From Vreelandella malpeensis (GTDB lineage Bacteria; Pseudomonadota; Gammaproteobacteria; Pseudomonadales; Halomonadaceae): a stretch of DNA of 64,000 bases. The DNA is taken from contig NZ_WHVL01000004.1 of assembly GCF_020622355.1 (NCBI RefSeq), forward strand, positions 186,001 through 250,000. Reading direction: 5' to 3'. Below, piece after piece: positions 1-64,000 of the stretch. Below the pieces are notes generated by a model that saw only the letters and a program-made list of their open reading frames with translations, was not told the origin of the DNA and ran no database searches. Made by a program: the position numbers and the translations under genes. Positions within the stretch are counted from its first letter, which is position 1. Every line of letters begins with the position of its first letter.

Positions 1-927
1 TTCGGTGGGGCGGTCTTTCTGGCCTTGATGAGCCGTGAAAAGGTCATCAGCCTGATCAGTATCGTGCTGCTGGCGGCGCTCATTCAGGCGCTGCGGCATT
101 TCTACTGGGGGATGGGCGTCATTCCCGAAGGCCAGACCGTGTTCATCTCCTTCTTTCTGGGCATCACTATCGGCCCGATGATGTTCAATCTCGCCCAGCT
201 CACGGTCAACCGCGAACGCCAGACCATGACCGAAAGCGCGCCCAAACAGATCCAGATCCACGGCAGCGACGACACAGGACGCCTGCCCAACCCGTTTCGT
301 ATCCTGAACCGCCAGGAGGCGACCTCCGCGGCGGCGAGTTCCGTGCTCGGCTCGGTCACGTTCTTCATGAGCCCCGTGGGCATCACGATCTTTCTCGGAG
401 AGGTGATGTCGAGCTGGGTCAAGGGCACGGTAGCCAAGGCCAGTCGCGCGCTCTCGTCGATGGATGCGGTGACCAACGCCTCCTACATCGCCGGTATCCT
501 GATTCCTCTGGCCGCGCTCGGCATCCCCATGAGCCCGATGGCGATCGGCCCGGGCAATGCGTTCTTCAACGCGCCGCCCGTGTTGACCCTGGAGCAAAAC
601 GCGCACCACCTGATGAGCTTCTGGGAAATCACCGTGGCCAGCGTGCTGGGGGCCGGGGTGGCGCTCTTGATCACCTATCCCATCGCCGTGCGCTATGCCC
701 GGCGCATCTGCCTGTTCGTGTTCACGCGCATTCCCCACGAAGCCTTCCTGGCGATGTTCTTCTCTCTGGTAATGCTGCTCGCCTACATGGACGCCGGACT
801 CATGGGCATCCTGGGCGTCATGGTGCTGGCACTGGTGGCGGGGCTTCTCAACCGTTGGGGGGTGAACTACGGCGTGCAGTTCATGACCCTCTACGCCGCG
901 CCCTGGCTGATGGGCCTGCTGGCCTGA
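1..927 (+). CDS. TctA-like membrane permease, 5' end outside the window
   Basis: The reading frame is open from base 1, so the N-terminus lies outside the window and the ATG at 28 is internal. The visible 308 residues are very hydrophobic, with about seven membrane segments split by a polar loop near residues 75-100. The block GILIPLAALGIP, followed by a Gly/Pro-rich stretch and a final hydrophobic domain, resembles the second half of TctA (PF01970), the large permease of tripartite tricarboxylate transporters. TctA works with a small TctB subunit and a periplasmic TctC receptor; neither is in view. The HMG-CoA reductase gene starts 28 bp downstream on the same strand, so the cargo could be mevalonate or another branched acid, which is inference from position only. 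Another family of large carboxylate permease cannot be excluded. Confidence 0.6.
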   Translation, partial: FGGAVFLALMSREKVISLISIVLLAALIQALRHFYWGMGVIPEGQTVFISFFLGITIGPMMFNLAQLTVNRERQTMTESAPKQIQIHGSDDTGRLPNPFRILNRQEATSAAASSVLGSVTFFMSPVGITIFLGEVMSSWVKGTVAKASRALSSMDAVTNASYIAGILIPLAALGIPMSPMAIGPGNAFFNAPPVLTLEQNAHHLMSFWEITVASVLGAGVALLITYPIAVRYARRICLFVFTRIPHEAFLAMFFSLVMLLAYMDAGLMGILGVMVLALVAGLLNRWGVNYGVQFMTLYAAPWLMGLLA

Positions 928-955
928 CGATACTCATTCAACGAAAGGAAGGCTC

Positions 956-2275
956 ATGACCCGTTCAAGCGCTGACACACATTCTGACAAAAGCTCTGAC
1001 ATTCGTGCTGGTTCCCACCTTGGCTCAGGTTCGCGCATCCCCGGTTTTCACCAGCTGTCCCCGGAGCAGCGCCTGGACAAGGTGCTCGCCCAGACCGGGC
1101 TCGGTGACGAGGTGCGCAGCCACTTCACCGACATGGGCAACGTCTCGCCGGCGGCGGCGGATGCCATGATCGAAAACGTCATCGGCACCCTCAATCTTCC
1201 GATCGGTATCGCCACGAATCTGATCATCGACGGCGAGGAGCCTCTGGTGCCCATGGCCACTGAAGAGTCCTCGGTGGTGGCGGCGGTATGCAACGCCGCC
1301 CGCCAATGCCGGGCATCCGGCGGTTTCAAGACCGATACCTCGGCGCCGCTGATGATCGCCCAGATACAGCTTCTCGAGGTGCCGAACCCGGCCTTCGCCC
1401 GCCTGCGGTTGCTGTCGGAAATCGAGCAGATCAAGGCGATCTGCGATGCCACGGACCCGGTGCTGCTCGAGCACGGTGGCGGCTTTCGGGATCTCGAGGT
1501 GCGAGTGATCGACGACATGGTCATCGTGCACCTGCTGGTGGACGTGCGCGACGCCATGGGGGCCAACGCGGTGAACTCCATGGCCGAGGCGGTTGCGCCC
1601 TTGCTGGCGCAGTGGAGTGATGGCAAGAGCTGCCTGCGTATCCTGTCGAACCTGGCGGATCGGCGCCTGGCCCGGGCGCGAGCTACCTGGAGCCTTTCCG
1701 ACATTGGCGGGGAGGCAGTGCGCGATGCCATGTTGAACGCCTATCGCTTCGCCGACCTGGACCCTTACCGGGCGGCGACCCACAACAAGGGCATCATGAA
1801 CGGGGTGAGCGCCGTGGTGCTGGCCACGGGCAACGATACCCGGGCCGTCGAGGCCGGAGCCCATGCCTTCGCCGCGCGCAGCGGGCGCTATCGCTCCTTG
1901 ACCCACTGGGAAGTGGATGGCGAGGGCAATCTCACCGGCACGCTGGAAATGCCGATGCCGGTGGGCCTGGTCGGCGGGGCGACGCGTTCGCATCCCAGTG
2001 CCCGGCACTGCCTGTCCATTCTGGGGGTCGAGACCGCAGACCGACTGGCACGTATCATCGTGGCCGTGGGGCTTGCCCAGAATTTCGCCGCCATGAAGGC
2101 ATTGGCCACTACCGGCATTCAGAAGGGCCATATGGCGCTTCATGCCAAGAACATCGCGGTCATGGCCGGTGCCGAGCATGACGAGATCGACCACGTGGCC
2201 GCCTTGCTCGTGAAGGAAGGTAAGGTACGGGTGGATATCGCAAAAGGGCATCTGGCAATGCTTCGAGGCGCCTGA
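956..2275 (+). CDS. mvaA: Hydroxymethylglutaryl-CoA reductase, class II (degradative type)
   Basis: Interconverts mevalonate and HMG-CoA with NAD(P)(H). Class II enzymes, as in Pseudomonas mevalonii, normally run in the oxidative direction so that mevalonate can be used as carbon source. Visible class motifs are ENVIGTLNLPIG (about residues 63-74, substrate loop), DAMGAN (about 198-203, cofactor site) and NKGIMNGVSAV (about 279-289, with the catalytic Lys). The C-terminal tail holds the mobile His region (KGHMALHAKN). The 439-residue length fits the class (about 430). The start at 956 follows a good ribosome-binding site (AAAGGAAGG). The usual partner, HMG-CoA lyase (MvaB), is not in this window. 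It probably shares a transcript with the upstream permease gene. Confidence 0.9.
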   Translation: MTRSSADTHSDKSSDIRAGSHLGSGSRIPGFHQLSPEQRLDKVLAQTGLGDEVRSHFTDMGNVSPAAADAMIENVIGTLNLPIGIATNLIIDGEEPLVPMATEESSVVAAVCNAARQCRASGGFKTDTSAPLMIAQIQLLEVPNPAFARLRLLSEIEQIKAICDATDPVLLEHGGGFRDLEVRVIDDMVIVHLLVDVRDAMGANAVNSMAEAVAPLLAQWSDGKSCLRILSNLADRRLARARATWSLSDIGGEAVRDAMLNAYRFADLDPYRAATHNKGIMNGVSAVVLATGNDTRAVEAGAHAFAARSGRYRSLTHWEVDGEGNLTGTLEMPMPVGLVGGATRSHPSARHCLSILGVETADRLARIIVAVGLAQNFAAMKALATTGIQKGHMALHAKNIAVMAGAEHDEIDHVAALLVKEGKVRVDIAKGHLAMLRGA

Positions 2276-2344
2276 GCCACCGGCCCAGGCCGGCATGGCG
2301 ACCAGGGCGGAGAAGGCGCAGATGGCGACGAAGCGGTGGTTCAT
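2276..2344 (-). pseudogene. Stub of an exported-protein gene: RBS, start and signal peptide only
   Basis: On the minus strand, downstream of the hydroxy-acid dehydrogenase gene, a GAGGAG box sits about 7 bases before an ATG at 2344. The first 22 codons read MNHRFVAICAFSALVAMPAWAG, a textbook Sec signal peptide (basic n-region, hydrophobic core, AWA cleavage site). The frame then runs straight into the antisense strand of the HMG-CoA reductase gene, where the His/Gln/Arg-rich translation is typical of a shadow frame. The likely reading is that the mature part of a periplasmic protein gene was deleted when mvaA came to lie here, leaving the 5' end. A chance signal-like sequence is possible but unlikely given the well-placed ribosome-binding site. 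Confidence 0.5.
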
Positions 2345-2412
2345 CGAGAGCTCCTCGTGCGGGGGGCGGCGAGCGCCTCGTATTCGGCGTTGCTGCTTGA
2401 AACGCCATCACG

Positions 2413-3588
2413 TCATGACATCTGCCGAAGACACCGCTCATCCAGCTCGCTCAAGTGCGTGAACCCCAGCAGGCCGAGCGTGGAGGCCATCTCCTTTTCC
2501 AGCAAGCCTAGGGCATGGGTGACGCCGGCCTGGCCGCCGGCGGCCAGGCCATAAAGCGTGGCGCGACCGAGCCACACGGCATCGGCGCCCAGCGCCAGGG
2601 CCTTGACGATGTCGGTACCACGGCGAAAGCCGCTGTCGACGAACAGCTGGCAGCGCTCGCCCACCCGCGCCTTGACCTCGGCCAGCGTATCCATCGGCGA
2701 CAGCGAGTGGTTGAGCTGACGCCCGCCGTGGTTCGACAGCACGATCCCGTCCACCCCGCGTTGCACGGCTTCCTCGGCCTCGTCCGGGGCGATGATGCCC
2801 TTGAGGATGAGCTTGCCCGGCCACACGTCGCGAAGCCAGGCGATGTCGTCCCAGTTGAGGGTGGGGTCGAGCTGCGGGCCGATGATCTGCGAGGCGCCCT
2901 GAGCGTTGCGCTTGTCCGGTGGCAGCAGGTCGTCGAGGTTCTTGAAGGTGGGCAGCCCGTCTGGCCACAGCACATCCTTCATCCAACCTGGCTTGGTCAA
3001 CAGGTGCAGAAGGTTGGCAGTGGAGGGCTTCAGGGGGCGGCGGAAATTGCGCACGTCCCACTCACGGTTGCCATAAATGGCGCTGTCGGTGGTCACCACG
3101 ATGGCATCGAAGCCCGCCCGGGCGCAGCGCTCGATCATCGATTTGACGAAATGCCGGTCGCGGTAGAAGTAGATCTGCATCCAGGCCGTGAGGCCTTCGA
3201 TGGCGGTGATCTCCTCCATACGGGTCGTCGAGACACTGCTGAGCACGAAGGGAATGCCGGCATCCCGCGCGGCCAGAGCGAGCTTCAGATCGCCGTCGTG
3301 GCTGAGCATGCCGTTGAACCCGGTAGGGCCGATCGCCACGGGCAGGCGATGCTCCTGACCGAACAGGGTGGTCGAAAGCTTGCGAGGACCCACTCGAGTC
3401 ATCGTCTTTGGCTCGAAAAGATAGCGGTCGAAGACCCTGCGATTATGGGCGAGCGTATGCTCGTCGTCGCTGCCGCCGTAGACGTACTCGAACACGAAAC
3501 TGGGCAGTCGGCGCTTGGCGATGTGCTCCATGTCTTCGATATTCAAGGCTTTTTTATAATTCGAACCGGTATAACGCTGGCGTTTCAT
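2413..3588 (-). CDS. FMN-dependent alpha-hydroxy-acid dehydrogenase (lactate/mandelate dehydrogenase family)
   Basis: Oxidises an L-2-hydroxy acid to the 2-oxo acid using FMN, passing electrons to the quinone pool or to oxygen. The 391-residue protein covers the whole FMN_dh TIM barrel: an N-terminal FVFEYVYGGSDDE segment with the family tyrosine, IGPTGFNGML (FMN phosphate region), QIYFYRDR, LILKGI (active-site Lys, about residue 265) and SNHGGRQL (catalytic His and substrate Arg, about 287-290), then LFVDSGFRRGTD and LGADAVWLGR for the FMN phosphate. Length and spacing fit LldD, mandelate dehydrogenase or glycolate oxidase; the substrate cannot be read from motifs. The start at 3588 has an AAGGAC ribosome-binding site. 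It is divergent from the GntR regulator gene, so that regulator may control it. Confidence 0.85.
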   Translation of the reverse strand: MKRQRYTGSNYKKALNIEDMEHIAKRRLPSFVFEYVYGGSDDEHTLAHNRRVFDRYLFEPKTMTRVGPRKLSTTLFGQEHRLPVAIGPTGFNGMLSHDGDLKLALAARDAGIPFVLSSVSTTRMEEITAIEGLTAWMQIYFYRDRHFVKSMIERCARAGFDAIVVTTDSAIYGNREWDVRNFRRPLKPSTANLLHLLTKPGWMKDVLWPDGLPTFKNLDDLLPPDKRNAQGASQIIGPQLDPTLNWDDIAWLRDVWPGKLILKGIIAPDEAEEAVQRGVDGIVLSNHGGRQLNHSLSPMDTLAEVKARVGERCQLFVDSGFRRGTDIVKALALGADAVWLGRATLYGLAAGGQAGVTHALGLLEKEMASTLGLLGFTHLSELDERCLRQMS

Positions 3589-3699
3589 CGTTTTTGTCCT
3601 TCAACCAAAGTATAGACGGCAAGGGCTTTAGTTTGTTTCGCCATACTACCATACTAGTCATATCAGTTACGGGGCTAGCCCCACATTCAGGCGATATCC
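3589..3699. promoter_or_regulatory. Divergent promoter region with tandem and palindromic elements
   Basis: This 111-bp gap separates the dehydrogenase and gntR genes, which are transcribed apart. It holds a perfect tandem repeat of CCATACTA (3641-3648 and 3649-3656) running into a CTAG core, and a perfect palindrome GGGGCTAGCCCC at 3671-3682, 17 bp before the gntR ATG. On the minus strand TATACT (3614-3609) is a reasonable -10 for the dehydrogenase gene. FadR-type GntR proteins usually bind short inverted sites next to their own promoters, so these elements are candidate operators. This is inference; no consensus match was established. Confidence 0.4.
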
Positions 3700-4446
3700 A
3701 TGGACGACATCAATCCCACCTTGCAGGCGCTGTGGCAGGAGACCTCGGAAACCGAGTCCGTGCGCCAGCGCCTTTATCAGGTGCTGCGGCAATCCATCAT
3801 TCAGATGGTCCTGGCACCTGGCAAGGCGCTGTCCGAGAAAGAGGTCGCCGACGCCTTTTCGGTGAGCCGGCAGCCGGTACGCGAAGCCTTCATTCGCCTG
3901 TCCGAGGTGGGACTGGTCGAGGTTCGCCCGCAGCGCGGCACCTTCGTCGTCAAGATTTCCCGGCGCGCGGTGCTCGAGTCGCGTTTCGTGCGTGAAGCGG
4001 TGGAGGTTGCCGTAGTGCGCCAGGCGACCGTCAAGGGACTTTCCCCCGCGGTTCTCGAGGAGCTCGATGAGTTGGTCGAACGCCAGCGCCGCTGTATTCA
4101 GCCGCACGACTCGAATCGCTTTTACCTGCTCGACGAGCGCTTTCACAAGACGCTCTCGCTCGCGGTGGGCCAGCAATCCGCCTGGAAGGTGATCGAGGAA
4201 GTGCGCGCTCAGCTCGACCGGGTGCGCTATTTGAGCGTGCCCGATACCACGCCCATCGCGCGGCTTGTCGAGCAGCACGCCGATATTCTGTCCGCTATCG
4301 AGGAGCGCGACGTCGCGCAGGCGGAACACGCCATGCGGCGCCACCTGCGCGAAATTCTCGTGTCGCTGCCCGATCTGGTCCAACGCTTTCCCGAGATGTT
4401 CGATGCTCAGGAAACGCTATCTTTCATCGAGGAAGACGCTTCATGA
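3700..4446 (+). CDS. GntR-family transcriptional regulator, FadR subfamily (FCD domain)
   Basis: Likely ligand-responsive regulator of the hexonate operon it heads. Residues of about 15-85 form the winged helix-turn-helix ([20 protein letters not shown], then the wing [12 protein letters not shown]). The rest is an all-helical FCD ligand domain with the usual metal/ligand histidines visible in [15 protein letters not shown] and RRHL. The 248-residue length is typical. Its stop overlaps the rspA start by 4 bp (ATGA), so the two are translationally coupled. Regulators of uxu and rsp operons of this class answer to hexuronate or aldonate intermediates. The start has only a weak ribosome-binding site; no better in-frame start lies nearby. 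Confidence 0.88.
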
Positions 4447-5654
4447 AGATCGAACACGCCTATACCATCGTCACCTCCCCGGGGCGCAACTTCGTCACCC
4501 TCAAGATCGTCACCGACGAGGGCACCTACGGCATCGGTGATGCGACGTTGAACGGCCGCGAGATGGCGGTGGTCGCTTATCTCGACGAGCACGTCATCCC
4601 GGCACTGATCGGCCGCGACCCGCAGCGCATCGAGGACATCTGGCACTACCTGTATCGCGGTGCCTACTGGCGGCGCGGACCGGTGACCATGAGTGCGATC
4701 GCCGCCGTCGACATGGCGCTTTGGGACATCAAGGCGAAGCTCGCCGGCATGCCGCTCTACCAGCTGCTCGGTGGCAAGAGCCGCGAGCGAGTGATGGTCT
4801 ACGGCCACGCCACCGGACGCGACATCGAGTCGTGCCTCGAGGAGGTTGCCCGCCACGTGGACGAAGGCTACAAGGCGGTACGTGTGCAGGCCGGCGTGCC
4901 GGGGATCGCCAGCATCTACGGCGTGGCCAAGAAGGAGGGCGAGCCCTACGAGCCGGCGGATGCGGACCTGCCCGCCGAGCACGTCTGGAGCACCTCCAAG
5001 TACCTGAATCACGTGCCCAAGCTCTTTGCCGCCGTGCGCGAGCGCTTCGGTGACGACCTGCACGTGCTGCACGACGTCCATCACCGCCTGACGCCCATCG
5101 AGGCCGCGCGCCTGGGCAAGGCGGTGGAGCCCTACAATCTCTTCTGGCTCGAGGACTGCGTACCGGCAGAAAACCAGGAAGGCTTCGGGCTGATTCGCCA
5201 GCACACCACCACGCCGCTGGCGGTGGGCGAGGTGTTCAACAGTCTGTTCGACGCCAAGGCGCTGATCGAGAACCAGTGGATCGACTACATTCGCGCCACG
5301 CTCACCCACGCCGGGGGTATCACTCACGTGCGAAGGCTTGCGGATCTGGCCGGGCTCTACCACGTGCGCACCGGCTTCCATGGACCGACGGATCTTTCGC
5401 CGGTGTGCATGGGCGCGGCGATCCATTTCGATACCTGGGTGCCCAACTTCGGCATTCAGGAGTACATGCCGCACACCGCTGCGACCAACGAGGTGTTCCC
5501 CCACGATTACCGCTTCGAGGATGGCCATTTCCTCGTCGGCGAGAGCCCGGGACACGGCGTCGATATCGACGAGGAACTGGCCAAACAGTACCCCTACAAG
5601 CGTGCCAGCCTGCCGGTCAACCGGCTGGAAGACGGCACCCTATGGCACTGGTGA
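4443..5654 (+). CDS. rspA: Enolase-superfamily D-mannonate dehydratase-type protein (RspA/ManD)
   Basis: Member of the ManD subgroup of the enolase superfamily, which dehydrates D-mannonate and/or D-gluconate to 2-keto-3-deoxygluconate (KDG). The 403-residue protein keeps the ManD catalytic apparatus: Arg147 (AVRVQ) and Tyr159 as base pair, Mg2+ ligands Asp211 (HDVHHRL), Glu237 (LEDC) and Glu263 (GEVFN), and acid/base residues His213 and His313 (FHGPTD). A canonical UxuA lies 5.5 kb downstream. From published work on the subgroup, genomes that also encode UxuA tend to carry low-efficiency ManDs of unclear physiological role, and Chromohalobacter salexigens is one example. The older name, starvation-sensing protein RspA, is therefore only a label here. 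Translationally coupled to gntR. Confidence 0.92.
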
Positions 5655-5668
5655 GGAGCCTTGCATCC

Positions 5669-6691
5669 ATGAAAGCATTCCAGGTCAACGCCCCGCATGA
5701 CTACCGCGTTGCCGAGATCGACGTACCGACCGCCGGCGCTGGCGAGGTGCTGGTGCGCGTTGCGTTCGCCGGTATCTGCGGCTCCGACATGCACATCATC
5801 CATGGCGACAACGCCTTCGTGCGTTTCCCGCGCATCACCGGCCACGAGTTCGCGGGGGTGATCGAGGCCGTAGGCGACGGTGTCGAGGGTAAACGCGTGG
5901 GCGAACGCGTCTGCGTCGATCCGGTCATCAGCTGCGGCCACTGTTATCCCTGCCACATCGGTCGGCCCAACGTGTGCAGCGCGCTGGAGGTGATCGGTGT
6001 GCACCGCAATGGCGGCTTCGAGGAGCTCGTCGCCGTGCCGGCGGCAAACGTGCATGCGCTTCCCGAACATATCGGCCTCGACGCCGCCGCACTGGTCGAG
6101 CCCTACACCATCGCCGCGAACGTGCTCGATCGCATGCAGCCGCATCCGGGCGACCGTCTCTTGATTCTCGGCGCCGGCGTGATCGGCATGACCATCCTGC
6201 AGATGGCCAGGGCCCTGGGGCTCGAGGAGATCATCGTCGTGGACGTGATCGACGAGCGCCTGGAGGCGGCGAAAAGCCTGGGCGCCACCCACGTCTTCAA
6301 CAGCCGCACTCAGGACGTCGAGCAGGAAATCACCGCGCTGACCCAGGGCGAGGGCGTACCGCTGATCGCCGATGCCGCCTGCGTACCGGCGCTGCTGCCC
6401 CAGATGCTGCGCCTTGCCTCGCCCGCCGGGCGCATCGGCCTTCTGGGCTTCAGCGTCCAGCCAAGCGACCTGGTCCAGTTAGAGGTGATCAAGAAGGAGC
6501 TGACCCTGGTCGGCTCGCGGCTCAACAACCGCAAGTTTCCGGAGGTGCTCGAGCTCATGGCGAGCGGCCAGCTCGATCCGCTGGCGCTGGTCAGCCACCG
6601 CTTACCGCTTGTCGAGATGCCCGAAGCCATCGACATGCTCGACCACCGCCCGGAGGAGGCCCGCAAGGTGCTGATCCAGATCGGTACCTGA
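5669..6691 (+). CDS. rspB: Zinc-dependent dehydrogenase RspB, probable L-gulonate 5-dehydrogenase
   Basis: Medium-chain Zn alcohol dehydrogenase of 340 residues. Catalytic zinc ligands are visible in GICGSDMH (Cys near 37) and GHEFAG (His/Glu near 59-60). Four structural-zinc cysteines lie in CGHCYPCHIGRPNVC (about 91-105). The Rossmann fold reads GAGVIGM (about 167-173) with an acidic residue at the end of the second strand (VVDV), favouring NAD+. In the Chromohalobacter L-gulonate pathway a dehydrogenase of this type oxidises L-gulonate at C5 to D-fructuronate, feeding UxuB. The ATG at 5669 follows GAGGAGCC, and the N-terminus MKAFQVNAP is typical for the family. Same operon, 14 bp after rspA. 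Confidence 0.85.
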   Translation: MKAFQVNAPHDYRVAEIDVPTAGAGEVLVRVAFAGICGSDMHIIHGDNAFVRFPRITGHEFAGVIEAVGDGVEGKRVGERVCVDPVISCGHCYPCHIGRPNVCSALEVIGVHRNGGFEELVAVPAANVHALPEHIGLDAAALVEPYTIAANVLDRMQPHPGDRLLILGAGVIGMTILQMARALGLEEIIVVDVIDERLEAAKSLGATHVFNSRTQDVEQEITALTQGEGVPLIADAACVPALLPQMLRLASPAGRIGLLGFSVQPSDLVQLEVIKKELTLVGSRLNNRKFPEVLELMASGQLDPLALVSHRLPLVEMPEAIDMLDHRPEEARKVLIQIGT

Positions 6692-6772
6692 GGAAGATAG
6701 CCCACCACCACGCCCACTCATCAACACAGCGCTACCAACAACCAATAACGCAACAGTGCAGGAGTCACGACC

Positions 6773-7741
6773 ATGATCAAGAAACTACTGACCAGTGCGG
6801 TTCTGGGAACCGTTCTTCTCGGCGCGCAGTCGGCGCTGGCAGCGGACTACACGCTGCGCTTTGGCCACCTGGCCAACGAGCAGAACATCTGGCACCAGGC
6901 TGCCGTGAAGTTCAAGGAGGAGGTGGAAGCCAACTCCGATGGCCGCATCGAGGTGCGCCTGTACCCGAGCGAGCAGCTCGGCAGCGAAATGGACGTGATC
7001 AACAGCATCCAGCTGGGCACCGCGGACATGACCATCACCGGCGAGAGCCTGCAGAACTGGGCGCCAAAGGCGGCCATGATGGCGGTGCCTTACGCGTTTC
7101 GCGACTCCGAGCATTTGAAGGCGGCGGTGGATGGCGAGATCGGTCGCGACATCGAGGAGCAGATCGTCGAGCGTACCAACCTGGTGCCGCTGGCCTGGTT
7201 CGAGCGCGGCCCGCGTGAGCTGACCTCCAACCGGCCGATCCGCACGCCGGAGGATCTGGACGGTTTGCGTCTGCGCGTGCCCAACGTGCCGCTGTTCGTC
7301 GATGTGTGGCAGGCGCTCGGCGCCCGCCCGACCCCGATGGCCTTCAGCGAAGTGTTCACCGCGCTTCAGCAGAACACCCTCGAAGGCCAGGAGAACCCGT
7401 TGAGCCTGATCGAGAGCGCGAGCTTCAACGAGGTGCAGGACTACGTCAACATGACCGGCCACGTGCGCAGCTGGATCTACGTGGTGATCGGCCGCAACCA
7501 GCTCGAGAACATGCCCGACGAGCTGCAGGACGTGGTACGCGAGGCGGCCCAGACCATGCAGAGTTACGAGGCGGAGCTGTTCGTCGAGGACCAGACTCGC
7601 CTGGAAGAGGCGTTGGCCGAGCGTGGCATGGAGTTCATCGAGGTGGATGTCGACGCCTTCGCCGAACAGGCCCGCCCGGCGGTGGTCGAGGCGCTGACAC
7701 CCGAGCAGCGTGAGCTTTTCGACGCCATTCAAGACCTGTAA
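6773..7741 (+). CDS. dctP: TRAP transporter solute-binding protein, DctP family
   Basis: Periplasmic receptor that captures the substrate and delivers it to the DctQ-DctM membrane pair. A signal peptide ends at SALA (residues 1-23), followed by a DctP fold (PF03480) of about 299 residues. The family block with the carboxylate-binding arginine is visible as LRLRVPNVPLFVDVWQALGA (about 165-184), followed by FSEVFTALQQNTLEGQENP. Substrate is inferred from context: an aldonate or hexuronate such as L-gulonate, D-mannonate or D-fructuronate, because the flanking enzymes handle those acids. The ribosome-binding site GCAGGAG is well placed. A hairpin just after the stop may raise the amount of this gene's message relative to the permease genes. 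Confidence 0.92.
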   Translation: MIKKLLTSAVLGTVLLGAQSALAADYTLRFGHLANEQNIWHQAAVKFKEEVEANSDGRIEVRLYPSEQLGSEMDVINSIQLGTADMTITGESLQNWAPKAAMMAVPYAFRDSEHLKAAVDGEIGRDIEEQIVERTNLVPLAWFERGPRELTSNRPIRTPEDLDGLRLRVPNVPLFVDVWQALGARPTPMAFSEVFTALQQNTLEGQENPLSLIESASFNEVQDYVNMTGHVRSWIYVVIGRNQLENMPDELQDVVREAAQTMQSYEAELFVEDQTRLEEALAERGMEFIEVDVDAFAEQARPAVVEALTPEQRELFDAIQDL

Positions 7742-7758
7742 GACGCCAAGGCGAGAGC

Positions 7759-7779
7759 GGGCCGGCACTGCGCCGGCCC
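7759..7779 (+). terminator. Intercistronic hairpin between dctP and dctQ
   Basis: GGGCCGGC (7759-7766) pairs perfectly with GCCGGCCC (7772-7779) over a 5-base loop. It is followed only by TCTTGTATT, not a full T-run. Position and strength suggest a partial terminator or a 3' stabiliser of the dctP message, a common way to make binding protein in excess over permease. Confidence 0.6.
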
Positions 7780-7821
7780 TCTTGTATTCGCAAGAGCCGT
7801 TTGCCCCGCGAGGAATTGTTT

Positions 7822-8400
7822 ATGAGCTCGGATCAAAAAGCGCTGGAACAAGAGGCGTTGGAAAGTCTGGATTCGATGTCGACGGTACCCAGGTTTGAAG
7901 GCGCCGTCGGGCGCGTGATGGGCTGGGTCGATACCGTTTTTCTTACCCTGGCGGTGCTGGCGCTCGTCGCCATTGCCGTTACGGTCCTGCTCCAGGTGAG
8001 CGCGAGGCTCTTCCTGCCCATTTCGATTGCCTGGACCGAAGAGCTGTCGCGCTATCTGTTCATCTACATGGTGGCGCTCTCTGCCGGCGTGGTGATGCGC
8101 CAGCACCGCAACATCAGCGTCGAGCTTTTCCATCACGGGCTCGGCCCGCGCATGAAAGGCGCCTTCCAGGCACTGATCTGCCTGATGATCGGCGTGTTCG
8201 CCTTCATGGTACTGCCCTATGCATGGCAGTACGCCCAGAACGGAGCCTGGCAAACCTCGCCCACGCTGCGTATTCCCATGCTGTATATCTTCTTCTCGAC
8301 GGTGGTCACCTTCGCACTGCTGCTGCTTTACAGCGCACTCGGGTGCCTTGAAGGTCTCGTCGCGATGTGCCGCCCAACCGTTCGCGCACAGGAGTCGTGA
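7822..8400 (+). CDS. dctQ: TRAP transporter small permease, DctQ family
   Basis: Four-helix membrane subunit of the TRAP carrier (PF04290), which stabilises DctM and helps dock DctP. After a polar N-terminal tail of about 35 residues the sequence shows four membrane segments and the family signature ISIAWTEELSRYLFIYMV (about 70-87). The ATG at 7822 is preferred over the TTG at 7801 because a GAGGAA box lies just before it; the protein is then 192 residues. It is followed after 2 bp by dctM. Confidence 0.9.
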   Translation: MSSDQKALEQEALESLDSMSTVPRFEGAVGRVMGWVDTVFLTLAVLALVAIAVTVLLQVSARLFLPISIAWTEELSRYLFIYMVALSAGVVMRQHRNISVELFHHGLGPRMKGAFQALICLMIGVFAFMVLPYAWQYAQNGAWQTSPTLRIPMLYIFFSTVVTFALLLLYSALGCLEGLVAMCRPTVRAQES

Positions 8401-8402
8401 GC

Positions 8403-9686
8403 ATGGAAGTCATCATTCTCTTCAGTGTTTTTCTCGTTCTGCTGGTGGTGGGCATGCCCATCGCCTTTGCGCTGGGCATCGCCTCGATGTCCTATCTGTT
8501 GCTCGAGGGCATCTCGCTGACCATCGTGCCCCAGCGCATGTACGCGGGTATCGACACCTTCGTGCTGCTGTGCATTCCCGGCTTCGTGCTGGCCGGCAAC
8601 CTCATGAACGTGGGCAACATCACCGAGCACATCGTGCGCTTCTCGAACGCGTTGCTTGGCCACATTCGCGGCGGATTGGGCCTTGCCAACGTCGGCGGGT
8701 CGATGATCTTCGGCGGTATTTCCGGCACCGCCGTGGCGGATTCGGCGAGCATCGGCTCGGTAATGATTCCCGGCATGGCGCGCTCGGGCTACGACAAGCC
8801 CTTTGCCGCCGCCGTGACCGCAGCCTCGTCCACCGTCGGGCCGATCATTCCGCCCAGCGTGCCGATGATCATCGCGGGTTCCCTGAGCGGTATCTCGGTC
8901 GGGCGCATGTTCCTGGCCGGCGCCGTGCCTGGCATCCTCATGGGGCTTGCCATGATGGTGACGGTCTACATCCTGGCCGTGCGTCGCGGTTATCCCAAGG
9001 AGAAGCGCGTTCCGGTCCTGCAGCTTCTGCGCGAGGCCAAGACTGCCTTCTGGGCGCTGCTGATGACCGTCATCATTCTCTACGGCATCATCGGCGGCTT
9101 CTTCACCCCGACCGAAGCCTCCATCGTCGCCTGCCTTTACGCGCTGGTGGTCGGCATGTTCGTCTACAAGGGACTTACCCTGCGCAAGCTGCCGGGCATC
9201 CTGGTGGACACGGTGCTGACCTCCTCGGCGCTTCTGCTGATGGTGGGGCTCGCCAACCTGTTCGGCTGGATTCTCACCAGCGAGCAGATTCCGCAGATGA
9301 TCGCCACGATGATCCTGTCGATCAGCGAGAACCCGCTGATCGTGCTATTGATCCTCAACCTGATCCTGCTGTTCGTCGGCGCCTTCATGGAAACCATCGC
9401 CGCGCTGATCATCCTGTTCCCGGCGCTTGTCGGCGTGGCGACCGGGGTGGGCGTGGACCCGGTACACTTCGCCGTCATCGCGGTGCTCAACCTGATGATC
9501 GGCCTGACCACGCCGCCGGTCGGGGTGTGCCTGTTCGTGGTCGCCGGTATCGGCAAGCTGCCGATGCTGACCGTGGCCCGCGCCATCGTGCCGTTTCTGC
9601 TCTGCAACCTGGGCGTGCTGCTGCTGGTCACCTACGTGCCGGCCATCTCGCTGTGGCTGCCGAACCTGCTGATGGGAAGTAACTGA
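8403..9686 (+). CDS. dctM: TRAP transporter large permease, DctM family
   Basis: The 427-residue, roughly 12-helix ion-transporter (IT) subunit that moves the substrate with Na+. Typical DctM features are GMPIAFALGIAS near the N-terminus, the motif FGGISGTAVADSASIGSVM (about 103-121), TAASSTVGPIIPPSVPMI (about 140-157) and the second-half repeat GAFMETIAALIILFP with TTPPVGVCLF. The ATG at 8403 comes 2 bp after the dctQ stop and has AGGAG upstream. Downstream, uxuB starts 2 bp after the stop, which ties carrier and catabolic enzymes into one transcript. Confidence 0.93.
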   Translation: MEVIILFSVFLVLLVVGMPIAFALGIASMSYLLLEGISLTIVPQRMYAGIDTFVLLCIPGFVLAGNLMNVGNITEHIVRFSNALLGHIRGGLGLANVGGSMIFGGISGTAVADSASIGSVMIPGMARSGYDKPFAAAVTAASSTVGPIIPPSVPMIIAGSLSGISVGRMFLAGAVPGILMGLAMMVTVYILAVRRGYPKEKRVPVLQLLREAKTAFWALLMTVIILYGIIGGFFTPTEASIVACLYALVVGMFVYKGLTLRKLPGILVDTVLTSSALLLMVGLANLFGWILTSEQIPQMIATMILSISENPLIVLLILNLILLFVGAFMETIAALIILFPALVGVATGVGVDPVHFAVIAVLNLMIGLTTPPVGVCLFVVAGIGKLPMLTVARAIVPFLLCNLGVLLLVTYVPAISLWLPNLLMGSN

Positions 9687-9688
9687 TC

Positions 9689-11164
9689 ATGACGCTCGAC
9701 CGTATCGAGGCGGCGCCGAAGGGCGCCGTCGGCATCGTTCACCTGGGCCTGGGCGCGTTTCACCGCGCCCACCAGGCGGTGTATCTCGAACGCTACCGGC
9801 AGCGCACCGGCGACGCCCAGTGGGGCATAAGCGCGGCGAACCTGCGCCGTGGGGCGCCACTGGTCGACGCGCTCGCCAAGGCGGGCTGTCATTATCATGT
9901 GGCGGAGTATCGCGACAGCGAGAGCGTCACGGTTCGTGAAGTCGGCGCCATCGAGGAGACGCTGTTCACCGGTCAAAATGCCCAGGGGCAGTGGGGGCGC
10001 GATCTCGAGGCGCTGCTGGCTCGGCTGGCGCGCCCGGAAACCCGCATCGTTACGCTCACCGTGACCGAGAAGGGCTACTTTCTCGATCCGGCCAGTGGCG
10101 CGCTGTTGCAGGACGACCCGATGATCCAGGCGGATATCGCCGCGCCGCACGCGCCGCGCACCGCCCCCGGTATTCTGGTCGAGGCGCTGCGCCAGCGCTT
10201 CGAGGCGGGCCTGGCCCCGTTCACCGTGCTCTGCTGCGACAACATGCCGGACAACGGCGAGCGCACCCGTCAGGCGGTGGCAGGGCTCGCCTGCGTGCAC
10301 GACGCAGCGCTTGCCGACTGGATTCTCGCGCACGTCGCGTTTCCCTGCAGCATGGTCGATCGCATCGTGCCCGCCATGACCGACGAGGACTTTGCCGCGC
10401 TCGAAAGGCTGGGCGTCGCTGATACCAACGCGGTGGTGGGCGAGGCCTTCTCGCAATGGGTAATCGAGGATCGCTTTCCCCAGGGCCGCCCGACGTGGGA
10501 GGAGGAGGGCGTGACCATGGTTGCCGACGTCACCCCCTTCGAGGCCATGAAGCTTCGCATGCTCAACGGCAGCCACTCGCTGCTCGCCTATCTCGGTGCG
10601 CTGGCCGAGATCGAGACCGTGTTCGACGCCGTCTCGCAGGCGCCTTTTCGGGCGCTGCTCGATCGCTACATGCGCCAAGAGGCCGCCCCGACGCTGGCCA
10701 TGCCGGAAGGCATCGACCTGAACACCTACGCGGATTCGCTTCTTGCCCGCTTCGCCAACGACAGCCTGCGTCACCGCCTCCAGCAGATCGCCATGGATGG
10801 CAGCCAGAAGCTGCCCCAGCGCTGGCTGCAGGTCGTCGAGGCCAACCTGGCCGCCGGGGGCGAGACCGCTTGCGTGGCGCTGGGTCTGGCCGGCTGGATT
10901 CGCTACACCGCCGGCAGCACGCTCGCCGGTCACGCGTTTCGTATCGACGACCCGATGGCCGAGACGCTCGGCGCGCTGCACGTGCGCCATGGCGACGACG
11001 CGAGCGCGTTGATCGATGCCTTCTTCACCCTCGGCGCCGTGATGCCGGCAGCGGTGGCTCAAGACGGCGCCTTCAAGGCCCAGGTGCTCGCGGCTTACCG
11101 TGCGCTCACCGAGCGCGGCGTCGCGTCCGCTATCGCCGACGTCACCCGCCTGAGTACTCGCTGA
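9689..11164 (+). CDS. uxuB: D-mannonate oxidoreductase / fructuronate reductase
   Basis: Polyol-dehydrogenase-type long-chain NAD-dependent enzyme of 491 residues (E. coli UxuB is 486) that reduces D-fructuronate to D-mannonate. The N-terminal Rossmann segment is [17 protein letters not shown] (about 13-29). CCDNMPDNG (about 180-188) and the catalytic block [17 protein letters not shown] (about 287-303, with Lys, Asn and His of the family K-x5-N-x2-H) are intact. Mannitol 2-dehydrogenase belongs to the same family, but the position between a TRAP carrier and uxuA supports UxuB. It would receive fructuronate made by RspB. Confidence 0.88.
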
Positions 11165-11175
11165 AAGGAGATTCC

Positions 11176-12354
11176 ATGGAACATACCTGGCGCTGGTTCG
11201 GGCCTTCCGACCCCATCCAGCTCGCGGAAATTCGCCAGACCGGCGCGACCGGCATCGTCACCGCGCTGCACGACTTGCCCAACGACCGGGTCTGGTCGGT
11301 GGAGGCGATCAATGCGCGCAAGGCGATGATCGAGGCGGCGGGACTCACCTGGTCGGTGGTCGAGAGCGTGCCGGTGCCTGAGGCGGTCAAGAAGGGCTTG
11401 CCCGAGCGCGACGCGCTGATCGACACCTACTGCCAGACGCTGAGAAACCTCGCCGCCTGCGGCATCGATATCGTCTGCTACAACTTCATGCCGATCCTCG
11501 ACTGGACGCGCACCGATCTCACCTACGCGCTGGCCGATGGCGCCCGGGCGCTGCGCTTCGACCAGACCGCTTTCGCCGCCTTCGATCTCTATTTGCTCGA
11601 GCGCCCCGGGGCGCTGGCGGAGTACTGCGAGGCCGACCAGCGCGATGCCAGACGGTATCTCGAGTCGCTCGACGAGGCGGGGCGCGCAAAGTTGATCGAC
11701 ACGCTGATCGCGGGGCTTCCCGGCGCCGAGGAGCACTACACCCTGGCGCAGTTTCGCGAGGCCCTGGCGGACTACGCCGAGATCGACGCCCAGGCGCTGC
11801 GCGAGAACCTGGCCTATTTTCTGCGCCGCGTCGTGCCGGTGGCCGAGGAGCTCGGTCTACGCCTGGCAATCCACCCGGACGACCCGCCGCGCCCGCTCCT
11901 GGGCTTGCCGCGGGTGGTCTCGACTCAGGCCGATGCCCAGTGGGTGATCGACTGCGCGCCGAGCCCGGCCAACGGTCTTACTTTCTGCACCGGCTCGTTT
12001 GGGGTGCGCGAGGACAACGACCTGGTGGCCATGGTGCGCCACTTCGCCTCGCACATCCACTTCGCGCACCTGCGCTCGACACAGCGCGAAGCCGACCCGC
12101 GCTCGTTCCACGAGGCGCCGCACCTGGCCGGCGACGTCGACATGGTCGGCGTCATCCGGGCCCTGGTGGAAGAGGAGCGCCGCCGCGAGCGCGAAGGCGG
12201 CGCGCGGCTGCCCATCCGCCCGGACCACGGCCACCATATGCTCGACGATCACGCCCGGGCCACCGCTCCGGGCTACCCGCTCTACGGGCGGCTGAGGGGG
12301 TTAGCCGAACTTCGCGGCGTGGAAATAGCGGTACGCCAGCTGGCATCAAACTGA
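11176..12354 (+). CDS. uxuA: Mannonate dehydratase UxuA
   Basis: Metal-dependent (Fe2+/Mn2+) TIM-barrel dehydratase of the xylose-isomerase-like fold that converts D-mannonate to KDG. The 392 residues match E. coli UxuA (394). Family blocks are WRWFGPSD at the N-terminus, [14 protein letters not shown] (about 99-112), [15 protein letters not shown] (about 234-248), [10 protein letters not shown] and IHFAHLRS, with PDHGHHML near the C-terminus supplying metal ligands. The ATG at 11176 follows a strong AAAGGAG box, 11 bp after uxuB. This is the canonical enzyme for the step that RspA may duplicate. Last gene of the operon, followed by a strong terminator. Confidence 0.94.
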
Positions 12355-12370
12355 GCCGGTCCCACTCAAG

Positions 12371-12405
12371 AACGCCCCGCCTGATGTCATCGGGCGGGGC
12401 GTTTT
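12371..12405. terminator. Bidirectional terminator between the converging uxu and kdgK operons
   Basis: AACGCCCCGCC (12371-12381) pairs with GGCGGGGCGTT (12393-12403), an 11-bp stem with an 11-base loop that can itself pair. TTTT follows on the plus strand. It lies between the 3' ends of uxuA (plus) and the HAD gene (minus); the minus-strand side has only a short T-run. Confidence 0.85.
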
Positions 12406-12431
12406 CATAGGGGGGGGCTGGATCGCAGAAG

Positions 12432-13103
12432 CTAGGCTTGCGCCATGCGGCGCAGGCGGGCGACCACCTCAGGCAGCTCATCGGCATGACGAATCTCCAC
12501 GGCGCCTTGCGGAGTGCTTTCGTCTTCTGGGAAGTGGTTGAGGTGGATCACCTGCATACCGGCGGCAAGGCCCGCCTCGACCCCCACGGCGGCATCGTCG
12601 ATGACGATGCAGCTGGCCGGTTCGTGGCCCATGGCGGCGGCGGCCCTCAGGTAGAGCTCTGGATCCGGCTTCCAGACGTTCAAGGTATAGGCGCTGAACA
12701 ACCGGCCCTCGAAATGGTGCGCCAGGCCAGTGCTCTCCAACGCGCAGCGGATCTTGCGCTCCGGGCCGTTGGACACCACTGCCTTGGGGTGCGCCGCAAG
12801 CGCCTGCAAAGCATCGGGCATGCCGGGGATGGGTTTGAGCTGCGCGCGCATACGTTTTTCCATCAGCGCGCGCATCTCGGCTTCCAGCGCCGCGAAGCGC
12901 TCCTCCATCCACACGCCGTGACGCTCTTCGAGCAGCTGCACGATGGTGTAGAAGCGAATGCCGCGAAACTCCTCCATGTACTGCTGGGCCGAGAAGGGCA
13001 GGCCGAACTGCGGAAGCAATTCGGCCATGACGTTCGCCAACAGGATTTCGCTATCGACCAAGGTGCCGTCGTTGTCGAAGAGTAAACAGAGCGGTGATTG
13101 CAT
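12432..13103 (-). CDS. HAD-superfamily phosphatase, YieH / beta-phosphoglucomutase-like
   Basis: A 223-residue subclass I haloacid dehalogenase hydrolase. Motif I is LLFDNDGTLVDSE (Asp nucleophile near residue 10), motif II is VVSNGPERK, and motifs III/IV are KPDPELYLRAA and CIVIDDAAVGVEAGLAAG. The cap domain is helical, as in YieH (6-phosphogluconate phosphatase) and beta-phosphoglucomutase. The ATG at 13103 places the first motif right after the start; an upstream ATG at 13136 would overlap the previous gene by 26 bp. As the last gene of the kdgK operon it may remove stalled sugar-acid phosphates such as 6-phosphogluconate, which is inference from context. Confidence 0.78.
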   Translation of the reverse strand: MQSPLCLLFDNDGTLVDSEILLANVMAELLPQFGLPFSAQQYMEEFRGIRFYTIVQLLEERHGVWMEERFAALEAEMRALMEKRMRAQLKPIPGMPDALQALAAHPKAVVSNGPERKIRCALESTGLAHHFEGRLFSAYTLNVWKPDPELYLRAAAAMGHEPASCIVIDDAAVGVEAGLAAGMQVIHLNHFPEDESTPQGAVEIRHADELPEVVARLRRMAQA

Positions 13104-13110
13104 AAAAGCC

Positions 13111-14091
13111 CTATTGCTGATTGAGTGCTTCAGCATTGACCGGGCTAATGGGCGGCTGGTCTTGCAGGAAGCGTGTGAGGTTGTCTACTGCACGTTGAGC
13201 CATGGCCAGGCGAGTCTCTGAGGTTGCAGAGCCGATATGCGGCAGCGCGACGACGTTGGGAAGCGCAAGCAGCGGTGATTCGGCCGGTAGCGGCTCCTGC
13301 TCGAAGACGTCGAGGCCCGCGCCGCGAATCGTGCCCGCTTTGAGTGCCTCGGTCAGCGCGGCTTCGTCGACGACTTTGCCTCGCGAGATGTTGACTAGAA
13401 GAGCGGAGTCCTTCATTTGCGCCAGCTGGTCGGCGCCGATGAGCTTTTCGGTTTTCTTGGTCAGTGGCACGGTAAGGCAGACGAAATCGCTTTCGGCCAG
13501 CAGCTCGTCGAGTTCGCAGCGCGTGGCGCCAAGCTCACGTTCGAGTTCGGGCTTGGGAGATGAGAGGGCGTAGCGCACCTTCATGCCAAAGCCCAGCGCA
13601 CCGCGACGGGCAACGGCCGCGCCGATACGGCCAAGCCCGACCATGCCCAGGGTCTTGCCGTGGATGTCGCTACCATAAAGCTCGGGGCCGGGTGATTTCT
13701 GCCACTTGCCCGCCTTGACCCACTCCGCCAGCTCGACGACGCGCCGGGCACTGGCAACGATCAGCGTGAACGCCAGGTCGGCCGTGGTTTCGGTCAATAC
13801 GTCGGGGGCGTTGCACAGTAGCACACCACGCTTGCTCAAGGCGTCGACATCCATGGTGTCGTAGCCTACCGAGAACAGCGTGACGGCTTTAAGCTTCGGG
13901 GCCGCATCGAGGAAGGCATCATCGATGGTGAAACCAGAGCCAATGATGCCGTGCGCATCGGCAAGCGCTGCTTTTACCTCGGCGTCATCGGCGTTAAGCG
14001 GCTTGCCCAGGTCGATCAGGTGGGCATGGGGTTCGAGTTCCTGGCGCTGCGCTTTGCTGAGCTGTCCGGCGACGATAACGTTCTTTTTCAT
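13111..14091 (-). CDS. D-2-hydroxyacid dehydrogenase, GhrB-like (2-ketogluconate/glyoxylate/hydroxypyruvate reductase)
   Basis: NAD(P)H-dependent reductase of 326 residues. The C-terminal Rossmann motif is GMVGLGRIGAAVARR (about 149-163). The catalytic triad of the family is visible as Arg in NISRGKVVDE, Glu in DVFEQEPLP and His in LPHIGSAT. Length and pattern match GhrB/TkrA, which reduces 2-keto-D-gluconate, glyoxylate and hydroxypyruvate. Because it sits between kdgK and a YieH-like phosphatase under a LacI regulator, reduction of 2-ketogluconate or a related 2-ketoaldonate is the likeliest role. AGGAG precedes the start. Confidence 0.85.
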   Translation of the reverse strand: MKKNVIVAGQLSKAQRQELEPHAHLIDLGKPLNADDAEVKAALADAHGIIGSGFTIDDAFLDAAPKLKAVTLFSVGYDTMDVDALSKRGVLLCNAPDVLTETTADLAFTLIVASARRVVELAEWVKAGKWQKSPGPELYGSDIHGKTLGMVGLGRIGAAVARRGALGFGMKVRYALSSPKPELERELGATRCELDELLAESDFVCLTVPLTKKTEKLIGADQLAQMKDSALLVNISRGKVVDEAALTEALKAGTIRGAGLDVFEQEPLPAESPLLALPNVVALPHIGSATSETRLAMAQRAVDNLTRFLQDQPPISPVNAEALNQQ

Positions 14092-14139
14092 GCGTTCTCC
14101 TGTCGGGCTTTTGTGTAATGACTTTTTTTATCGATGCGT

Positions 14140-15108
14140 TTAGGCGTTTTCCAGTGCCTGTAAACGCGCGCGAGTGGGCAGACCTTCCATGTCGCCGACC
14201 ACTTGGACCGCTTCGGCGCCGATCAGATTGCCGCGGCGCAGGGCCTGTTCTGGCGAGAGGCCTTCGAGCAGGGCGCTGATGGCCCCTACGGCGAAGCCGT
14301 CTCCCGCGCCAACGGTATCGATGACTTGGGCGACCGGCTTACCAGGTACCTCGCAGCTCTCTAATGTAGCGCCTAAACGGCCGCGGTAATAGCTGCCCTC
14401 AGGGCCCAGCTTGATGATCACGCCTTTGGTGCCGCGGGCAAGATACACATCGGCAATGGCCTCAGGCGTCTCTTCTCCGGTCAGCAAGCGCCCCTCGGCA
14501 AGGCCGGGTAATACCCAGTCGGCAAGGCTTGCCAGTTCGTTGAGCGTCTCTCGCATCACGGCTTCGCTTGGCCACAGGGTAGGGCGCAGGTTGGGGTCGA
14601 AGGAGATCGTTGCCCCAGCCGCGCGAGCGCGCTGCATCAGCTCCCGGGTCAGCGCCAGGGCGCTTGGCGAGAGCGCCGGGGTGATGCCGGTCGCGTGGAG
14701 GTGATCGAGCGCGGCGAAGTCGATCGCCTGGGCGTCTGCCGGGCAGAGGTGGCTCGCCGCACTTCCGCGGCGAAAGTACTCCACCCGCGGGTCGGCGCCG
14801 TTCTCGGCGCGCTCCTTGAACATCAGCCCCGTGGGGTGCGCCGGGTCGGTCTGAATGTAGCGGTCGTCGATGTCTTCGCTGGTAAGCGTGTGGCGAATGA
14901 ACTCGCCCATGCTGTCGCGCCCCACGCGGCTCATCCAGCTGACCTTGAAGCCGAGCCGGGCAAGGCCAATGGCCACGTTGTTGTCGGCGCCGGCCAGACG
15001 GCGGTGGAAATGCTCGACGCCTGCGAGCGGTCCGGGCGTATCGGCGACCAGCATGCCCATGGCTTCGCCGAAGGTGAGAACGGATAGAGCAGAAGGGGAG
15101 GTGGCCAT
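14140..15108 (-). CDS. kdgK: 2-dehydro-3-deoxygluconokinase (KDG kinase), PfkB family
   Basis: Phosphorylates KDG to KDPG, joining the UxuA product to the Entner-Doudoroff aldolase. The 322-residue ribokinase-fold protein shows LTFGEAMGMLV at the N-terminus, GGADNN-like RLAGADNNVAIGLARLG (substrate region), the anion hole and base motif DTVGAGDGFAVG (about 255-266) and a preceding IKLGPEGSYY. The ATG at 15108 is chosen over 15207 because the longer frame would overlap the LacI gene, has no similarity at its N-terminus, and GAGAG precedes 15108. The KDPG aldolase gene is not in the window. Confidence 0.88.
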   Translation of the reverse strand: MATSPSALSVLTFGEAMGMLVADTPGPLAGVEHFHRRLAGADNNVAIGLARLGFKVSWMSRVGRDSMGEFIRHTLTSEDIDDRYIQTDPAHPTGLMFKERAENGADPRVEYFRRGSAASHLCPADAQAIDFAALDHLHATGITPALSPSALALTRELMQRARAAGATISFDPNLRPTLWPSEAVMRETLNELASLADWVLPGLAEGRLLTGEETPEAIADVYLARGTKGVIIKLGPEGSYYRGRLGATLESCEVPGKPVAQVIDTVGAGDGFAVGAISALLEGLSPEQALRRGNLIGAEAVQVVGDMEGLPTRARLQALENA

Positions 15109-15122
15109 GCGTCGATCTCTCA

Positions 15123-16133
15123 TCAAGGTAAGGCCGGCGGGGTGCCGGGTCGTCGGGTACTGCCGCGCGCGATCAGGTGCGGCGCGAAACGGGCAGGCGT
15201 CGAGCAATCATCGAGCAGACGGGCCAGCGCCGCCTCGGCGATCGCGTCAAAAGGCTGGGCGAGCGTGGTGATGCCAGGGCCGACCAGCGCACACCAGTCG
15301 AGCTCGTCGATGCCGAGCAGGCCGACCTCGCCCAGCGGCAGGTGCAGGGCGTTGAACGCCTGGGTCACGCTCAACGTCGCGGTGGCGTTGGCGCATAGCA
15401 CCGCCGTCGGTGTTTCGTGTGCTTCACGCGTGAAGGTCCCGAGCGTCGTTAACAGCACTGCAGGCTCCAGCGTGGTCAGGGTCGTGACCGGAAACCCTCG
15501 CTTGGCGCTGCGCTCGATAAAACGCGCCAGCCGCGCCTTGCGCGCGCTGGCGGCCTGGGGCGCGTTGGTGACGAACAGCAGTGTCTCGTAGCCCTGGCCT
15601 TCAAGGTGATCGAGGGCCAGGTCCACCGCCAGGGCGTCGTCGAGGCCGACTGCCTCGCTTTCCAGGCTAGCGATTTCTCGGTCCAGAAGGACCACCGGCA
15701 CCCCGCGATGTCGCAAGGCATGAAGCTGAGCGTGCGGGTCGCCGGCGGCGTTGACGATCACACCTTCCACCTGGTAGGCGGCCAGCAGTTCCAGGTGCCG
15801 GCGCTCCTGCTCCGGGTCGTTGTCGGTGTTGCAGACGATCAGGGCGTAGCCGCGCTCACGCGCCGCGCGCTCGACCGCGTGCACCGCCGCCACCGAGAAG
15901 GGGTTGCGGATATCCGCCACCACCATGCCCAGAAGCTTCGAGCCCGCGCCCTTGAGGCCCCGCGCCATCAGGTTGGGGTGATAGCCGAGCTCGCGGGCAG
16001 CCTGGTCGATACGCGCTTGCAGCGGCGCCGAGAGTCGGTCGCGCTCGCCGCTGAAAAAGCGCGAGACACTGGTCTTCGAGGTCCGGGCGCGATCGGCGAC
16101 TTCGATCAGCGTTGCCCGGGAAGAATCTGCCAT
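15123..16133 (-). CDS. LacI-family transcriptional regulator (GntR-like gluconate/ketogluconate type)
   Basis: A 336-residue LacI-family protein. The N-terminal HTH reads TLIEVADRARTSKTSVSRFF (about 8-27), followed by the hinge ELGYHPNLMARGLKGAGS and a periplasmic-binding-protein-like effector domain (LGMVVADIRNPFSVAAVH, GVIVNAAGD, VGLLGIDELDWCALVGPGIT). It is the first gene of the kdgK operon and has a perfect 14-bp palindrome 23 bp upstream, so autoregulation and repression of kdgK and its neighbours are likely. The effector is probably gluconate, a ketogluconate, or KDG/6-phosphogluconate. The ATG at 16133 is chosen because the HTH begins right after it. Confidence 0.88.
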   Translation of the reverse strand: MADSSRATLIEVADRARTSKTSVSRFFSGERDRLSAPLQARIDQAARELGYHPNLMARGLKGAGSKLLGMVVADIRNPFSVAAVHAVERAARERGYALIVCNTDNDPEQERRHLELLAAYQVEGVIVNAAGDPHAQLHALRHRGVPVVLLDREIASLESEAVGLDDALAVDLALDHLEGQGYETLLFVTNAPQAASARKARLARFIERSAKRGFPVTTLTTLEPAVLLTTLGTFTREAHETPTAVLCANATATLSVTQAFNALHLPLGEVGLLGIDELDWCALVGPGITTLAQPFDAIAEAALARLLDDCSTPARFAPHLIARGSTRRPGTPPALP

Positions 16134-16156
16134 GATAATCGCTGCCTGATCTGTGT

Positions 16157-16170
16157 TGGGAACGTTCCCA
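16157..16170. promoter_or_regulatory. LacI-type operator palindrome
   Basis: TGGGAACGTTCCCA is a perfect 14-bp palindrome with a central CpG, the form typical of LacI/GalR-family operators. It lies 23 bp upstream of the LacI gene start, where bound protein would block the kdgK-operon promoter. CmoM on the other strand starts 160 bp away and is probably outside its reach. Confidence 0.75.
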
Positions 16171-16329
16171 TGACGCAAAAGAGTAAGATCTTTACGTTGG
16201 CCTGGCAATATCGCCAAAAGTGGTAGATGGGGGGTGCCGTGGCAGCGCGCTTTCCCGGCAAGCGTTTTCGTCGTCGTCGGCGTAGACTAGCACCTTTGAC
16301 AGTTCATCCGGCAGAGATCGAGCCCGACC

Positions 16330-17130
16330 ATGCAGCCCCCTCATGAATTGACCCGCGAAGGCGATCGCTACTTCGACGGCATGGCCGAGAAGTTCTCGCG
16401 CTCGCTCTACCATGCGCCGCGCGGCGAACTGCGCCTCAAGATGCTCGATCATCTATTGCCGCAGATGCTCGCCCTCGACGGTCAGCCGGTGCTGGACGTC
16501 GGCGGTGGCCTGGGTCAGCAGGCAGCATGGTTCGCCGAGCGGGGTCACCCCGTCACCCTGGCGGAGCCCTCGGCGGACATGCTTGATTACGCTCGGGGCT
16601 TTCACGCCCAGCGCGAAACGCTGCCGCCCGGCGCCATCCGCTACCTGTCGACGTCTTTGCAGGCGCTGCCGGCAGAGGCGCCCGGCCCGTGGGGCGTGAT
16701 CACCTGCCACGCGGTGCTCGAATGGCTGGGCGATCCGCGCGGGGCGCTCGCCATTCTGGCAGGGCTACTCGCACCCGGCGGCCAACTGAGCCTGATGGTG
16801 TTCAACCGCGATGCGCTACGCTTTTCCAACGCTGTGAAGGGCAACCTGGAAAAGGCGCTCAGCGACCGGCTCGAAGGCAAGGGGCGGCGCCAACGCCTTA
16901 CGCCGATCTCGCCGGTCACTCACGATCAGATTACTGCCTGGACCGCCGAGAACGATTTGGTGCTCTCCCAGGTGGCCGGCATTCGCATCTTCCAGGACTA
17001 CCTGCGCAAGCCCCTGGCAGACGATGTCGAGGAGGCGACCCTGCTCGCGCTGGAGAAGCATTATTGCCGCACCGAGCCTCACTGGCGCCTGGGGCGCTAC
17101 CTGCTCTACACCCTGGCCCGACCCTATTGA
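16330..17130 (+). CDS. cmoM: tRNA 5-carboxymethoxyuridine methyltransferase CmoM
   Basis: SAM-dependent methyltransferase that turns cmo5U34 into its methyl ester mcmo5U34 in some tRNAs. The 266-residue protein has the SAM motif VLDVGGGLGQQAAWFAERGH (about 54-73), the CmoM-like N-terminus FDGMAEKFSRSLY and the block CHAVLEWLGDPRGAL (about 128-142). C-terminal FQDYLRKP and HYCRTEPHWRLGRY match E. coli CmoM (FHDYLRE, RYCRQEPYITLGRY). The cmoA and cmoB genes, which make its substrate, lie at 29.7-31.5 kb in the same window. Confidence 0.9.
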   Translation: MQPPHELTREGDRYFDGMAEKFSRSLYHAPRGELRLKMLDHLLPQMLALDGQPVLDVGGGLGQQAAWFAERGHPVTLAEPSADMLDYARGFHAQRETLPPGAIRYLSTSLQALPAEAPGPWGVITCHAVLEWLGDPRGALAILAGLLAPGGQLSLMVFNRDALRFSNAVKGNLEKALSDRLEGKGRRQRLTPISPVTHDQITAWTAENDLVLSQVAGIRIFQDYLRKPLADDVEEATLLALEKHYCRTEPHWRLGRYLLYTLARPY

Positions 17131-17149
17131 TTCAACCCGAGACCGATTC

Positions 17150-18136
17150 ATGAGTGCCCAACTGCCTGCCTGCCAACTGCTCGAACGCTACCACGGCAAC
17201 GCTTCCGAGCTCTGCTTCATCGCTGTGCCGGAGGACGACTGGCTGGTGAGCCGCTCGGCGGCCATGGTCAGCGACAATGTTGCGCTGCGAACCCGCTGGC
17301 AAAGTGCCGAACGTATCGCTTTCTCCCCCTTCGACGAGCATATCGTGCTGCCCGAGGCGCCGGTGGTGCTGTTCTGGCCCAAGGCGCACCAGCTGGGGCT
17401 GTGGTGGCTCGACTGGCTGTGTGCCACCTTGCCGGACGCCACCCCGCTCGAGATCGTCGGCGAGCACCAGGGCGGCATCAAGCGCGTGCCCAAGTTGCTC
17501 GACGAGCGTGGCCTTGGCTGGGACAAGCTGGACAACGCCCGGCGCTGTTCGCTTTACGCCACGCGCACCGTGAAGCGCGCCGCTCCCGACCCCTGGACGC
17601 GCTTTGGCGTTGGCGAGCTTTCACTGGTCAGTCACCCCGGCGTATTCGGCCACGGCAAGGTGGATGAAGGCACGCGGCTGCTGCTCGAGACCCTCGAGCG
17701 CGAGCTTCAAGGCTCCCCGCGCCGGGTGCTCGACATGGGCTGCGGCGACGGCATCATCACCGCTTGGCTCGCCAGGCGCGGTTTTGATGTGACGGCGGTG
17801 GACGTCAGCGCCTTCGCGGTGCAGGCCTGCCGGCGCACGCTCGAGGCCAACGACTTGACGGCGAGGGTCGTCGAGAGCAACGTCTACGCGGGCATCGACG
17901 GCGAGCGCTTTGATCTGATCGTCAGCAACCCGCCGTTTCACCAAGAGCGCGAGATCAGCTTCGGGCCGAGCGCGCGGCTGATCGAACGGGCGTGCGACCA
18001 CCTGACGCCGCGCGGGCAGCTGGTGCTGGTGGCGAATGCGTTCCTGCCCTACCCGGACCTTCTCGACCGGGCGCTGGGCAGCTTCGAGACGCTGGCGGAC
18101 AACCGCCGCTTCAAGGTCTACAGGGCCGGGCGCTGA
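17150..18136 (+). CDS. rsmC: 16S rRNA m2G1207 methyltransferase RsmC-like protein
   Basis: Two-domain methyltransferase of 328 residues. The N-terminal half is a degenerate methyltransferase-like domain. The C-terminal half has the SAM site VLDMGCGDGIITAWLARRG (about 188-206) and the catalytic SNPPFHQ (about 258-264) diagnostic of N2-guanine methylation by RsmC and RlmG. RsmC methylates G1207 of 16S rRNA; RlmG has similar architecture, so assignment between the two rests on overall length and N-terminal style. The ATG at 17150 is 19 bp after cmoM, so the two are probably co-transcribed. A T-run follows the stop directly. Confidence 0.8.
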   Translation: MSAQLPACQLLERYHGNASELCFIAVPEDDWLVSRSAAMVSDNVALRTRWQSAERIAFSPFDEHIVLPEAPVVLFWPKAHQLGLWWLDWLCATLPDATPLEIVGEHQGGIKRVPKLLDERGLGWDKLDNARRCSLYATRTVKRAAPDPWTRFGVGELSLVSHPGVFGHGKVDEGTRLLLETLERELQGSPRRVLDMGCGDGIITAWLARRGFDVTAVDVSAFAVQACRRTLEANDLTARVVESNVYAGIDGERFDLIVSNPPFHQEREISFGPSARLIERACDHLTPRGQLVLVANAFLPYPDLLDRALGSFETLADNRRFKVYRAGR

Positions 18137-18229
18137 TTTTTTTGTACGGCGGCTTGGCGCTTTCGCCGCGCTCGATGGTCAAAGCGGCAAGCGCGCGTCG
18201 CGCGGGACGATTCAGTCGAGGAGAAGGGC

Positions 18230-18955
18230 ATGGCGGTGAACACGAAAGGGGTCGTGGTACTGGCGAGCGCCGTGGCGCTGGGTGGGCTTCTGGCGCTGGG
18301 ACTTGGCTGGGGTGGAAGCTATTTCAAGGGCGCCGCCGAGGTGTGGCAGCAGTCGTCGCGAAGCGTCACCGTGCGCGGGCTCGCCGAGCGCGAGGTGGCG
18401 GCGGATCTGGTGATGTGGCCACTCAACTACGCGGTGAGCGCCGATACGCTGACCGAGCTCGAGCAGCGCCTGAGCACTGATGAGCAGCGAGTACGCGACT
18501 TTCTCGCCGAGCGTGGCTTCGCCGCAGACGAGGTCAGCATGACACCGCCACGCATCACCGATCAGTACGCCAACACCTACGGCGGCGAGCGCCCGGACGA
18601 ACGTTTTCGCGCCGAGGCCACGCTTCTCTTGCGCACCGACCGGGTGGACGACGTGATCCAGGCGGTGCCTGAGGCGACCGCGCTGGTGCGTCAGGGCGTG
18701 TTGCTTTCGCCTACCTACGAGTACCGCACCGAGTTCCTGTTCACCGGGCTCGACGCGATCAAGCCCGAGATGATCCGCGAGGCCACGGCGGATGCGCGAA
18801 GCGCCGCCCAGCAGTTCGCCGAGGACTCGGGAAGTGCCGTGGGCGGCATCAAGAGCGCGACCCAGGGCTACTTCTCCATCGAGGACCTGGACACCTACAC
18901 CCCGCAGACCAAGCGCGTGCGCGTGGTCACCACCATCGACTATGCCCTGGAGTGA
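18230..18955 (+). CDS. SIMPL-domain (DUF541) envelope protein
   Basis: A 241-residue protein with one N-terminal membrane segment (about residues 8-28) and a periplasmic SIMPL domain. Family blocks visible are SVTVRGLAEREV (about 44-55), a long helix TLTELEQRLSTDEQRVRDFL, and the C-terminal strand TKRVRVVTTIDYALE. SIMPL proteins form oligomeric barrels in the envelope; their biochemical role is mostly unknown, with links to oxidative-stress tolerance for E. coli YggE. GAGGAGAAGGG gives a strong ribosome-binding site. It converges on arsB, with 2 bp between the stops. Confidence 0.85.
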   Translation: MAVNTKGVVVLASAVALGGLLALGLGWGGSYFKGAAEVWQQSSRSVTVRGLAEREVAADLVMWPLNYAVSADTLTELEQRLSTDEQRVRDFLAERGFAADEVSMTPPRITDQYANTYGGERPDERFRAEATLLLRTDRVDDVIQAVPEATALVRQGVLLSPTYEYRTEFLFTGLDAIKPEMIREATADARSAAQQFAEDSGSAVGGIKSATQGYFSIEDLDTYTPQTKRVRVVTTIDYALE

Positions 18956-18957
18956 TC

Positions 18958-20265
18958 TCAGGGCGATAGCATCGGCAGCCACAGGGCCAGCGCCAAAAGT
19001 GTGGCCAGCAGTACTGGCGGGGTGATCAGAAGCCCGATCTTCATGTATTGGCCCCAGCCGATGCGATACCCCTTGCCAGCGAGCACGTGCAGCCAGAGTA
19101 GCGTCGCAAGGCTTCCGATGGGCGTAAACTTTGGCCCCAGATCGTTGCCGATGACGCTCGCGTAGATCATCAGTTCTTGGGTCAGCCCTGGAAGCTCGGC
19201 TTGGTCTATCGCCAGCGCCGCCACCAGCGTGGAGGGCATGTTGTTCATTACTGACGCCACGAGGGCGACCAAAAAGCCGGTGCCGATCGTGGCCACGAAA
19301 TGGCCTTGCCGCGCCAGCCACTCCAGCGCCTGTACGCCGTAGTCAGTGAGACCCGCGTTACCCAGCCCGTACACCACCAGATACATGCACAGCGAAAACA
19401 GCACGATTTGCCACGGCGCGCCGCGCAGCGCGTGAGTAACGGACACGCTGCCCCCCTTGCCGCCGCGCCACCAGCGCCCGGCCAATACCATCAACGAAAG
19501 CGCCGCCGCGCCGGTGATCAGCGCAATAGGCACGTTCAGCGGCGCGGTGACGAAATAGGCCGCCATGAGTAGCGCCAAAAGCGGGAACGCAGCCTTGAAC
19601 ACCAGCGGATCCTTCACCGCCGCGTGCGGCGTTTCGAGCTTTGCCACTGAGTACCTGGCCGGTATCCGGCGCCCGAACGCGATCCAGAGCACGCCAAGCG
19701 TGGTGGCAAGCGATACCAGGTTGACCGGCACCATGACCTGGGCGTAGCGGTCGAAACCGATACCGAAGTAGTTGGCGGTGACGATGTTGACCAAATTGGA
19801 GATCACCAAGGGAAGGCTCGTGGTGTCCGCGACGAACCCGGTGGCGATAATGAAAGCCAGCGCCGCGGGGGGCGAAAAATCCAGGCGCAGTAAAATTGCG
19901 ATCACGATGGGGGTAAGCAGCAGCGCCGCGCCATCATTGGCGAAAAAGGCCGCGATGAACGCGCCCAGCACGACCACCAGCGGGAACAGCAGATGGCCCC
20001 GGCCATTGCCCCAACGCGCCACGTGAAGCGCCGCCCAGGCGAAAAAGCCGGCCTCATCGAGCAAAAGCGAAATAATGATGAGCGCCACGAAGGTGAACGT
20101 CGCATCCCAGACGATCTCCCAGATGACGGCCACCTCGCCTGCTTGCACCACTCCCGTCAGCAGCGCTGCCACGGCGCCGCCCAGCGCGCTCCAGCCAATG
20201 CCGAGCCCCTTGGGCTGCCAGATCACCAGTACCAGGGTGACGATGAAAATGGTCAACGCCAGCAT
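18958..20265 (-). CDS. arsB: Arsenite efflux permease ArsB
   Basis: Inner-membrane arsenite/antimonite extruder of 435 residues and about 12 membrane segments. It is very similar to plasmid R773 ArsB throughout: IWQPKGLGIGWSALG, IIISLLLDEAGFFAWAALHV, ARWGNGRGHLLF, FFANDGAALLLTPIVIAILL, RGAPWQIVLFSLCMYLVVYG and GNDLGPKFTPIGSLATLLWL. No arsA ATPase gene is present, so it would act as an H+-coupled exporter. It is the last gene of arsRCB, 4 bp after arsC. It ends 2 bp from the SIMPL gene stop on the other strand. Confidence 0.96.
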   Translation of the reverse strand: MLALTIFIVTLVLVIWQPKGLGIGWSALGGAVAALLTGVVQAGEVAVIWEIVWDATFTFVALIIISLLLDEAGFFAWAALHVARWGNGRGHLLFPLVVVLGAFIAAFFANDGAALLLTPIVIAILLRLDFSPPAALAFIIATGFVADTTSLPLVISNLVNIVTANYFGIGFDRYAQVMVPVNLVSLATTLGVLWIAFGRRIPARYSVAKLETPHAAVKDPLVFKAAFPLLALLMAAYFVTAPLNVPIALITGAAALSLMVLAGRWWRGGKGGSVSVTHALRGAPWQIVLFSLCMYLVVYGLGNAGLTDYGVQALEWLARQGHFVATIGTGFLVALVASVMNNMPSTLVAALAIDQAELPGLTQELMIYASVIGNDLGPKFTPIGSLATLLWLHVLAGKGYRIGWGQYMKIGLLITPPVLLATLLALALWLPMLSP

Positions 20266-20269
20266 GGCA

Positions 20270-20686
20270 TCAGTTACTCATCGGGGAGGAGGGCGACACC
20301 TGTTCGCCATCCTCTTTGGTAAATGTGTCCACCGGATTCTCCAGCAGTGCGAAGACCCGCTCCGAAGGGCGGCACAGTCGTGCCCCCTTGTCGGTCACGA
20401 CGATCGGGCGGTTGATCAGGATGGGATGGGCGATCATGGCATCGATGAGCGTCTGATCGTCCACCTTGGGGTCATCGAGGTCCAGCTCGCGGTAGAGGGC
20501 CTCCTTCTGGCGCAAAAGCTCTCGGGGCGTGATGCCCATCATCGTGATCAATGCCACCAGACGCTCCTGGCTGGGCGGCGTCGTCAGGTATTCGATTACT
20601 TCGGGCGGCTCGTGAGAGGCCTGCATGATGGCCAGCGTATTACGCGAGGTGCCGCAAGTGGGGTTGTGATAGATCACGGCGGTCAT
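20270..20686 (-). CDS. arsC: Arsenate reductase ArsC (glutaredoxin-linked type)
   Basis: Reduces arsenate to arsenite for export by ArsB. The 138-residue protein starts MTAVIYHNPTCGTSRNT with the catalytic Cys11 in the R773-type loop, followed by the arginine-bearing RPIVVTDKGARLCRPSERV (about 92-110). That pattern is the thioredoxin-fold, glutaredoxin/glutathione-dependent class, not the phosphatase-like class. The ATG at 20686 has a GGAGG box and overlaps the arsR stop in an ATGA, so the longer upstream frame was rejected. Confidence 0.95.
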   Translation of the reverse strand: MTAVIYHNPTCGTSRNTLAIMQASHEPPEVIEYLTTPPSQERLVALITMMGITPRELLRQKEALYRELDLDDPKVDDQTLIDAMIAHPILINRPIVVTDKGARLCRPSERVFALLENPVDTFTKEDGEQVSPSSPMSN

Positions 20687-21042
20687 GAAGTGGCCTCCTT
20701 TGGCGACAGCGACGGGCAGGCCGTCAGGGTATCGATAAGCGGTTGACACAGTGCAGGGTCGCCTTGGCAGCAGTCGCTGACGAGAAAGGTGAGTATGCGC
20801 TGCATATGATCGAGGTCAGCACGGTAGATGATCGAGCGGCTCTCGCGCCGGGAGTTGACCCAGCCCGCGCGTGCAAGCACCGCAAGATGCGCCGAAAGAG
20901 TGTTATGGGGAACGTCGAGCGCCCGTGCGATCCCACCGGCGGGTAAACCGCCGGGTTCGTGGCGCAAGAGCAGGCGTAGCGTTTCCAGGCGAGTCGGTTG
21001 GGAGAGCGCGCTGAAACTTGAGATAGCATCGTTTATTTCCAT
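20683..21042 (-). CDS. arsR: ArsR-family arsenite-responsive repressor
   Basis: Small winged-helix repressor of 119 residues. The HTH is GGIARALDVPHNTLSAHLAVL (about 36-56, in two halves) and the wing RRESRSIIYRAD. It lacks the R773-type CVC site in the recognition helix. Instead a C-terminal triad Cys91, Cys92 and Cys99 (DCCQGDPALC) resembles the Cys95/Cys96/Cys102 As(III) site of Acidithiobacillus ferrooxidans ArsR. The ATG at 21042 is preferred over 21072 because a perfect operator-like inverted repeat occupies the intervening bases. No clear ribosome-binding site is present, so the message may be nearly leaderless. Confidence 0.92.
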   Translation of the reverse strand: MEINDAISSFSALSQPTRLETLRLLLRHEPGGLPAGGIARALDVPHNTLSAHLAVLARAGWVNSRRESRSIIYRADLDHMQRILTFLVSDCCQGDPALCQPLIDTLTACPSLSPKEATS

Positions 21043-21062
21043 ATGTCCAGTATTATGGACAT
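21043..21062 (-). promoter_or_regulatory. Candidate ArsR operator overlapping the ars promoter
   Basis: ATGTCCA (21043-21049) and TGGACAT (21056-21062) form a 7-bp inverted repeat around a 6-bp spacer, touching the arsR start codon. Read on the minus strand, the spacer region holds CATAAT, a good -10 hexamer, with TTGCCT about 14-16 bp further upstream. RNA polymerase and ArsR would compete for the same bases, and the transcript would begin within a few bases of the ATG. Promoter placement is inference. Confidence 0.65.
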
Positions 21063-21079
21063 AATAAGCCAAGGCAAGT

Positions 21080-21102
21080 GTTTCATCGAAAGTTCATGAA
21101 AC
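21080..21102 (-). terminator. Hairpin downstream of greB
   Basis: GTTTCAT (21080-21086) pairs with ATGAAAC (21096-21102) over a 9-base loop, between the greB stop and the ars promoter. No T-run follows on the minus strand, so termination is uncertain; it may be a weak greB terminator. Confidence 0.3.
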
Positions 21103-21140
21103 GCGCTAGGCTATTTATCCAGGCGCATCAGAGCAGGCAA

Positions 21141-21674
21141 TCAGGCACCGGAATAACGGATGGCAGTCACGACATAGAAATCCTCGCCGCTCGGGGTCTG
21201 CACGGTGATTTCGTCATCCACTTCCTTGCCGAGCAGCGCCTTGGCCATCGGCGAATCGACGCTGATCCAGCGCTTCTGGGTGTCGATCTCGTCGTGGCCG
21301 ACGATGCGCAGGTCGAGCAGCTTGCCGTCGTCGTTCTCCAGGCTCACGAAGGCGCCGAAGAAGACCTTGTCGGTGTTGGCCGGCAGGCGATCGACCACCT
21401 GCAGCTCGTCGAGGCGCTTGGTCAGGTAGCGAATGCGCGCGATCACCCGGTTGAGCTCTTTCTTGTTGTAGGTGTAGTCGGCGTTTTCAGAGCGATCGCC
21501 CAGGGCGGCGGCTTCACCCACCTTGGCGGAGAGCGCCGGGCGCTTCACCCGCGAAAGATGGTCGAGGATGCCGCGCAGGCGTTCGGCGCCCGCCTGGGTG
21601 ATCAGGTTGCTCTTGGGGGCCTGGCGCGGGTCCTTGGCCGGATCGCGCCAGCGGGTCATGTTACGGCCTTTCAT
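21141..21674 (-). CDS. greB: Transcript cleavage factor GreB
   Basis: Enters the RNA polymerase secondary channel and stimulates cleavage of backtracked RNA. The 177 residues include an N-terminal coiled coil with the acidic tip LGDRSENADYTYNKKEL (about 59-75) and a C-terminal FKBP-like domain (VFFGAFVSLENDDG, IVGHDEID, ISVDSPMAKALLGKEVDDEI). The pattern KVFFGA and the IVGxDEI block match GreB better than GreA. It carries about 20 extra N-terminal residues (KGRNMTRWRDPAKDPRQAPK) compared with E. coli GreB (158). The ATG at 21674 lies after GAGGA; a GTG at 21680 and an ATG at 21653 are alternatives. Confidence 0.92.
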   Translation of the reverse strand: MKGRNMTRWRDPAKDPRQAPKSNLITQAGAERLRGILDHLSRVKRPALSAKVGEAAALGDRSENADYTYNKKELNRVIARIRYLTKRLDELQVVDRLPANTDKVFFGAFVSLENDDGKLLDLRIVGHDEIDTQKRWISVDSPMAKALLGKEVDDEITVQTPSGEDFYVVTAIRYSGA

Positions 21675-21774
21675 GGGCACTTCCTCATTGAGCAGCAGGG
21701 CCAGGTGAGCGCGTCGTCTCGGCGGGCGACGATTACTCCTGGCGAGTCATTCAAACGTTCGTTACAGTGATCTG

Positions 21775-21795
21775 AGAGCGAGCGTCGCTCGCTCT
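21775..21795 (+). other. Hairpin in the leader of the TPR gene
   Basis: AGAGCGAG (21775-21782) pairs perfectly with CTCGCTCT (21788-21795) over a 5-base loop, 41 bp before the start codon at 21837. It is either a leader-RNA hairpin or an operator palindrome; there is no T-run after it. Confidence 0.4.
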
Positions 21796-21836
21796 ATGAC
21801 CCTTTTCAGGCGACAACAATAAACAAGGAGCTTTCC

Positions 21837-22478
21837 ATGCGCACGCACTCTTCTCGCTGGCTGATGGCCTTGGCACTCGGCGGCGCCCTTGCGCTGTCAC
21901 CGCTTGCCGCCAGCGCCTACCAGGACGAGCTGTTCTCCCTGAAGAATCGCTGGGAGCACACGGTGACGGAGCTTCCCGCCAACCAGCGCCAGGGCACCCT
22001 CGAGGCGTTGAGCAACGAAGCCACGACGCTCGCCGAGCAGAACCCGGGGACTGCCGATGTACTGGTGTGGCAGGGCATCATTCTGGCCTCCTACGCCCGC
22101 GAGCGGGGCGGGCTCGGCGCACTCGGTACCGCCAAGCAGGCGCGCGACGTGCTCGAGCGCGCCATCGAGATCGATCCTCAGGGCAGCAACGGCTCGGCCT
22201 ACGTCACCCTGGGCGCGCTTTACGACCGGGCACCGGGGCGGCCGCTGGGCTTTGGCAACAGCGATACCGCCGAGCGAATGTTTCAGCGGGCGCTCGAGAT
22301 TCGCCCGGATGGTATCGACGTCAACTACTACTACGCGGCGTTCCTGAAAGAGGAGGGCGATACCGAAGGCGCCCGCCGGTACGCAGAGCGTGCCGTGGAA
22401 GGCACCGCCCGCGACAATCGCCAGCTCTCGGACGAAGCCCTTCGTCGTGAGGCGCAGGGGTTTCTGCAGTCGCTCTAG
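21837..22478 (+). CDS. Exported TPR-repeat protein of unknown function
   Basis: A 213-residue protein with a signal peptide (hydrophobic residues 9-26, cleavage after ASA). The mature part is helical and contains TPR-like units: ADVLVWQGIILASYARERGG (about 79-98), AKQARDVLERAIEIDPQGSN, NSDTAERMFQRALEIRPDGI and a final DTEGARRYAERAVEG. The spacing and the [AL]-x-x-A-x-x-x-P patterns are typical of periplasmic TPR scaffolds. No enzymatic motif is visible. AAGGAG precedes the start. It is followed 70 bp later by nudF. I do not recognise a named family. Confidence 0.75.
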   Translation: MRTHSSRWLMALALGGALALSPLAASAYQDELFSLKNRWEHTVTELPANQRQGTLEALSNEATTLAEQNPGTADVLVWQGIILASYARERGGLGALGTAKQARDVLERAIEIDPQGSNGSAYVTLGALYDRAPGRPLGFGNSDTAERMFQRALEIRPDGIDVNYYYAAFLKEEGDTEGARRYAERAVEGTARDNRQLSDEALRREAQGFLQSL

Positions 22479-22548
22479 CACGACGCAAATTGGCATTCCC
22501 GGCGGCAAGCATTGATAATGGACCGATTGTGTCGACCGGGAGTGCCCC

Positions 22549-23241
22549 ATGGCATCCAGCCTCTTGCCGCCGCTCGCTCCTGAGCTTGCGAGCCCCGAAC
22601 TCACCCGCGCGGACGTGACCCTCGAAAAGCGCGAGACCCTTTATCAAGGGTTTTTCCGTCTCGAGGAGCTGACGCTCAAGCATCGCCTTTTCGAAGGCGG
22701 CGAGAGCCGGACGATGCGGCGTGAAATCCACAGCCGCTTCGACGCCGTCGGCGTGTTGCTGTACGACCCGCAGCGCGATGCGGTGGTGCTGGTCGAGCAG
22801 TTTCGCGCCGGCGCCATCGACGATCCGCGCTCGCCTTGGAAACTCGAGCTGGTGGCCGGGCTCGTCGAGAAGGGCGAGACGCTCGAGGCGGTCGCCCGCC
22901 GCGAGGCCATGGAGGAGGCCGGATGCGAGGTGAATGACCTGACCCTGCTGCACACCTACTACCCGAGCCCTGGCGCCTGCAACGAGCGGGTCACGCTGTT
23001 TTGCGGGCTGGTGGATACCGCAAACCTCGGCGGCATTCACGGCCTGGCCGAGGAGCACGAGGACATTCGCGTTCACGTACTGAGTTTTTCTGCGGTGTGG
23101 GAGCTTCTCGGCCAAGGGCGGCTCGACAACGCCATGTGCTTGATCGGGCTCTACTGGCTCAACGGCCAGCGCGCCACGCTGCGCGCCGCCCCTCATCAAG
23201 CGCCGAGCCCCCGTGAGTTTCCAAGGAGCGAAGATGGCTAG
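22549..23241 (+). CDS. nudF: ADP-ribose pyrophosphatase NudF
   Basis: Nudix hydrolase that cleaves ADP-ribose to AMP and ribose 5-phosphate. The Nudix box begins at GLVEKGETLEAVARRE and ends with AMEEAGCEV (about residues 104-128), with the REx2EE metal ligands. The N-terminal half LYQGFFRLEELTLKHRLFEG and the motif VVLVEQFRAGAIDDPRSPW match the ADPRase subgroup. The 230-residue length is slightly above E. coli NudF (209). It heads a nudF-yqiB-cpdA block with the same order as in E. coli; its stop overlaps yqiB by 8 bp. Confidence 0.93.
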   Translation: MASSLLPPLAPELASPELTRADVTLEKRETLYQGFFRLEELTLKHRLFEGGESRTMRREIHSRFDAVGVLLYDPQRDAVVLVEQFRAGAIDDPRSPWKLELVAGLVEKGETLEAVARREAMEEAGCEVNDLTLLHTYYPSPGACNERVTLFCGLVDTANLGGIHGLAEEHEDIRVHVLSFSAVWELLGQGRLDNAMCLIGLYWLNGQRATLRAAPHQAPSPREFPRSEDG

Positions 23242-23680
23242 AGCCGCCTACGTCACCGACCTGCGATCGCTGCAAGGCGAGTGCAGTGCCAACTATGCCC
23301 GCCTGCTGCGCCTGGTGGGCGATCTGGAGGCCGGCCAGCAGCGCGATATCGCCCTGCATCAGGACGCGCGTCACCTGGGCGAGCTGCACCTGGCGGTGCT
23401 GGAGCAGGCGCCTTACACCACCATGATCGAACTCACTCAGAGCGGCCCGCTTGACGGCGTGCTCGAGGGACCGCGCATGCGCGTGCATCTCTATCACGAC
23501 GTGCGCATGGCCGAAGTCACCGATTTCCAGCGCCAGCGCCACTTCAACGGCCGCTACCGCTACCCCAATGCCAAGATGCACCAGCCGGACGAGAAGCTGC
23601 AGCTCAACCGCTTTCTGGGCGAGTGGCTGGCTCACGGGCTGGCCCACGGCCACGCCTACGACATGCCCGAGCTGCCCTGA
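23234..23680 (+). CDS. yqiB: DUF1249 family protein YqiB
   Basis: A 148-residue protein of the YqiB/DUF1249 family, function unknown. Conserved features are the N-terminal ANYARLLRLV, the central RMRVHLYHDVRMAEVTDFQ (about 83-101) and YPNAKMHQPDEKLQLNRFLGEWLAHGL (in two parts, about 111-137). The ATG at 23234 follows AAGGAGCG and lies inside the end of nudF; its own stop shares a base with the cpdA start. The gene order nudF-yqiB-cpdA is conserved across gammaproteobacteria. Confidence 0.9.
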   Translation: MARAAYVTDLRSLQGECSANYARLLRLVGDLEAGQQRDIALHQDARHLGELHLAVLEQAPYTTMIELTQSGPLDGVLEGPRMRVHLYHDVRMAEVTDFQRQRHFNGRYRYPNAKMHQPDEKLQLNRFLGEWLAHGLAHGHAYDMPELP

Positions 23681-24414
23681 TGCGCCTTATCCAGATCACC
23701 GATGCTCACCTGCACGCTGACAAGCGCGCCCGCTCGCGTAGCGGCGTGCCCTGGCGCCAGTTCGAGCGTGTGCTGGCGCAAGTGATGCGGGAGCGTCCGG
23801 ACGTGGTGCTGCTTAGCGGCGACGTCAGCCAGGACGAGACGCTGGCCTCCTACCAGCACGCCTGCCGCGCCCTCGAGGGTCTTGCGTGCCCGTGGTTCTG
23901 GATTCCCGGCAACCACGACCAGCCCGAGCTGATGGTCGAGTGCCACCCGCTGATCGACGAGGTCGACCTCGGTAGTTGGCGTCTTTTGCTGCTCGATACC
24001 CGAGTGGCGCAGATGCCCCACGGCGAACTCGGTACCGAGCGGCTGGCGGCCCTGAGCGAGGCGCTCGAGCAAAGTGACAGGCCCGTGGTCATTGGCTTGC
24101 ATCATCCCCCGGTCGAGGTCGGCGCGGCGTGGATGGACGCCATCGGGCTCAAGGATCGCGACGCGTTCTGGCAGACCCTGACGCGCTATCCGCAGGTCAA
24201 GATCGTGCTGTTCGGCCATGCTCACCAGGCGTTTGCCCACCGTCGATCTCTGGGCGAGCACAGCGTCGAGGTCTACGGCTGCCCGGCGATGGCGGATCAG
24301 TTCATGCCCGGGGCGAAGGCGTTCGCCATCGACGAGGCGTCCCGTCCCGGCTATCGCATCGTCGAGCTGCGCGGCGACGAATGGCAGACCTGGGTGGAGC
24401 GGGTGAACCTTTGA
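23680..24414 (+). CDS. cpdA: 3',5'-cyclic-AMP phosphodiesterase CpdA
   Basis: Calcineurin-like metallophosphoesterase of 244 residues that hydrolyses cAMP and so lowers CRP signalling. Metal-site motifs are in order: TDAHLH (about 7-12), SGDVSQDE (about 45-52), PGNHDQ (about 79-84), LHHPP (about 143-147) and FGHAHQ (about 176-181). The start overlaps the yqiB stop (TGATG), so translation is coupled. In E. coli this block continues to yqiA and parE; here parE lies 9 kb away. Confidence 0.92.
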   Translation: MRLIQITDAHLHADKRARSRSGVPWRQFERVLAQVMRERPDVVLLSGDVSQDETLASYQHACRALEGLACPWFWIPGNHDQPELMVECHPLIDEVDLGSWRLLLLDTRVAQMPHGELGTERLAALSEALEQSDRPVVIGLHHPPVEVGAAWMDAIGLKDRDAFWQTLTRYPQVKIVLFGHAHQAFAHRRSLGEHSVEVYGCPAMADQFMPGAKAFAIDEASRPGYRIVELRGDEWQTWVERVNL

Positions 24415-24577
24415 TCCTGACGTAAGCGTCAGCGGTTAGTTATTAAAAGAATAAAAAGATAGTTATTAATTCTTTCGAGTTATTAATTGGACGCGTTACC
24501 CTACTCCCATTGATCAGAATGAGGTGAATGCCGCGCGCCGTATGGATCGGACGCGGCCCGCCCAGAGGGAGTAGGCA
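24415..24577 (+). promoter_or_regulatory. AT-rich cysD upstream region with AGTTATTAA repeats
   Basis: A hairpin CTGACG/CGTCAG (24417-24422 and 24427-24432) follows cpdA. It is followed by an AT-rich tract holding three copies of AGTTATTAA at 24438-24446, 24461-24469 and 24478-24486. The last two extend to AGTTATTAATT. AT-rich, phased repeats upstream of cysDN are what a CysB (LysR-type) activator site would look like, but CysB sites are degenerate and this is inference. No confident -35/-10 pair was assigned. Confidence 0.5.
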
Positions 24578-25540
24578 ATGACCCAGTTCAAAGCTCCGCC
24601 GAGCCAAGAGCGGCGCGAGACTTCCATCGCGATCGACGGCGCGCGACTGACGCATCTCAAGCAGCTCGAGGCCGAGTCGATCCACATCATTCGTGAAGTG
24701 GCTGCCGAGTTCGCCAACCCGGTGATGATGTACTCCATCGGCAAGGACTCCTCGGTCATGCTTCACCTGGCGCGCAAGGCTTTCCATCCGGGTACGCCGC
24801 CGTTTCCGCTGCTGCACGTGGATACCACCTGGAAATTCCGCGAGATGATCGAGTTTCGCAACCGTATGGCGCGTGAAGCCGGCATGGAGCTTCTGGTGCA
24901 CACCAACGAAGAGGGCCGGGCGGCGAACATCAACCCCTTCGATCACGGCAGCGCCAAGTACACCGACATCATGAAGACCCAGGCGCTCAAGCAGGCGCTG
25001 GACAAGTACGGTTTCGATGCCGCCTTCGGCGGCGCGCGGCGCGACGAGGAGGCCTCGCGCGCCAAGGAGCGTGTCTACTCGTTTCGCGACAAGTACCACC
25101 GCTGGGACCCGAAGAGCCAGCGTCCGGAGCTCTGGAACGTCTACAACGCCAAGGTCAACAAGGGCGAGTCGATCCGCGTCTTCCCGCTCTCCAACTGGAC
25201 CGAGCTCGATATCTGGCAGTACATCTACCTGGAGTCGATCCCGATCGTGCCGCTCTACTACGCGGCGCCGCGCCCCATCGTCGAGCGCGACGGCATGCAG
25301 GTAATGGTCGATGACGAGCGCCTGCCGATGGCACCCGGTGAGGTGCCCGAGCAAAAATCCGTGCGCTTTCGCACCCTGGGCTGCTACCCGCTGACGGGCG
25401 CGGTCGAGTCCACGGCGGCAACTCTGCCCGAGATCATTCAGGAAATGCTGCTGACGCGCACCAGCGAGCGCAGCGGCCGGGCGATCGATCGCGATCAGGT
25501 AGGCTCCATGGAGAAGAAAAAGCGCGAGGGGTATTTCTGA
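24578..25540 (+). CDS. cysD: Sulfate adenylyltransferase subunit 2 (ATP sulfurylase, small subunit)
   Basis: Catalytic adenylyl-transferring subunit that forms APS from ATP and sulfate with CysN. The 320 residues carry the PP-loop [20 protein letters not shown] (about 49-68), [35 protein letters not shown] (about 147-166) and the C-terminal [12 protein letters not shown] typical of CysD. It is slightly longer than E. coli CysD (302), with a polar N-terminal extension. GAGGGAGTAGG precedes the start. The stop and the cysN start overlap (TGATG). Confidence 0.97.
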
Positions 25541-26973
25541 TGGCACACCAATCGAACTTGATCGCCGACAACATCGAGCAGTACCTGCACGAGCACGAGA
25601 ACAAGGATCTCTTGCGCTTTATCACCTGCGGCAGTGTCGACGACGGCAAATCGACCTTGATAGGGCGGATGCTGCACGACTCGAAGATGATCTTCGAAGA
25701 CCAGCTCGCCGCCATCACCCAGGCCTCGAAAACCAGCGGTACCACCGGGGATGCGGTGGATCTGGCGCTGCTGGTCGACGGGCTGCAGTCCGAACGCGAA
25801 CAGGGCATCACCATCGATGTCGCTTACCGGTTCTTCTCTACCGACAAGCGCAAGTTCATCATCGCCGACACGCCGGGGCACGAGCAGTACACCCGCAACA
25901 TGGCCACTGGCGCCTCGACCGCGAGCCTTGCAGTGATCCTGATCGACGCGCGCTATGGCGTCCAGACCCAGACCCGTCGCCACAGCTTCATCGCCGACCT
26001 GCTGGGTATCCAGCATCTGGTCATCGCGGTCAACAAGATGGATCTGGTCGATTTCTCCGAGGAGCGTTTCAACGAGATCAAGCGCGACTATCAGGCGTTT
26101 GCCACCAACCTCGACGCCCCGGACATCCGTTTCGTGCCGCTGTCGGCGCTGACCGGCGACAACGTGGTCAACAAGAGCGAGCGCACGCCCTGGTACTTTG
26201 GTCCTGGCTACGAGGGCAAGACGCTGATCGAGCTTCTGGAGAGTGTCGAGCTCAGCCATGACCAGAACCTGTCGGATCTGCGTCTGCCGGTGCAGTACGT
26301 GAATCGCCCGAATCTGGATTTTCGCGGCTACTGCGGAACGCTTGCCGCCGGCCTCCTGCGCCCGGGGCAGCGGGTCAAGGCCTTGCCCTCCGGCAAGACG
26401 TCGCGGGTCGAGCGCATCGTCACTTTCGATGGTGACCTGAGCGCAGCCTACCCGGGGCAGGCGATCACCGTCACCCTCGAGGACGAGATCGATATCTCCC
26501 GCGGCGACTGGCTGGTCCAGGCCGACGCCGAGGTGCCTATCTCCAACGCCTTCACGGCGGACATCGTCTGGATGCACGAGGATGCCCTCACGCCAGGCAA
26601 GCTTTATGATTTCAAGCTCGCCACGCGGGATCTGTCCGGCGAGGTTCGCGCCATCGAGTACCAGGTGGACGTGAACACGCTTGAAAAGCACCCCGCCCAA
26701 TCGCTCGAGCTCAACGCCATCGCCCGCTGCGAGGTGGAACTGACCGCGAGTATTCCGCTCGAGGACTACCGCGCAAGCCCCGGCACAGGCAGCTTCATTC
26801 TCATCGACCGGCTCACCAACGTGACCGTCGGTGCCGGCATGATTCGCGGCGTGACAAGCGAGCGCGAGGTTTCGACCAGCACCGACTGGGCCGCTTTCGA
26901 GCGCGACCTCAACGCTCTGGTGCGCAAGCATTTCCCGCACTGGGAAGCCAAGGACATCGCCAAGCTGTTCTGA
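25540..26973 (+). CDS. cysN: Sulfate adenylyltransferase subunit 1 (GTPase)
   Basis: EF-Tu-like GTPase whose hydrolysis drives APS synthesis by CysD. GTPase motifs are GSVDDGKST (about 30-38), DTPGHEQY (about 109-116) and NKMDLV (about 164-169), followed by two beta-barrel domains. The length of 477 residues shows no fused CysC APS kinase domain, so that kinase must be encoded elsewhere. Translationally coupled to cysD and followed by a strong terminator. Confidence 0.97.
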
Positions 26974-26994
26974 CCGTTCGCGTCTCGAAACCGG

Positions 26995-27026
26995 GCCGGC
27001 CCTTCAATGAAGGGCCGGCTTTTTTT
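26995..27026 (+). terminator. Rho-independent terminator of cysDN
   Basis: GCCGGCCCTTC (26995-27005) pairs perfectly with GAAGGGCCGGC (27009-27019) and is followed by seven T (27020-27026). Confidence 0.95.
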
Positions 27027-27044
27027 ATCCCTATTCTGCTTGGC

Positions 27045-27112
27045 TTGTACAAGATTTTTTGCCCGTGCTATCTAGCCTGGTTCTATATTAGCGCTTGACG
27101 ATTGTACAAGAT
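27045..27112. promoter_or_regulatory. Paired TTGTACAAGAT elements upstream of the pfpI gene
   Basis: The 11-mer TTGTACAAGAT occurs at 27045-27055 and again at 27102-27112. Its core TTGTACAA is a perfect 8-bp palindrome, extended to CTTGTACAAG in the first copy. Between the copies lies TATATT (27084-27089), a possible -10. Two identical palindromic sites bracketing a promoter suggest an operator pair for an unidentified dimeric regulator. The related TTGTACGG follows at 27132-27139. Confidence 0.5.
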
Positions 27113-27149
27113 GGGCCACACTTGTAAGGCGTTGTACGGCATGGCCGCA

Positions 27150-27240
27150 ACGCGTAGTTGCAACGAGCAGTTACCACGAGCAGTTATCACGAGTAGCTAC
27201 CACGATTAGCTACCACGAGTAGTCACCACGAAATGTCCTC
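27150..27240 (+). repeat. Seven-unit 13-bp tandem repeat in the leader of the pfpI gene
   Basis: Units at 27150, 27163, 27176, 27189, 27202, 27215 and 27228, each exactly 13 bp, follow the consensus ACGAGYAGYTACC. The middle four are closest (for example ACGAGCAGTTACC, ACGAGCAGTTATC, ACGAGTAGCTACC); the first and last are more diverged. Two units contain GTAGCTACC or TAGCTACC, giving a local GTAGCTAC palindrome. The array ends 20 bp before the start codon. Graded decay at the edges is typical of slipped-strand expansion. It is not a CRISPR array: units are contiguous, with no spacers. Confidence 0.85.
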
Positions 27241-27260
27241 ATCACGAAATGGAGAGCATG

Positions 27261-27824
27261 ATGAATCAAGCACTGAACGGTAAACGTGTCGCGATCCTGT
27301 CTGCCGACGGTTTCGAAGAGTCCGAGCTGAGCGTTCCGCGCGCCTCGCTGCAGAAAAACGGTATCGAGGTACATATCGTCACGCCGACCGGCAAGGGCAT
27401 TCGCGCCTGGGCAGAAACCGAGTGGGGCGACACCTACGAGGCCGACAAGGCGCTTTCCGACGCTTCCGAGTCCGATTACCACGCGCTGGTACTGCCGGGC
27501 GGCCTGTTCAACCCGGATGAGCTTCGTACCAACGAGGACGCACTGAGTTTCGTCAAAGCGTTCTTCCAGGCCGGCAAGCCGGTGGGCGCGATCTGCCACG
27601 CGCCGTGGATCTTGATCAACGCCGGTGTAGTCGACGGTCGTGAGATGACCTCGGTGCATAGCATCGCTCAGGATCTCAAGAATGCCGGCGTGAAATGGGT
27701 CGATGAAGCCGTGGTATGTGATCAGGCGCTGGTCACCAGTCGTACGCCTGAAGACCTCGACGCTTTTTGTGCCAAGCTGCTAGAGGAGATTCAGGAAGGC
27801 AAGCATTCGGGTCAGCACGCCTGA
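27261..27824 (+). CDS. DJ-1/PfpI family protein (YhbO/PfpI type)
   Basis: A 187-residue protein of the DJ-1/PfpI superfamily, whose members act as stress proteins, deglycase-like enzymes or glyoxalases. The conserved glutamate lies in GFEESELSVPR (about 17-27) and the nucleophilic cysteine in the elbow AICHAPWILINAG (about 110-122); His follows it as in PfpI and YhbO. Three in-frame ATGs (27249, 27258, 27261) are possible; GGAGAG at 27251-27256 best serves 27261. The stop overlaps the start of the App1 gene (TGATG). The leader carries an unusual tandem repeat. Confidence 0.88.
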   Translation: MNQALNGKRVAILSADGFEESELSVPRASLQKNGIEVHIVTPTGKGIRAWAETEWGDTYEADKALSDASESDYHALVLPGGLFNPDELRTNEDALSFVKAFFQAGKPVGAICHAPWILINAGVVDGREMTSVHSIAQDLKNAGVKWVDEAVVCDQALVTSRTPEDLDAFCAKLLEEIQEGKHSGQHA

Positions 27825-28966
27825 TGGCGTGGTACCGCCAGTGGGCAAGTTTCGTCAAGCGGCTTGCCCACATTGTCGCCAAGCCCATGAAGCGCGACAG
27901 CGGTCGCGGAGGGATGGTCGTCCATCCCTACCGTGGCTACGGGTCGCAAAAGGAAGTTTTCGTCATGGGGCGGGTGTTTCGACAGGCGGCGCTTGGCCGT
28001 GCCATTCCCCGGCGCGGCATTCTGCGTGATACCGCCGATGTCACTCGGCGCATCTTTCGTCGTGGTTTCAAAGAAGCAGAAGTCGAGCTGAACGTCGGCA
28101 GCAATACGCTGACACTCACTACCGACCGCGATGGCTATTTCGATGCTCATCTGCCCATCGAACACGATCTTCCCATCGACATTTCCTGGCACCGCGCGGA
28201 CATTCTTGTGCGTGCCGAAGGCCAGACGCCGGTGCGCACCAGCGCGGAAGTCTACGTGCCGCCGCCGGAAGCCGATCTTCTGGTGATCAGCGATATCGAT
28301 GACACCGTGATGTTCACCGGTGTTGCCGAAAAGCTCAAGATGCTCTATCGGCTGTTCGTGCGCAAGCCGCATCGACGCACCGCCTTTCCCGGTGTGGCCT
28401 CGCTCTATCAGGCGCTTTATCGAGGCGTCAGCGAGAAGGCCGAACGGCCGATTCTCTACGTCTCGCGCGGGCCTTGGGCGATCTACGAGATGCTTGAGGC
28501 GTTTTTCCAGATGAACCGCATTCCCGTCGGGCCGATCCTGTTTCTGCGCGAGTGGGGCATCTCCTGGCGCAAGCCCTGGCCACGCAAGGCCGAGGATCAC
28601 AAGCGCGATCTGATCGACCGGATGCTGGGGCTCTACGACGAGATGCCCTGCATCTTGATCGGTGATAGCGGCCAACACGACCCAGAGGTCTATACCGAGG
28701 TAGTGAAGGCCTACCCAGGCCGCATCAAGGCCATCTACATTCGCCGGGTGGATAAGGACCCCAAACGCCAGGAGGCCATCGAGCGGCTTCGCGACGAGCT
28801 GGCCGGCACGGATTGCGACCTGGTACTGGCCGCCGACAGTGTATTGATGGCAGAGCATGCCCACCGGCAGGGCCGAATTTCCCGGCGCGGACTGGATGCG
28901 GTCAAGCGCGATGTCAAGGAGCACCTGGCCGAGGAAGAGGCGGAGCAGGCTGGCATCTCACAGTGA
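27824..28966 (+). CDS. App1-type phosphatidate phosphatase domain protein (DUF2183)
   Basis: A 380-residue protein with a C-terminal App1 catalytic domain of the HAD superfamily. The nucleophile motif SDIDDTVMFTG holds Asp157, Asp159 and Thr161 of DxDxT, followed by YVSRGPWAIYEMLEAFF (motif II region) and ILIGDSGQHDPEVY (motif III/IV). The N-terminal part, about residues 30-145, is a beta-rich domain (VEVLFV-type strands, VYVPPPEADLLV linker). Yeast App1 dephosphorylates phosphatidate; bacterial homologues are untested as far as I know. No membrane segment is evident. The coupling with the PfpI-type gene suggests a shared stress role. The start at 27824 shares a base with the preceding stop. 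Confidence 0.82.
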   Translation: MAWYRQWASFVKRLAHIVAKPMKRDSGRGGMVVHPYRGYGSQKEVFVMGRVFRQAALGRAIPRRGILRDTADVTRRIFRRGFKEAEVELNVGSNTLTLTTDRDGYFDAHLPIEHDLPIDISWHRADILVRAEGQTPVRTSAEVYVPPPEADLLVISDIDDTVMFTGVAEKLKMLYRLFVRKPHRRTAFPGVASLYQALYRGVSEKAERPILYVSRGPWAIYEMLEAFFQMNRIPVGPILFLREWGISWRKPWPRKAEDHKRDLIDRMLGLYDEMPCILIGDSGQHDPEVYTEVVKAYPGRIKAIYIRRVDKDPKRQEAIERLRDELAGTDCDLVLAADSVLMAEHAHRQGRISRRGLDAVKRDVKEHLAEEEAEQAGISQ

Positions 28967-29026
28967 ACGGCGTGTAAACGCCGATCGCTCGTGGTACAAG
29001 GGGGCACTCCCGCTCGAGCACTCCCC

Positions 29027-29701
29027 ATGATCGTTCTTCTTGTCGTATTGGCACTCGCCATCTTTCTGCTTCCCAACCTGTGGGCGCAATGGGTGCTCAA
29101 GCGCCATGCCCGGGGCCGCGACGACTATCCGGGCAGCGGCAGTGAGCTCGCAAGCCACCTGCTGCGCCGTTTCGGCCTCGATCATGTTGCGGTGGAGATG
29201 AGCGAGCAGGGCGATCACTACGACCCGCTGGCCAAGGCGGTGCGCCTCTCTCCGGATCATTTCGACGGGCGTTCGCTCACCGCCGTGACCGTCGCCGCCC
29301 ACGAGGTCGGCCACGCCCTCCAGCACGCCGAAGGCTACGCTCCGCTGGTGGCGCGCAGCCGCATGGTCGGTGTGGCACAGAAAGCCGAAAAGCTCGGTGC
29401 GCTCCTGATGATGGCCGCCCCCTTCCTCTTCATCCTCACCCGCCTGCCCGGCGGGCTCGCCGCGGTAATCGCCATTGCCGTCGTCAGCTTCGGCACCGCT
29501 GCCGTCGTGCACCTGGTCACGCTGCCGGTCGAGTTCGACGCCAGCTTCAACCGCGCGCTTCCGCTACTCAAGGAGTACGTGCCGCCTTCTGATATGAACG
29601 GCGCGCGCCACGTGCTCACCGCCTGCGCCTTCACCTACGTGGCGGCCTCGCTCGCCAGTGTCTTGAATCTGGGGCGGTGGCTGGTGATCTTGCGGCGTTA
29701 A
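29027..29701 (+). CDS. Membrane zinc metallopeptidase, YugP family
   Basis: A 224-residue neutral zinc metallopeptidase. An N-terminal membrane segment (1-17) is followed by the zinc motif AAHEVGHALQHAEGY (about 93-107, HExxH) and two further hydrophobic stretches (about 125-175), with a conserved C-terminal LPVEFDASFNRAL (about 169-181). That is the YugP (PF04298) layout. Family members are membrane proteases of unknown substrate. The start at 29027 puts the hydrophobic helix at the N-terminus, but no clear ribosome-binding site is present. It overlaps the cmoB stop by 4 bp tail to tail. Confidence 0.85.
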   Translation: MIVLLVVLALAIFLLPNLWAQWVLKRHARGRDDYPGSGSELASHLLRRFGLDHVAVEMSEQGDHYDPLAKAVRLSPDHFDGRSLTAVTVAAHEVGHALQHAEGYAPLVARSRMVGVAQKAEKLGALLMMAAPFLFILTRLPGGLAAVIAIAVVSFGTAAVVHLVTLPVEFDASFNRALPLLKEYVPPSDMNGARHVLTACAFTYVAASLASVLNLGRWLVILRR

Positions 29702-30708
29702 TTGCCGGGCTTGTTGGCCACAACGATCGCCCGCCGTGGCGCCGGATAACCCTCGATCGTGCGTGTGGGGTCTTCGGGGTCGAGGAAATCCGCAAGCGAC
29801 TGATAGGTCATCCACTCGGTGGAGCGCTGCTCGGAAAGCGTTGTCGGGGCTTCATCGACCACGCGAACGTTCTCGAAACCGCAGCGTGTCAGCCAGTGGC
29901 ACAGTGCTTTGGAAGAGGGCAGGAAGTAGACGTTGGGCATCGCCGCGTAGCGCTCGCCGGGGACGAACACCGTCTGCTCGTCGCCTTCGACCACCAGGGT
30001 TTCCAGCACCAGTTCGCCGCCGGGGGCAAGGGCGGCTTTCAACTGGTTCAGGTGCTCAAAGGGCGAGGCGCGGTGATAGAGCACGCCCATGGAGAACACG
30101 GTATCGAAAAAGCCCAGGTTCTCCGGCACGTCCTCGATGCCCACCGGCAGAAAGTGGGTGCGGTGGCCATCCGCGTCGCCGACGAAGTGGCGCACCGCCT
30201 GGAACTGCCAGTAGAAGCGCGGCGAGGGGTCGATCACCAGCACGAAGGCGGCCCCTGCGCCGGCCATGCGCCAGGCGTGATAGCCGCTGCCGCCGCCGAC
30301 ATCGAGTACCTTGCGGTACCTCAAGTCGGACAGATGCGGCGCCACGCGCTGCCACTTCCAGTCCGAGCGCCATTCGGTGTCGATCTCGATGCCGCCAAGG
30401 TTGAACGGCCCCTTGCGCCAGGGCGCGAGTTTCTTGAGCAGGTTGAAGCACTGGCGCCGTTGGCTCTCGTCGAGCGCCATCTCGACGCTGACCGTATCGG
30501 CGTCGAGCGCGACTTGGCGCGCCTCGGGAAGCGCCGGTAGCTTCTTCACCGCCTTCTCCCAGGCCGAGAGATCGCCGTGGCGTTTCTTGTCTAACCCCGT
30601 GGCCAGCTGGGCGGGTAATCGGGCGAGCCAGGGCAGCAGGGCCTCGTTGTCTGCGGCCAGGTCGAGAAACGCCTGGTAGAGGCCGCGGTGATCATCCGGT
30701 AGCGCCAC
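29698..30708 (-). CDS. cmoB: tRNA U34 carboxymethyltransferase CmoB
   Basis: Transfers a carboxymethyl group from carboxy-SAM to 5-hydroxyuridine 34 of tRNA, making cmo5U. The 336 residues carry PFNLGGIEIDTEWRSDWKW (about 99-117), the SAM-site VLDVGGGSGYHAWRMAGAGA (about 131-150), and SMGVLYHRASPFEHLNQLK (about 205-223), all close to E. coli CmoB (323). The start is GTG at 30708, 1 bp after the cmoA stop, with AAGGAGG inside the end of cmoA. Co-transcribed with cmoA. Confidence 0.95.
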   Translation of the reverse strand: MALPDDHRGLYQAFLDLAADNEALLPWLARLPAQLATGLDKKRHGDLSAWEKAVKKLPALPEARQVALDADTVSVEMALDESQRRQCFNLLKKLAPWRKGPFNLGGIEIDTEWRSDWKWQRVAPHLSDLRYRKVLDVGGGSGYHAWRMAGAGAAFVLVIDPSPRFYWQFQAVRHFVGDADGHRTHFLPVGIEDVPENLGFFDTVFSMGVLYHRASPFEHLNQLKAALAPGGELVLETLVVEGDEQTVFVPGERYAAMPNVYFLPSSKALCHWLTRCGFENVRVVDEAPTTLSEQRSTEWMTYQSLADFLDPEDPTRTIEGYPAPRRAIVVANKPGN

Positions 30709-30709
30709 C

Positions 30710-31453
30710 TCAGGCCTCCTTGAACGCGATCAACGAGGCGAAGTTCAGGTACTGGAACCAGGTCATCGAACGGGGAAAGCCCGCCGTCTGCAGGCGCTCG
30801 TGCAGTGCGTCGAGGCTGTCGGGAACCAGCACGTTCTCGAGCGCGGTGCGCTTCTGGCTGATCTCGAGCTCCGAGTAGCCATTGGCACGCTTGAAGTCGT
30901 GGTAGCGCTCCACCCGCCAGGCGTTGTCGCGCTCGTCCGGGTCGACGGTCTTCTCCGACAGGATCAGCACGCCACCGGGTTCAAGGGCTGCATAGAGCCT
31001 TGCAAGCAGGACGTCGCGGTCATCCGGCGGCAGAAACTGCAGCGTGAAGTTGAGAATGATCATGCCCGACGACGCGTACTCGAGGGTGCGGATGTCCTCC
31101 TCGAGCACCGTCATGGCGTGTTCCGGGCATTCGGTGGAGAAGGTGTCGCGCGCCTTCTCCACCATGGCCGGCGAGACATCGACCCCGGTATAGCGAAAAG
31201 CGTCCGCGGGCAGGGCGCCGGCCAGTGCCAGGCCCGAGGCGCCGAGCGAGCAGCCCAGGTCATAGATGTGGGCACCGTGACGCAGATGACGCTTCGCGAT
31301 CAGGCTCAGCATGCCGAGAATCTGGCCGTATCCCGGGATCGATCGGCGAACCATGTCGGGGAAGCACGCCACCACCTGCTCGTCGAAAGAGAAGCGGGCC
31401 ACCCGGTCAAGGGGTGTCGAAAAGATAGCGTCACGGTAAGATGCGTTACTCAT
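30710..31453 (-). CDS. cmoA: Carboxy-S-adenosyl-L-methionine synthase CmoA
   Basis: Makes carboxy-SAM from SAM and prephenate, the unusual cofactor used by CmoB. The 247-residue protein has FSFDEQVVACFPDMVRRSIP (about 21-40), the SAM-site YDLGCSLGASGLALAGAL (about 64-81) and MIILNFTLQFLPPDDR (about 130-145), matching E. coli CmoA (247). The ATG at 31453 fixes the same length as the family; no strong ribosome-binding site is visible. The longer upstream frame was rejected because it runs antisense through pgi. Confidence 0.95.
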   Translation of the reverse strand: MSNASYRDAIFSTPLDRVARFSFDEQVVACFPDMVRRSIPGYGQILGMLSLIAKRHLRHGAHIYDLGCSLGASGLALAGALPADAFRYTGVDVSPAMVEKARDTFSTECPEHAMTVLEEDIRTLEYASSGMIILNFTLQFLPPDDRDVLLARLYAALEPGGVLILSEKTVDPDERDNAWRVERYHDFKRANGYSELEISQKRTALENVLVPDSLDALHERLQTAGFPRSMTWFQYLNFASLIAFKEA

Positions 31454-31556
31454 GGGCAAGCCAGGATAGAAAGTGGAGGTTGCGTAGTTTACGCGCCCTT
31501 GACAACCCGCGACAGTCCCCGGCTTTGCAACACCACGAACCAGAGGGCCAACGGCT

Positions 31557-33257
31557 TTGGCACGACACCACACTCCCGACCAGCTTGCCGCCTGGCAAGC
31601 GCTCGAACGCCACGCGCGCACGCTTCGCCAAGTGCATCTCAAGGAGCTTTTCGTCCAAAGCGAATGCCGCTGGAGCGCCTTCACCCGCACGGTGAACGGC
31701 TTGACGCTGGATCTCTCCAAGCAGCGCTGGAACGACGAGACCCTCGGCCACCTGCTGGCGCTCGCCGAGGAGGCGGGCCTGCCCGGCGCCATCGAGGCGC
31801 TGTTGAGTGGCCAGCGGGTGAACGTCAGCGAAAATCGCCCGGCACTGCACACGGCACTTCGCCTGCCGGCGGAGGCCACCCTGACGGTGGAGGGCGACGA
31901 CATCGTCGCTGCCGTGCATGAGAGCCTAGCGCAGATGGAGCGTCTGGTGGAGCGGCTGCACGCGGGCCAGTGGCGCGGCGCGACCGGCAAGCCCATCCGT
32001 CACGTGGTGAATCTTGGCGTGGGCGGCTCGGATCTTGGCCCCTTGATGGTCACCCACGCGCTGGCGGACTATCGGCCTGAGGACATTCACCCGGTGGAGG
32101 TGCATTTCGCCTCGACCATGGATGGTTCCCAGCTTGCCGACTACCTCGCCCGCTTCAATCCGGAAACCACGCTGTTCATCCTGTCGTCGAAGTCGTTCAC
32201 CACCATCGACACGCTCTCCAACGCCAACACGGCGAAGGACTGGCTCCTGGGGCGGCTCTCCGAGCACGACGACATGGCCGGAAGCGACCCGGTCAGCGCG
32301 GAATTGATCGTGCGCCAGCACTTCATCGGCGTCTCCGCGAGCCCGGAGAAGATGTGCGCGTGGGGGATCGCGCCGGATCACCAGCTGATGTTCTGGGAGT
32401 GGGTCGGCGGGCGCTATTCGCTGTGGGGCACCATCGGCCTGCCCATCGCGCTGATCGTCGGCATGGCACACTTTCGTGCACTGCTGGCCGGGGCCCACGC
32501 GATGGATAACCACTTTCGCCAGGCGCCGCTGGACCAGAACCTGCCGGTACTGCTGGGCCTGGCGGGCATCTGGAACGTCAATTTCCTGGATATCCGCGCC
32601 CATTCGATTCTGCCCTACGATGGGCGCCTCGAGTACTTCGCGGCGTACCTTGAGCAGCTCGAGATGGAGTCCAACGGCAAGTCGGTCACCCGCCAGGGCG
32701 AAGAGGTGGGTTACTCCACCTGCCCGGTGCTCTGGGGCCAGCTCGGGCCCAACGCCCAGCACGCCTTCTACCAGCTCCTCCACCAGGGCACCCAGCCGGT
32801 CGTGTGCGACTTCATCGCCCCGCTCAAGCGCTACGACGATATCGAGGATCCGGACACCCAACGCCACCTCAAGGCCCAGCACCGGCTGGCGCTGGCCAAC
32901 TGCTTCGCCCAGTCGCGGGTGCTGATGCTTGGCGACGACGCCGTGGACGAAGAGGGCACGCCGCCGGCGCACAAACGCTATCGCGGCAACCAGCCCTCCA
33001 CTACGGTGCTGATGGACGAGCTCACCCCGCACACTCTGGGTGCGCTGATCGCGCTCTACGAGCACAAGGTGTTCGTCCAGGCAGTGATCTGGGACATCAA
33101 TCCCTTCGACCAGTGGGGCGTGGAGCTTGGCAAGGCGATCGCCAAGGAGACTCAGGCGATGATGGAAGGCGAAAGCGCCCTCGACAGCCTCGACGCCTCG
33201 AGCCAGGGGCTGATCCGCACCTTCAGGGCCGCGGAGCAGGGCAAATCGCTCAAGTAA
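31557..33257 (+). CDS. pgi: Glucose-6-phosphate isomerase
   Basis: Interconverts glucose 6-phosphate and fructose 6-phosphate. The 566 residues contain NLGVGGSDLGPLMV (about 152-165), ILSSKSFTTIDTLSNA (phosphate site, about 205-220), VGGRYSLWGTIGLPIAL (PGI signature, about 282-298), and FDQWGVELGKAIAKE (C-terminal signature). No ATG lies near the expected N-terminus. The TTG at 31557, with AGAGGG about 12 bases before it, gives the expected MARHHTPDQ-like start, so a TTG start is proposed. It diverges from cmoA, the gap between them being 103 bp. Confidence 0.95.
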   Translation: MARHHTPDQLAAWQALERHARTLRQVHLKELFVQSECRWSAFTRTVNGLTLDLSKQRWNDETLGHLLALAEEAGLPGAIEALLSGQRVNVSENRPALHTALRLPAEATLTVEGDDIVAAVHESLAQMERLVERLHAGQWRGATGKPIRHVVNLGVGGSDLGPLMVTHALADYRPEDIHPVEVHFASTMDGSQLADYLARFNPETTLFILSSKSFTTIDTLSNANTAKDWLLGRLSEHDDMAGSDPVSAELIVRQHFIGVSASPEKMCAWGIAPDHQLMFWEWVGGRYSLWGTIGLPIALIVGMAHFRALLAGAHAMDNHFRQAPLDQNLPVLLGLAGIWNVNFLDIRAHSILPYDGRLEYFAAYLEQLEMESNGKSVTRQGEEVGYSTCPVLWGQLGPNAQHAFYQLLHQGTQPVVCDFIAPLKRYDDIEDPDTQRHLKAQHRLALANCFAQSRVLMLGDDAVDEEGTPPAHKRYRGNQPSTTVLMDELTPHTLGALIALYEHKVFVQAVIWDINPFDQWGVELGKAIAKETQAMMEGESALDSLDASSQGLIRTFRAAEQGKSLK

Positions 33258-33406
33258 TGAAATCAACCCTGTCCAGCCTGCCTCGGCCATGTTCAGTAGA
33301 GAAGGTATGGCTGGATATACAGTAATTTGCTTTTACGCTATGCTGTCTCTTTTTTCGCCGCGCCCGTTCATCCGGCGTGGCCTGCGCACCGTTTCCCAGG
33401 AATTGA

Positions 33407-35308
<1,902 letters not shown>

Positions 35309-35314
35309 CCCCCG

Positions 35315-37567
35315 ATGACCATGGATATTCAGGTGGCCGAAGGCGACGTCGAGCGTCTCTCCCTTCGTGATTACACCGAAAAGGCGTACCTCGACTACTC
35401 GATGTACGTGATTCTCGACCGCGCGCTGCCCAACATCGGCGACGGCATGAAGCCGGTGCAGCGGCGCATCATTTACGCCATGCGTGAGCTTTCGCTCAAC
35501 GCCAACGCCAAGTACAAGAAGTCCGCGCGCACCGTGGGCGACGTGCTGGGCAAGTTCCACCCCCACGGCGACAGTGCCTGCTACGAGGCCATGGTGCTCA
35601 TGGCCCAGTCGTTCAGCTACCGCTACCCGCTGGTGGATGGCCAGGGCAACTGGGGCAGCCCCGACGACCCCAAGTCCTTTGCCGCGATGCGCTATACCGA
35701 GGCGAAACTCTCGAAATTCGCCGATGTGCTGCTCAGTGAGCTTGGGCAAGGCACCGTCGAGTGGGCGCCGAACTTTGACGGTACCATGCAGGAGCCGGTG
35801 GTACTGCCGGCGCGCCTGCCCCATGTGCTGTTGAACGGCGGTACCGGCATCGCCGTCGGCATGGCCACCGATATTCCGCCGCACAACGTGTCCGAGGTGG
35901 TCGAGGCGACCTGCCATCTGCTGCGTAACCCGAAAGCCACCACCGCGGATCTGATGGAATTCATCCCCGCGCCGGACTTTCCCACCGATGCCGAGATCAT
36001 CACCCCGGCGGCGGATCTGCGTAAGCTTTATGAGGCTGGCCGCGGGTCGGTGAAGCTGCGCGCCCGCTTTGTTCGCGAAGAGGCCAACATCGTCATCACT
36101 GCAGTGCCCTACCAGGTCAGCGGGGCCAAGGTGCTCGAGCAGATCGCCGCGCAGATGCAGGCGAAAAAGTTGCCTATGGTGGCGGATCTGCGTGATGAAT
36201 CGACCCACGAGGAGCCTACCCGCCTGGTGATCGAGCCGCGCTCAAACCGGGTGGATGTGGAGTCGCTCATGGCGCACCTGTTCGCCACCACGGATCTCGA
36301 GAAGAACGTGCGGGTGAACATGAACGTGATCGGCCTCGACGGCCGCCCGCGCGTCATGCCGCTGCCGGAGATGCTCGGCGAATGGCTGACCTTCCGCCGC
36401 ACCACCGTGCGTCGGCGCCTCGAGCATCGTCTCGGCAAGGTCGAGGATCGCCTGCACATTCTCGAAGGGCTCTTGACCGCGTATCTCGATCTCGATGAAG
36501 TGATCCGTATCATCCGTGAGGAGGACGAGCCCAAGGCCGCGCTGATCGAAGCCTTCGCGCTGTCCGAGCGCCAGGCCGAAGCGATCCTGGAGCTGCGCCT
36601 GCGCCACCTGGCCAAGCTTGAGGAGATGAAGATTCGCGGCGAGCAGGACGCGCTCGAGAAGGAGCGCAAGACCCTCACGGGCCTGCTGGGGAGCGACGCC
36701 AAACTCACCACGCTGATCGAGAAGGAGATTCGCGCCGCCGGCAAGGAGCACGGCGACGCCCGTCGCTCACCGCTGGTCGAACGCGGCGAGGCGAAGGCCC
36801 TAACTGATGTCGAGCTTCTGGGCGCCGATCCGATCACCGTGGTGGTCTCCGAGAAGGGCTGGATTCGCGCCGCCAAGGGCCACGACATCGACCCCGCCGG
36901 GCTCTCCTTCAAGGCTGGCGACCGTTTTCAGCTTGCCGGGCGCGGCAAGACTAACCATCCGCTGGTGCTGCTCGACGATACCGGACGCGCCTACACGCTT
37001 TCCGCCCACAACCTGCCCAGCGCCCGCGGCCAGGGCGAGCCGATCACCGGTCGAGTCAACGTCACCGCCGGCGCCCAGATGACCGGTCTCATGCTCGCTG
37101 CGCCAACTCAACGGTTCGTGCTGGCAAGCGATGGCGGCTACGGCTTTCTGGCCACCCTTGGCGATCTCACCGGCAAGAACAAGGCGGGCAAGGCGGTGCT
37201 GAGCCTGCCCAAGGGGTGCACCGTGATGGCCCCGGTGGCGGTGACGGAGAATGAGGCGCTGTGGGTGGCGCTGGTCTCCAACGAAGGGCGGCTCTTGCTG
37301 TTCCCGGCAAGCGATCTGCCTCAGATGAGCAAGGGCAAGGGCATCAAGATGCTGGATATTCCCGGGCCACGGGCGGCGCGGCGCGAGGAGTTCGTGCGCG
37401 ACATGACGGTGCTCGGGGAGAGCGCCGAACTCATCGTGCACGCCGGCAAGCGCAAACTCACTCTGAAGGCTGCCGATCTGGCATACTACCGCGGCGAACG
37501 CGGGCGGCGAGGCAGCAAGCTCCCGCGGGGTTTCCAGAAGGTGGATCGGCTTGAGGCAGGAGAGTAG
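35315..37567 (+). CDS. parC: DNA topoisomerase IV subunit A
   Basis: DNA-cleaving subunit of topoisomerase IV, 750 residues (E. coli 752). [20 protein letters not shown] starts the winged-helix domain. The quinolone-resistance region reads [15 protein letters not shown], so the Ser and Glu equivalent to E. coli Ser80 and Glu84 are wild type. The catalytic tyrosine lies in [11 protein letters not shown] (about 123-129). The C-terminal beta-pinwheel follows (about 490-740). The start could be ATG 35315 or 35321. Co-transcribed with parE, and serB follows after 3 bp. Confidence 0.98.
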
Positions 37568-37570
37568 GGC

Positions 37571-38503
37571 ATGGCACGTAGCGAGAAACTGATGACCGTC
37601 TTGGCGCCGAGCCTGACGCCCGCCATCGAGTCCGAGCTCGGCGCCTTGAAGGTGCAGTTCAACCTGCGAGAGCAGGGATTTAAGCGTCTGGCGGACACCG
37701 CTCAGGGCGCGGCGCTCGACGTCATCGAATACAGGGTGGCCTGCGACGCGCAAGGCGGCGAGAGCTGCCCCTGGGAGGCGCTTCGCCACGCCGCGCTCGC
37801 CATCGGCGAGGCCCACCCCGTGGACATCGTGATCCAGGACATCGATGAGCGCGCCTATCGTCTGGTCTGCTTCGACATGGATTCGACCCTGATCAAGGCG
37901 GAAGTGATCGACGAGCTCGCCAAGCGCCACGGCGTGGGGAACGAGGTGATGGAGGTGACCGAACGTGCCATGCGTGGCGAGCTCGATTTCAAAGCGAGCT
38001 TTCGCGAGCGCATGGCGAAACTCGAAGGGCTCGACGAGTCGGTGCTCGAAGGCATCGCTTCCGAACTCGTGCTGATGGATGGCGCCCCACGGCTGATGAA
38101 GAACCTGAAGCGCCTGGGTTATCGCACCGCGATTCTTTCCGGCGGCTTCACCTACTTCGCTCATGCGCTGCAGCGGCGCCTGGGGTTCGACGAGGTGCAT
38201 GCCAATGAGCTGGTAATCAGGGAGGGCTGTGTCACCGGCGAGACCCGTGAGCCGATCGTCGATGCCGAGCGCAAGGCGACGCTGCTGGCCGAGATCGCCG
38301 ATCGCGAGGGCTTCACGCTTGCCCAGGCCGTGGCGGTGGGCGACGGCGCGAACGACCTCAAGATGCTCGCCCGGGCGGGGCTTGGCGTTGCGTTTCGTGC
38401 CAAGCCTCTGGTACGCGCCGAGGCGCACCAGGCGCTCTCGAGCGTGGGGCTGGACGGTGTGCTCTACCTGCTAGGCCACGCGGAGGCCGAGCTCGAAGGC
38501 TGA
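37571..38503 (+). CDS. serB: Phosphoserine phosphatase SerB
   Basis: Last step of serine synthesis. The 310-residue protein has an N-terminal regulatory domain (about 1-90, beginning KLMTVLAPSLTPA, ACT-like). The HAD catalytic core follows: FDMDSTLIKAEVIDELA (about 98-114, Asp nucleophiles), AILSGGFTYFA (about 178-188) and AVGDGANDLKMLARAGLGVAF (about 256-276, in two parts). Length is like the pseudomonad/SerB type with one ACT-like domain. A GGAGAG box lies before the ATG. It is followed by a long terminator hairpin. Confidence 0.95.
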   Translation: MARSEKLMTVLAPSLTPAIESELGALKVQFNLREQGFKRLADTAQGAALDVIEYRVACDAQGGESCPWEALRHAALAIGEAHPVDIVIQDIDERAYRLVCFDMDSTLIKAEVIDELAKRHGVGNEVMEVTERAMRGELDFKASFRERMAKLEGLDESVLEGIASELVLMDGAPRLMKNLKRLGYRTAILSGGFTYFAHALQRRLGFDEVHANELVIREGCVTGETREPIVDAERKATLLAEIADREGFTLAQAVAVGDGANDLKMLARAGLGVAFRAKPLVRAEAHQALSSVGLDGVLYLLGHAEAELEG

Positions 38504-38520
38504 ACGCCTTCAGCCGTTCT

Positions 38521-38557
38521 AAAGCAAAAGCGGCGCCTCTGGCGCCGCTTTTGCTTT
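38521..38557. terminator. Bidirectional terminator between serB and the mrp operon
   Basis: AAAGCAAAAGCGGCGCC (38521-38537) and GGCGCCGCTTTTGCTTT (38541-38557) form a perfect 17-bp stem with a 3-base loop. Its A/T-rich outer part supplies a T-run on both strands, serving serB (plus) and mnhG (minus). Confidence 0.95.
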
Positions 38558-38566
38558 CTCGGGGGC

Positions 38567-38953
38567 TTAGCCGTGGCCCTTGTCCGGATGCGGCACCGGC
38601 TTCTTGCCGACCTCCTCGTCACGCAGCTCGAAGGGCACGCCGCCGGTCTTCTGTACGTGCCTCACGCGCAGGTGCAGACCTGACTTGGCCAGCAGGTGGG
38701 CGCTGACCGGCGCGGTAATGAACAGAAACAGCGTGATCAAGAGCTCCTGGATGTCGATATGGCCATCCATGCTCCAGAAGTAGCCCATCGAGGCGATCAA
38801 CATGCAGCCGATGCCCAGCGTGGAGGCCTTGGTGGGACCGTGCAGGCGCATGAAGAAATCGCGCAGGTGAGCCATGCCCAATGATCCGATGAACACGAAC
38901 ACGCCGCCGGTGAGCAGCATGAGCGAGATGAGAGCCTCGACTAGAAAGGGCAT
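38567..38953 (-). CDS. mnhG: Na+/H+ antiporter subunit G
   Basis: Small membrane subunit of the Mrp/Mnh multisubunit antiporter (PF03334), 128 residues with three membrane segments. GGVFVFIGSLGMAHLRDFFMRLHGPTKASTLG (about residues 17-48, in parts) is the subunit G hallmark. The C-terminal cytoplasmic tail after about residue 90 is polar and charged. CAAGGAGG precedes the start. Last gene of the operon, 31 bp after mnhF. Confidence 0.95.
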   Translation of the reverse strand: MPFLVEALISLMLLTGGVFVFIGSLGMAHLRDFFMRLHGPTKASTLGIGCMLIASMGYFWSMDGHIDIQELLITLFLFITAPVSAHLLAKSGLHLRVRHVQKTGGVPFELRDEEVGKKPVPHPDKGHG

Positions 38954-38984
38954 GGGCGGCCTCCTTGGCGCTCGATCGTTGATG

Positions 38985-39254
38985 TCATTCGATGATGTCT
39001 CCCCGCAGAATGTACTTGCACACCGCCACCGTGCTGATAAAACCCAGCATGGCGATGAGCAGCGCCGACTCGAAGTAGGTCTTGCTGTCGAGCCATAGCC
39101 CCAGCAGCACGATCAGAGCAATGGAGTTAACGTACATGGTGTCCAGCGCCAGTACCCGGTCGGGCAGATCAGGCCCCACGATCAGTCGGAACAAGTTCAT
39201 CAGAAGCGCCAGTACCACCAGCGTGAGGGTGAGATAAAGAGCCACGCTCAGCAT
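38985..39254 (-). CDS. mnhF: Na+/H+ antiporter subunit F
   Basis: An 89-residue, three-helix subunit (PF04066). The family motif is GPDLPDRVLALDTMYVNSIA (about 26-45), with the conserved Asp in the membrane. It overlaps the mnhE end by 7 bp and has GGAGAT before its start. It is required for assembly or transport in known Mrp complexes. Confidence 0.95.
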   Translation of the reverse strand: MLSVALYLTLTLVVLALLMNLFRLIVGPDLPDRVLALDTMYVNSIALIVLLGLWLDSKTYFESALLIAMLGFISTVAVCKYILRGDIIE

Positions 39255-39745
39255 TCGTAGATCTCCTTGAGCGGGCGTTCGTAGCGCTCGCGAATCTCCT
39301 CGATCAGTGCCTGCTCATCCTCCACGTCCAGCGCGTGGATCAAAAGCGACTTGCCATCGAGGCGCAAGTTGGCCGACACCGTGCCCGGGGTCAGGCTGAT
39401 GGTGCTGGCCAGCAGCGTGATGGTGAAGCGCTCCTCCAGCATCAAGGGATACTCTATGAAGTGCGGCTTCAAGCGCTTCCAGGGGTTGGCCACCAGGCGC
39501 GCGACCTCGAAGTTGGCCACCACAATGTCCTTGAGCACGCGCAGGATGAAGCGCACCAGCACCCAGGGCTTCTTGATGCGCAGCTTGGTGTCCCAAAAAC
39601 GGAAGGTGACCAGCGGAATGACGATCGCCAGCACCCCGCCGAGCAGTATCTGCCCCGGGGCATAGCTGCGCGCCATCAAAAGCCACACGAACAGCAGCAG
39701 AAGCGACAGGACCGGCGTGGGCAGCCAGCGACGCGGCGTGATCAT
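39248..39745 (-). CDS. mnhE: Na+/H+ antiporter subunit E
   Basis: A 165-residue subunit (PF01899) with two N-terminal membrane segments and a cytoplasmic C-terminal domain. ITLLASTISLTPGTVSANLR (about 107-126) is the signature of the family, followed by the conserved IHALDVEDEQAL. The ATG at 39745 overlaps the mnhD stop by 4 bp, and its own stop overlaps mnhF. Confidence 0.95.
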   Translation of the reverse strand: MITPRRWLPTPVLSLLLLFVWLLMARSYAPGQILLGGVLAIVIPLVTFRFWDTKLRIKKPWVLVRFILRVLKDIVVANFEVARLVANPWKRLKPHFIEYPLMLEERFTITLLASTISLTPGTVSANLRLDGKSLLIHALDVEDEQALIEEIRERYERPLKEIYEC

Positions 39746-41253
39746 AAGCTACCTCGCGCGTTGGAGAGAAGGGTATCGGTCAGGCGCTCGGGATGAGCAA
39801 GCTGCTCGGCGGTCGCCTGGGTGTAGCTGCTCACTGGCTGGGCGAAGGCCACCAGCAGCGGAGCCGCGCTCAAGAGCCACACCACGCCGAACCACTGGCA
39901 CCTTGAAAGTGCCGCGCCACTAGGGTTGCCGTAGTGACTGCGCCAGAAAAGCGTCGAGCCGGCCCGAGAAAGTGCGATCAGCGAGGCGAGGCTTGCGATC
40001 AACAGCGTCGGCCAGAGCCACAGCCGCTGCACGTCGTCGGCCGAGTTGAGCACCAAGGCCTTGCCGAGCGCCCCGGAGAGCGGCGGCACGCCCACCACGG
40101 CCACGGCGCCGATGAAGAACGCAAGCCCCAGCGCCTTGCCCTGCACCAGCGGCCGTGCCTTTACCAGGCGAGTGCCCGCCTTGCCGCGCTGGGCGCCGAT
40201 CATCTCTGCCAGCAAGAATAGCCCGCCGGTGACCAAGGTAGTGTGGATCAGGTAATAGAGAAGCGCTGACGCGGCCGCCTCGCTGCGCATCCCGGCGCTT
40301 GCCAGAAGCGTGCCCACCGACAGCAGCACCAGATAAGCGATGAGCTGGCGAAGGTCCCGCGAGGCGAGAATGCCTACCGCCGACGCGGCGAGCGTGGCAA
40401 GGCCGAGCCACCACACCCACGCCTGCTCGAGGGCGTCAAGCGCCCCGGCGCTTTCACCAAAGATCAGTAGATAGACGCGCAGGATGGCATAGATGCCCAC
40501 CTTGGTCATGATCGCGAACAGCGCCGCTACCGGCGCCGGGGCGGCGGCGTAGGCGCGCGGCAGCCAGAAGTAGAGCGGCAGCATCGCCGATTTCAATCCG
40601 AACACCACCAGCAGGATCAAGCCGCCGGCGGTCACCAGTCCCTGGCGTTCGGCGGGAAGTTCCGCCACGCGAATCGCCATGTCTGCCATGTTGAGCGTGC
40701 CGGTCGCGCCATACAGGATGCCTGCCGCGATCAGAAACAGCGACGAGCCCGCCAGGTTCAGCACCACGTAGTAGACGCCGGACTGGATGCGCGCCTTGCC
40801 GCCGCCGTGCAGCAAGAGCGCATAGGAGGCGAGCAGCAGCACTTCGAAGAACACGAACAGGTTGAACAGATCGCCAGTCAGAAAGGCGCCGTTGATGCCC
40901 AAGAGCTGCCATTGGAAAAGTCCGTGGAAGTTGCTGCCCTTCTCATCGTCGCTGGCGCAGGCGAATACCACCGCGCCCAGGGCAAGCACGGCGGTGACCA
41001 GCAGCATCAGGGCGGAGAGCCGGTCGAGCACCAGCACGATACCGAAGGGCGGCTGCCAGTCGCCCAGCGCGTAGTAGAGAATCTCGCCCTCGGCGGCGCG
41101 AGTGATCAGCGCGATGGCGGCCGCCAGGCTCAGTAACGTTGCCACCACGCTCACCGCGCGCTTGAAACGCACTAGCCCCTGGCGCTGGTAGAGCAGAATG
41201 ATGCCCGCAACCAACGGCACCACGATGGGAAAAACGACCAGGTGTTGCATCAT
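39742..41253 (-). CDS. mnhD: Na+/H+ antiporter subunit D
   Basis: A 503-residue antiporter-like subunit homologous to NADH dehydrogenase subunit N/M (proton-conducting membrane transporter, PF00361). About 14 membrane segments are visible. ALLLHGGGKARIQSGVYYVVLN (about 144-165, in parts) and LKSAMLPLYFWLPRAYAAAP (about 222-241) contain the conserved Lys and Pro of the ion channel. The start overlaps the mnhC stop (ATGA type) and the end overlaps mnhE, so the subunits are made in step. Confidence 0.96.
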   Translation of the reverse strand: MMQHLVVFPIVVPLVAGIILLYQRQGLVRFKRAVSVVATLLSLAAAIALITRAAEGEILYYALGDWQPPFGIVLVLDRLSALMLLVTAVLALGAVVFACASDDEKGSNFHGLFQWQLLGINGAFLTGDLFNLFVFFEVLLLASYALLLHGGGKARIQSGVYYVVLNLAGSSLFLIAAGILYGATGTLNMADMAIRVAELPAERQGLVTAGGLILLVVFGLKSAMLPLYFWLPRAYAAAPAPVAALFAIMTKVGIYAILRVYLLIFGESAGALDALEQAWVWWLGLATLAASAVGILASRDLRQLIAYLVLLSVGTLLASAGMRSEAAASALLYYLIHTTLVTGGLFLLAEMIGAQRGKAGTRLVKARPLVQGKALGLAFFIGAVAVVGVPPLSGALGKALVLNSADDVQRLWLWPTLLIASLASLIALSRAGSTLFWRSHYGNPSGAALSRCQWFGVVWLLSAAPLLVAFAQPVSSYTQATAEQLAHPERLTDTLLSNARGSL

Positions 41254-41588
41254 TCGCGGTCTTCCTTCTTGCCGTCGACCTGGTCATTGCCCAGCTCGCT
41301 TCGCGCACGCATGGCCAGGATCACCACGAACGCCGTCATGGCAAAGCCGATGACGATGGCGGTGAGTACCAGCGCCTGGGGCAAGGGGTCTGCGTAGGCG
41401 CCGTGGCCATCGTCGTGGATGACCGCCGCGCCGTCGGTGGTGAGCCCGCCCATCGAGAACAGAAACAGGTTCACCGCGTAGGAGAGAAGCGTCAGCCCCA
41501 CCACCACCGAGAAGGTGCGTCCTCGAAGCGTGAGATAGAGCCCGCAGGCGCTGAGCACGCCCGTGGTCACTGCGTAGAGGGTTTCCAT
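41250..41588 (-). CDS. mnhC: Na+/H+ antiporter subunit C
   Basis: A 112-residue, three-helix subunit homologous to NuoK (PF00420). Typical blocks are GVLSACGLYLTLRGRTFSVVVGLTLLSYAVNLFLF (in parts, about 9-43) and DPLPQALVLTAIVIGFAMTAF (in parts, about 66-86), which holds the conserved ADPLPQALVLTAIVI signature. The ATG at 41588 follows AAGGAGACTC at the end of mnhAB, with 1 bp between the genes. Confidence 0.95.
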   Translation of the reverse strand: METLYAVTTGVLSACGLYLTLRGRTFSVVVGLTLLSYAVNLFLFSMGGLTTDGAAVIHDDGHGAYADPLPQALVLTAIVIGFAMTAFVVILAMRARSELGNDQVDGKKEDRE

Positions 41589-41589
41589 G

Positions 41590-44421
41590 TCAGAGAGTCT
41601 CCTTGTTCGGTGCCGGGGCATGGGGCTCGTCCTTGGGTGCATCTACCACCGGGCGGTGGGCGGTGGTGACCTTGCCCAGGTTTGCCAGAATCATCAGCGT
41701 GGCGCCGACCACGGCGAGATACACCCCGAGATCGAACAGCAGGGCCGTGGCCAGCTCGAACTTGCCGACCACCGGCAGGCTGAAGTAGCCGAACGCCGAG
41801 GTGAGAAAAGGATGGCCGAAGAGCCAGCTGCCGAGTCCGGTCAGCGTGGCGACGGCCACGCCCACCACGGCTACCGGCTGGAAGGGGAAGTCCAGTCGGC
41901 TTTGGGCCCATTCGACGCCCCGCGCCATGTAGAGAAGAATCAAAGCCACGGCGGTGATCAGCCCGGCGATGAAGCCGCCGCCGGGTTCGTTGTGCCCGCG
42001 CAGGAAGATGAACGCCGAGACCAGCAGCGCCAGCGGCAGCAGCGCCAGCGATATCGAGGTCAGGATCGCCGGGTAGCGATCCGGCGACCACACGCGGCCT
42101 TCGCTGTCGCTATGGGGAATGAACAGTCTCAGCCGGTTCAGAAGCTTGAAGATGGCAAGCCCGGCCAGCGCCAGCACGGTAATCTCGCCGAGCGTATCGA
42201 AGCCGCGGAAATCCACCAGGATGACGTTGACCACGTTGTGGCCGCCGCCGCCGGGAATGCTGTTCTCCATGAAGAACTGCGAGATCGACAGCGTCTCGCG
42301 GGTCATCACCGCGTAGTTGAGGCTGGCGACGACCAGACCCACTCCGCCGGCCAGGAAGACATCGCGCAGGTTGCGCTTGCCGCTCGATTCCGGCGGCGTT
42401 TTCTGGGGCAGGAAGAACAGCGCCAGCATCAGGAGGATCATGGTGACCACTTCCACCGACAGCTGGGTCAGCGCCAGATCCGGCGCCGAGAAGCGCGCGA
42501 AGGTCAGCGCCACGAACAGCCCCACCACCGAGAGCATCAAAAGCGAGGTCAGCCGGTAACGGTGGGTGATCGCCGTGGCGAGACCGCCGAAGATCAGCAT
42601 CACCGCGCCGAACAGCACGATGCCATCCACCGGCTGATTGCCGCGCGAGCCGGTCAGCGTCTCGATCTGGGTGAGCCCCATGACCCCGGCGATCAGCGTG
42701 GCCAGCAGCAGCCACCCCATGTAGCGCTGTAGTGATTGGCCGTCCCAGAGTGCCAGCAGCTGTTCGCAGCGCTGGCCGAGACTGACCAGCGCGCGCTCGA
42801 ACAGGCGCGGCGCGTCTACCGGTGCGAAGGAGTCGGTGAAGCGGCGCAGGTCCGAATGGCGCCAGTAGAGCGCGGCGCCGACCACGAAGGCGATCGCGCT
42901 CATCAGAAGCGGCAGGTTGAAGCCGTGCCAGATCGCCAGGTGGAAATCGAGCGGTGCCTGAAGCACCGCCTGAGTGGCGAGCTCCAGAAGCCCCGTCGCC
43001 ATGAAAGCGGGAAAGATTCCCACCAGCAGGCACACCGCCACCAGTACCTCGACCGGCAGGCGCATGAGGTAGGGCGGCTCGTGGGGTGTCTTGGGGGACG
43101 CTTCCCGGGCGGGCCTGTGGCACACCGCGACGACCAGGCGCACCGAGTAGGCCACCGACAGGATGCCGCCGACGGTCGCCAGCACCGGCAGCAGCCAGCT
43201 CAGCCCGCCGAGCAGCGGGCTCTCGAGCGTCTCGGTGAAGAACATCTCCTTGGACAGGAAACCGTTGAGCAGCGGAACCCCCGCCATGGCGGCGGCAGCC
43301 AGGGTCAGCAGCAGCGCCGTGACCGGCATCGTCTTTCTGAGTGCGCCGAGCTGCTTGAGCTCCCGCGTGCCCGCTTCGTGGTCGATGATGCCCGCCGTCA
43401 TGAACAGCGCGGCCTTGAAGGCAGCGTGATTGATGATGTGAAAAAGCGCCGCCAGCACCGCCATGGGGCTACCGATGCCCAGCAGCACGGTGATCAGGCC
43501 GAGATGACTGATGGTGGAGTAGGCGAGAATCGCCTTCAGATCGGTCTTGAAGAAGGCGAACCAGGCGCCGTAGAGCAGCGTGATGGTGCCCACCAGCGGC
43601 ACGATCAGGTGCCAGAGGGCGCTATCCGCCAGCGCCGGGTGCAGCCGCGCCATCAAGAATATGCCCGCCTTGACCATGGTGGCCGAGTGCAGGTAGGCCG
43701 ACACCGGCGTGGGTGCTGCCATGGCGTTGGGCAGCCAGAACTGGAACGGAAACTGGGCGGACTTGGTGAACGCGCCAAGCAGCACCAGCGTGAGCATGAC
43801 CGGGTAGCGCGAATCCTCGACGATCAGCGCGCCGCTCGCCAGTACCGTGTCCATGTCGAAGCTGCCGACGATGTTGCCCAGCAGCAAAAGTCCCGCCAGC
43901 AGCGCAAGCCCGCCGGCACCGGTCACGGTCAGCGCCATGCGCGCGCCCTTGCGGGCATCGTTTCTATGCGACCAGAAGCCGATCAGCAGAAACGACGACA
44001 GGCTCGTCAGCTCCCAGAACAGCCACAGGAGCAGCAGGTTGTTGGAGAGCGAGATGCCCACCATCGAGGCCATGAAGAGCATCAGAAAGGCGTAGAAACG
44101 CCCCACCGGCTCCTCCTTGGAGAGATAGAAATGGGCGTAGAGCAGAATCAGCAGGCCGATGCCGAGAATCAACAGGTTGAAGAGAAGCGATAGCCCGTCG
44201 AGGCGAAAGGCCAGTGCCAGCCCAAGCTCCGGCAGCCACTCGGCGAAAAAGCGCATCGGCTCATTGGCGCCGAGGGCGGGAACGAGCCCGAGGGTCAGGC
44301 CCAGTGCCACGGCGGGGGCGATGGCGGTGGCGAGCGAGCACGTCAGGCGGGAACGCCTGCCCGCCAAGACGGGCACCAGCACGCCCAGCAAGGGGAGTAG
44401 AGCAATCCAAAGCAGTGTCAT
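41590..44421 (-). CDS. mnhA: Na+/H+ antiporter fused subunits A and B (MrpAB/PhaAB type)
   Basis: The 943-residue protein is NuoL-like in its first 500 or so residues ([18 protein letters not shown] near 60-77, [20 protein letters not shown] near 212-231, the proton-pathway block). It continues as the MrpA C-terminal region, with [23 protein letters not shown] near 640. It ends with a complete MrpB-like domain whose signature [16 protein letters not shown] lies near 795-810. The fusion marks a group 2 (mrpA'CDEFG, six-gene) operon. The complex exports Na+ against H+ and keeps cytoplasmic pH and sodium low in saline or alkaline surroundings. The ATG at 44421 is preferred over TTG 44448; neither has a strong ribosome-binding site. 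Confidence 0.95.
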
Positions 44422-44692
44422 CGGGGCATCCAGCACAAAGGGTGTCAACGTGGCCGAGCGCTTTCATGGCGCCTTCAGGCTAGTTCAGTGTAAGCAAACC
44501 GCAGGAGGATACCACTTTAAGCCAGTCTTGCGGCTTTAGTCTTAGGCCCGCAAGGGGGATGAGCGCGGTAACGGGCCGTAACCCGCCAAGTCCGTGGACG
44601 TGAGACACGTTTGCGTCGTGGCTGCCGCGCAGGAATAATGCCCACGTTTTGACACGGCATCGCGCACGCGCGCCCAAGAGATTGCATACCCC
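44422..44692. promoter_or_regulatory. Divergent region between the mrp operon and the sodium-channel gene
   Basis: This 271-bp gap must hold the promoters of both the Na+/H+ antiporter operon (minus) and the channel gene (plus). TTGACA at 44649-44654 is a perfect -35 for the plus direction, but no good -10 stands 16-18 bp further on. GGTAACGGGCCGTAACC (44570-44586) is an inverted repeat (GGTAACGG / CCGTAACC is only partial) and could be a regulatory site. Nothing else could be assigned. Confidence 0.3.
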
Positions 44693-45538
44693 ATGAGCAC
44701 TTCGCTTCGTACCTGGCAGGCGCGGTTCGAGAAACTGCGCAGCAACAAACTCTTCGAGACCTTCGTGATCGCCATCATCGTCGTCTCGGCGCTGGTCATC
44801 GGCGCGCGCACCTACGACGAGGTGAGCCGCTTCGAGCAATGGCTCGCCTATCTCGATATGGCGGTGACGTTGTTCTTTCTGGTCGAGATACTGATTCGCA
44901 TGGCCGCCGAGCCGCGCCTGCGCGACTTCTTCAAGAAGGGCTGGAACATCTTCGATTTCCTGATCGTCACGGCGAGTCTCATTCCGATGGACGAGTCCGA
45001 GATGGTGCTGCTGGCGCGCCTTCTGCGCATTTTCCGCGTGCTGCGACTGGTGTCGATGATTCCGGAACTGCAGATGCTGCTCTCTGCGCTGGTGAAGTCG
45101 ATCCCACGCATGGGCTACGTGGCGCTTTTGATGTTCATCATCTTCTATATCTACGCGGCGATCGGAAGCTTTCTGTTCCACACCGTGGACGAGCAGCTCT
45201 GGGGCAACATTGCGCTGGCCATGCTGACGCTCTTCCAGGTGGCGACCTTCGAGAGCTGGGCCACGGCGGTGCTCTACCCGACCATGGAGCAGTTTCCCTA
45301 TGCCTGGATCTATTTTCTGACCTTCATCTTCCTTAATGCTTTCGTGTTCTTGAACATGATGATCGGCATCGTGCTCGACGTGATGCAGAAGGAGAGCGCC
45401 CAGATGGCGCTCGACAGCGGCGAGGGCGAAGAGGCCGAGCTCTCGGCGCTGCGCGGCGACGTCAAGAGCTTGAAGGCGCAGCTCGACCGGATGGAGGCCG
45501 CGCTGATCCGTCAGGACGAAGGCGCGGGCAAGCCTTGA
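44693..45538 (+). CDS. Voltage-gated sodium channel, NaChBac/BacNav family
   Basis: A 281-residue six-helix channel subunit that would assemble as a homotetramer. S1-S3 span about residues 23-98. S4 (LLARLLRIFRVLRLVSMI, about 106-122) carries four gating arginines, Arg109, 112, 115 and 118, each three apart. S5 is about 140-162. The pore loop has the selectivity filter Thr185-Phe-Glu187-Ser-Trp189 (BacNav consensus TLESW). S6 is about 203-232 (FLNMMIGIVLDVM). An acidic linker leads to a C-terminal coiled coil (about 249-272) expected to hold the tetramer. The Glu-Ser-Trp filter supports Na+ selectivity. It diverges from a Na+/H+ antiporter operon. Confidence 0.92.
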   Translation: MSTSLRTWQARFEKLRSNKLFETFVIAIIVVSALVIGARTYDEVSRFEQWLAYLDMAVTLFFLVEILIRMAAEPRLRDFFKKGWNIFDFLIVTASLIPMDESEMVLLARLLRIFRVLRLVSMIPELQMLLSALVKSIPRMGYVALLMFIIFYIYAAIGSFLFHTVDEQLWGNIALAMLTLFQVATFESWATAVLYPTMEQFPYAWIYFLTFIFLNAFVFLNMMIGIVLDVMQKESAQMALDSGEGEEAELSALRGDVKSLKAQLDRMEAALIRQDEGAGKP

Positions 45539-45544
45539 ACACGC

Positions 45545-45563
45545 CCCCGGCCCACGGCCGGGG
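45545..45563. terminator. Hairpin between the converging channel and ParB-like genes
   Basis: CCCCGGCC (45545-45552) pairs with GGCCGGGG (45556-45563) over a 3-base loop. It sits in the 31-bp gap between two converging genes. There is no T-run, so it is a structure-only terminator candidate. Confidence 0.6.
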
Positions 45564-45569
45564 CGCGGT

Positions 45570-46463
45570 TCAGCGGGCGGAAAAGGCGTAGGTGAGCTTG
45601 CCGCGCTCGCTGGTGAGCTTGGTGAGCTCCTCGTTGTCGAAGGCGTCGAGCTGGCCCATCTCCCGGGCGGTGAGCGGGCCGCTGGCGGTCTCGGCGATGA
45701 GGGTCTCACCTGGGACGTCTACCATCGCCTGGGCTGCGGCGATCACGGCCTCGGCGTAACCCTCCTTCGTGGTCAGGTCGAAATCTTCGAGCGACAGACG
45801 CTCGGCCAGCCACTGTCCCCAGTAGAACTCCAGAAACGGCGGCGGGGTGTCGGGCTTTGCATAGCCCACGCCGCGGGTGAAGTAGACCAGCGAGCGGAAG
45901 GGATCGTCCACCTGATGTGCCCGGCCTAGCTGCTCCGGCAGCGCTTCGACGCCGATCGGCCCACTCGGCGCATCGAGCCACACCTGACGCTCGGCCTGCA
46001 TCCTCTCCCAGAACGCCGCCATGTCGGCCAGGTCGCTGTAGTCGTCGGTGATGCGCACCGGCATCACGAAGGACGCGCCCTGCACGTCGATGTAGTTGCT
46101 GAAGGTATGGTGGCCGTCGGTCAAGTAAAGCTCACCGTTGGGGGCGATCACGGCAGTCTTCATGTCGCCGAGGTGAGTGCCGAGGGCATCGCTGCAGTCG
46201 AAGCTTGCCCCGTCGTCGAGGCTGGAGGCGTCATCGAAGCGGGCGATGTCGCCCTGGCCGCCCGTTTCGCAGTATTCATCGAAAAGCTTTTCGCGATCGA
46301 GGGCAAAGCGACCCTGCTTGTAGTCCATCTGCCGGTAGCCGAGCGCCGGCTGGGTCGGGTGCAACTCTCCCAGCACGACTTCGCGAATCATCGGGGAGGG
46401 CGCCTCCTGCGCCCAAAGCGGAGTGGCGCTCAACAGCGCCAGCAGGCCAATCGTCTTCTTCAT
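45570..46463 (-). CDS. Exported ParB-like (ParBc_2) protein
   Basis: A 297-residue protein with a clear signal peptide (MKKTIGLLALLSATPLWAQ, cleavage after WAQ or before it). The mature part matches the ParB-like nuclease family ParBc_2: EVVLGELHPTQPALGYRQM (about 28-46), FDEYCETGGQGDI (about 61-73), LGTHLGDMKTAVIAPNG and LYLTDGHHTFSNYID (about 112-126) with the conserved Asp-Gly-His-His. Despite the name, an exported protein is unlikely to partition chromosomes; the family's true function is unknown. It is transcribed separately from the PQQ dehydrogenase operon, which ends upstream at a terminator. Confidence 0.85.
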   Translation of the reverse strand: MKKTIGLLALLSATPLWAQEAPSPMIREVVLGELHPTQPALGYRQMDYKQGRFALDREKLFDEYCETGGQGDIARFDDASSLDDGASFDCSDALGTHLGDMKTAVIAPNGELYLTDGHHTFSNYIDVQGASFVMPVRITDDYSDLADMAAFWERMQAERQVWLDAPSGPIGVEALPEQLGRAHQVDDPFRSLVYFTRGVGYAKPDTPPPFLEFYWGQWLAERLSLEDFDLTTKEGYAEAVIAAAQAMVDVPGETLIAETASGPLTAREMGQLDAFDNEELTKLTSERGKLTYAFSAR

Positions 46464-46552
46464 CGTGTCTCTCGCAGGTTTGAACCGCGCCTATCCTGAG
46501 GGGAAACGATGACAGGGGCGTGACGGTGGCACGCAGGTCGCACCAATGAAAA

Positions 46553-46572
46553 GGGCGGCCCATGGGCCGCCC
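46553..46572 (-). terminator. Rho-independent terminator of the PQQ dehydrogenase operon
   Basis: GGGCGGCC (46553-46560) and GGCCGCCC (46565-46572) pair over CATG. On the minus strand TTTT follows, 19 bp beyond the sldA-like stop. Confidence 0.85.
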
Positions 46573-46590
46573 GATCGGTCGATGCCTGCG

Positions 46591-48648
46591 TCATTCCGGC
46601 AAGGCGTAGACCACCACTTGATCACCGACGTGATCTTTCAAAATGGTGTTGCCACCGGCAACGAACGCCACGTACTGGCGGCCCTGGTACTCGTAGACGG
46701 CGGGATTGGCGACCACCGGGGCCTGGGCCTGGTCCGACCAGAGCTGCTCGCCGGTATCGAGTGAGTAGGCGCGCACCTTGGCGTCCATCGAGGCGCCGAT
46801 GAAGATCAGGCCACCGGCGGTGACCGCCGGGCCGCCGATGGTCGGCGAACCCCAGCTTTCCGGCATGAAGAAACCGAACTGCTGCGAGGCGCCGACCGGG
46901 CCACGCCACTTGACCTCGCCGGTGGTCATGTCGATCGCCACCAGCTCGCCGAAAGGTGGCTCCCAGCAGGGCATGCCCAGCCAGTTCAACGCCACTTCCA
47001 GGCGCATGCCGTAGGGTGCACCTTCTTGCGGAGAGAAGCCGCTTTCGTTGCCGGAGCCGCTGTCCGCCTCCTCATAGGCCTCGCGGTTGAAGAGCTTGAC
47101 GTACTGCACGATGTGCGAGGTATTGACCACCGCCGTCTGGCTGACCGGATCGAAAGCCACGCCGCCCCATTGAACGCCACCGGCGCTGTCCGGGTAAGCA
47201 AGCGTGCCTTCGCCCTGGGTGGTGGGCGGGGTGTACATGCCTTCGTACCAGAGATCGTCCCAGAGGGCGGAGCACTGGCCGAAGCTTGCGACATCCGCCA
47301 GCGCCCACACCTCGGGTTTGCGGGACTGGTCGAGAAGCGGCGCAGGCAGGGTGGGGAAGGGTTGGGTGGGCGAGTAGACCTCGCCTTCGACGTTGCCGTC
47401 GCCGCCGGGCACCTCGCGCTCCTCGATCGGCCAGACGTCCTCGCCGGTCTCGCGGTTGACCACGAACAGAAAGCCCATCTTGGTCGCCTGCATCAGCGCC
47501 GGGATCTCTTCGCCATCGACGGTGATATCCATCAGCGTCGGTGCGGCATTGATGTCGTAGTCCCAGATGTCGTGGTGTACCCACTGGCGCGACCAGACCA
47601 CCTCGCCGGTCTCGATGTCGAGCGCGGTGGTCGAGGTCGCCAGCGGCACTTCTTCGGTGCGGTTGCCGCCCCAAAAGTTCGGTGAGGGCGAGGCGATGGG
47701 CAGATAGACCAGCCCTAGCTCCTCGTCGGCGCTCATGTGAGTCCAGACGTTGGCGGTGCCGCTTCGCTCACGCATTTCCGGGGTCAACGCCTCGAACGTC
47801 CATTCACGCTCGCCGGTACGCGCATCGATGCCGAACACCGTGCCCGCCGGCGTGACGCTTTCCGCCCAATCCTTGCCGGCCCAACCTACGATCAGGCGAT
47901 CGCCGACCACCGTGGGTGGCTGCAGAAGCGAAAGTGGCCAATTCTCGAGCTTGTCATTCCAGTCGTTGATGTTCAAGACGCCGCCGTCGGCAAAGCCTTC
48001 GCACAGCTCGCCGCTGTCGGCGTCCAGCGCGAAGAGCTGGGCGTCCATGGTGCCGAAATAGACGATCTTCTGGCACATCTCGCCATCGACCGGTTCATCC
48101 GCCTCCCAGTAGGCGACGCCGCGGCTCTTGAGCGCCGGCTGGGTCAGGGTTTCTTGGCTCGACTGAGTATCGAATTGCCAGCGCTCGTCGCCGGTGGCCG
48201 GGTCGAGCGCGAACACCCGGTACATCGGCGTGCCGATATAGAGTGTGTCGTTGGCGAATACCGGCGTGGCCGACCACACCGTCGGGGCGTGGTCACCGGA
48301 GCCATCGGAAACATCGCCGGTATGAAACTCCCACGCCTTCTCGAGATCCGCGACGTTATTCGCCGTGATCTGATCCAGCGGGCTGTACTTCTGGGCGTTG
48401 AGCTGACCGTGGAAGCTGTCCCAGACAGCCCCTTCCGGCACCAGCGGAATCGGCGGCGCGGCGTCTTCTGGTGTTGTCGCTTCAATGGTGCTCTGCTGTT
48501 GTTCGCTGTTCGAGAGGTCGTTCGCGGACGCAGGCTGCTCCTTGGCCAGCAGCGCTGACGGCGCCAGCAGCAGCGTGAAAAGCGCCAGCGGGGTCAGGAA
48601 CCTGATGGAGCGTGAGCGAAGGTGCAGCGGGATAATGTCGTCAGGCAT
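46591..48648 (-). CDS. PQQ-dependent dehydrogenase catalytic subunit (SldA / glucose dehydrogenase family)
   Basis: A 685-residue quinoprotein of the periplasm. An N-terminal signal/anchor segment lies at about 15-35 (FLTPLALFTLLLAPSALLA). The rest is an eight-bladed propeller with family blocks: FHGQLNAQKYSPLDQITANN, GTPMYRVFALDPATGDERW (about 138-156), MSADEELGLVYLPIASPSPN (about 300-319), WVHHDIWDYDINAAPTLMDI (about 352-371, active-site region) and GGLIFIGASMDAKVRAY. It oxidises a sugar or polyol and passes electrons to ubiquinone. Membrane glucose dehydrogenase has a fused N-terminal membrane domain; here that domain is a separate gene upstream, as in Gluconobacter polyol dehydrogenase SldBA. 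Substrate is therefore open: polyol, glycerol, glucose or a sugar acid. Confidence 0.85.
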   Translation of the reverse strand: MPDDIIPLHLRSRSIRFLTPLALFTLLLAPSALLAKEQPASANDLSNSEQQQSTIEATTPEDAAPPIPLVPEGAVWDSFHGQLNAQKYSPLDQITANNVADLEKAWEFHTGDVSDGSGDHAPTVWSATPVFANDTLYIGTPMYRVFALDPATGDERWQFDTQSSQETLTQPALKSRGVAYWEADEPVDGEMCQKIVYFGTMDAQLFALDADSGELCEGFADGGVLNINDWNDKLENWPLSLLQPPTVVGDRLIVGWAGKDWAESVTPAGTVFGIDARTGEREWTFEALTPEMRERSGTANVWTHMSADEELGLVYLPIASPSPNFWGGNRTEEVPLATSTTALDIETGEVVWSRQWVHHDIWDYDINAAPTLMDITVDGEEIPALMQATKMGFLFVVNRETGEDVWPIEEREVPGGDGNVEGEVYSPTQPFPTLPAPLLDQSRKPEVWALADVASFGQCSALWDDLWYEGMYTPPTTQGEGTLAYPDSAGGVQWGGVAFDPVSQTAVVNTSHIVQYVKLFNREAYEEADSGSGNESGFSPQEGAPYGMRLEVALNWLGMPCWEPPFGELVAIDMTTGEVKWRGPVGASQQFGFFMPESWGSPTIGGPAVTAGGLIFIGASMDAKVRAYSLDTGEQLWSDQAQAPVVANPAVYEYQGRQYVAFVAGGNTILKDHVGDQVVVYALPE

Positions 48649-48656
48649 GGGGTATC

Positions 48657-49019
48657 TCACGAGCGAAAGGCGTTCGAAGGGGCGGGGCTTGCAAGATCGA
48701 TGATCCAGCCGATCAGGCCGATTACCATCGCCACACACAGAAGCCACTGGTGAAGCAACAGCGCGGCAAAGAACGTGCCGGCCAGGCCCAGCAGGATCAG
48801 AACGCGAAGGATGACGAGACCCGCGCCGCGGTTGAGTTTGAAAAGCGCAAGTGAAGCACCGGCAAGCACCACGCAGGCCAGGAGGGCGACCAGCGCGCCG
48901 AGCGTGCCGGTCACTCCCGTCAGCGGCGTCAAGTACGCGTAAAGCGCGATGAGTAGCCCGACGAGCGCCGATACGAGCAGTAGCCCCGCGCCCAGACGGC
49001 GCCTTTGCAATTGTGGCAT
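48657..49019 (-). CDS. Small membrane subunit of the PQQ dehydrogenase (SldB-like)
   Basis: A 120-residue hydrophobic protein with four to five membrane segments: about 10-30, 36-60, 66-84 and 87-108 in the 120 residues, the last followed by IGWIIDLASPAPS. Size, topology and position directly before a PQQ propeller gene (8 bp apart) match SldB (126 residues) of Gluconobacter polyol dehydrogenase, which corresponds to the N-terminal membrane domain of PQQ glucose dehydrogenase. It would anchor the catalytic subunit and channel electrons to ubiquinone. AGGGAAA precedes the ATG. Its own sequence gives no catalytic clue. Confidence 0.72.
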   Translation of the reverse strand: MPQLQRRRLGAGLLLVSALVGLLIALYAYLTPLTGVTGTLGALVALLACVVLAGASLALFKLNRGAGLVILRVLILLGLAGTFFAALLLHQWLLCVAMVIGLIGWIIDLASPAPSNAFRS

Positions 49020-49217
49020 TGCGATGATTTCCCTGAAGTATGGTTTTCGATGTTTAATTAGTTAGCCGACAACCTTTTAAGTTTAGCAGAGGTTAAGTGC
49101 TGCGCTCGTCGAATATTGCTCGTGCACGCCTGCGGATCTGGATGACGGCGACGCTGCGCCTTGAGTTTTGAGGTGGTTGGTCTTTAATGGGCGTTTCAGT
49201 CACACCGAGGAAAATCT

Positions 49218-50264
49218 ATGCGCTCGGCACGAATCCTCCTCGCTCTCGCCGTGGGGCTGGCCGGGTTGCTGACCGCGCTGGCCTCGACGGAGGCCTTCGA
49301 GCCGCGTCTGGTGCGCCTCGAAACCCAGCGCGCGCTGCCCTCGCTCGACGCCGCCCTTGCCGGAGAAAGCGCCGAGATCAACGCGGTATTTCTTCACTAC
49401 GCCGACGAACCGGCGCTATGGATGAACGCCCATCTGGCGCTCGAGCGCTTTGGCGGCGCCGCTCGCGAGACGCTGCTCTCCTATGCGTATCTCCCTGCCT
49501 TCCAGGACGTGCTCGCCCGCTTCGGGCCGGAGGCGCTCTTGCCGATCGTTTACTACCGCGAGCACGATGTGGCCACGCTCAAGGCCAGCCGCTGGTGGAA
49601 CGAGGCCGATGACACGCCGCTGGCGCCTGTCGAGTGGAATGCGAACCAGCGCGGGCTGATGGGCATTGCGCTGCTGGCGGACGAGGGGCATGCGCTGTTG
49701 AACCAGTTCGCGGTGGATAGTGACAACGAGATTCACTGGCTGCAGAGCGAGCGCGTCATTACCGGCGTGGGGGATTTCTTCACCAGCGGCGTGCGTGGCC
49801 TGGAAAGTCGGTGGCGCCGGGATGAAGCGATCGGCGCGGCGGATATGGGCTGGGCAGGGGTCGATCTGCTCTTGATGGCGAGCACAGTGAAGGTGCTGCG
49901 CGCCGGGCGTCTCGCCCGTGGCGCACGGGTGGGGGGCGTCGAAGCCCGCGCGACGCAAACCGGCGCTCGCTCCGGCGCGCTTGCCGGCACCGCCCGCTTT
50001 GCCGCGCTGCCCAGAGCTGCCAGACTCGCCGCGCTCACCGCCACCGCCTACGTCGTGATCCGCCATCCGTCGCTGATCAGCGCGCTCGGCGCCAACCTCG
50101 CCCGCTGGCTTGGCCTGCCCGCCTGGCTTGGGCAGTTCGCCCTTTGGCTGGTCGTGCTGCTGCCGGCGCTGATCATGCTGCGGGTTCTGTGGCGCTTCGT
50201 GCTGGCGCCGCTTTCATGGGCCGTCGCGCTATTGCTGCGTCATTCGAAACGCCCGATCGAATAG
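49218..50264 (+). CDS. Membrane protein of unknown function
   Basis: A 348-residue protein with an N-terminal hydrophobic segment (residues 5-24, signal peptide or anchor). It is followed by a soluble domain of about 180 residues rich in His, Trp and acidic residues (AVFLHYADEPALWMNAHLALERFG, in parts). A basic Ala/Gly/Arg-rich linker (about 225-275) and two C-terminal membrane helices (about 290-335) end it. No catalytic motif or family is recognised. GAGGAAAATCT precedes the ATG. It runs 36 bp into the 3' end of the acid-sugar kinase gene on the other strand, so it is probably not part of that operon. The long linker suggests a scaffold or envelope role, but nothing stronger can be said. 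Confidence 0.65.
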   Translation: MRSARILLALAVGLAGLLTALASTEAFEPRLVRLETQRALPSLDAALAGESAEINAVFLHYADEPALWMNAHLALERFGGAARETLLSYAYLPAFQDVLARFGPEALLPIVYYREHDVATLKASRWWNEADDTPLAPVEWNANQRGLMGIALLADEGHALLNQFAVDSDNEIHWLQSERVITGVGDFFTSGVRGLESRWRRDEAIGAADMGWAGVDLLLMASTVKVLRAGRLARGARVGGVEARATQTGARSGALAGTARFAALPRAARLAALTATAYVVIRHPSLISALGANLARWLGLPAWLGQFALWLVVLLPALIMLRVLWRFVLAPLSWAVALLLRHSKRPIE

Positions 50265-51431
50265 CTCGACCCCGCCCATCTGCCCGCCTTTCATGATGAC
50301 GGGTAAGCGGCGGGCATCATGGAGGTTGGCGGCACAGATCGGCACGCCGTCGGCCAACGGCCCCAGGTAGTCGATGCTTTTAGGCGCCAACTGGCGAAGG
50401 GCCAAACTCGAGGTATCGCCGCCGGCCACGAGGAGCGTGCCCACCGGTGCCGTCTCGACCAGCGAGGCGATCAGTTCGGCGCAGCGCCTGGCCAACTCGA
50501 GGGGGCTCATGCCGTGGGCGGCGTCCTCGTCGAGAACGGCAAGCGTTGCCTGGCCTTGTCGCAGGTGAGCGGTGATCCGTTCGCGTTCGGCATGGCAGCC
50601 GCTGGCAAGCTGCCGCGTTGAAAGGGGGATCTTGACCAGCCGATGCGCTGCAGCGACCTGGGCGGCGGTGACCGCGGAGCGGCTGCCAGCGAATACCAGA
50701 AGCGGCGCGGGCAGGTGCGAAGGTAACGCGACCTCGGCGTGCTGCGGATACAGCGCCTGAACCACGCTGCTCGCTCCGACCCAGAGCCTGGGGCAGGGGC
50801 CCGAGCCGAAACGCTGGCCGATGCGCGCCAGGTCGCGGCTTTCCAGCGCATCACAGAGAAGCGGGCCGTCCGGTACCGGCGTCGAGGCGTGAAGCCCTTC
50901 GCGATCCAGCAAGACCACGTGATCGAGCCCCATGGCGGCGAAGTGCAGGCGCAGGTCCGATTCGATCATGGGCGTGACCGGGTGGCGCTGCATCACCGGG
51001 TGGCGGTCGATGCGGTAGGTGCGGCCATCGCTTGCGCGGGCGAACAGATGGCCGAATACGCAGTAGCGCCCGAGGCTTGGCTGGCCGCCGACGATCAGCG
51101 TCGCCTTGGGCGCCAGGCGCTCGGTGAGCGCGCGGATCGCCGTGGCAATGTTGCCCGTCGAGACGCTGCTGTCGAAGGTCGAGCAGACTTTCAGGTGAAT
51201 GACCTCCGGGCGATGGGCAAGAAGCCGTTCGCCAATCTCGGCCATTTCGCGGGCGATCGCCTGCTGACCCATGCTGCGCGCGGCGGTGGCGATGCCGAAG
51301 GCGTCGAGATCCGCCACTTCCTCGGGGGAGGGCGGCGACAGGTAGAGCCGCGCCTTGAGCCCCGCCCGGCACAGCGTGGCGAGCGTATCCGACGCGCCGG
51401 TAAAGTCGTCGGCAATGAACACGTAGCGCAT
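50229..51431 (-). CDS. Four-carbon acid-sugar kinase family protein (DUF1537)
   Basis: A 400-residue kinase of the DUF1537 (OtnK/DtnK/OiaK) family, which phosphorylates oxo- or hydroxy-acid sugars such as 3-oxo-tetronate, threonate or 3-oxo-isoapionate. The N-terminal domain starts RYVFIADDFTGASDTLATL (Asp8, Asp9, Thr11, substrate side) and contains HLKVCSTFDSSVSTGNIATA (about 76-95). The C-terminal nucleotide-binding domain contains LLVFAGSRSAVTAAQ and the glycine-rich LLVAGGDTSSLALRQL (about 340-355), ending GVPICAANLHDARRLPVIMKGGQMG. The ATG at 51431 is 2 bp after the stop of the RuBisCO-like gene. Last gene of the operon. The acid it acts on is unknown. Confidence 0.88.
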   Translation of the reverse strand: MRYVFIADDFTGASDTLATLCRAGLKARLYLSPPSPEEVADLDAFGIATAARSMGQQAIAREMAEIGERLLAHRPEVIHLKVCSTFDSSVSTGNIATAIRALTERLAPKATLIVGGQPSLGRYCVFGHLFARASDGRTYRIDRHPVMQRHPVTPMIESDLRLHFAAMGLDHVVLLDREGLHASTPVPDGPLLCDALESRDLARIGQRFGSGPCPRLWVGASSVVQALYPQHAEVALPSHLPAPLLVFAGSRSAVTAAQVAAAHRLVKIPLSTRQLASGCHAERERITAHLRQGQATLAVLDEDAAHGMSPLELARRCAELIASLVETAPVGTLLVAGGDTSSLALRQLAPKSIDYLGPLADGVPICAANLHDARRLPVIMKGGQMGGVELFDRAFRMTQQ

Positions 51432-51433
51432 GG

Positions 51434-52681
51434 TCAACGCCCGCCGAAGAAATCGAGCGCCTCGCCCAGCGCCGGGCGGCCCGCTCGCGCCAGCGGCTCG
51501 CCGGCTTCGATGCTTTGCCACGCCTGCTTGAGGCTCGCCACCCCCGCCGCCGGCCCGCTCGGGTGGGCCAGAATGCCGCCGCCGGCGAGGAACATGAAAT
51601 CGGCGCTTCGGGTCTTTTCGAACGTCAGTTGCAGGGTGCCCGCCCACTGGCCGGAGGAGAACACCGGCATGACGCGGTCGTCGGTGCCACCGAGCGCGGT
51701 GAGCGAAAGCCTCGCGGCGTGGGCGACCTCGTCGGTTGAATCGGCGAACTTGCCGGCCATGCCGTGAACGTGTAGATGGTCGATCCCCGCTAGCCGATAG
51801 AGCGTCTGATAGGCGGCGATGTTGATGCCGAGCGCCGGGTGCCGGGCGAAGGCGCCGAAGCCGTTGCGGTGGCCGTGAATGGCAAGCGGGGTCGAGGCGC
51901 GCAGGCTCTGCATCGCCGAAAGCCCGCACCAGTTGAGGCTCGCCATCACACAGCTGCCGCCCTCTTTCTGGACGTGGTCGGCGTGGCGGCGCATGGCGTC
52001 GAGCTCGTCGGTGATGTTGAAGGCGACCATGACGTCGCGCCCGCTGCGCTCGCGATAGCGACGCACGCGCTTCATCACGGCGCTGACGCGCGCCTCGACC
52101 GGCGCGTGAGGATGGTTGCCGGCGATTTCGTCATCCTTGATGAAATCCACCCCGACCTCGCAAAGCGTCTCGACCAGTTCGGCGATCTCCTCGGGGCTCA
52201 GGCCGATGTTGGGCTTCAGGATGGTGCCGAACAGCGGCCGCCCGACGACGCCGAGCGCCTCGCGCGTGCAGGCCACGCCCAGCGCCGGGTGCAGGTAGCG
52301 ATCCCGGTAGTCAGGGCGTAGCGTGAGCGCCGTGAGGCGAAGCCCGGTCAGCTCGCCCAGATCGAACAGGTTGCCGGCCACCGTCGCGGCAAGCGTTGGC
52401 AGGTTCACCCCGACGTTCTCCTCCGGGTACTCGATCTCGACCGCCGCGCGCCGCCAGGGCCCCTGGACGCCCTTGCGCTCTAGGTAAGCGCTGGGCAGGC
52501 TGGGCGCTGCGCGCTCCTCTATCACCTCGACCCGGGTCACTCGCGCGCCGAAGCGCGCCCGCAGCGCCTCGGTTTCGCCCTGGATCTTGACGAACGTGCC
52601 CGAGCTCTGCTCGCCGGCCATCGTCTGCGCCACCTCGGCGGGGTCGTAAGGCGTTTCGATCTCGTAGTGGGCGCGAATCAC
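51434..52681 (-). CDS. RuBisCO-like protein with a nearly complete RuBisCO active site
   Basis: A 415-residue protein of the form IV RuBisCO-like group. Aligned by eye with plant RuBisCO: Asn104 (GNLFDL) matches Asn123; Lys156 (LKPNIGL) matches Lys175; Lys182-x-Asp184-Glu185 (IKDDEIAGN) matches the carbamylated Lys201-Asp203-Glu204 metal site; His271-Arg272 (HGHRNG) matches His294-Arg295; His304 matches His327; Lys311 (GMAGKFAD) matches loop-6 Lys334; Ser342 (VFSSGQW) matches Ser379. Asn158 replaces Lys177. Mg2+-dependent enolisation, decarboxylation or C-C cleavage of a phosphorylated oxo-acid is likely. The only known close pairing with a DUF1537 kinase that I recall is in D-apionate catabolism. 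The start is GTG at 52681, overlapping the VOC stop (GTGA). Confidence 0.9.
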   Translation of the reverse strand: MIRAHYEIETPYDPAEVAQTMAGEQSSGTFVKIQGETEALRARFGARVTRVEVIEERAAPSLPSAYLERKGVQGPWRRAAVEIEYPEENVGVNLPTLAATVAGNLFDLGELTGLRLTALTLRPDYRDRYLHPALGVACTREALGVVGRPLFGTILKPNIGLSPEEIAELVETLCEVGVDFIKDDEIAGNHPHAPVEARVSAVMKRVRRYRERSGRDVMVAFNITDELDAMRRHADHVQKEGGSCVMASLNWCGLSAMQSLRASTPLAIHGHRNGFGAFARHPALGINIAAYQTLYRLAGIDHLHVHGMAGKFADSTDEVAHAARLSLTALGGTDDRVMPVFSSGQWAGTLQLTFEKTRSADFMFLAGGGILAHPSGPAAGVASLKQAWQSIEAGEPLARAGRPALGEALDFFGGR

Positions 52682-53223
52682 GGTTGTTTCTCCCCGAGGT
52701 TCGGGAAGGGGCGCACCGGGTCACGGCCGTCCCAATGTTCCGACGCTTCGCGAATTCGGCGAAACATGTCGCCCTTCGGGCCGAGCACTTCGGAAAGCTC
52801 GATGACCGTACCCGGGTGATACTCGCGATCAAAGTAGGCGAAGCGGCCATTGGCGCCGACCTCGCCGCTCATCTTGACGTGGTGGCCGCGCGCCTGCATG
52901 GCGGCCAGATCCGCATCGTAGGTTTCCGTCCAGAAGGCGACGTGCTGAAGGCCGGTGTGACCCGCCGCCATGAAGTCTCGATACATCGAGGGGGCGTCGT
53001 TGCGCGTCTGGATCAGCTCCACTTGGATGAAACCGGAGTTGGCCAGCGCCACCGAGTTGTGCACCTCGAAGGAGTCGCCGTCGTAGGTGTAGTTCTCGAT
53101 GGGCACGCGCGGGTTGTAGAAGAAAGGCCCGACGCCCATAACGTCGGTCCAGTAGACCATGGCCTGCTCGATATCGGTGACTACGTAACCCAGCTGGCGA
53201 ATATTGCCTAGAAATTGGCTCAT
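52678..53223 (-). CDS. VOC/glyoxalase-fold protein of unknown reaction
   Basis: A 181-residue vicinal-oxygen-chelate protein with two beta-alpha-beta-beta-beta modules. Module 1 starts IRQLGYVVTDIEQAMVYW (about 8-25) and has FIQVELIQ; module 2 has GLQHVAFWTE (about 112-121) and TVIELSEVLG (about 152-161). Three metal-ligand positions can be assigned (Glu in VELIQ, His in GLQHVAF, Glu in VIELSE). The usual first ligand is a Gly, so the metal site may be open or altered. Similar sequences are often annotated lactoylglutathione lyase or bleomycin resistance, but the operon suggests an isomerase, epimerase or cleavage step on an acid sugar. TAGGAA precedes the ATG; 8 bp after dctM. Confidence 0.82.
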   Translation of the reverse strand: MSQFLGNIRQLGYVVTDIEQAMVYWTDVMGVGPFFYNPRVPIENYTYDGDSFEVHNSVALANSGFIQVELIQTRNDAPSMYRDFMAAGHTGLQHVAFWTETYDADLAAMQARGHHVKMSGEVGANGRFAYFDREYHPGTVIELSEVLGPKGDMFRRIREASEHWDGRDPVRPFPNLGEKQP

Positions 53224-53231
53224 GACGTTTC

Positions 53232-54506
53232 CTACATGACGAGGTTCGGCAGCCACGTGGAGAGCGCGGGCACCAGCGTGACCAGCGCCAGGGCGGCGAA
53301 CAGTGAAAGATAGAAGGGGGCGACGCCGCGAACGACCGTGGCAAGCGGCATTTTGGTGATGATCGATACCATGTAGAGGCTCATGCCCACCGGCGGCGTC
53401 AGAAGCCCGAGCATCAGGTTGAGCACGAATACCACGCCGAGCTGCTCCGGCGGCACGCCGGCTTGCAAAAGCGCCGGTGTGACGATCGGCGCGATGATCA
53501 GAATCGCCACGATCGCCTCCAGGAACATGCCCACCACCAGCAGCAGCAGGTTCAAAAGCAGCAGAAGCACCAGCGGGTTGCTCGACACGCCGAGAAGCCA
53601 CTCACCGGCCAGAGCCGGCACGCGGTCCATGGTCAGCACCCAGGCGAAGAGCGCGGCGCACGCCACCACGAACAGCACGTTGGCGGTCGATAGCACCGTT
53701 TCCCGGGTGCAGGTCACGAAGGTGCGCAGCGTCAGCGAGCGGTAGATCAGCACGCCGATCAGCACGGCATAGGCGGTCGTCACGCCCGCTGCTTCGGTCG
53801 GCCCGAAGTAGCCGCTGACCATGCCGCCGACCAGCAGCACCGGGGCAAGCAGCGCCGGTAGCGAGATCAGCGTTTTCTGACCAAGCGCCCTCACGCTCGG
53901 CTGCACGTCGTCGTGGGGCAGCGAGTAGCGCCGGGCCATCACGGCGATCTGGATCATCAGCGCCGCCGCCACGACCAGGGCGGGCACGACGCCGGCGAGC
54001 AGCGCACGAATGGTCGAGACCTCCGCGGCCGTGGCGAAGATGATCAGCGGAATCGAGGGCGGAAAGATCGGGCCGATCGTCGCCGCCGCGATGGTGAGGC
54101 CGGCGGCGAAGCGCTGGGTGTAGCCCTGCTGTGCCATCTGGCGAATCTGGATGCCGCCGAGTGCTCCGATGTCCGCCAGCGCCGCCCCGGACATGCCGGA
54201 AAAGATCAGGCTGGTGAGCACGTTGACGTGAGCCATGCCGCCGCGAATGCGCCCGACCACCATCCGCATCAGTTCGAACAGGTGCGTGGTGACGCCGGTT
54301 GCCCCCAGAATCGATGCCGCCAGAATGAACAGCGGCACCGCCAGAAGCGGCGTGCTGTCGAGGGTATTGATCGCCCGCTGGGCCATGACCGTGAAGGGCA
54401 GATCATAAAGCAGGATGACCAGTCCCGCGGAGAGCCCCAGGCTCACCGCTACCGGCGCCCCGATCAGCAGGCAGGCCGCGAAGATCAGCAGTAGCGTCAA
54501 GGACAT
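53232..54506 (-). CDS. dctM: TRAP transporter large permease, DctM family
   Basis: A 424-residue, 12-helix transport subunit. Landmarks are GAPVAVSLGLSAGLVIL, LFILAASILGATGVTTHLFE, LIFSGMSGAALADIGALGGI (about 90-109), AAATIGPIFPPSIPLIIF, GMFLEAIVAILIIAPI and LTPPVGMSLYMVS. The ATG at 54506 follows GGGAGG and starts 10 bp inside the dctQ end. As in the first TRAP system, it couples substrate entry to sodium. It is immediately followed by the VOC gene. Confidence 0.93.
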   Translation of the reverse strand: MSLTLLLIFAACLLIGAPVAVSLGLSAGLVILLYDLPFTVMAQRAINTLDSTPLLAVPLFILAASILGATGVTTHLFELMRMVVGRIRGGMAHVNVLTSLIFSGMSGAALADIGALGGIQIRQMAQQGYTQRFAAGLTIAAATIGPIFPPSIPLIIFATAAEVSTIRALLAGVVPALVVAAALMIQIAVMARRYSLPHDDVQPSVRALGQKTLISLPALLAPVLLVGGMVSGYFGPTEAAGVTTAYAVLIGVLIYRSLTLRTFVTCTRETVLSTANVLFVVACAALFAWVLTMDRVPALAGEWLLGVSSNPLVLLLLLNLLLLVVGMFLEAIVAILIIAPIVTPALLQAGVPPEQLGVVFVLNLMLGLLTPPVGMSLYMVSIITKMPLATVVRGVAPFYLSLFAALALVTLVPALSTWLPNLVM

Positions 54507-54997
54507 GTCGAATCCCTCCCGCGTGCCAGCCGCCCCAGGCGATAGAGCGATATCACGGCCAACAGGACGATGCTGACCAGCGCCGGCATGTAGAGCCACA
54601 GATTGGGGATGCCCAGCGCCGGTGACGCGAAGCGCCCGGCGCGCAGCAGAAAGCGGTAGAAGCCGTAGAGTGTCAGCGTGCAGAACCCGAGCGTTGCCAG
54701 CTCACCGAGCGCCAGGCAAACGGTTTGCTTCAGGCCTGAAAGCGCCTCCGCCAGCATCGTGACCGCCACGTGCTGGCCGTGAAACAGCAGGTAGGGCGTG
54801 GCCAGGTAGACCATCGACAGCCCGGCGAAGCGCGCGGCTTCATCCGCCCAAGGCAGACCGGTGCTGAACAGGTTGCGGGCGACGACCTGGGCGACCACCA
54901 GGGTGGCGATGAGCACCAGAAGCAGCATCGCCACGCCCACACACGCCTCGCTCAGCCGATCAAGGGCTCTGCCCATCAGGGAGTGTTGAGCGCTCAT
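54497..54997 (-). CDS. dctQ: TRAP transporter small permease, DctQ family
   Basis: A 166-residue four-helix subunit. LIATLVVAQVVARNLFSTGLPWADEAARFAGLSMVYLATPYLL (about 29-71, quoted in parts) contains the family block with a Trp-Ala-Asp-Glu turn. The start at 54997 is 3 bp after the dctP stop and its end overlaps dctM by 10 bp. It should form the membrane complex with the DctM that follows. Confidence 0.92.
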   Translation of the reverse strand: MSAQHSLMGRALDRLSEACVGVAMLLLVLIATLVVAQVVARNLFSTGLPWADEAARFAGLSMVYLATPYLLFHGQHVAVTMLAEALSGLKQTVCLALGELATLGFCTLTLYGFYRFLLRAGRFASPALGIPNLWLYMPALVSIVLLAVISLYRLGRLARGRDSTCP

Positions 54998-55000
54998 GGC

Positions 55001-56005
55001 TTAGCGCGTTTCGTCGATCAGCCGGTAGAGCTCGCCGTACTGGTCGTCGAACTCCTCGGCGATACGCGCCTGTACCCGGCTGCGAAAGGCGTCGACGTCC
55101 AGACCCTCGTCGACTCCAATGATCTGCATGCCGGCTTCGCTCAGCTGGGCCAGATCGCTCGCCTCGGCCTCCAGCATCGCCTCGGTGGCGCGCTGGCGAA
55201 CTTCCTGCGCGGCTTCGGCGATCGCCGCCTGGTTCTCCGCCGAGAGCGACTGCCAGGTGTCATCGTTGATCACGATCACCTGCGCGGCGCTGATGTGGCC
55301 GGTGAGCATCAGATGGCTCTGCACCTCGTTGAGCTTGGAGGTGACCACCACGTTGACCGGGTTTTCCTGGCCCTCGACCACGCCGGTGGCCAGCGCCGTC
55401 GGGACCTCCGACCAGTCGATGGGCACCGGAATCGCCCCCATGCCTTCGACGGTCGCCATGTAGATCGGGAAGGGAATCGAGCGGATCTTGACGCCGTTCA
55501 AGTCATTCGGCGTGAGGATCTCCCGATTCGCCGTCAGGTGCCGGGTACCGAAGTAGAAGGCGTAGAGCAGACGCACCCCGGAAGCGGCCGCGAGCTCTTC
55601 GTTGAGCGTGCTCATCACCGGCGAGTCGACGTCCATCACCGCCATCAGATGATCCACGTCGCGGTAGAGATACGGCGTATCGAAGGCGGCAAAGGGCGCG
55701 TAGAGCGAGCCGATGGCGCCGGCGGTGTTGTGGGAGATTGCGATGGAGCCGGTCGAGACCGCCTCGGCGAGCTCCTGAAGGCGCCCTAGCTGGGAGTTGG
55801 GATAGATCTCGACGGCGACCTCGCCGCCGGTTTTTTCCTCGATCGCCTCGGCCAGCCACTCGGCCTGCATGCCGGCGATGGAGTTGGGCGTGTGCATGTG
55901 CCCGTAGCGTAGCGTGACGTCCTGGGCGAAAGCGTTCGAGAGGGCGAAGGCGGACATGCCTGCGACCAATGCGAGATGGCGAGGGCGAATCAGTTTGTCT
56001 AGCAT
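55001..56005 (-). CDS. dctP: TRAP transporter solute-binding protein, DctP family
   Basis: A 334-residue periplasmic receptor. The signal peptide (hydrophobic 11-25) ends near NAFAQ, followed by VTLRYGHMHTPNS. The substrate-binding arginine region reads KIRSIPFPIYMATVEGMGAI (about 169-188) and the following WSEVPTALATGVVEGQENP is typical. The differences in the contact block (IPFPIYMATVEG, against the VPNVPLFVDVWQ of the first TRAP system) suggest a different ligand. The ATG at 56005 has GGAGA before it. First gene of the six-gene operon ending with the DUF1537 kinase. Confidence 0.92.
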   Translation of the reverse strand: MLDKLIRPRHLALVAGMSAFALSNAFAQDVTLRYGHMHTPNSIAGMQAEWLAEAIEEKTGGEVAVEIYPNSQLGRLQELAEAVSTGSIAISHNTAGAIGSLYAPFAAFDTPYLYRDVDHLMAVMDVDSPVMSTLNEELAAASGVRLLYAFYFGTRHLTANREILTPNDLNGVKIRSIPFPIYMATVEGMGAIPVPIDWSEVPTALATGVVEGQENPVNVVVTSKLNEVQSHLMLTGHISAAQVIVINDDTWQSLSAENQAAIAEAAQEVRQRATEAMLEAEASDLAQLSEAGMQIIGVDEGLDVDAFRSRVQARIAEEFDDQYGELYRLIDETR

Positions 56006-56117
56006 TGTTATTCTCCGAAAGCGTGATTGTTTTTTATTGTTCTGTAGCCAAGTGTTTTCCACCTGCTCACGACTTGAAGGCTAGGGCAGCTCTTCTCTTC
56101 ATAGCAATGAGAAATTC
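56006..56117. promoter_or_regulatory. Divergent promoter region of the RuBisCO-like operon and its LacI gene
   Basis: A 112-bp gap between dctP (minus) and the LacI gene (plus). It has ATTGTT three times (about 56004-56009, 56026-56031 and 56036-56041), the last two as a tandem pair across T-runs, i.e. AACAAT on the minus strand. No clear CpG-centred LacI palindrome was found. Promoters could not be assigned with confidence. Confidence 0.35.
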
Positions 56118-57143
56118 ATGATGGTTTTTGATGTAAAACGTCCCCTGATACCCGATATTGCGGCGGCGGCCGGGGTCTCCACGGCCACCGTCGACCGGGT
56201 GCTCAACCGTCGGCCCGGCGTGCGTAAGGCGACGCTCGCCCGGGTGCTCAAAGCCGCCGTCGAGGTGGGTTATCTTGAAGAGGAGGAGCTCAATCGGCGC
56301 CTTGGCCCCACGTTCGCCCGGGTGGTGTTCCTGCTTCCCCAGGGCACCAATCCCTACCTCACCGGGCTCAATGGCTACGTTCGCGAGATGGCGCAGCAGT
56401 CCGTCGAGCCGTTGAAAGTGAGCAGCCATTTCATCGAAAGCTTCAATCCCGAGGCGCTGGTACAGGCGCTCCGGCGCTACGGCCGATTGGCGGACGTGGT
56501 GGTCTTCATGGCCATCGAGCATCCTAAGGTACGCCAGGTGATCGACGAACTGACCGGAGCCGGCAAGCGCGTCGTCACCATCATTTCCGATCTACCAACC
56601 TCGAGCCGCAGCGCCTATATCGGCATCGACAACTTCGCCGCCGGGCGCACCGCCGCTCGGGTCATGGGCCGTTTTTGCACCGCGCCCAAGGGCAAGCTCG
56701 CGCTGGTCGCGGCGAGTCGTGCCTACCGCGCCCACATGGAGCGCGAGATGGGGTTTCTGGCGCTGGTCGAGGAGAGCTTTCCTCATCTTGGCGTGATCGG
56801 CCCTCAGGAGGGTCACGACAACCGCGACGAAAACTACGTCAACACGTGTCGCTTGCTCGAGCGCCATCCGGATCTCGTGGGGATCTACAACGTCGGTGGC
56901 TCATCGGACGGTATCGGCCGAGCCCTGCGCGAATCCGGGCGCGAGAGGCAGGTCTGTTTCATGGGCCACGGGCTAACGCCGGACACCCGCGCGATGCTGG
57001 TCGACGGCATCATGGACATGGTCATCACGCAAAGCCCCGCCGCCATCTACAGCTGCGCGATCGAGGTGGCCAGCGGCGATGTCCTTAATAGCAGCGCCGT
57101 GGCCATGGAGATCTATTTTTCGGAGAATTTGCCGCCTACGTGA
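56118..57143 (+). CDS. LacI-family transcriptional regulator
   Basis: A 341-residue regulator. The N-terminal HTH reads IPDIAAAAGVSTATVDRVLN (about 11-30), with the hinge LEEEELNRRL, then a sugar-binding-protein-like domain (VVFLLPQGTNPYLTGLNGYV, about 70-89; YIGIDNFAAGRTAARVMG, about 168-185; GIYNVGGSSDGIGRALRES). It is divergent from the RuBisCO-like operon, so it probably regulates that operon and binds its substrate or an intermediate. The effector domain resembles ribose-binding type proteins. It ends 98 bp from a converging TAXI TRAP permease gene. Confidence 0.88.
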   Translation: MMVFDVKRPLIPDIAAAAGVSTATVDRVLNRRPGVRKATLARVLKAAVEVGYLEEEELNRRLGPTFARVVFLLPQGTNPYLTGLNGYVREMAQQSVEPLKVSSHFIESFNPEALVQALRRYGRLADVVVFMAIEHPKVRQVIDELTGAGKRVVTIISDLPTSSRSAYIGIDNFAAGRTAARVMGRFCTAPKGKLALVAASRAYRAHMEREMGFLALVEESFPHLGVIGPQEGHDNRDENYVNTCRLLERHPDLVGIYNVGGSSDGIGRALRESGRERQVCFMGHGLTPDTRAMLVDGIMDMVITQSPAAIYSCAIEVASGDVLNSSAVAMEIYFSENLPPT

Positions 57144-57185
57144 TGCAAGCGACCTTGCCGGTAGAGATCACCAGCGTCATTTCAA

Positions 57186-57219
57186 GGCGGCACGTTCGAC
57201 CATGGTCGCGCGTGCCGCC
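57186..57219. terminator. Hairpin between the converging LacI and TAXI permease genes
   Basis: GGCGGCACG (57186-57194) pairs with CGTGCCGCC (57211-57219). Inside, CGACC/GGTCG continues the stem after a 2-base internal mismatch. It is a strong structure between two converging genes, without T-runs on either side. Confidence 0.55.
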
Positions 57220-57241
57220 AGAAGAGGCCAGATGATGCGCC

Positions 57242-59128
57242 TCATGCCGTCACGAAGCGCGGTCGCAGGGTGAAGCGCCAGAGTATCAAGGTCAGTGCGA
57301 GCACCAGGGTTAGGCTCCATGGCGTCGACAGCGTCGGCGAGAGAATCATGGCCAGGCTCACGCCCAGAAAGAGCGCGCGTTCGAACCAGGAGAGCTTGCC
57401 GTTCATCCAGCCCATCAGGAATACAGCCCAGGAGAAGGTGGCCAGCAGCATGCCGGCGGCGCTCACGCCGATCTCGAAAGCCGTGCCTTGCCAAAGCACG
57501 TTGGGGTCATTGATGAAGCCGAAAGGAACGATGAAGATCACCAGCGAGTAGGCGAAGGCCAGAAGCCCGGTCTTGTTGGCATCGGCGTTGGCGATGCCGG
57601 CCGCCGCATAGGCACATAGCGCCACTGGTGGTGTGACCATCGACAGCACGCAGTAGTAGAGCACGAAGAGGTTGGCGGCCAGACGGTCGATGCCCAGATC
57701 CACCAGGGCGGGAACGAAGACCAGCGAGCCGATGATGTAGGCAGCCACGGTGGGAAGTCCCATTCCCATGATGATGCAGCCGACGATGACCAGCAGCAAA
57801 GAGAGATAGAGCTGGCCAGTGCCCGCGTCCGAGAGCAGGCTCACGAACTTGAGGGCGAGATTCGACTGGGTGGCAACGACCATCACCACGCCCACGGCGG
57901 CCAGCGGTGCGGAAATCCATGCCATCTGCTTGGCGGTATCGAGTACCGAATCGAACAGCTGGTGCAGGCTGTAGCGGGTCGACTTGCGCAACAGCGGCAT
58001 GACGAGGGCGGTAACGGTACCCACCAGGGCAGCGTAGGGCGCGGAGTAGCCGACGATCAGGCAAGTGATCATCGCCACCGGCGCGAGCAGCAGATGCAGG
58101 CGTGGCAGAACCGGAGCGATATCCAGGAGCTCGGATGGCACGTTGCCGATGCCGAAGCGGCGCGCGCGCAGGTCGACGATCACGTAGAGCGCGAAATAGA
58201 ACGCCGCGGAAGGAATCAAGGCGGCCGCGGCGATCGTGCCGTAGGAGATGCCCATCATGTCCGCCATCACGAAGGCGGCCACCCCCATGATGGGGGGCAT
58301 CAACTGCCCGCCGGTCGAGGCGATCGCCTCCGTGGCCGCGGCCTGGTCCTTGGAGTAGCCGGCGCGGTTCATGATCGGAATGGTCAGCACCCCGGTCGAT
58401 GTCGTGTTGGCGATCGCCGAGCCGGACACCATGCCGAACAGGGCGGAGCCTACCAGCGCCATCTTGGCCGCCCCTCCTTTGAGGCGCGCCGTCATGCGCA
58501 TCGCCAGGTCGATGAACAGGGCGCCGCCGCCAGTAAAGGTGAACACCGTGCCGAAAAGAACGAAATAGAACACGAAGTTGATCGCGGCGGTCGCCGTGAC
58601 GCCGAAGATGCCATCGGTCTTCATGCTGATCAGCTCGGCCATCGTCGAGAGCGAGAAGCCCGGGAAGGCCATCCAGCCAGGAAAGTAGCCGCCGAAGTAG
58701 GCGTAGCCGAGAAACGCCAGCACGACCGCCAGCAGTGACCAGCCCACGGCACGGCGCACGGCTTCAAAGATCAGGACGAGGCCAGCCACGTGCAAGAAGA
58801 GATCGATGGGCAGGACCGGGTCGATCATCTCGAGGTGGCGCTCGAGTCGGCCGACCTCCAGGTGATAGATCCAGACGAAGGAGATTGATAGCGCAAGGCA
58901 GCCAAGATCGACCGTGCGCCCCAGCCAGCGCTTCAGGTCCGGCCCCCAATCGAGCGGGTTGAAAGCGAAGATCAGCGCCACGGACATGTAGACGTGGAAA
59001 GTTACCGAGGCCAGAGGCGACGACGGATTGAAGAAGTGCCTGAGTAGATAGATGACATAGGTGAAAGAGAGGCCTATCTGCAGGGCGCGCAGCAGCATCG
59101 GATAGGAAAGCAGGCCGGACGGTTTCAA
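57242..59128 (-). CDS. TRAP transporter fused permease (4TM/12TM), TAXI type
   Basis: A 628-residue membrane protein in which DctQ- and DctM-like parts are fused, as in TAXI-TRAP carriers. The N-terminal 4 helices (about 10-150) carry FNPLDWGPDLKRWLGRTVDLG. The DctM part (about 155-620) carries FGMVSGSAIANTTSTGVLTIP (about 234-254), STGGQLMPPIMGVAAFVMAD and GMGLPTVAAYIIG, with SMVTPPVALCAYAAAGIA near 516. TTG at 59128 is preferred as start because GAGG lies 8 bases before it; ATG 59098 has no ribosome-binding site. It is preceded by the TAXI receptor gene 101 bp upstream. Confidence 0.92.
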   Translation of the reverse strand: MKPSGLLSYPMLLRALQIGLSFTYVIYLLRHFFNPSSPLASVTFHVYMSVALIFAFNPLDWGPDLKRWLGRTVDLGCLALSISFVWIYHLEVGRLERHLEMIDPVLPIDLFLHVAGLVLIFEAVRRAVGWSLLAVVLAFLGYAYFGGYFPGWMAFPGFSLSTMAELISMKTDGIFGVTATAAINFVFYFVLFGTVFTFTGGGALFIDLAMRMTARLKGGAAKMALVGSALFGMVSGSAIANTTSTGVLTIPIMNRAGYSKDQAAATEAIASTGGQLMPPIMGVAAFVMADMMGISYGTIAAAALIPSAAFYFALYVIVDLRARRFGIGNVPSELLDIAPVLPRLHLLLAPVAMITCLIVGYSAPYAALVGTVTALVMPLLRKSTRYSLHQLFDSVLDTAKQMAWISAPLAAVGVVMVVATQSNLALKFVSLLSDAGTGQLYLSLLLVIVGCIIMGMGLPTVAAYIIGSLVFVPALVDLGIDRLAANLFVLYYCVLSMVTPPVALCAYAAAGIANADANKTGLLAFAYSLVIFIVPFGFINDPNVLWQGTAFEIGVSAAGMLLATFSWAVFLMGWMNGKLSWFERALFLGVSLAMILSPTLSTPWSLTLVLALTLILWRFTLRPRFVTA

Positions 59129-59229
59129 GAGACGTACCTCGCAATGTTCGCCGTGATGAACGCTCGGCGCCGCCGCAAGAGTCTGCAGCGGCGCCGTGCA
59201 TGGTGGTGCTGGGTATCGCCGGGACGTGA

Positions 59230-60228
59230 CTATTCGATCCAGCCACGCTCACGGTAGTAGCGGGCTGCACCGGGATGAAGCTCGAGCACCGCCTGGTCGG
59301 CCTGGGCGCCGGCTTCGGGGTCCCAGCCGGCCAGCGGCGGGAAGGCATCGGCCAGTTGGTCGCGGGCTTCGACCATGGCCTGGGTGATCTGGTAGGCAAT
59401 CTCGTCGTCCATGTCGGCGCCGACGATCAGGATGGTCGGAGTGTTGGAGGTGAAGTAGTCGCTATCCAGACCCTGGTAGCTGCCCTCCGGCAGAGTGATG
59501 CGCGGAACGCCCACCTCGGTCATGTGATCGAGCACGGTATCGGACATGGGAACGAAGACCAGGTCGCTGGTGAGTGCCAACTCCTGCATGGTGGCCTGGC
59601 CGATCGGGGCGTTCTCGATATACACGTCCGCCGTGCCGTCACGCATCATCTGGGCGATCTGAGCGGTACTGATCTGATTGATCACACCACGGCTGCGCAT
59701 CTCGTCGAGGCTGGTACCCAAGGCTTCGAACATGTGGTCGGCGAGAATCGGCACCTGGGAGCCGGTCGGCTTGAGAACGAACCGCGGAGGCCGCTCGGCG
59801 TTGACCATGTCATCGAAGCTGGTTTGTCCCGTGCGCTCGACGTAGGCACGTCGGGCGGCGACGGTGACATAGGCGGCCTGTAGCCCACCGATCAGCGTGC
59901 GCAGGTTTTCTGCGGCACGGCCTTCGAACGCCTCACCGATGCCGTCACGAGCCCAGAGCGCTGCGCTGGCGCTGGCGAAGCCAATATCCGCTGAACCCTG
60001 GCCCACGGCGAGCGGGTTCATCATGCCGCCGCCTCGCGGCAGCACGTCGGCACTCAGTGAGTAATTTCCTTGGGAGCGATCAATGATGTCGCCTACGGCG
60101 GAACCATAGGCGTACCAGCCGGTGCCAGGGTCTTGCGAGATGATCCGCACCGTGGCGTCTTCGGCCAAGGCCGAGAAAGAAGTGGCGGCCAGGAAAGTGG
60201 CTAGCGCGGCGGTTTTGAAATGCTTCAT
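59230..60228 (-). CDS. TAXI-type TRAP solute-binding receptor
   Basis: A 332-residue TAXI-family (TRAP-associated extracytoplasmic immunogenic) receptor. A signal peptide ends near FSALAED (about 24). The mature N-terminus ATVRIISQDPGTGWYAYGSAVGDII (in parts) is the TAXI glycine-rich ligand loop, followed by the phase-binding block VLPRGGGMMNPLAVGQGSADIGFASASAALWA (in parts, about 64-95). The C-terminal half contains ALTSDLVFVPMSDTVLDHM. Known or suspected TAXI ligands are small carboxylates such as 2-oxoglutarate and amino acids; nothing here decides. GGGAGAAG precedes the ATG at 60228. Confidence 0.9.
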   Translation of the reverse strand: MKHFKTAALATFLAATSFSALAEDATVRIISQDPGTGWYAYGSAVGDIIDRSQGNYSLSADVLPRGGGMMNPLAVGQGSADIGFASASAALWARDGIGEAFEGRAAENLRTLIGGLQAAYVTVAARRAYVERTGQTSFDDMVNAERPPRFVLKPTGSQVPILADHMFEALGTSLDEMRSRGVINQISTAQIAQMMRDGTADVYIENAPIGQATMQELALTSDLVFVPMSDTVLDHMTEVGVPRITLPEGSYQGLDSDYFTSNTPTILIVGADMDDEIAYQITQAMVEARDQLADAFPPLAGWDPEAGAQADQAVLELHPGAARYYRERGWIE

Positions 60229-60675
60229 TTCTTCTCCCAAGCGCCTTTGAAGACGCTGAAAATTATTGTGTATGCGGGCTTGGCGTGACTCGGTGTAAGT
60301 AGTAGCGCTGAGGCGATCCGATAACGATGCAGTCAAGGCGTGCTCACCCGCAGGAAACAAGCGGACCGTCAATCAAAGCGAGCGTTTAGGAGAGTGCGGA
60401 GTGACGACTTGAGTCACTAATGTGTATTAATTGATTGAATCGTGCATTTATACTTTCGATTATGCGACTAAAGCCAATCCTTTAAATGGTATATTTTTAT
60501 ACTAAATTCATAGCATTGGGATTACTGGAAGTAGCTATATAAGGAGTGGTGAAAGGTTTTTCGTACGTTTAGATAATATTGATATCTAGAAGTGATCGCT
60601 TTGATCAATAGGTGTTCAAGCCTTGGGATGTTTGCAAGCCGGGCTGGTTCTTGCTGCCAACCCGGCTGGAATTGA
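60229..60675. other. 447-bp gene-free, AT-rich stretch
   Basis: No convincing gene lies between the TAXI receptor start and the epmB stop. The first 140 bp can be read in frame with the receptor but add no plausible N-terminus. From about 60420 to 60610 the sequence is clearly AT-rich against the high G+C around it, with TATATTTTTATACTAAAT (60492-60507) and TTTAGATAATATTGATATC (60567-60585). This should contain the receptor promoter on the minus strand. No ORF above 60 codons with a real look, and no tRNA or small RNA, could be supported; the last 40 bp form the epmB terminator hairpin. Confidence 0.5.
60637..60667 (-). terminator. Terminator-like hairpin downstream of epmB
   Basis: AGCCGGGCTGG (60637-60647) pairs with CCAACCCGGCT (60657-60667) with one mismatch and a 9-base loop, 8 bp after the epmB stop. 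The following minus-strand bases are TGCAAAC, so no T-run supports it. Confidence 0.55.
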
Positions 60676-61689
60676 TCAAAGCGGCGTCTTGCTCGCTTCC
60701 CCCGAAACCTCGCGCACTAGCCGTGGCATCAGAAAGCCCGGCAGGTGGCTGCGCAGCCGCGATACCAGCGTGCGCGCCTCATCATCCGGTACGTCGAAGT
60801 GCGCTGCGCCCTGAACCGGGTCGAGCACGTGCAGGTAGTAGGGCAGGATGCCGGCCTCGAACAGCCGTTCGGAGAGCGCGGCCAGCGTGGCCACGTTGTC
60901 GTTGACGCCGCGCAGCAGCACGCTCTGGTTCAGAAGCGTCACCCCGGCCTTTTTGAGGCGCGTGCAGGCATCGACCACCGTTTGGTCGATTTCGTTGGCG
61001 TGGTTGATGTGCAACACCATGACCTTTTGCAGCCGCGTGGCGTTGATCCAGCCGAGCAGGGCGTCGTCGACACGGTCGGGGATCACCACCGGCAGGCGGG
61101 TGTGGATGCGCAGGCGCTTGAGGTGGGGAATGGCTTCGAGCTCGCCGACCAGCCAGCCAAGCTGGCGGTCGCTCGCCGCCAGCGGGTCGCCGCCGGAGAG
61201 GATCGCTTCATGAATGCTGTCGTCACCGCGCAGGTAGTCGAGCGCCTCCTGCCACTGGGCGCGGGAGGGCGAGTTGTCGGCGTAGGGGAAGTGGCGGCGA
61301 AAGCAGTAGCGGCAGTTCACCGCGCAGGCGGGGCTTGCGATCAGCAGCACGCGGCCTGCGTACTTGTGGATCAGCCCCCTGGCAGGGCGGTGCTGCGCCT
61401 CTTCCAGCGGGTCGAGCACGTAACCCTCGGCGCTTCGCGTCTCCTCCTCCAGTGGCAGAACCTGGCGCAGCAGCGGGTCGTCGGGCGCCTGGCGGGCGAT
61501 GCGCGCAAGATAGGCTTCCGGCACGCGCACCTCGAACAGCACGTGGCCGGCCCGGGCGCCGTCGAGCAGGCGAGCGTCGAGCCCCAGGCGCTCGAGCAGT
61601 TGACGGGGATCGCGAATGGCGCCGGAGAGCTGGCGCTGCCAGGGGGCGGCCGCGTCGGCGCCGGGCTCGAGGCGAGCCGCGGCAATCAT
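60676..61689 (-). CDS. epmB: EF-P beta-lysylation protein EpmB (lysine 2,3-aminomutase homologue)
   Basis: Radical-SAM, PLP-dependent enzyme that makes (R)-beta-lysine for EF-P. The 337 residues carry the Fe-S motif CAVNCRYCFRRHFPYADN (about 120-137, CxxxCxxC), a glycine-rich AILSGGDPLAASDRQL (about 166-181) and the C-terminal YLHVLDPVQGAAHFDV with the conserved PLP-region pattern. Start ATG 61689 is favoured over the adjacent ATG 61692 because AGGAG is then 6 bases upstream. It diverges from efp, the gap being 117 bp. Confidence 0.94.
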   Translation of the reverse strand: MIAAARLEPGADAAAPWQRQLSGAIRDPRQLLERLGLDARLLDGARAGHVLFEVRVPEAYLARIARQAPDDPLLRQVLPLEEETRSAEGYVLDPLEEAQHRPARGLIHKYAGRVLLIASPACAVNCRYCFRRHFPYADNSPSRAQWQEALDYLRGDDSIHEAILSGGDPLAASDRQLGWLVGELEAIPHLKRLRIHTRLPVVIPDRVDDALLGWINATRLQKVMVLHINHANEIDQTVVDACTRLKKAGVTLLNQSVLLRGVNDNVATLAALSERLFEAGILPYYLHVLDPVQGAAHFDVPDDEARTLVSRLRSHLPGFLMPRLVREVSGEASKTPL

Positions 61690-61742
61690 CATGTTCTCCT
61701 GCAAAAAAGGGCTCCTTCGGGTTATCATGCGCCCACTTGATG

Positions 61743-61769
61743 AAAAGCGCTTGCCCGGCAAGCGCTTTT
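61743..61769 (+). promoter_or_regulatory. Perfect hairpin in the efp leader
   Basis: AAAAGCGCTTG (61743-61753) pairs with CAAGCGCTTTT (61759-61769), an 11-bp perfect stem over CCCGG, 37 bp before the efp start. A T-run ends the second arm. It could be an efp-leader attenuator, or a palindromic site shared by the divergent epmB and efp promoters. Confidence 0.6.
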
Positions 61770-61806
61770 ACGCGCTTACTCTAGCAACGGATGATCGAGA
61801 GACGAT

Positions 61807-62373
61807 ATGGCGAACTATTCTACCAATGAATTCAAGGGCGGTTTGAAAGTAATGCTCGACGGCGATCCCTGCTCGATCGTCGAGAACGAGCTGGTCAAGC
61901 CGGGCAAGGGTCAAGCCTTCAACCGCGTGAAGCTGCGCAACCTGATGACCGGCCGCGTCGGCGAGCGTACCTTCAAGTCCGGCGACTCCCTGGAAGGCGC
62001 CGACGTCATGGATCTGGAAATGGAGTATCTCTACACCGATGGCGACATGTGGCACTTCATGAAGACCGATGGCTCCTTCGAGCAGTACGCGGTGGAGAAG
62101 AAGGCGCTCGGCGATACCGAGAAGTGGCTCAAGGAGCAGGTGCCCTACACCATCACCCTGTGGAACGACAAGGCGATCTCGGTGACGCCGCCGAACTTCA
62201 TCGAGCTCGAAGTGGTGGAAACCGATCCGGGCCTCAAGGGCGATACCGCTCAGGGCGGCTCCAAACCGGCCACGCTCTCCTCCGGCGCGGTGGTGCGCGT
62301 GCCGCTGTTCATCAATCAAGGCGAAGTGCTCAAGGTCGATACCCGTTCCGGCGAGTACGTTTCTCGCGCCTGA
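61807..62373 (+). CDS. efp: Elongation factor P
   Basis: Relieves ribosome stalling at polyproline. The 188 residues match E. coli EF-P throughout. Lys34 in KPGKGQAF is the beta-lysylation site used by EpmA/EpmB. Domain II/III blocks are [44 protein letters not shown] (in parts) and [17 protein letters not shown]. The start at 61807 is fixed by the family N-terminus [12 protein letters not shown]. All three genes for the modification (efp, epmA, epmB) are together here. Confidence 0.99.
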
Positions 62374-62410
62374 TCGGGCGTCTCCAGCCGGTTACGGCTG
62401 ACGGGCTTAC

Positions 62411-62436
62411 AAGGCCACGCTACGGCGTGGCCTTTT
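62411..62436 (+). terminator. Terminator/attenuator between efp and epmA
   Basis: AAGGCCACGC (62411-62420) pairs perfectly with GCGTGGCCTT (62425-62434), with TTTT at 62433-62436. The epmA start lies 17 bp beyond. It probably ends most efp transcripts while allowing some readthrough to epmA. Confidence 0.85.
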
Positions 62437-62452
62437 CATTGGGAGTGACACG

Positions 62453-63433
62453 ATGACTATCGAGTGGCGGCCCACCGCCGAGATCGAGACGCTCAAGGCT
62501 CGAGCAATGCTCACGGCCCGAGTCCGGGCGTTCTTTGCCGAGCGCGACGTGCTCGAGGTGGAAACCCCGGTGCTGGGCCAGGGCGGCAGTACCGACGTGC
62601 ATCTGGTGTCGCTCTCGACCCGGGCGCGTACCGACACGGGCCAGCATACTCTGTGGCTGCAGACCTCGCCGGAATTTCACATGAAGCGCCTGCTCGCTGC
62701 CGGTAGCGGGTCGATCTTCCAGCTCGCCAGAAGCTTTCGCGATGGCGAAGTAGGGGGGCGCCATAACATCGAGTTCACCATGCTCGAGTGGTACCGGCCG
62801 GGAATGTCGCTCGAGGCGTTGATCGACGAAACCGCCGCGCTGGTAATGGCGGTGGCACCGCACCTGGCAAGGCCGGTGACGCGCTACCGCTACCGGGCGC
62901 TGTTTCATGAACAGCTGGCGGTCGACCCGTTCACCACGTCGCTGGACACCCTGCGCCGCCTGGCCGCCGAGCGGGGCCAGATGTCGTCCCAGAGCCTGAC
63001 CGACGAGAGCCGCGAGACCTGCCTCGATCTCTTGATGGGTCTGGTGATCGAGCCGACCCTGGGGCGCGACGAGCTCTCCGTGGTGGTGGACTACCCGGCG
63101 AGCCAGGCGGCGCTCGCCAGACGCCATCAGGACGACGACGGGCAGTGGGTGGCCTCGCGCTTCGAGCTCTATCTTGACGGGGTGGAGCTTGCCAACGGCT
63201 ACGACGAGCTGACCGATGCCGATGAGCAGCGCCTGCGCTTCGAGCAGGACAATCAGGCGCGTCGTCGCCTGGGCTTCCAGGAAGTGGACGTGGACGAGCG
63301 CCTGCTGGCAGCGCTCGAGCACGGCATGCCCGAAGGCGCCGGCGTGGCGCTGGGCCTGGATCGCTTGATCCAGCTCGCCCTCGGCAAGGCGCGCCTGGAA
63401 GATGTGCTGGCCTTCGCCACGCCGCGCTGTTGA
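62453..63433 (+). CDS. epmA: EF-P--(R)-beta-lysine ligase EpmA
   Basis: Class II lysyl-tRNA synthetase paralogue that attaches (R)-beta-lysine to Lys34 of EF-P. The 326 residues consist of the catalytic domain only, without the anticodon-binding domain. Motifs are VLEVETPVLGQGGSTDVHLV (about 35-54), FQLARSFRDGEVGGRHNIEFTMLEW (motif 2, in parts, about 87-111), YRPG, ANGYDELTDADEQRLRF and the motif 3 GVALGLDRLIQLALG (about 295-309). E. coli EpmA has 325 residues. GGGAGTGA precedes the start. It is read partly through the efp terminator. Confidence 0.97.
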   Translation: MTIEWRPTAEIETLKARAMLTARVRAFFAERDVLEVETPVLGQGGSTDVHLVSLSTRARTDTGQHTLWLQTSPEFHMKRLLAAGSGSIFQLARSFRDGEVGGRHNIEFTMLEWYRPGMSLEALIDETAALVMAVAPHLARPVTRYRYRALFHEQLAVDPFTTSLDTLRRLAAERGQMSSQSLTDESRETCLDLLMGLVIEPTLGRDELSVVVDYPASQAALARRHQDDDGQWVASRFELYLDGVELANGYDELTDADEQRLRFEQDNQARRRLGFQEVDVDERLLAALEHGMPEGAGVALGLDRLIQLALGKARLEDVLAFATPRC

Positions 63434-63434
63434 G

Positions 63435-64000
63435 TCAGGCGCGGATGCGCTTGAGCAGAAACACCAGCGGTACCGCCACAAGGTAGATCAGCCCCAGCCA
63501 GGTGAAGATATCGTTGAAGGCGAGCACCTGGGCCTGCTGGGCGACCCGCTGGGCGATCAGACCGATCGCCGCCTGATGCGCATCGGCAACAGAGCCCGTC
63601 AGCAGCGCCTCGTACTTGGCAATTTCCGCCACCACCACATCGCGGCTGGTGTCGATGGCCGGAATCAGCTGGTTCCAGTGGAAGTCCTCGCGAATGTCGC
63701 GCACCGTGTCCAGCAGCGCCAGCCCCACGGCGCCGCCTAAGTTGCGCATCACGTTGAAGAGCCCGCTGGCATTGCCCACCTCCGCCGGGGGGAGGGTGCC
63801 GAGCGCGATGCGCGAGGCGGGGATGATGCACATGATCAGCCCCATGCCGCGCACCACCTGGGGCAGGCAGAACTGCCAGAAGCCGGACGCCACGGTAAGG
63901 TTGGCGTTCATCATCGTGCCGACCCCGACCAGCAGAAAACCCGCGAACAGCAACAGGCGCAGATCCACGTGGTTGGTGGCCTTGCCCACCAGCGGTGCGC
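63435..64000 (-). CDS. DHA2-family multidrug exporter (EmrB/QacA type), C-terminal part
   Basis: The reading frame is open to the right edge, so the N-terminus is outside the window; only about 188 C-terminal residues are visible. The internal motif PxxG-like APLVGKATNHVDLR is at the edge. FWQFCLPQVVRGMGLIMCI, SGLFNVMRNLGGAVGLALLD (about 96-115 from the edge) and a last membrane helix (YLVAVPLVFLLKRI) match the second half of 14-helix EmrB/QacA exporters. The substrate cannot be told; a membrane-fusion partner (EmrA) would be expected beyond the edge. Its stop is 1 bp from that of epmA, tail to tail. Confidence 0.88.
   Translation of the reverse strand, partial: APLVGKATNHVDLRLLLFAGFLLVGVGTMMNANLTVASGFWQFCLPQVVRGMGLIMCIIPASRIALGTLPPAEVGNASGLFNVMRNLGGAVGLALLDTVRDIREDFHWNQLIPAIDTSRDVVVAEIAKYEALLTGSVADAHQAAIGLIAQRVAQQAQVLAFNDIFTWLGLIYLVAVPLVFLLKRIRA

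Follow-up and report, generated by a model that had tools for sequence, protein, structure and literature searches.

Which catabolic reactions are served by a RuBisCO-like protein (RLP) encoded between a VOC-fold protein and a DUF1537 kinase, behind the genes of a TRAP transporter? This arrangement is found in Vreelandella malpeensis, in the window, which is the whole stretch of 64,000 nucleotides analysed here. From the sequence and the Pfam assignments, the operon dctP-dctQ-dctM-VOC-RLP-DUF1537 (VOC denoting the VOC-fold protein gene of the cassette) occupies positions 56005-50229 of the minus strand, opposite lacI (Table 1). A passage of PMC10176493 counts only a handful of characterised RLPs. 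The pathway looks not yet worked out, and looks like a variant form of RLP/DUF1537 acid-sugar catabolism; no publication on this gene combination appeared among the papers listed from the open PMC library, and since subscription papers are outside its scope, absence in print is unproven.

Gene content and recurrence of the cassette

The genes are closely packed. Gaps of 3, 8 and 2 nt separate dctP-dctQ, dctM-VOC and RLP-DUF1537, and overlaps of 10 and 4 nt join dctQ-dctM and VOC-RLP. The DUF1537 gene starts at 51431, the mechanical ORF start (51929) being too far upstream. Coordinates and Pfam families agree with the initial annotation, which had described a six-gene minus-strand operon facing lacI, its gaps no longer than 8 nt; its assignment to an acid-sugar type of operon is also supported. 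The genome holds one RuBisCO-family match. The DUF1537 product belongs to the acid-sugar kinases by its PF07005 and PF17042 domains, and scores 179.8 bits with the OiaK profile NF042436, below the cut-off of 700.

Table 1. Features of the operon and its regulator in window coordinates. Pfam entries are the best family per gene, each above its gathering score.
Feature	Position	Strand	Assignment
dctP, TRAP solute-binding protein, cassette type A	55001..56005	-	PF03480; TIGR00787 above cut-off; best PDB matches 4p9k and 4pdh
dctQ, TRAP small permease	54497..54997	-	PF04290
dctM, TRAP large permease	53232..54506	-	PF06808; TIGR00786 above cut-off
VOC-fold protein (Glyoxalase_4)	52678..53223	-	PF13669, 77.8 bits; PDB match 3gm5
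RLP, GTG start	51434..52681	-	PF00016 (RuBisCO_large) and PF02788 (RuBisCO_large_N); nearest solved structure 3nwr
DUF1537 kinase (four-carbon acid sugar kinase family)	50229..51431	-	PF07005 (SBD_N), 145.4 bits, and PF17042 (NBD_C), 71.9 bits
Divergent LacI-family regulator	56118..57143	+	PF00356 (LacI) and PF13407 (Peripla_BP_4)
lacI-dctP intergenic region, presumed promoter/operator	56006..56117	.	position only

Reference genomes contain 191 relatives of the RLP, and the neighbourhoods of the best 80 of these were compared. In all 80 loci the RLP lies between VOC and DUF1537, always in the order VOC-RLP-DUF1537, and 79 have a divergent LacI gene; besides the transporter, no further gene has a fixed place beside the cassette in most of the 80. 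The VOC-RLP-DUF1537 set is a widespread cassette, chance clustering is ruled out by the order kept in 80/80 loci, and the VOC protein, earlier named as the partner of the RLP, proves to be a constant one.

For six genes, comparison with three halomonad relatives gave dN of 0.05-0.16 and dS of 1.0-2.9 (with no dS value in one of the lacI comparisons), which indicates purifying selection, with dS near saturation; for DUF1537, dN was 0.27-0.29 and dS was not obtained. Carriage of the cassette by phages or viruses was rejected, as the phage collection gave no VOC match and a pattern scan of viral contigs gave no RLP relative. A shared LacI operator was also discarded: palindromes (16 bp, one mismatch allowed) are not enriched in lacI-dctP intergenic regions, with 6/75 compared with 4.4 on average and at most 11 after shuffling.

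Clade and catalytic residues of the RuBisCO-like protein

In the phylogenetic tree, the cassette RLPs form their own clade (support 98/94), apart from OiaX and from the RLPs linked to D-apionate, and four ApnL-linked RLPs fall in a separate branch of eight rows (99/92). In the comparisons, RLPs associated with ApnL/ApnO homologues stood in for OiaT of Xanthobacter (BAA-1158). The residue comparison included 87 cassette RLPs, a sister set of 16 and an OiaX set of 28; the window RLP shares 42-51% identity with the sister set and 36-40% with the 28 OiaX.

Eleven positions that are RuBisCO catalytic residues (E24, N104, K156, K182, D184, E185, H271, R272, H304, K311 and S342) are invariant in 87/87 cassette and 16/16 sister RLPs, and the stand-ins for OiaT carry the same eleven. 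OiaX differs at four of them: in window numbering, D24, G104 and Q304 occur in 28/28 sequences and position 342 is G (20) or C (8), whereas E, N, H and S stand at these positions in 87/87 cassette RLPs. Because the eleven residues are kept and four are changed in OiaX, the cassette RLP would be expected to perform C-C hydrolysis or transcarboxylation, as OiaT does, and not plain decarboxylation. The initial annotation had offered decarboxylation or C-C cleavage; the residue pattern favours the second.

At the site of RuBisCO K177, 87/87 cassette RLPs have Asn (N158) and the sister RLPs have Ser; the alignment positions that we take to be the W66, T173 and G380 sites are F, I and S in the cassette, sister and OiaX sets. 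These replacements suggest that the substrate or the chemistry may differ from those of RuBisCO and OiaT. Among the 16 sister RLPs, N158 and H306 never occur and T349 occurs once. The clade set offers a natural series for tying the keeping or loss of RuBisCO residues to reaction type.

The best NCBIfam match of the RLP is the OiaX profile NF042437 (368.4 bits, cut-off 700), and the scores for MtnW (TIGR03332; 116.2 bits, cut-off 513.6) and type III RuBisCO (205.1 bits, cut-off 497.45) are also below threshold. The full residue set of the carboxylases of forms I-III, K177 included, is not present. Filing the protein as OiaX was rejected on its score, its place outside the OiaX branch and the absence of OiaX residues; as MtnW, the methionine salvage enolase with which it shares the RLP superfamily, on its score; and as OiaT, on its clade, which is not that of the ApnL/ApnO-linked stand-ins, and on the lack of ApnO. 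The initial annotation had made its reading depend on the RLP lying outside characterised groups, and this held for OiaX and MtnW by the profile cut-offs and for the OiaX branch also by the tree. PDB entry 3nwr ('A rubisco-like protein'), presumably from Burkholderia, aligns with the RLP of the window along 414 residues (E 4e-170), and the cassette motifs KPN, KDDE, HRNG, HVHG and SSGQWAGT are present in it; the entry names no function.

The VOC-fold protein, ApnO and dehydrogenases

VOC lies near the RLP in 80/80 cassette loci (best 80 of 191) and in 0/16 sister loci, and an ApnO homologue in 0/80 and 9/16, respectively. VOC seems to occupy the place held elsewhere by the apionate oxidoisomerase (ApnO). 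A profile search of 30 genomes for the ApnO-type domain PF16896 detected it in eight, including both genomes where it was already known, but not in V. malpeensis; of the 29 cassette genomes searched, 22 lack it and seven have it somewhere. With this absence and that of ApnO from the 80 loci, the earlier description of an operon without ApnO is confirmed. An ApnL search gave no match in V. malpeensis, nor in any control genome.

The VOC protein belongs to its superfamily by the Glyoxalase_4 match and four invariant ligand-type residues, Q10, E69, H94 and E142 (alignments of 21 and 41 sequences), which are candidate metal ligands. Its only PDB match is 3gm5 (E 2.4e-10), and its sole NCBIfam match, methylmalonyl-CoA epimerase TIGR03081, reaches 22.7 bits against a cut-off of 114.95. 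In an unlikely reading, the protein would carry out, independently of NAD, the rearrangement that forms one half of the D-apionate oxidoisomerase reaction: a hydroxymethyl shift (an acyloin-type 1,2 carbon shift) interconverting 2-oxo and 3-oxo branched C5 acids, after which the RuBisCO-like transcarboxylase would rebuild and hydrolyse the skeleton to 3-phosphoglycerate and glycolate. We know of no carbon-migration activity of this kind in any VOC enzyme; if true, it would add a third branch to RLP acid-sugar chemistry.

Three related clusters (L118-L120) share with the cassette a VOC protein (57-62% identical), a type B TRAP transporter and a DUF1537 kinase, but have PdxA together with a DeoC/LacD aldolase, and their 19.9-kb stretches show no RLP. 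PdxA normally oxidises a hydroxy acid, so this pairing fits poorly with a VOC reaction that itself yields a 3-oxo acid.

An SDR dehydrogenase is the first operon gene in 5/80 loci (best 80 of 191) and on a Neorhizobium plasmid (L121), so oxidation may be required after import; the earlier proposal of an already oxidised substrate is weakened to this extent. Of the 18 SDR matches in the V. malpeensis genome, the top one shares 33% identity with the L121 operon SDR, and with no close homologue among them an SDR elsewhere in the genome was dismissed as the missing dehydrogenase. The PQQ dehydrogenase at 46591-48747 was not retained as part of the system, its 83-89% homologues adjoining the cassette in 4/80 loci, with one 37% match in L024. 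Glycolate oxidase was set aside as unspecific: GlcD matches occur in 29/29 cassette genomes and only one exceeds the curated cut-off, the V. malpeensis match staying below it (544.8 bits against 567.9).

Proposed pathway, its alternatives and ligand clues

We tentatively propose, with a confidence somewhat short of even, a self-contained and presumably LacI-controlled catabolic cassette for an acid sugar taken up from outside, probably in an oxo form, with VOC, kinase and RLP acting in this order; its reactions, their order and the substrate are what we infer. The TRAP transporter would import a carboxylate, and the VOC protein, with a bound divalent metal, would isomerise it without redox to a 2-hydroxy-3-oxo acid. 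The DUF1537 kinase would phosphorylate the terminal hydroxyl, and the RLP, with its RuBisCO residues, among them K182 at the position of the lysine carbamylated in RuBisCO, and with Mg2+, would cleave C2-C3 by transcarboxylation/hydrolysis in the manner of OiaT. The products would be 3-phosphoglycerate and a small acid, for instance glycolate. For the substrate, our guess is an apionate-like branched C5 oxo acid.

Among the nearest known systems is the OiaK/OiaT D-apionate pathway of Xanthobacter (OiaT being 3-oxo-isoapionate-4-phosphate transcarboxylase/hydrolase), which likewise pairs an RLP with a DUF1537 kinase, but has ApnO in place of VOC, a NanR-type GntR regulator in place of LacI and an RLP of another clade. 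That the operon simply follows this route, with ApnO encoded at another genomic site and VOC as an accessory, is improbable: the identity to a sister set of which 9/16 lie near ApnO homologues, the eleven common residues and the ApnO-type domain in seven of 29 cassette genomes agree with it, but the domain is missing from V. malpeensis and the other 22, VOC is present in 80/80 loci (best 80 of 191), and Ancylobacter oerskovii has the cassette (L072) together with an ApnL/ApnO/RLP-homologue locus (L116). An RLP acting as a plain beta-keto acid decarboxylase, which would send a ketose phosphate to central metabolism, is unlikely. OiaX, 3-oxo-isoapionate-4-phosphate decarboxylase, is the best profile match and adjoins a DUF1537 kinase gene in L131, as in the cassette, although there an ApnO-type gene adjoins it too; the sub-threshold score, low identity, separate clade and the retention of E24, N104, H304 and S342, all changed in 28/28 OiaX, argue against it.

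An RLP oxygenase acting on a phosphorylated branched acid, as reported for the D-hamamelose pathway, is the least probable reading, even though the kept RuBisCO residues could permit O2 chemistry; passages of PMC8914248 and PMC10176493 cite the hamamelose-pathway RLP of Ochrobactrum, and the latter lists oxygenation among RLP reactions. Rather improbable, too, is a VOC protein that cuts the imported compound as a metal dioxygenase or lyase, leaving one fragment to the kinase and the RLP. The VOC fold includes dioxygenases, and the two distant relatives inspected (~41%; L124 and L125) adjoin ring-cleaving or ring-hydroxylating genes, but the only NCBIfam match, a weak one, is an epimerase, and in the 80 loci no further gene keeps a constant position from which a second fragment could be served.

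The comparisons suggest that RLP and DUF1537 form a module to which different front ends can be attached, namely ApnO, an extended SDR or VOC. Because the clade is widespread, a close relative (3nwr) is solved and the operon is complete from transport to enzymes, substrate and chemistry could be reached through a single binding protein and the three enzymes in purified form. In the best 80 of 191 loci, the one enzyme set is combined with either of two distant TRAP types: type A in 43 by DctP and in L029 by its DctM, and type B in 36. The type B binding protein is nearest to PDB 4oan (E 2e-130), whose ligand we take to be 2-acetolactate, a branched 2-hydroxy-3-oxo acid. A passage of PMC5812351 gives 2-acetolactate as a TRAP ligand.

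Organization and conservation of the cassette

The initial annotation had described six genes, for the TRAP components, a VOC-fold protein (VOC), a RuBisCO-like protein (RLP) and a DUF1537 kinase, as an operon opposite lacI, and this arrangement is confirmed by coordinates read from the sequence and by family assignments. The junctions, in order from dctP to DUF1537, are a 3 nt gap, a 10-nt overlap, an 8 nt gap, a 4-nt overlap and a 2 nt gap. The source genome (18 contigs, 3.6 Mb) presents a single RuBisCO-family match.

Genes of the operon and its regulator, in window positions
Gene	Position	Strand	Family assignment
dctP	56005-55001	minus	Pfam, NCBIfam
dctQ	54997-54497	minus	Pfam, NCBIfam
dctM	54506-53232	minus	Pfam, NCBIfam
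VOC	53223-52678	minus	Pfam, NCBIfam
RLP	52681-51434	minus	Pfam, NCBIfam
DUF1537	51431-50229	minus	Pfam, NCBIfam
lacI	56118-57143	plus, divergent	Pfam, NCBIfam

With each species represented by one genome, a scan revealed 191 RLP relatives, and the best 80 of these, with 59-82% identity to the window RLP, formed the analysis set; the top ten named matches are halomonads. The neighbourhood survey proposed in the initial annotation found the VOC gene beside the RLP, upstream and on the same strand, in all of the best 80 (67-88% identity), and DUF1537 downstream in every one of them (37-68%). A LacI regulator is encoded divergently in 79; the sole exception, L029, is a locus whose contig starts within the operon. 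The three-enzyme set is conserved together with an importer and a divergent regulator gene. The gene counts given here are preferred to those from the clustering of neighbouring ORFs (81 loci, L001 included), where VOC (70) and DUF1537 (71) were undercounted because ORFs were merged. Beyond the enzymes, regulator and transporter, this clustering yields only families recurring at scattered positions: 31 loci have a cluster of ABC-type ATPases, 17 have one that includes SDR proteins, and the remaining clusters are smaller.

Two distantly related transporters occur. Type A, to which that of the window belongs, is present in 43 of the 80 loci by DctP and in L029 by its DctM; type B, with a different DctP and a fused DctQM, is present in 36. 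All hosts with a readable rank (12 of the 80 lack one) belong to the Gamma-, Alpha- or Betaproteobacteria, and some cassettes are plasmid-borne. Across the window's own family (201 genomes), with RLP type assigned by identity alone, the cassette-type RLP (69-100%) is present in 16, the source genome included; 28 have only RLPs of 45-51%, five of the 16 have both kinds, and three have weak matches only. The distribution in this family is patchy.

Just past lacI there is a second TRAP system (window 57242-60372), with a fused permease and an NMT1-like binding protein. A PQQ-dependent dehydrogenase is encoded past the operon end (window 46591-48747), and its homologues (83-89%) adjoin the cassette in four of 80 loci (L002, L003, L005, L008).

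Relationship of the RLP to characterized groups

In line with annotation, we take the names OiaX and OiaT to denote the Agrobacterium radiobacter K84 and Xanthobacter BAA-1158 RLPs, respectively. According to PMC6302742, the former decarboxylates 3-oxo-isoapionate-4-phosphate and the latter transcarboxylates/hydrolyses it. Assignment of the window RLP to OiaX (368 bits vs a cut-off of 700), type III RuBisCO (205 vs 497) and MtnW (116 vs 513.6) was rejected. OiaT is represented in our comparisons by stand-ins, the RLPs of loci L099, L103, L115 and L116, which bear homologues of the D-apionate gene ApnL. L099 presents ApnL over the curated cut-off (777.6 vs 750 bits), a Gfo/Idh dehydrogenase and a PGDH_C/KARI-like protein that is taken for the D-apionate oxidoisomerase ApnO; the other three have ApnL and ApnO homologues.

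The maximum-likelihood tree of 44 RLPs, which yields groups and not their branching order and has long end branches for L133 and L130, placed 26 cassette RLPs in one clade (support 98/94), the four RLPs from ApnL-homologue loci with four others in an eight-row branch (99/92), and two OiaX together (100/100). In Ancylobacter oerskovii (G002) a cassette (L072) coexists with a second locus, L116, that bears ApnL, ApnO and RLP homologues, and therefore the two are separate systems.

Residues were compared among 87 cassette RLPs (the window, 80 genome loci and 6 others), a sister set of 16 (sharing 42-51% identity with the window RLP), a third set of three (two haloarchaeal, one from Chitinasiproducens), 28 OiaX (26 over the curated cut-off and two annotated as such) and 6 RuBisCOs. 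Four of the sets (cassette, sister, third and RuBisCO) share E24, N104, K156, K182, D184, E185, H271, R272, H304, K311 and S342 (window numbering) without exception, and these residues align with what we take to be RuBisCO E60, N123, K175, K201, D203, E204, H294, R295, H327, K334 and S379. In contrast, all 28 OiaX carry D at position 24, G at 104 and Q at 304, while position 342 is G in 20 of them and C in 8. Since the decarboxylase OiaX has lost some of the residues retained by the cassette RLP, C-C hydrolysis or transcarboxylation is favoured for the latter; an OiaT-like activity of this kind would have an even chance of being correct.

The resemblance to RuBisCO is incomplete. At the RuBisCO sites presumed to be W66, T173 and G380, all four RLP sets (cassette, sister, third and OiaX) have F, I and S. 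At the K177 site the cassette RLPs have N158 and the 16 sister RLPs have Ser, and OiaX has Ala in 26 sequences and Ser in two. N158 and H306 are present in 87/87 cassette RLPs and 0/53 other sequences, and T349 in 87/87 and 1/53. PDB 3nwr, titled 'A rubisco-like protein', presents the cassette residue pattern.

Partners of the RLP-DUF1537 pair

At a threshold of E 1e-15, ApnO homologues are near the RLP in 0/80 cassette, 9/16 sister, 2/3 third-set and 1/2 OiaX loci, and VOC homologues in 80/80, 0/16, 0/3 and 0/2, respectively. The lack of ApnO in the operon, as initially annotated, extends to all 80 cassette neighbourhoods; an ApnO-type domain was not found in the source genome nor in 22 of 29 cassette genomes searched, and was found in 8 of 30 genomes searched (seven cassette genomes and G030). 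An extended SDR is present in 4/16 sister loci. Because the partners differ across loci (ApnO, VOC or extended SDR), the RLP-DUF1537 pair looks like a module whose front end can be exchanged, that of the cassette being VOC.

In the RLP-DUF1537 loci L169, L173, L174 and L175, three of them in own-family genomes, an extended SDR, of the epimerase/dehydratase type by NCBIfam in L173, occupies the ApnO/VOC place. L171 and L172, from genomes of the window's genus, have TRAP, GntR, an ApnO homologue, RLP and DUF1537, and perhaps serve D-apionate use via a TRAP route. The haloarchaeal plasmid loci L101 and L102 include TRAP, aldolase, SDR, RLP, DUF1537 and an ApnO homologue (43-45%); L101 additionally has a small Glyoxalase_4 protein, missed at the VOC threshold. 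On a Croceibacterium plasmid (L097, 8986-11525), the RLP-DUF1537 pair lies amid genes annotated as beta-L-arabinofuranosidase domain protein, alpha-L-fucosidase and beta-galactosidase, and may be part of plant polysaccharide breakdown. On a Cupriavidus plasmid (L123), a VOC homologue (47%) adjoins genes for SDR proteins and for a LacI-type regulator; a TPP-dependent enzyme and an aldehyde dehydrogenase are encoded close by.

Proposed pathway and substrate

The cassette very probably encodes a pathway of acid-sugar catabolism, in which the DUF1537 kinase is likely to act before the RLP, and VOC is somewhat more likely than not to be a metal-dependent isomerase working without O2. Counter-evidence to this mechanism comes from the cassette members in which the first operon gene is a short-chain dehydrogenase (5/80 loci, L054, L060, L062, L069 and L072, and plasmid L121); the best match to this SDR in the source genome is 33%. 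It also comes from L118, L119 and L120 (genomes G017, G045 and G061), where a related VOC (57-62% identical) is found with type-B TRAP, a DUF1537 kinase, a PdxA-like dehydrogenase, a DeoC/LacD aldolase and a DeoR regulator; these stretches showed no RLP. The three loci may represent a second uncharacterised pathway with the same VOC family. Among the open-access papers listed by our searches, none was on the VOC-RLP-DUF1537 combination. To the known RLP/DUF1537 acid-sugar catabolism the cassette would add a new front end, VOC, and a distinct RLP clade.

The nearest solved relatives of the window DctP are 4p9k/4pak and 4pdh, which we take to be erythronate/pantoate binders. For the type-B DctP of L035 the nearest structure is 4oan (438 bits over 309 residues), presumably modelled with 2-acetolactate, and those of L121 and L119 were likewise matched to it. 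2-Acetolactate is a deoxy analogue of 3-oxo-isoapionate. PMC5812351 names 2-acetolactate and pantoate/D-erythronate, without PDB codes there, among the TRAP ligands that a structural survey turned up. In the window DctP, the motifs GTRH, KIRS and QENP, read from the sequence, contain Arg, Arg and Asn, which in our own mapping look like the carboxylate-binding residues described in PMC11668362. The DctP residues, the structural relatives and the 2-acetolactate analogy together make a branched C5 oxo acid plausible at most, and as the cassette substrate it would be a tentative, rather doubtful candidate. GlcD-like proteins, potential glycolate users, were found in 29/29 cassette genomes at E 0.001, and in only one of the 29 over the curated cut-off.
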